Source of the DNA: an uncultured Helicobacteraceae bacterium
Lineage (GTDB): Bacteria > Campylobacterota > Campylobacteria > Campylobacterales > Sulfurimonadaceae
Reading direction: 5' to 3'
Length of the DNA stretch: 13,397 nt
Assembly: GCA_903903705.1 (NCBI GenBank)
Contig: CAIUZU010000175.1
Coordinates: 1-13,397 of the forward strand
The notes under the pieces were generated by a model, which saw only the letters and a program-made list of their open reading frames with translations, was not told the origin of the DNA and did not search any database. Positions 1 to 13,397 of this stretch are shown piece after piece. A program made the position numbers and the translations under genes. The first letter of the stretch is position 1, and each line of letters starts with the position of its first letter.

Positions 1-327
1 AACAGCGAGCATAAGATTTATGGACTCATAAATGAATTTATACAGGTAGTTGTTTCAATTTTGTCTAATATAAATGATTTAATTGTAATTAAAAGTTTAA
101 CCCAGACGAATATAGCTATCACACTGCATAAAGAGAATAGCTATGCAACCCTTACAATAGCAGATAATTGCGGTGGAATTGATGAAAACAATTTAAGTAA
201 AATATTTGATCCGTATTTTACGACAAAACATAAATCTATGGGAACCGGACTTGGGTTGCACATAGCAAAAATGATTGTAGAAGATAATATAGGCGGTCAT
301 TTGAGTGCAAAAAATATCTACAATTAA
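1..327 (+). CDS. Sensor histidine kinase, C-terminal ATPase domain (5' end outside window)
   Basis: The open frame enters from the left edge, so only about 108 residues of the ATP-binding domain are visible. In order they show an N-box-like stretch (VVVSILSNINDLI), the G1 box DNCGGI, the F box IFDPYFTTK and the G2 box GTGLGLHIAKM. This is the HATPase_c fold of a two-component sensor kinase, which autophosphorylates a histidine and passes the phosphate to a regulator; the partner is almost certainly the OmpR-type gene that follows. The frame ends at a TAA at 325-327, shortly after GGHLSAKNIYN. Family members normally carry one more beta-strand here, and codons for such a strand follow in the same frame after the stop (separate entry). 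The product may therefore lack the last strand of its domain. A start inside the window at TTG 61 is not credible, because conserved domain sequence continues upstream of it. Confidence 0.9.
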   Translation, partial: NSEHKIYGLINEFIQVVVSILSNINDLIVIKSLTQTNIAITLHKENSYATLTIADNCGGIDENNLSKIFDPYFTTKHKSMGTGLGLHIAKMIVEDNIGGHLSAKNIYN

Positions 328-381
328 CAAAACAAAAAAGTCGGTGCAGAATTTATTATAAAGATAAAAAATGAATATTGA
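325..381 (+). other. In-frame stop followed by remnant C-terminus of the histidine kinase
   Basis: After the TAA at 325-327 the same frame stays open to a TGA at 379-381 and reads QNKKVGAEFIIKIKNEY. The segment GAEFIIKIK is what is expected for the final beta-strand of a HATPase_c domain. In the extended form the kinase gene would overlap the start of the response regulator (ATG 371) by 11 bases, as is usual for coupled kinase-regulator pairs. The simplest reading is a recent nonsense change or a small in-frame insertion near the 3' end; removing nine bases (322-330) would restore an open frame. Stop readthrough or a base-call error cannot be excluded. Confidence 0.65.
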
Positions 382-1060
382 AAAAATAAGAGATATATCT
401 ATTTTACTGGCAGAAGATGAATCAGAGCTTCGTGAATCACTTTGTGAATATTTGCAAATTTTTTTCAATAGAATCTACACCGCTGAGTGTGGAAAGAAAG
501 CATATGATATTTACCTTCAAAAGAGACCTAATATTATTTTAACCGATATAAGTATGCCGAATTTAGACGGTTTAGATATGATTGCAAAAATAAGAAAAGA
601 TGATAAAGATACAAAAATAATTGTAATGAGCGCTCATTCTGAACAAGAAAAACTTCTTCACGCTATCAAGCTTCACCTCGAAGCTTACCTTATTAAACCG
701 ATAAAAATGGATGCATTTAAAAAAGTATTGTTTGAAACAGTTGATTTAATCAGAAAAACAACAAGTCGAACGTATGCAACTGACAATATGTATTGGGATG
801 GTTCAGCAAATACTCTTTGGTACAATGCTAAAGAGATTAAGTTAAGAAAAATGGAAAACCTGTTGCTAAAATTGCTTTTTTCAGAGCCAAGTCGCTGTTT
901 TAGCGCAAAGGATATTTTTGAGTATCTTCATGAGGAAAAAGAGAGCAAAGAGTTTTCAACTCATGCGGTAACATCCCTTATGAAGCGAATTAGAACAAAA
1001 CTGCCCGAAGATATTATTCAAAATATCTACGGTTCAGGATATAGGGTAACTTCTATTTAG
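371..1060 (+). CDS. OmpR/PhoB-family response regulator
   Basis: This 229-residue protein has an N-terminal receiver domain (about 8-125) and a C-terminal winged-helix DNA-binding domain (about 140-229). Receiver landmarks are all present: acidic pair E15-D16, phosphoacceptor D59 in ILTDISMPNLDG, switch residue S87 in VMSAHSE, and K109-P110. The C-terminus has the recognition-helix and wing pattern typical of Trans_reg_C (THAVTSLMKRIRTKL, then IYGSGYRV). It would be phosphorylated by the adjacent kinase and act as a transcription factor; its targets cannot be read from the sequence. The ATG at 371 lies inside the extended kinase frame, so the two genes are co-transcribed and probably translationally coupled. 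The domain is complete, so the regulator looks functional even if the kinase is truncated. Confidence 0.93.
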   Translation: MNIEKIRDISILLAEDESELRESLCEYLQIFFNRIYTAECGKKAYDIYLQKRPNIILTDISMPNLDGLDMIAKIRKDDKDTKIIVMSAHSEQEKLLHAIKLHLEAYLIKPIKMDAFKKVLFETVDLIRKTTSRTYATDNMYWDGSANTLWYNAKEIKLRKMENLLLKLLFSEPSRCFSAKDIFEYLHEEKESKEFSTHAVTSLMKRIRTKLPEDIIQNIYGSGYRVTSI

Positions 1061-1061
1061 A

Positions 1062-1763
1062 TTAGTACTTCTCTAACTCATATTTTTTGTAGAGAAGTTC
1101 CGCCTCTTTATTTCCGCTTTTGATAGCCTTTTGTGCCCAAACTTTAGCTTCTTTAAATTTTTCTACTTGAGCATAAATCTCTGCCAAAGCATAATATGAA
1201 CTCTCATCACCTGCTGCCGCACTCTTTTCAAACCACTCAGCAGCTTTGTCAAAATTTAAAAGCTGCATGTGAACACGGCCCACATTTTGTTGTGCAATCG
1301 CATGTCCGCCATTTGCAGCACTCTCTAAAAGCTCTGCACTTTTCGATACGTTTAAATCAGCACCATCACCACTATAATACATAAGTGCCAAATTGTACTG
1401 TGCATTTGCATTGTTTTGTTTTGATGAACTATCCAACAGCTCAAAAGCTCTTTTTTTATCTTTTGTAACACCTTGCCCGTTTAAATAAAACATACCCAAA
1501 TCGTACTGTGCAGTTGCATTTCCGCTATTTGCAGATTTTTCCAGCCACTCTATTGATTTTGTAGAGTCCTGCTTTGTCCCTAAACCGTTAGCATAAAGAT
1601 AACTCAAAGCACTTTGTGCTTTTGCATCGCCATTTAGCGCACTTTTTTCATAGAGCTTAAAAGCTGCCGTGTAATCTTTATTCTTAAAAGCCTTAAGCGC
1701 TTCATCCGTATTAGCCTCTAAATTAAGCAGTATTAAAAACCAAACCATTATAAACTTAAACAT
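1062..1763 (-). CDS. Secreted Sel1-repeat (TPR-like) protein
   Basis: This 233-residue protein starts with a hydrophobic signal peptide (about 1-17, likely cleaved after LEA). The rest consists of roughly six helical repeats at about 30-65, 66-101, 102-137, 138-169, 170-201 and 202-233. The first four carry the Sel1 pattern A..LY.NG.GT..D...A...L..A...G...AQ..L; the last two are shorter and TPR-like. Such alpha-solenoids bind other proteins, in this case probably in the periplasm. Unlike Helicobacter Hcp proteins it has no cysteines, so it is not disulfide-stapled. The ATG at 1763 has an AAGGAT ribosome binding site and a good promoter just upstream, so it is probably its own transcription unit. 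Its stop lies one base from the stop of the converging regulator gene. The binding partner is unknown. Confidence 0.88.
   Translation of the reverse strand: MFKFIMVWFLILLNLEANTDEALKAFKNKDYTAAFKLYEKSALNGDAKAQSALSYLYANGLGTKQDSTKSIEWLEKSANSGNATAQYDLGMFYLNGQGVTKDKKRAFELLDSSSKQNNANAQYNLALMYYSGDGADLNVSKSAELLESAANGGHAIAQQNVGRVHMQLLNFDKAAEWFEKSAAAGDESSYYALAEIYAQVEKFKEAKVWAQKAIKSGNKEAELLYKKYELEKY
1067..1098. repeat. 8-bp inverted repeat at the junction of two convergent genes
   Basis: ACTTCTCT at 1067-1074 is matched by AGAGAAGT at 1091-1098, with a 16-base loop. It sits in the last codons of the Sel1-repeat gene, just past the response regulator stop. It could act as a weak terminator for the rightward transcript, but no T-run follows the stem. 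It may be chance. Confidence 0.3.
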
Positions 1764-1789
1764 TTTTATCCTTAAAAAATTGATGCGGT

Positions 1790-1824
1790 ATTATACATTA
1801 TACTATTTAGAGTTTCGTATCAAA
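1790..1824 (-). promoter_or_regulatory. Sigma70-type promoter of the Sel1-repeat gene
   Basis: On the minus strand TTTGAT (1819-1824) lies 16 bases upstream of a perfect TATAAT (1797-1802). A second TATAAT follows at 1790-1795. The leader to the ATG at 1763 is short and includes AAGGAT. The promoter begins just after the stop of the YceI gene, so the Sel1 gene can be transcribed separately from the operon upstream. Confidence 0.65.
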
Positions 1825-1832
1825 GCCACAAA

Positions 1833-2363
1833 TCACTGAAGTAAATCTGCTTTGACTAAAAGATCAACCTGATTTCTAACACACAAAAATACCATACATG
1901 GCATTTTAATGCCAAAATCACTCATGAGTATCATTGAAGAGGCATTAATTGTCAATTTACCATCAACAGAAACTATCTGAGCTTTTGCGATTAATGGTTT
2001 TTCTTTTCCATGGAAATCAAGCACTCCGTTAATGGTATAACTGTTGTTGCCGTCTGTTTTTTCTATGCTTGAGATAGTGTAAGTAGCAAGTTTAAATGTA
2101 TCTGATTCAACTTCTTTGTACATACTTTTATCTCTATCACTTTTGTCGCTCTTAAATAGATTCATATCAACCCAAAATTTACCTCTGAGAGTTGTTATGT
2201 CACTGCCATCCATTGTTATATCCGCATTTAGAGAGTTGTTTAAAGGATCGATAGTGCTATCCATAAGCATCTCAGTATGCGCCGCAACAGAGCCGCTCTT
2301 AAGTTGTAAATTTGCTGCAAGCAACGGTATCGTTAAAAACAGCGCCAATAGTATTTTTTTCAT
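1833..2363 (-). CDS. YceI-family periplasmic protein (lipocalin-like)
   Basis: This 176-residue protein has a signal peptide (about 1-17, cleaved near LLAA) followed by one YceI domain. The typical strand motif GVLDFHGKEKPL lies at 113-124, and the late SDFGIK element at 148-153, where YceI proteins usually have a similar SDFG-type segment. YceI proteins are beta-barrels that hold a long isoprenoid chain (polyisoprenoid or quinone-like), so this is probably a periplasmic carrier or sensor of such a molecule. Two cysteines (C156, C161) near the end could form a disulfide. The ATG at 2363 follows an AAGGA site, 10 bases after the stop of the upstream membrane-protein gene. This makes it the last gene of the membrane operon. 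That context suggests an isoprenoid or quinone-related role there, but this is inference. Confidence 0.85.
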   Translation of the reverse strand: MKKILLALFLTIPLLAANLQLKSGSVAAHTEMLMDSTIDPLNNSLNADITMDGSDITTLRGKFWVDMNLFKSDKSDRDKSMYKEVESDTFKLATYTISSIEKTDGNNSYTINGVLDFHGKEKPLIAKAQIVSVDGKLTINASSMILMSDFGIKMPCMVFLCVRNQVDLLVKADLLQ

Positions 2364-2373
2364 TTTTAATTCC

Positions 2374-3282
2374 TTAGTGTAAAATTCTTGATAAAGCGAT
2401 TGCTAAACCAAGTCCAGAGGCCATCCAGCCGACAAAAATCATCATAAAAGCAAGTTTAGAGAGATCCACCTCTTTGCTTAAAGTGGTAAAAACAACAACA
2501 TTGTAATATGAAATAGTAAAAGGATAAACCATGGCTAGTAAAAGAGGCAGTTCAAAATAGGAGAGTGAGTAGCTAGCGATAAAAAGAGCGGTTATAAATA
2601 AGTGCTGTTTTACCTTTGAAGCATCTACAAAGTAGGCCGCCACAAGTCCGGCAATATGAAAAATTGCAATCATTGAAGTCTCTTTTGACCAGATATCTAT
2701 TCTTGCATGTCTTGATAGAGTTTCAAAAAGATTTGAATCCAAGAGTATCCATAACATCAATGGAAGATAGGAAATAAACGAGTAAGAGAGTGTTTTAGCT
2801 TCAGTATTAACTTTATAATTTCTAAGCACGATAGCACAAAAGAGAGCAATTGATGTGAAAATGATTGCCATAAATACTCTATCATCAACTGCTGAAGTAA
2901 AAAAGTATGTGCCTGTCGTATAGGCAATAGCAAATGCAAAAAATAGCTCTCGCTGCTGTTTTGCTTTAAAGAGGTAGATACCTAGCGGTGCCATGAAACC
3001 AACTGCCAAGCCCAAAAGAAACAGAGAGAAAATATTAAAGTCAGGATATAAAAATGATAAGAAGAGCTGCAAAGTTAAAGCAACAATTATCTTGTGTAGA
3101 GGATTTTTCAAACCCATCCAAGAAATACCGCTTAACCAAGTTCCCATAACTCCGCCTAGAAACATCGGAAAAAGCGTCGCTAAATCTGAATTGTAGTGCG
3201 CAACTATACCGGTTTGAACTATAAGAAGATAGTATGTTAGTTCGAATCCGAGCAAGAGCGAAAGAGCAACGGAGTAAATCAT
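2374..3282 (-). CDS. Polytopic inner-membrane protein of unknown function (~10 helices)
   Basis: The 302 residues are almost entirely hydrophobic and form about ten helices, roughly at 2-25, 35-55, 63-82, 85-105, 112-130, 134-153, 168-183, 203-220, 226-268 and 276-298. Helix 2 contains FPMFLGGVMGTWLSG, a glycine-rich pattern like that of MFS-type or spermidine-synthase-like membrane domains. The resemblance is too weak to name a family. No catalytic motif or heme-ligand pattern was recognised. The ATG at 3282 overlaps the stop of the oxidase-like gene in an ATGA, so the two are translationally coupled and probably made in fixed ratio. It may be a partner subunit of that protein or a separate transporter. 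Confidence 0.7.
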   Translation of the reverse strand: MIYSVALSLLLGFELTYYLLIVQTGIVAHYNSDLATLFPMFLGGVMGTWLSGISWMGLKNPLHKIIVALTLQLFLSFLYPDFNIFSLFLLGLAVGFMAPLGIYLFKAKQQRELFFAFAIAYTTGTYFFTSAVDDRVFMAIIFTSIALFCAIVLRNYKVNTEAKTLSYSFISYLPLMLWILLDSNLFETLSRHARIDIWSKETSMIAIFHIAGLVAAYFVDASKVKQHLFITALFIASYSLSYFELPLLLAMVYPFTISYYNVVVFTTLSKEVDLSKLAFMMIFVGWMASGLGLAIALSRILH

Positions 3283-4820
3283 AAGCGGCTTCTAAATATA
3301 AGATAAATAAGAGCATACGAAATGTCATAAAAGCCGACAAGCAGACCTAATGCGTCTATCGTTCCCAGATAAAAGAGAGATAGAAAAATCGTTCCCGTAA
3401 TCAGACGAGCCAAAGATGTCAGATACGCTAAAGCGTGTGACTCTTTAGTTATTCCGATAAAGTGCAAAATACCCACAAATCCCATAAAACCAAATACTAA
3501 GTAGTAGTGTGGAGCAAATGCAAATCCTAAGAATTCAAAAAGCAGCGGTGCCGATAAAAAGAGTATCAGTGCACCCAAACCGTCGGATAAAAATCCGTTT
3601 AGATGATAAAGCTCTAAAAGAGAGAGCTTTGTTTTATGAATCTTTTGAACGATATAAAAAATTAGACCGCCGACTGCCACAACTCCTCCAAACAGGCGAA
3701 TCCACCACATAGAAGTAACATCTATATTCGCAAATCCCGCCTCTGTAAAACCGGCAAGAGAGAGTGAAACAAAGATAATGGCAATAACCGCAATCCAAAA
3801 ACTGATAAACTTCTTAGGAAGCGGATAGAAATATTTTAAGATACTAAGCGACATAAAAAATATACCAAGACCGATAGCCACATGCGCATGAGCTACAATG
3901 AGATCATTTCTATGAAACGGCCAGCGGATCTCGGGGATAAAGAGTATATTTCCTTGAATCATTACAAACAAAAACGCCCATATAGAGATAACCAAATAAG
4001 GTGTAGATTTAAGAGTCACTTTCGCATCTTTGCACCACTTTATCAAAAGCGGAGCATAAGCAAAAGTGAGCCACTGATAAACCCACTCCTCAGTGTAAGA
4101 AAGCTCTCCTCTAAATATACGGGTTGCAACTGAGAGCGCATAACCTGCAAGCGGAATTATCCAAAAAAGATCCCATTTTGCTTCAAAATTCTCTTTTGCA
4201 TGAAGTTTTATCATAAGATAAAAAAGAGGGATAAGAGTAAAACTCATGCCCAAAGTATTGTCGCCGTGAGGTCCGATAAGAGTTTTTTCTACCTGTCCGT
4301 AAGTCGGATTCATTAAAATCAAAAGTGCCAAAGGTGCGATAAAAAGAAGTGCTTTTGACACCTTTACCCAAAGCGGCTTAACCTCATACTGTTTTATAGT
4401 TTTAAAAATAGCTACTATATAAAAGATGCCCGAAGCCGCAAGTATAAAATTTAACTCATAAGCAAAATCATAAAAAGGCAGACCACGCTGAGCTCCCAAA
4501 GAGATGGAAACAACCGCCATAAATAAAAAGAGATGCCAAAGCAAAAAATAGTTTTTCAGAGGCTCTACCGCAACACTCAGGTCTAACTTCTCTTTTGCAA
4601 AAAGAGCAAAAGGAAGAAGAGAGAGAGCTAACATAATCGGACCGTAGAGCATAAGCGTTATATGAAGAGAACGTGTTGTTTGCGGATTTAAAAGAGTATC
4701 ATTTAATAAACTAAATCCTAAAAGTTGTGCTGAGTAAATCGCACCGACTAAAATAGAGCCTAAAAATATAAAAGCCCACACGGGCATAATCTGCTCTACT
4801 AATTTATAAAATTTGTCCAT
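3279..4820 (-). CDS. Divergent heme-copper oxidase subunit I-like membrane protein lacking the CuB His pair
   Basis: This 513-residue protein has about 12-14 transmembrane helices, the usual size for cbb3-type (CcoN-like) catalytic subunits. Aligned by eye with CcoN, H53 in SLHITLMLYG matches the low-spin heme ligand of helix 2. H185 in GPHGDNTLG matches the first CuB ligand and its following motif. H311 and H313 in VAHAHVAIG match the HxH pair that binds the two hemes. The spacing of these residues is close to that in CcoN. Where CcoN has Tyr-5 residues-His-His in helix 7, this protein has Y227 and then T233-R234, so two of the three CuB ligands are missing. It may bind heme b without reducing oxygen in the usual way. 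No CcoO or CcoP gene is nearby. The gene overlaps the ABC ATPase gene by 17 bases and has an AGG-containing site before ATG 4820. Family membership is fairly sure; function is not. Confidence 0.72.
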   Translation of the reverse strand: MDKFYKLVEQIMPVWAFIFLGSILVGAIYSAQLLGFSLLNDTLLNPQTTRSLHITLMLYGPIMLALSLLPFALFAKEKLDLSVAVEPLKNYFLLWHLFLFMAVVSISLGAQRGLPFYDFAYELNFILAASGIFYIVAIFKTIKQYEVKPLWVKVSKALLFIAPLALLILMNPTYGQVEKTLIGPHGDNTLGMSFTLIPLFYLMIKLHAKENFEAKWDLFWIIPLAGYALSVATRIFRGELSYTEEWVYQWLTFAYAPLLIKWCKDAKVTLKSTPYLVISIWAFLFVMIQGNILFIPEIRWPFHRNDLIVAHAHVAIGLGIFFMSLSILKYFYPLPKKFISFWIAVIAIIFVSLSLAGFTEAGFANIDVTSMWWIRLFGGVVAVGGLIFYIVQKIHKTKLSLLELYHLNGFLSDGLGALILFLSAPLLFEFLGFAFAPHYYLVFGFMGFVGILHFIGITKESHALAYLTSLARLITGTIFLSLFYLGTIDALGLLVGFYDISYALIYLIFRSRL

Positions 4821-5427
4821 CTTTTAACCTAATGATTTGAGTTGCGTAATTTTCTATCTGCATGTCATGGGAAGCAACTACGACAGTTGTTCCTTTTTTT
4901 GCTGCATTTTGCAAAAGTCCGTAGACTATAGTTGAGTTTTTTGAATCCAAACTTCCCGTAGGCTCATCCGCAAAGATGATTTTTGGCTCATTTATAAGAG
5001 CACGTGCTACTGCCACCCTTTGTCTTTGTCCGCCTGAGATCTCATTTGGATAGCGAGATGAGAGTTCTGCTATTCCAAGCTCGCCAAGCACTTTGTTTAT
5101 ATTTTGCTTTTTGTCTTCCAGTGCAGCTAGAGCGATATTTTCATAAACGCTGAGATAGTTTATGAGGTAGTGAAACTGAAAAACAAAACCTATTTTACTC
5201 TGGCGAAAGTAGTCGATATTTGAAATTTTATCAACACTCTCACCATCTATCAAAAGCTCTCCTTTTGATGGTTTTAAAAGTGTTGAGAGGATAGAGAGAA
5301 GTGTTGATTTTCCGCTTCCGCTCTCTCCGCTTAAGAAGAGAAATTCACCGCTTTTTATCTCAAAAGAGAGATCATAAAGCACCTGCTCAACACCGTAAAA
5401 ATGTGAAATATTAGATACTTTTATCAT
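4804..5427 (-). CDS. ABC transporter ATPase, LolD/MacB type
   Basis: This 207-residue nucleotide-binding subunit is complete: Walker [10 protein letters not shown] (34-42), Q-loop Q84, signature [10 protein letters not shown] (130-139), Walker B IIFADE (150-155), D-loop SLD (159-161) and H-loop H187. The SGGQ[QR]QRVAVARAL and DEPTGSLD spelling is characteristic of the LolD/MacB/FtsE group, which drives FtsX-like permeases rather than classical importers. The open frame extends upstream to 5478, but the start is placed at ATG 5427. There it overlaps the permease stop as ATGA, and the protein begins with [12 protein letters not shown], as family members do. It energises the permease encoded just before it. 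The frame ends inside the start region of the oxidase-like gene. Confidence 0.92.
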
Positions 5428-6497
5428 GCACACCCTTGATTTATAAGAAGAATCGGATCTGTTTTTGAAGCTATCCATGCAGGAATCAGCGAGCCAAACA
5501 ACGCCATTAATATGGTTGAAAACAGTACATACAGAGAAATCTGCAGTGAAAGCGTACCGTTTACATAGCCTTGAAGCATCTCTATATGAGGAAGCAGCGC
5601 TAAAATTCCAAGGCTTAGAACAAGGGCAAACAGATATGCAGAGACGCTCATGACAAGCGTTTCAAAAAAGAGATTTTTTATGATAAAAAGCCGGCTTTTA
5701 CCGAGTGCCCGCATAATCCCAAACTCCTCTTTGCGGGAGTTCACTATCATGCTCATAACCGAAGCAATTCCCATCAAACCCATGGCAAATGCTAAAAAAG
5801 AGATGACAAAAGATGAATTTTCGATTATCTTAAACTGGTTGTACTCTTTTACGAAATTCTGTGTAGTTTTTACCTCTATTTCGCTATCCAAAGCAGAGAT
5901 TTTTTTAACTATCTCATCTATCTCGCTAGGCGAATCGCAAGAGACTAAGATAAAAGAAGCAGAGCGGTTAAAAAGTTTTCCGGCATCTTCTATATTCATA
6001 ACGACTCCGCCCTCTTCAAAACCTATCTCACTGCTGTATGTGCCTGAAATTTTAAACTCTCTGTTGCCTATGTTTATATCCGAGGTTGAAAATTGCTTGG
6101 CTATATTCGTTCCCAAAATCACCTCGTTCTTTTTCGGGTATCCTCCGCTTGAGAGCTTATAGTGAGAAAAATGGTTGGCTGTTGTTCCGTATATGCCGGC
6201 AATGGGGATATGACCGATGGGAGAAGCTCCGACAATCATGGCATAACTTGAAGATACATGTTCAATTTTTTCTATTTTATCCATCAACAAGATATCTACA
6301 TTTGAGAAAAAAGTGTCAGAAATCCCTTTTTGAGTAATGATAATATCTCCGTCTGTTTTTATCATCTTTGAATACATTCCAATTATGCCATGAGAAACTG
6401 AGCTGATTAGAAAAATCGCCATTACAGCTATGGTAATAGATGAAAAAATCAGTAGACTTTTAAATCTGTTTTTGGTAAGTGCCTTTAGTGATATCAC
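5424..6497 (-). CDS. ABC transporter permease, MacB/FtsX family
   Basis: The 357-residue protein has the four-helix plan of the MacB/LolC/FtsX group. TM1 lies at about 12-33 and a periplasmic MacB_PCD-like domain at about 40-225. TM2 follows at 228-252, the coupling segment RKEEFGIMRALG at 255-266, TM3 at about 274-302 and TM4 at about 316-343. Members of this group transmit ATP hydrolysis mechanically to the periplasm, for example to extract lipoproteins or drive export, rather than passing solutes through a channel. The start is GTG 6497, which overlaps the stop of the preceding gene as GTGA. The partner ATPase follows with an ATGA overlap. No MacA-like adaptor or TolC is encoded in the visible region. 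The substrate is unknown. Confidence 0.88.
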   Translation of the reverse strand: MISLKALTKNRFKSLLIFSSITIAVMAIFLISSVSHGIIGMYSKMIKTDGDIIITQKGISDTFFSNVDILLMDKIEKIEHVSSSYAMIVGASPIGHIPIAGIYGTTANHFSHYKLSSGGYPKKNEVILGTNIAKQFSTSDINIGNREFKISGTYSSEIGFEEGGVVMNIEDAGKLFNRSASFILVSCDSPSEIDEIVKKISALDSEIEVKTTQNFVKEYNQFKIIENSSFVISFLAFAMGLMGIASVMSMIVNSRKEEFGIMRALGKSRLFIIKNLFFETLVMSVSAYLFALVLSLGILALLPHIEMLQGYVNGTLSLQISLYVLFSTILMALFGSLIPAWIASKTDPILLINQGCA

Positions 6498-6964
6498 TTT
6501 TCAATCGCCGCTTTTAACTCTTCTTTTCGCACGATAAACGAGATATGTTTAATTATAGAATTTTCAACATGTAAAAGCGTAACCATCTCCTCTTTGCCCA
6601 AAACAGATTGTTCAAACTTTTCATCATAGTTTAGATACATTGGGTGTTTATATTTTCTAAGTTTTGGCAATGCGAACATTTTTGTAATAACGCTCGGCAT
6701 TTTGTTTATATCTGCAATAAAAATAGAGTTGTATTTTGTTAAATAGTCCGAACTTTTGGTATTTAAGTACTCATTTACTAAAGCTCCCGTATCTTTTTCA
6801 AAAGAAACAATTATGAGTTTTACATCTTTTGGGATTTTTATCTCATTCCCTTGAGGTGTTACATATTTAAACTCATTAAGTTTGGTTATAGAAGAAGAAA
6901 CATTCAAAAAATCAGCATTTAAGGCTAAAACAGACAACGCAAAAAATAAGAGCACTTTACTCAT
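6494..6964 (-). CDS. Secreted thioredoxin-fold-like protein without cysteines
   Basis: This 156-residue protein begins with a signal peptide (about 1-17, likely cleaved after LNA). The remainder has the strand-helix order of a small thioredoxin-like domain: a strand KLIIVSF, a long helix, then a HPMYL segment where thioredoxins carry the cis-proline strand. It ends with two strands (MVTLLHVENS, IIKHISFIV) and a final helix. The position of the CxxC motif reads FEKDTGALV and there is no cysteine in the protein, so it cannot act as a thiol oxidoreductase. The fold assignment is by eye and tentative. ATG 6964 has an AAGGA site 8 bases upstream. The gene overlaps the permease gene by four bases, so it is probably the periplasmic partner of that transporter. 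Confidence 0.7.
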   Translation of the reverse strand: MSKVLLFFALSVLALNADFLNVSSSITKLNEFKYVTPQGNEIKIPKDVKLIIVSFEKDTGALVNEYLNTKSSDYLTKYNSIFIADINKMPSVITKMFALPKLRKYKHPMYLNYDEKFEQSVLGKEEMVTLLHVENSIIKHISFIVRKEELKAAIEK

Positions 6965-7002
6965 AACAATTCCTTTAAATAAAAATGTATTATCTTCCTT
7001 AT

Positions 7003-7758
7003 TTATAAATTGATAGTTAATAGGGCTATTTCGCTCTTAGCTTTGTACCTGATATTTAAACCCCAGTATCCCAGACCGTTGCTTACATATAAAATTGTCT
7101 TATTGTGAGTGTATAGTCCGCTAAAATAGGGCTGAAAAAACTTGACTATTTTGCTAAACGGATAGACCTGCCCACCGTGTGTGTGTCCGCTTAGTTGAAT
7201 GTCAATGCGGTAAGATCCTACATGTTCTATGTCTTTTGGTTGATGTGTAAGAAGTATTGTTGCTAAATCTGGATCAAGTTTTGAAAACAACTCTTTTATC
7301 GGGCGTTTAATTCCGCATAAAAAACTGTATCTGTCGCTGAGACCTACTAGTTGCAACTCAAAATCTTTTATTTTCAATTTTACTATTTCATTATCTAGGC
7401 AGATAATATTGCTCTCGTTCATGATACGCTTTAGCTCTTTTATACCATAAACCAAATCATGATTACCTGTCACAAAGTAAGCTTTTGCTTCAAAGTTTTT
7501 AAATATTTCAATATGCTCTTTTAGATATATAGCCTTTGTTTGAAGAATATCTCCGGTAAAAACTATAAAATCCGGCTTTATATCATTTATCTTCTCTACC
7601 AACAGTTTAAGATAAGCGAGATTAACCTTTTTTGTAAGATGCAAATCAGAGAGCTGAATAATGCGCACACCCATAATGTCACTGTTATAACACTCATTTT
7701 TTATTGTGACTTCTTTAATGGGAAAATAGTTCCAGCCGATTTGTAATGGCAATTCCAC
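7003..7758 (-). CDS. Metallophosphoesterase, calcineurin-like (YkuE type)
   Basis: The 251-residue protein carries all metal-binding motifs of the calcineurin-like phosphoesterase fold: D38 and H40 in QLSDLHL, D70 in FTGDI, N99-H100 in VTGNHD, H172 in LLTHQP, and H192 and H194 in SGHTHGGQVYP. It resembles the YkuE/YaeI group, some of which hydrolyse lipid A precursors or phospholipids, but the substrate cannot be read here. Most relatives have an N-terminal membrane anchor; this protein has none, so it is probably cytoplasmic or peripheral. The first start is GTG 7758, only 3 bases after an AAGG. TTG 7752 is better spaced from AAGG and is a real alternative. ATG 7674 would cut off a conserved strand and is unlikely. 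It lies 38 bases upstream of the ABC operon and may be its first gene. Confidence 0.88.
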   Translation of the reverse strand: MELPLQIGWNYFPIKEVTIKNECYNSDIMGVRIIQLSDLHLTKKVNLAYLKLLVEKINDIKPDFIVFTGDILQTKAIYLKEHIEIFKNFEAKAYFVTGNHDLVYGIKELKRIMNESNIICLDNEIVKLKIKDFELQLVGLSDRYSFLCGIKRPIKELFSKLDPDLATILLTHQPKDIEHVGSYRIDIQLSGHTHGGQVYPFSKIVKFFQPYFSGLYTHNKTILYVSNGLGYWGLNIRYKAKSEIALLTINL

Positions 7759-7776
7759 CTACCTTAGTTTTTGTAT

Positions 7777-7805
7777 ATTATGCTACTATTATTTAAACAA
7801 ATCAA
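7777..7805 (-). promoter_or_regulatory. Sigma70-type promoter for the leftward phosphoesterase/transporter genes
   Basis: On the minus strand TTGATT (7800-7805) is separated by 17 bases from CATAAT (7777-7782), giving a leader of roughly 10-20 bases to the phosphoesterase start. It lies in the 59-base divergent gap. Its -35 box overlaps the region just before the rightward gene's ribosome binding site, so the two directions may compete. Confidence 0.5.
7781..7789 (+). promoter_or_regulatory. Extended -10 element for the SYLF-domain gene
   Basis: TGCTACTAT at 7781-7789 fits the extended -10 pattern (TG, one base, then TACTAT). No good -35 box is seen, as is common in Campylobacterota promoters. 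The start of transcription would be near 7796, with AAGGG as ribosome binding site before ATG 7818. Confidence 0.4.
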
Positions 7806-7817
7806 GGGTAAAAGAGC

Positions 7818-8408
7818 ATGAAAGAGTTAAGATTAATAGTAAGTTTGCTTTTTATAGTTGTTGCTTTTTCAGGTTTTTGGTCCGGAAAAAGCCCAAAAGA
7901 GATAAAAGAAGATAACCGCAAGGAGAGAGTGGAGCGGTTAAAAACAAACAATGAGACACTGCAACTGCTTTACAAATATGCACCGGAAGCTAAAAACATG
8001 ATACTTAACTCTTATGGATATGCAACGTTTAGCAATACCGGAGTAAGTCTTGTTCTCTTATCGGCGGAGGGCGGCAAGGGAGTTGCACATGACAATAAAA
8101 CCGGGATGTATACTTATATGAATATGGCTTCGGGGGGTGTCGGACTGGGTCTTGGCGTTAAAGAGTTCAGGGCTGTATTTTTATTTAAGGATAAAAAAGC
8201 ATATGATAGTTTTTTAAATAACGGCTGGGAGGCAAACGCTCAAGCTGATGCCGCTGCAAAATATGATGAGAGCGGCGGAGCATTCGGTGCCGCTGAGACT
8301 GTTGCTTCTGGGGTTAGACTTTATAAACTGACACAAAATGGTTTAGCACTTCAAGCTACGATTCAGGGAACGAAGTATTGGAAGGATAAAGAGTTAAATA
8401 AGAATTAA
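7818..8408 (+). CDS. SYLF (Ysc84-like) lipid-binding domain protein, secreted
   Basis: This 196-residue protein has an N-terminal hydrophobic segment (about 4-20) that is probably a signal peptide or anchor; it lacks a lipobox cysteine. A basic linker and a short helix (about 25-60) follow, then a SYLF domain from about 60 to the end. SYLF hallmarks are YGYATF (66-71), GGKGVA (85-90) and the glycine-rich strand GGVGLGLGVKEFRAVFLF (106-123). SYLF domains bind phosphoinositides in eukaryotes. The bacterial members are envelope proteins of unclear role. The ATG at 7818 has AAGGG upstream. The gene heads a rightward run of three secreted-protein genes, with 59 bases to the next one, so it may be transcribed separately. 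Confidence 0.85.
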   Translation: MKELRLIVSLLFIVVAFSGFWSGKSPKEIKEDNRKERVERLKTNNETLQLLYKYAPEAKNMILNSYGYATFSNTGVSLVLLSAEGGKGVAHDNKTGMYTYMNMASGGVGLGLGVKEFRAVFLFKDKKAYDSFLNNGWEANAQADAAAKYDESGGAFGAAETVASGVRLYKLTQNGLALQATIQGTKYWKDKELNKN

Positions 8409-8409
8409 G

Positions 8410-8437
8410 TTTCGTTTAAGGTAACAAATCCTACAAT
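8410..8437 (+). promoter_or_regulatory. Possible promoter of the DUF3015 gene
   Basis: TACAAT at 8432-8437 is a good -10 box, with a weak TTTCGT at 8410-8415 upstream. The predicted leader of about 25 bases ends in AAGGA, 7 bases before ATG 8468. The -35 match is poor, so confidence is moderate. Confidence 0.4.
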
Positions 8438-8467
8438 TGTTTTGATTTTAAAAAAAAGGAATAGAAG

Positions 8468-8914
8468 ATGAAAAAAATTTTAGTTAGCTTTGCTGCGGTT
8501 GTAGCATTATGCTCATCTGCAATGGCAGGCGTAAATTCTCAAACTGGTTGTGGACTTGGTGCGATGATTATCAAAGATAATTCAACTGCGGTTTTGTTGG
8601 CACTTCAAGCTACAACAAATGGTACTTCTGGAAATCAAACATTCGGTATTACATCGGGAACACTAGGATGTCAAAAAACTAAGTTTGTTATGAATGAGCA
8701 GGCACAAGAGTTTGTCGCTTCAAACATGGATCAACTTGCAAAAGAGATTGCAGTGGGTCATGGTGAGAGTATAGAGACTTTGGCAGAGCTTTTAGCAGTG
8801 TCTGACAAAGTGGCTTTTGCTACATCGCTTCAAGAGAATTACAACAGCATCTACACAAGCCAAAATGCTACAATGTCTGATGTTCTAGATAATATCTCTA
8901 CTACAACTTTATAA
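8468..8914 (+). CDS. DUF3015 family periplasmic protein
   Basis: The 148-residue product has a clear signal peptide cleaved after AMA (about residue 20). The mature part starts with the DUF3015 pattern: TGCGLGAMI at 26-34, then ATTNGTSGNQTFGITSGTLGC at about 48-68. C28 and C68 are the conserved cysteines and probably form a disulfide in the periplasm. The rest is helical (about 75-145). The molecular function of this family is not known. It lies between a SYLF gene and a DUF4105 gene, both also for envelope proteins. A long RNA hairpin follows 12 bases after its stop, suggesting a transcript end or processing site. Confidence 0.88.
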   Translation: MKKILVSFAAVVALCSSAMAGVNSQTGCGLGAMIIKDNSTAVLLALQATTNGTSGNQTFGITSGTLGCQKTKFVMNEQAQEFVASNMDQLAKEIAVGHGESIETLAELLAVSDKVAFATSLQENYNSIYTSQNATMSDVLDNISTTTL

Positions 8915-8926
8915 AATAAATAACCC

Positions 8927-8958
8927 TGAAGATGGAGAGAATTTTCTCTTTGTCTTCA
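8927..8958 (+). terminator. Hairpin downstream of the DUF3015 gene
   Basis: In rightward RNA, 8927-8941 pairs with 8944-8958: TGAAGA with TCTTCA, three G-U wobble pairs in the middle, and AGAGAA with TTCTCT around a very small loop. The wobble pairs work only in rightward RNA, which fits transcription from the DUF3015 gene. No T-run follows the stem, so it may be a 3'-end stabiliser or a weak terminator rather than a classic intrinsic one. Confidence 0.5.
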
Positions 8959-8982
8959 ACTCATTCTGCTTATACCAAATTT

Positions 8983-8996
8983 AGGAAATTTCCATT
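8983..8996 (+). promoter_or_regulatory. Ribosome binding site and probable ATT start codon of the DUF4105 gene
   Basis: AGGA at 8983-8986 lies 7 bases before ATT at 8994, an ideal spacing. In this frame translation gives MLNKSFLLLIFCITFLNAS, a textbook signal peptide that runs straight into the conserved protein. No ATG, GTG or TTG occurs in frame between the upstream TAG (8982-8984) and TTG 9081. ATT is a very rare but genuine bacterial start codon, known from infC. Confidence 0.6.
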
Positions 8997-10820
8997 TTAA
9001 ATAAATCTTTTTTATTACTCATTTTTTGCATTACTTTTTTAAATGCTTCCACTCATCTTTACAAACAAAAAGCACAAGAGTTGAATTTATCACAATCAAG
9101 ATATTGGGGTCTGCTTCTTCATAGCGTTGATGGAGTCAGTGAGATAGATGATGAAGCGTTTTTCTTTGCAAAAGATGGCAAAAGCAATGCACAAAGTGAA
9201 CTAAATGCCACAATAGAGGCTCTTTTAAATGAAACTGTTTTTGATGACAACTCTGCTGCATGCAGATTTCCAGCTAGAAAAGCTTGGCTCAAAGAGCAGT
9301 TAAACATTATAGAGTTTCCAAAAACAGAGTGCAAAGAGTATGAGAAAGTTCTCAAACGCTTAAACCCAAAATCAGTAACCTTAGTCTTCCCATCAGCTCA
9401 TATAAACTCACCTGCATCGATGTTTGGGCATACTTTTTTACGCATTAATTCTGCTTATGATTCCAAACTTCTCTCTTATGCGGTAAATTATGCAGCAGAT
9501 GCGAATCCCGATAAAGAAAACGCCGTTCTTTTTGCGATAAAAGGACTATTTGGCGGCTACTTCGGTAAATATTCTCTTCTCCCATACTATGACAAGCTAA
9601 AAGAGTATAGAGACAGCGAACAAAGAGATATTTGGGAATATGATTTGAACTTGAGTGAAGAAGAGACGATTAAAATGTTAAAACATATTTGGGAGTTGAA
9701 TGAAACTCATTCATACTACTATTTTTTTACCGAAAACTGCTCTTATAATATGCTTTGGTTTCTAGAAGCAGCAAGACCCGAGATCCATTTAAGAGAATAT
9801 TTTAATAATCAAATTATCCCTCTTGAAACCGTGCATGCAGCAAAAGCAGAGGGTATTATAAAAGATAGTTTTTACAGACCATCAAAGAGAACTACGCTTT
9901 TAAAATATGAAGATCTTATAAAAGAAGAGTATCAAATTATGCCTCTCTTGCTTGTTGATTCAGATATCACACACGAATATATTACGCTTAATAAAGATAT
10001 AGATTTACAGCAAAAAAGATATATATTGGAGGCTTCGATAGAACTTTTAGAATATAGATTTAGCAAAAGTAAAATAAAAAAAGAGGAGTATCTAAAGCTT
10101 TTTCATGCCCTCTCAAAAGCAAGAGCTGCACTTGGAGCGGGAGAAAAGATAGCTATCAAAACTCCTCCAAACCCAATAGAAAGCCATCAGGCGATAAGAG
10201 TTTCTTTAGGCGGCGGTGTAAGAGAGGGCGAATCAATAGGCTTTATAGGAATTCGTCCTGCATATCACGACTTAGAGGATAGCAGTTATGGTTTTTTACG
10301 AGGCACACAGATAGAGTTTCTTGATTTTGAACTCTCTTACTCGCAAAATAAAGCAGAGATTGAAAAGGCAACAATACTCTCGATTGTTTCACTTGCACAA
10401 AGATCTGATTTTTTTAAAAATTTATCATGGAGAACTAAATTTGGCTGGGATAGAAATTCTCCTAGCGAAGAAGCAGCTTTTATAGGAACCGTAGGCATCG
10501 GACTTAGCTGGGGAAATGAACTTGCTTATGTCTATATGATGGCTGATCCGCTCTTTTACCTTGATGAAAAGTATACCTCTGCCGTAGGTGGAAGTATTGG
10601 ATTGGTTTTTGACAAATACAACAACATGAGCACAATCCTAGAGGCTACTAGAAGATGGTACGACAGTGGATATGAACAGCAGTTGGTAAATGTTTCACAA
10701 ACATTCAGAGCATCACAAAATGTTCAACTGAAATTTAAGTATGACTATAAAGAGAGAAGTGATTTTAAGATAGAGCATGAAGAGAATAGTTTTAGCATAT
10801 ATCTAAACTACTATTTTTAG
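8994..10820 (+). CDS. DUF4105 (Lnb N-terminal-like) protein with probable outer-membrane barrel
   Basis: With the ATT start at 8994 the protein has 608 residues. It has a signal peptide (about 1-18, cleavage near LNA), then a helical region with conserved cysteines, then the DUF4105 domain at about 125-300. That domain includes SAHINSPASMFGHTFLRI with H146 and FTENCSYN with C249, a His/Cys arrangement reminiscent of papain-like or NlpC/P60 enzymes. The C-terminal third (about 400-608) is rich in alternating amphipathic strands and ends in phenylalanine (NYYF), as outer-membrane beta-barrels do. It is therefore probably an envelope hydrolase-like domain tethered to the outer membrane; the reaction is unknown. 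The ordinary start TTG 9081 would give 579 residues without any export signal, which makes no sense for this family. The gene ends 6 bases from the stop of the converging AMIN gene. Confidence 0.85.
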   Translation: MLNKSFLLLIFCITFLNASTHLYKQKAQELNLSQSRYWGLLLHSVDGVSEIDDEAFFFAKDGKSNAQSELNATIEALLNETVFDDNSAACRFPARKAWLKEQLNIIEFPKTECKEYEKVLKRLNPKSVTLVFPSAHINSPASMFGHTFLRINSAYDSKLLSYAVNYAADANPDKENAVLFAIKGLFGGYFGKYSLLPYYDKLKEYRDSEQRDIWEYDLNLSEEETIKMLKHIWELNETHSYYYFFTENCSYNMLWFLEAARPEIHLREYFNNQIIPLETVHAAKAEGIIKDSFYRPSKRTTLLKYEDLIKEEYQIMPLLLVDSDITHEYITLNKDIDLQQKRYILEASIELLEYRFSKSKIKKEEYLKLFHALSKARAALGAGEKIAIKTPPNPIESHQAIRVSLGGGVREGESIGFIGIRPAYHDLEDSSYGFLRGTQIEFLDFELSYSQNKAEIEKATILSIVSLAQRSDFFKNLSWRTKFGWDRNSPSEEAAFIGTVGIGLSWGNELAYVYMMADPLFYLDEKYTSAVGGSIGLVFDKYNNMSTILEATRRWYDSGYEQQLVNVSQTFRASQNVQLKFKYDYKERSDFKIEHEENSFSIYLNYYF

Positions 10821-10826
10821 GAGTTA

Positions 10827-11498
10827 TTATTTTAGTTCTATTTGATATCCGTTAGAGATTTTTTTAAAATCATATCTGTAATACCCATCTAGCTCAACAA
10901 CAACTCTGTAGTATCCATCATGATTTCCTATTCGCACATCTTTAAATATATTTTGCTCATTCGTTTTTGTGCTGTTTTTTATATCTATTTCCGTATCTTT
11001 TTTGAAATCCATTACGATTCTATGTGGAGCTACAAGTAAAAAGTTTCTCATAATCTCGTCATTTGTTACTATTTTTAGACATTTGTCAGATGATAAAAGG
11101 GATAAATCTTTCATAGATGCGATAGTTGCATATCCTGACTCTTTTTGCTTTACTTTATTTTTTGCAGGGGCATCCTCTGCTTTATCAGATGAGGTGGCTT
11201 TTTGTGTTTCTGTGAAAGTTTGTGATACAAAAACAGGCAGATGCCAATCTACAGAGTTGTCTAGTTCTACACTTTTATTTTCTATTGTTCCATCAAGGTT
11301 TTTAAACTCTAATGTTACTTTTTGAAGTACTCTGGCTTGGGCAGGAAGAGTAATGGCGACTCTTTTTAAAGGCTCTTTATTTCTATTTTCATTTGATGAT
11401 ATAGGAAGATCTTTTTCCCCCTCGGAGGGGAAAAATGGATTTTCACGAGCATTGAGTGTAAGAAGCAATATGGCAGATATAAATAAAATTCTAATCAA
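10827..11498 (-). CDS. AMIN-domain periplasmic protein
   Basis: The 223-residue protein has a signal peptide (about 1-17, cleavage after LNA, mature start RENPFFP), a low-complexity linker (about 95-120) and a C-terminal AMIN-type beta domain at about 135-223. Strands such as HRIVMDFKKD, VRIGNHDGYYRVVVELDG and GYQIEL support this. AMIN domains target proteins to peptidoglycan or secretion complexes. In C. jejuni and H. pylori an AMIN-like protein gene occupies the same place downstream of eno; the C. jejuni one (Cj1670c, CgpA) is a known glycoprotein. The start is TTG 11498 behind an AGGGG site. The gene lies 44 bases after the FtsB/DivIC-like gene. Codons 21-31 contain a strong perfect inverted repeat (separate entry). 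Confidence 0.82.
   Translation of the reverse strand: MIRILFISAILLLTLNARENPFFPSEGEKDLPISSNENRNKEPLKRVAITLPAQARVLQKVTLEFKNLDGTIENKSVELDNSVDWHLPVFVSQTFTETQKATSSDKAEDAPAKNKVKQKESGYATIASMKDLSLLSSDKCLKIVTNDEIMRNFLLVAPHRIVMDFKKDTEIDIKNSTKTNEQNIFKDVRIGNHDGYYRVVVELDGYYRYDFKKISNGYQIELK
11412..11435. repeat. Perfect 9-bp inverted repeat inside the AMIN gene
   Basis: TTTTTCCCC at 11412-11420 and GGGGAAAAA at 11427-11435 form a 9-bp stem with a 6-base loop. The block is GC-rich in an AT-rich gene and falls about 60-90 bases after the TTG start. In mRNA it would form a stable hairpin near the 5' end. The protein segment it encodes (PFFPSEGEK) is in a linker, so the nucleotide structure is not forced by a conserved domain. 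Confidence 0.6.
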
Positions 11499-11542
11499 AA
11501 TTACCCCTAAATTGTTTGCATGTATTATATCAAGTTTAGTTA

Positions 11543-11821
11543 CTATTTCGCAGAAATCTCTTTTAATTCAAAATACTCTCTTTGCAGTTCTGCATTCTCA
11601 TTTTTCAGTCTATATATTTCACTTTGTAAATATTGTTCATAATCCTGAAGCCCTAAAAAAACTTCTAGAGAGTTTGTTCCGTACAAAATCATACCTATAT
11701 AGACTCCCATTGCAAGAACTAAAAAGATAAGAAGCAAGAACTTTACCAGAGATAAACCAAAATATTTCTCTGTAATACTCTGTGTGTCGTCTATCCCTTC
11801 AAAAAGTTCCTTATTAAGCAT
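11543..11821 (-). CDS. FtsB/DivIC-like small membrane protein with coiled coil
   Basis: This 92-residue protein has a cytoplasmic N-terminus (1-24), one transmembrane helix (about 25-47) and a C-terminal coiled-coil helix (about 58-91, EQYLQSEIYRLKNENAELQ). That layout matches septum-formation initiator proteins (FtsB/DivIC), which sit in the divisome with FtsL and FtsQ. Helicobacter and Campylobacter carry a similar short gene directly after eno (HP0155, Cj1671c). It starts at ATG 11821, 9 bases after the enolase stop, so it is co-transcribed with eno. The family call rests on topology and gene order, because such proteins have little sequence conservation. Confidence 0.7.
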   Translation of the reverse strand: MLNKELFEGIDDTQSITEKYFGLSLVKFLLLIFLVLAMGVYIGMILYGTNSLEVFLGLQDYEQYLQSEIYRLKNENAELQREYFELKEISAK

Positions 11822-11830
11822 CTATAACTC

Positions 11831-13096
11831 TTAGTTAAAAAGTTTTGAACCTAAATATTCACCGTAAACTATCTCGTTTTCTATCTCTAAAAGACGGTTA
11901 TACTTAGCAGTTCTCTCTCCGCGAGCAGTTGAGCCTGTTTTTATCTCACCGCAATTAAGTGCTACGGCAAAATCGGCGATAAAAGCATCTTCACTTTCGC
12001 CTGAACGATGACTCATAACGCATTTATATCCATTTCTTTGAGCAAGGCGAACAGTAAGCATTGTTTCACTTACCGAGCCTATTTGATTTGGCTTGATGAG
12101 AATTGAATTTGCGATATCTTTTTGGATACCTTCATTTAATATACTTGCATTTGTAACGAAAAGATCATCACCGACTAGCTGAACTTTATCTCCTAGTTTC
12201 TCAGTTAAAAGTTTCCATCCGTCCCAGTCATCTTCACTTAAGCCATCTTCGATAGATACGATTGGATATTTTGAGCATAGATCTACATAATAGTCTACCA
12301 ACTCCGCAGACGTTACTGTTCTATTTTCACTATCAAGTCTATACCCGCCATCTGTTACTAACTCAGATGCGGCAACATCAAGAGCAATAGCCATTTGTTC
12401 ACCGGCTTTATAGCCTGCCGCCTCGATTGCCTGCATAATTATTTGAATAGGCTCTTCATTTGAACTTAAATCAGGTGCAAAACCGCCCTCATCACCAAGT
12501 GCGGTATTGTGTTTTTTCGCTTTTAAAATATTTTTTAAGCTATGGTAAACTTCAGCTGAAGCTTGAAGTGAAGTAGCGAAATCTTCAAAACCTACAGGCA
12601 TAATCATATACTCTTGAAAATCCACAGAGTTGTCCGCATGTGAACCGCCGTTGATAATGTTTAGCATAGGTGTCGGCATAACCATAGCATTTGCACCGCC
12701 TAAATAACGATAAAGAGGAATGCCTAGACTTTTTGCAGCAGCACGTGCAACGGCCATTGATACGCCTAGAACAGCATTTGCACCAAGATTACCGTAGTTG
12801 TCAGTTCCATCTAGCTCTTTCATTGTTGCATCTATTACTGCTTGATTAAATGGAGAAAGACCTATTAGTACATCAGCAATTTGGCTGTTTACATTCTCTA
12901 CCGCTTTAAGCACGCCTTTGCCCATATATCTGCTGCCGCCGTCACGAAGCTCTAATGCTTCTCGTTTTCCGGTACTAGCACCTGATGGTACAATTGCACT
13001 CTCTTTTGTTCCGTCACTTAACTCTACCGTTGTCTTTACCGTAGGATTTCCGCGAGAATCCATTACTTCAATTGCACTTACATTATCTATAAACAT
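11831..13096 (-). CDS. eno: Enolase (phosphopyruvate hydratase)
   Basis: The 421-residue protein is full length and converts 2-phosphoglycerate to phosphoenolpyruvate in glycolysis and gluconeogenesis; enolases also occur in RNA degradosomes. Key residues are all visible: H153 (GGSHADNS), E162, E203 (GDEGGFAP), Mg2+ ligands D240, E283 ([11 protein letters not shown]) and D310 (VGDDLF), catalytic K335 (LIKPNQIGS), the H363-R364-S365 loop and K386 ([10 protein letters not shown]). ATG 13096 has a strong AGAGGTGA site just upstream, which supports high expression. It lies 48 bases after recA and directly before the FtsB/DivIC-like gene, an order conserved in Campylobacterota. Confidence 0.98.
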
Positions 13097-13144
13097 TATT
13101 TATCACCTCTTTAGTATTATTTTAATTTTTAATGGTTTAAAGGG

Positions 13145-13397
13145 TTAGTCATCAACCGTTTCTTCAATCTCATCACTGTCCATGGTCATAAGATTATTTA
13201 TACCCATAGCCGTTTTAATTTTTTCTTCTATTTCAAGAGCTAATTTTGGATCTTCTTTAAACTTAGCTTTAACATTTTCACGCCCCTGTCCAAGCTTTAT
13301 ATCTTCATAAGAGAACCAAGCACCGCTTTTGTCTATTATATCTAGTTTTACGCCGTAATCAACGAGTTCACCCTCTTTGGATATTCCCTCACCGAAC
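13145..13397 (-). CDS. recA: RecA recombinase, C-terminal part (5' end outside window)
   Basis: Only the last 83 codons are in the window. They read [20 protein letters not shown], then [20 protein letters not shown], and end in an acidic tail [10 protein letters not shown] before TAA at 13145-13147. This is the C-terminal region of RecA, which polymerises on single-stranded DNA for recombination and SOS induction. The acidic tail is typical and dampens DNA binding. The gene precedes eno with a 48-base gap that shows no clear terminator, so read-through into eno is likely. Confidence 0.97.

Follow-up and report, generated by a model that had tools for sequence, protein, structure and literature searches.

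Six genes for cell-envelope proteins of a Sulfurimonas-like bacterium, all on the minus strand at positions 1833 to 6964 of the window (the whole 13,397-nucleotide stretch analyzed here), form a unit for which conservation and co-inheritance are strongly evidenced, and handling of a fatty molecule at the inner membrane is a possible role of the set. The ORF coordinates give the following layout, with one recurring neighbor.

1833..2363, minus strand: YceI-family protein (PF04264), 176 aa, with an apparent signal peptide
2374..3282, minus strand: 11-helix MFS-fold membrane protein (modelled fold), 302 aa, without a Pfam family
3279..4820, minus strand: HCO-superfamily subunit I-like ("oxidase-like") protein, 513 aa, assigned by fold, hhalign to CcoN, COX1, and residue counts in 60 sequences
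4804..5427, minus strand: LolD/FtsE-like ABC ATPase, 207 aa (ABC_tran, E=2.7e-35)
5424..6497, minus strand: single FtsX/MacB-type permease with a periplasmic domain, 357 aa, GTG start (PF02687, PF12704)
6494..6964, minus strand: small secreted protein, 156 aa, no cysteine, present in 50/61 loci; the thioredoxin fold first proposed for it is unconfirmed
7003..7758, minus strand: calcineurin-like metallophosphoesterase (PF00149, E=2.6e-15), LpxG/YaeI-like below cut-offs

Inheritance of the six-gene set

Read from 6964 downward, the junctions are overlaps of 4, 4, 17, and 4 bases and then a 10-base gap; the one-strand arrangement of the preliminary description, with its GTGA, ATGA, 17-base, and ATGA overlaps, is thus borne out by the coordinates. 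The ATPase had been listed as a 224-aa ORF from 5478, in which an internal ATG at residue 18 yields the 207-aa protein. In a promoter and terminator scan, both came out equal to the shuffled mean.

Conservation was followed in 61 neighborhoods, namely the window and 60 relatives picked by their oxidase-like gene, so the rate of that gene in this sample is set by design. The permease, the ATPase, and the MFS-fold protein (~300 aa) each occur in all 61, the YceI protein in 60 (at locus L108, none turns up in the vicinity), and the small secreted protein in 50. Gene order varies and the set is kept, as in L113, L116, and L117, where it runs MFS-YceI-FtsX-ATPase-oxidase-like; in L070, the MFS-fold and YceI proteins form a single 502-aa ORF, a fusion because of which this locus was excluded from the profile of the ~300-aa protein. 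The co-occurrence search across Campylobacterota that the preliminary description had proposed finds the set recurring, with oxidase-like and MFS-fold genes present in the same 34 of 298 genomes of the phylum sample, from five families. Among 200 genomes of the family, 59 (including one relic, G142) match the oxidase-like gene, and every one of them also matches the MFS-fold gene. Two findings named beforehand as counting against a unit, scattering of the genes in close relatives and an oxidase-like protein always found with other partners, were looked for in the 60 loci, and neither was seen.

The earlier claim that all six make one machine stands as co-inheritance but not as mutual dependence of every part. 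The full oxidase-like gene is absent from four genomes, two of which (L198 and L199) retain the other five genes intact: near-invariant positions are kept at 38 and 39 of 40 in the MFS-fold protein, at 71 and 73 of 73 in the permease, and throughout in both genomes for the ATPase (33/33) and the YceI protein (13/13). The electron transfer proposed below would thus be dispensable in places. Eleven of the 61 loci lack the small secreted protein, whose family, like the YceI family, also has members elsewhere. Conserved neighbors lie outside the six as well. In L071, the YceI ORF is truncated, and an oxidase-like relic lies outside the cluster.

One of those neighbors is the metallophosphoesterase, which lies upstream by 38 bases, also on the minus strand, and may open the operon in the window; in 34 of 61 loci (L071 not counted), it recurs in the same orientation as the oxidase-like gene at a distance of up to six ORFs. 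In eight loci (seven from family f7, one from f10), the operon continues on the same strand into the phosphoesterase, a response regulator, and a histidine kinase, and for the regulators of one locus, L104, the best match is the CopRS type for heavy metals, at a score below cut-off.

Several side leads were followed. An apparent ATPase-oxidase fusion in L113 (736-aa ORF) is an alternate-frame ORF and no fusion; L165 has an ATPase-oxidase ORF of 644 aa, which may be a frameshift. A link with NosZ and denitrification was rejected, since NosZ exceeds its cut-off in 15 of the 59 oxidase-like genomes vs 57 of the 141 others, which is no positive link (the 15 being 13/25 in the same genus, 2/32 in genus g14, 0/2 in g6). 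A search for a physiological correlate of the operon distribution found none, and the oxidase-like gene has no match in 72,556 plasmid records.

An oxidase-like protein and its partners

A PDB sequence search with the oxidase-like protein gave no match, and fold comparison was therefore used. The predicted structure has a 12-helix HCO fold core plus four extra C-terminal helices, and its best fold matches are cbb3 (CcoN) and NOR. COX1 matches the window protein at E=0.002, under the gathering score. In alignment A1, which combines the window protein with 51 of 120 listed homologues, it matches 49 of 52 members at E up to 1, the best at 1.7e-10; a second alignment, A2, combines the window with 50 of 120 from a separate list. 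By hhalign (global E 2.9e-5, probability 48%), histidines 53, 311, and 313 (window numbering) align to CcoN histidines, although the CcoN profile alignment is weak, with probabilities of 31-48%. We take the low-spin heme to be held by histidines of helix 2 and helix 10, and the high-spin heme by a helix-10 histidine.

H53, H311, H313, and D187 are each invariant in 60/60 oxidase-like sequences. The CuB/FeB triad of this superfamily consists of three histidines, one in helix 6 and two in helix 7. Here, the helix-6 position aligns to D187, an aspartate in all 60 sequences, and the helix-7 pair aligns to G238 and E239, where histidine is found in 19 and 5 of 60, respectively, so that one leftover ligand-like histidine is common in some clades; none of the 60 has both helix-7 histidines, and none has the triad. 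The description of this protein as HCO subunit I-like and CuB-less is accordingly upheld by modelled fold and residue counts. CxxCH is absent from all 60 sequences, and neither a subunit II nor a cytochrome c domain was found among the eight window proteins scanned; electrons would therefore probably come from quinol. CcoN (cbb3) and NorB (cNOR) share the 12-helix fold and the aligned heme-ligand histidines, but differ from this protein in their CuB/FeB triad, in lacking its four extra C-terminal helices and ABC operon context, and in their cytochrome c or subunit II genes.

The permease is FtsX/MacB-type and the ATPase LolD/FtsE-like, in line with their first assignment. The permease matches FtsX (PF02687, E=4e-15) and MacB_PCD (PF12704, E=4.3e-15), and LolD is the best NCBIfam model of the ATPase, below its cut-off at 187.5 vs 307.75 bits. 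An FtsX-type permease with a periplasmic domain and a LolD/FtsE-like ATPase recall the type VII systems MacB, LolCDE, FtsEX, and HrtAB, but curated cut-offs go unreached for LolC/E (61.2 vs 362.45 bits), FtsE (184.4 vs 264.85), FtsX (23.9 vs 255), and MacB (157 and 17.8 bits vs 966, with ATPase and permease here as separate genes), and the partner genes are other ones.

For the ~300-aa membrane protein, a PDB sequence search taken to E 5 found nothing, and this protein was therefore likewise compared by fold. Its predicted structure has 11 helices in an MFS fold, with the efflux pump EfpA among the best matches; the Pfam matches of 18 family members (E up to 1) include no MFS family. The earlier picture of a multi-helix membrane protein holds, with 11 helices rather than about 10.

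The YceI protein scores 49.7 bits vs a PF04264 cut-off of 23.7 (E=6.6e-13); YceI proteins occur in 147 of the 200 family genomes, many of them without the operon. The small secreted protein fits no credible family, and its own family has stand-alone members. Of its proposed character as a cysteine-free thioredoxin relative, the first half survives: 44 of 46 members have no cysteine after residue 25, and CxxC occurs in none. The second half drew no profile support, as Pfam matched 16 members to no thioredoxin family, and there was no PDB thioredoxin match and an hhalign comparison to 16 AhpC-TSA proteins (excluding three mis-picked ORFs, L240, L245, and L246) that at E 0.36 does no better than the reversed control at 0.2. 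The gene list for L228 covers part of that locus only.

Candidate activities

Our tentative preference, which falls well short of a confident assignment, is that a type VII ABC system hands a quinone- or lipid-like molecule to the YceI protein, with a diheme redox partner. At the center would stand the MacB-type ABC pair, the FtsX-type permease and its ATPase spending cytoplasmic ATP on mechanical work where the inner membrane faces the periplasm, as MacB does on the periplasmic side (PMC5985334). The pair could lift a lipophilic molecule from the membrane, with isoprenoid quinones and damaged lipids as candidates, and pass it to the YceI protein, and the MFS-fold protein could carry this molecule from one leaflet to the other. 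As a putative diheme b protein that lacks the CuB site, the oxidase-like protein might then act as a quinol-linked electron carrier reducing that molecule, much as proposed for the cytochrome b561 that partners the YceI protein BcnA. YceI proteins carry bound isoprenoids, ubiquinone-8 in many cases, and lipid peroxyl radicals are countered by BcnA acting together with a cytochrome b561 (PMC9113575). The BcnA-LcoA module of that paper resembles our operon in that the YceI gene adjoins the gene of a membrane protein with heme b (putative here); its partner is, however, a cytochrome b561, a domain found in none of the eight window proteins scanned, and here an HCO-superfamily offshoot takes its place, accompanied by the MFS-fold protein and the ABC pair. 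That the ABC transporter and the HCO diheme protein sit in one complex, coupling ATP-driven extraction to quinol-driven reduction of a YceI-presented lipophilic molecule, is conceivable but doubtful.

Other activities can be envisioned for the same parts. The ABC pair and MFS-fold protein might export or detoxify hydrophobic toxic compounds, with YceI sequestering them, a two-component system sensing them, and the oxidase-like protein modifying or protecting. This is rather unlikely, even with the operon running into regulator and kinase genes in eight loci (CopRS-like in L104), the EfpA fold match, and reports (PMC9113575, PMC5985334) in which BcnA binds antibiotics and MacB-family members serve antibiotic efflux and sensing: no membrane-fusion protein or outer-membrane factor was found among the eight window proteins scanned, the diheme protein would have no obvious role, the fold names no substrate, and regulator linkage is confined to few loci. 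Heme handling, with the FtsX-type pair pulling heme out of the bilayer and heme b being bound or passed on by the oxidase-like protein, is less probable again. HrtAB, likewise a MacB-type permease with a separate ATPase, is a heme exporter proposed to remove membrane heme, and HrtB has two conserved periplasmic tyrosines (PMC5985334). Invariant heme-ligand histidines and a fold nearest cbb3 and NOR fit this as well; the YceI and MFS-fold proteins are left unexplained, however, and the likeness to HrtAB is one of description. Cytochromes are general in the phylum, and 264 of the 298 phylum genomes have no oxidase-like match, so heme insertion in itself does not require the oxidase-like protein.

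A comparable assembly of parts in the same phylum is the Fet system (FetMP-FetABCDEF) of Campylobacter jejuni, where, in the available text of PMC10783030, one cluster likewise holds ABC permease(s) with a separate ATPase, a multi-helix protein of proposed redox function, and small periplasmic protein(s). A similar redox-linked metal uptake or release, with these parts aiding metal reduction, could be imagined here, and heavy-metal-type regulators do adjoin the L104 operon, yet we consider it improbable. By the same partial source, Fet has two permeases rather than one, a DUF2318/YHS protein (FetA) rather than an HCO fold, thioredoxins with the CxxC that our small protein lacks, and FetM/FetP, whereas YceI and MFS-fold proteins do not figure in its description. 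Of 41 genomes searched for PF10080 (DUF2318), 38 are without a match, among them that of the window (79% complete), while G101, a relative that carries the operon, shows a weak match with stops. In two fet-like clusters, the four permeases reach no more than 18-44 bits with the FtsX profile.

Very improbable is a working O2 or NO reductase that the other genes assemble. The HCO fold with its cbb3 and NOR matches would suit it, and D187, H185, and the H238 or H239 of some clades could hold another metal; against this stand the missing triad (0/60), the lack of subunit II or cytochrome c among the eight scanned window proteins, and the persistence of the other five genes in L198 and L199 despite loss of the oxidase-like gene. 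That the genes are neighbors without joint function, brought together by chance or linkage, is the least credible account, close to dismissal: the small secreted and YceI families do have members elsewhere, but the same set recurs in five families with its order changed, and two unrelated genes share an identical distribution over 34 of 298 genomes.

A possible second use for the oxidase fold

The literature search, screened on titles and abstract openings, found no description of this gene set among the papers listed, in line with the preliminary remark that no described system with it was known to its author. A CuB-less HCO-fold protein kept with an ABC transporter, not with respiratory subunits, would be an unusual second use of the oxidase fold. 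If the single-complex reading of ATP-driven extraction and quinol-driven reduction were true, the operon would encode an envelope machine of a new kind, whose HCO-superfamily protein gave up oxygen or NO chemistry with loss of the CuB site. To our knowledge, the function of YceI proteins, like that of many FtsX-type ABC systems, is not settled. A compact, conserved set with natural losses of single parts, carried by free-living Sulfurimonas and Sulfurospirillum, makes the functions of both testable.

The gene set and its conservation

The window, an entire contig of 13,397 bases from a genome rated 79% complete, bears out the compact single-strand arrangement of the preliminary description, and a further gene adjoins it:

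1833–6964, minus strand: six ORFs for a small secreted protein, an FtsX permease, an ATPase, an oxidase-like protein, a ~300-aa membrane protein and a YceI protein, with overlaps of 4, 4, 17 and 4 bases, then a 10-base gap
7003–7758, minus strand: metallophosphoesterase, 38 bases upstream of the six-gene set

Searches with the window's proteins confirmed the family assignments of the permease (FtsX/MacB-type), the ATPase (LolD/FtsE-like) and YceI, but placed neither the ~300-aa membrane protein, predicted to have an MFS fold, nor the small secreted protein, earlier called Trx-like, credibly in any family. On the plus strand (9081–10820) lies a gene for a 579-aa protein, which we take to resemble DUF4105 proteins and whose cluster is near the operon in 13 loci; beside it are a 196-aa gene weakly matching Ysc84 and a 148-aa gene.

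Averaged over ten close relatives, identity with the window stands at 86% for FtsX, 84% for the oxidase-like protein and 82% for the ATPase, so that the oxidase-like protein is conserved like the ABC pair; the ~300-aa, YceI and small proteins follow at 70, 68 and 61%. On PF04264 the operon YceI proteins have low scores (49.5 bits in the window, 80.5 in genome G062), whereas YceI proteins elsewhere in the family sample reach 172.5; the operon members are perhaps, by these scores, a divergent subgroup. The small secreted family has matches in 68 of 298 phylum-sample genomes; among the 15 non-operon members that were read, 12 are free of Cys beyond residue 25 and a CxxC motif is absent from all. 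Some non-operon members have a lipobox-like start. Gene lists of the non-operon loci (L221–L237, L228 in part) contain no FtsX or ATPase match beside the small secreted gene.

Distribution and co-occurrence

The oxidase-like gene was detected in 59 of the 200 family-sample genomes and in 34 of the 298 phylum-sample genomes, these 34 spanning 14 of 58 genera and five families of a single order. A two-short-motif scan of 84,980 species genomes yielded 101 relatives; record titles of the best 80 name Campylobacterota taxa, bar one 'Proteobacteria bacterium', and the named record nearest to the window is a Sulfurimonas MAG (L118), whose oxidase-like protein is 95% identical. The ~300-aa protein, a query independent of the oxidase-like gene run on both samples, recovered exactly the same 34 genomes in the phylum and 64 in the family, including all 59.

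The co-occurrence that the preliminary description proposed to check was found. Across 61 loci, the window and 60 neighborhoods all selected by the oxidase-like gene, FtsX, the ATPase and the ~300-aa protein are each present in 61, YceI in 60 and the small secreted protein in 50. The best 80 of the 101 motif-scan loci, from genomes partly shared with the 61 and with several missing genes falling at contig ends, contain FtsX in 77, the ATPase in 77, the ~300-aa protein in 76, YceI in 73, the small protein in 60 and the phosphoesterase in 40; in L181 YceI is absent despite ~8 kb on both sides.

Locus L070 (10122–11630) has the MFS-fold protein and YceI in a single 502-aa ORF, and in L100 (G250) two opposite-strand ORFs, perhaps a mobile element, interrupt the MFS-fold gene.

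In 34 of the 61 loci a phosphoesterase of the window's cluster is encoded no more than six ORFs from the oxidase-like gene and on its strand. In eight loci (seven of coded family f7, one of f10) the operon is followed on its own strand by genes for a phosphoesterase, a response regulator and a histidine kinase, and in L050 regulator and kinase separate the oxidase-like gene from the ~300-aa gene. Heavy-metal types fit the L104 pair best, and HprR ranks second for its regulator, every one of these scores falling short of the cut-off; for the regulator in the window the top-scoring models are different ones.

Loss of the oxidase-like gene

Five family genomes (G034, G054, G118, G153 and G184) carry the ~300-aa gene with no oxidase-like match, and G142 retains only a relic. 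G184, where the contig end cuts into the operon, and G118, which is rearranged, say little about loss, leaving four informative loci: L071 (G142), L198 (G153), L199 (G034) and L201 (G054). In L071 the oxidase-like gene has been reduced by an internal deletion to a relic of 86 aa (8631–8891), and the YceI ORF is shortened to 85 aa (7459–7716). The remaining five genes are intact in L198 and L199 and retain nearly all near-invariant residues; in L201 the small secreted protein match is limited to residues 1–56. G054 also holds a second MFS-fold gene as fragments with stops (C382:11384–11670), in a genome rated 7% contaminated.

In a midpoint-rooted FastTree phylogeny of FtsX, the ATPase and the ~300-aa protein, for which branch support values were not printed, L071 is sister to L045 (G140), which retains the oxidase-like gene, and L199 and L201 nest among gene-bearing lineages, which argues for two or more independent losses; a third is possible in L198. 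The proposal of a single six-part machine is supported as far as the genes co-occur, but some lineages do without the oxidase-like part. Its loss may also be a first step of decay, with further damage in two of the four loci (L071, L201). At the window's chromosomal site in L221 (G073, 7405–7875) the operon is gone, and an orphan small secreted protein sits between the usual neighbors.

Novelty and possible function

Every part falls in a known superfamily, the unplaced small secreted protein excepted. No report of the gene combination, or of a CuB-less HCO offshoot in an ABC operon, was found in the literature searched, most subscription journals lying outside it. The set is best regarded as a putative variant of type VII ABC systems.

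MacB-type systems do their work at the periplasmic face (PMC5985334); isoprenoids are bound by YceI proteins, one of which, together with a cytochrome b561, counters lipid peroxidation (PMC9113575); and Fet combines permeases and an ATPase with a membrane protein for which a redox role has been proposed (PMC10783030). Efflux or sensing, heme handling and metal reduction are possible alternative roles. We infer that the operon would encode an ATP-driven system handling a quinone- or lipid-like molecule, accompanied by electron transfer through the putatively diheme oxidase-like protein.
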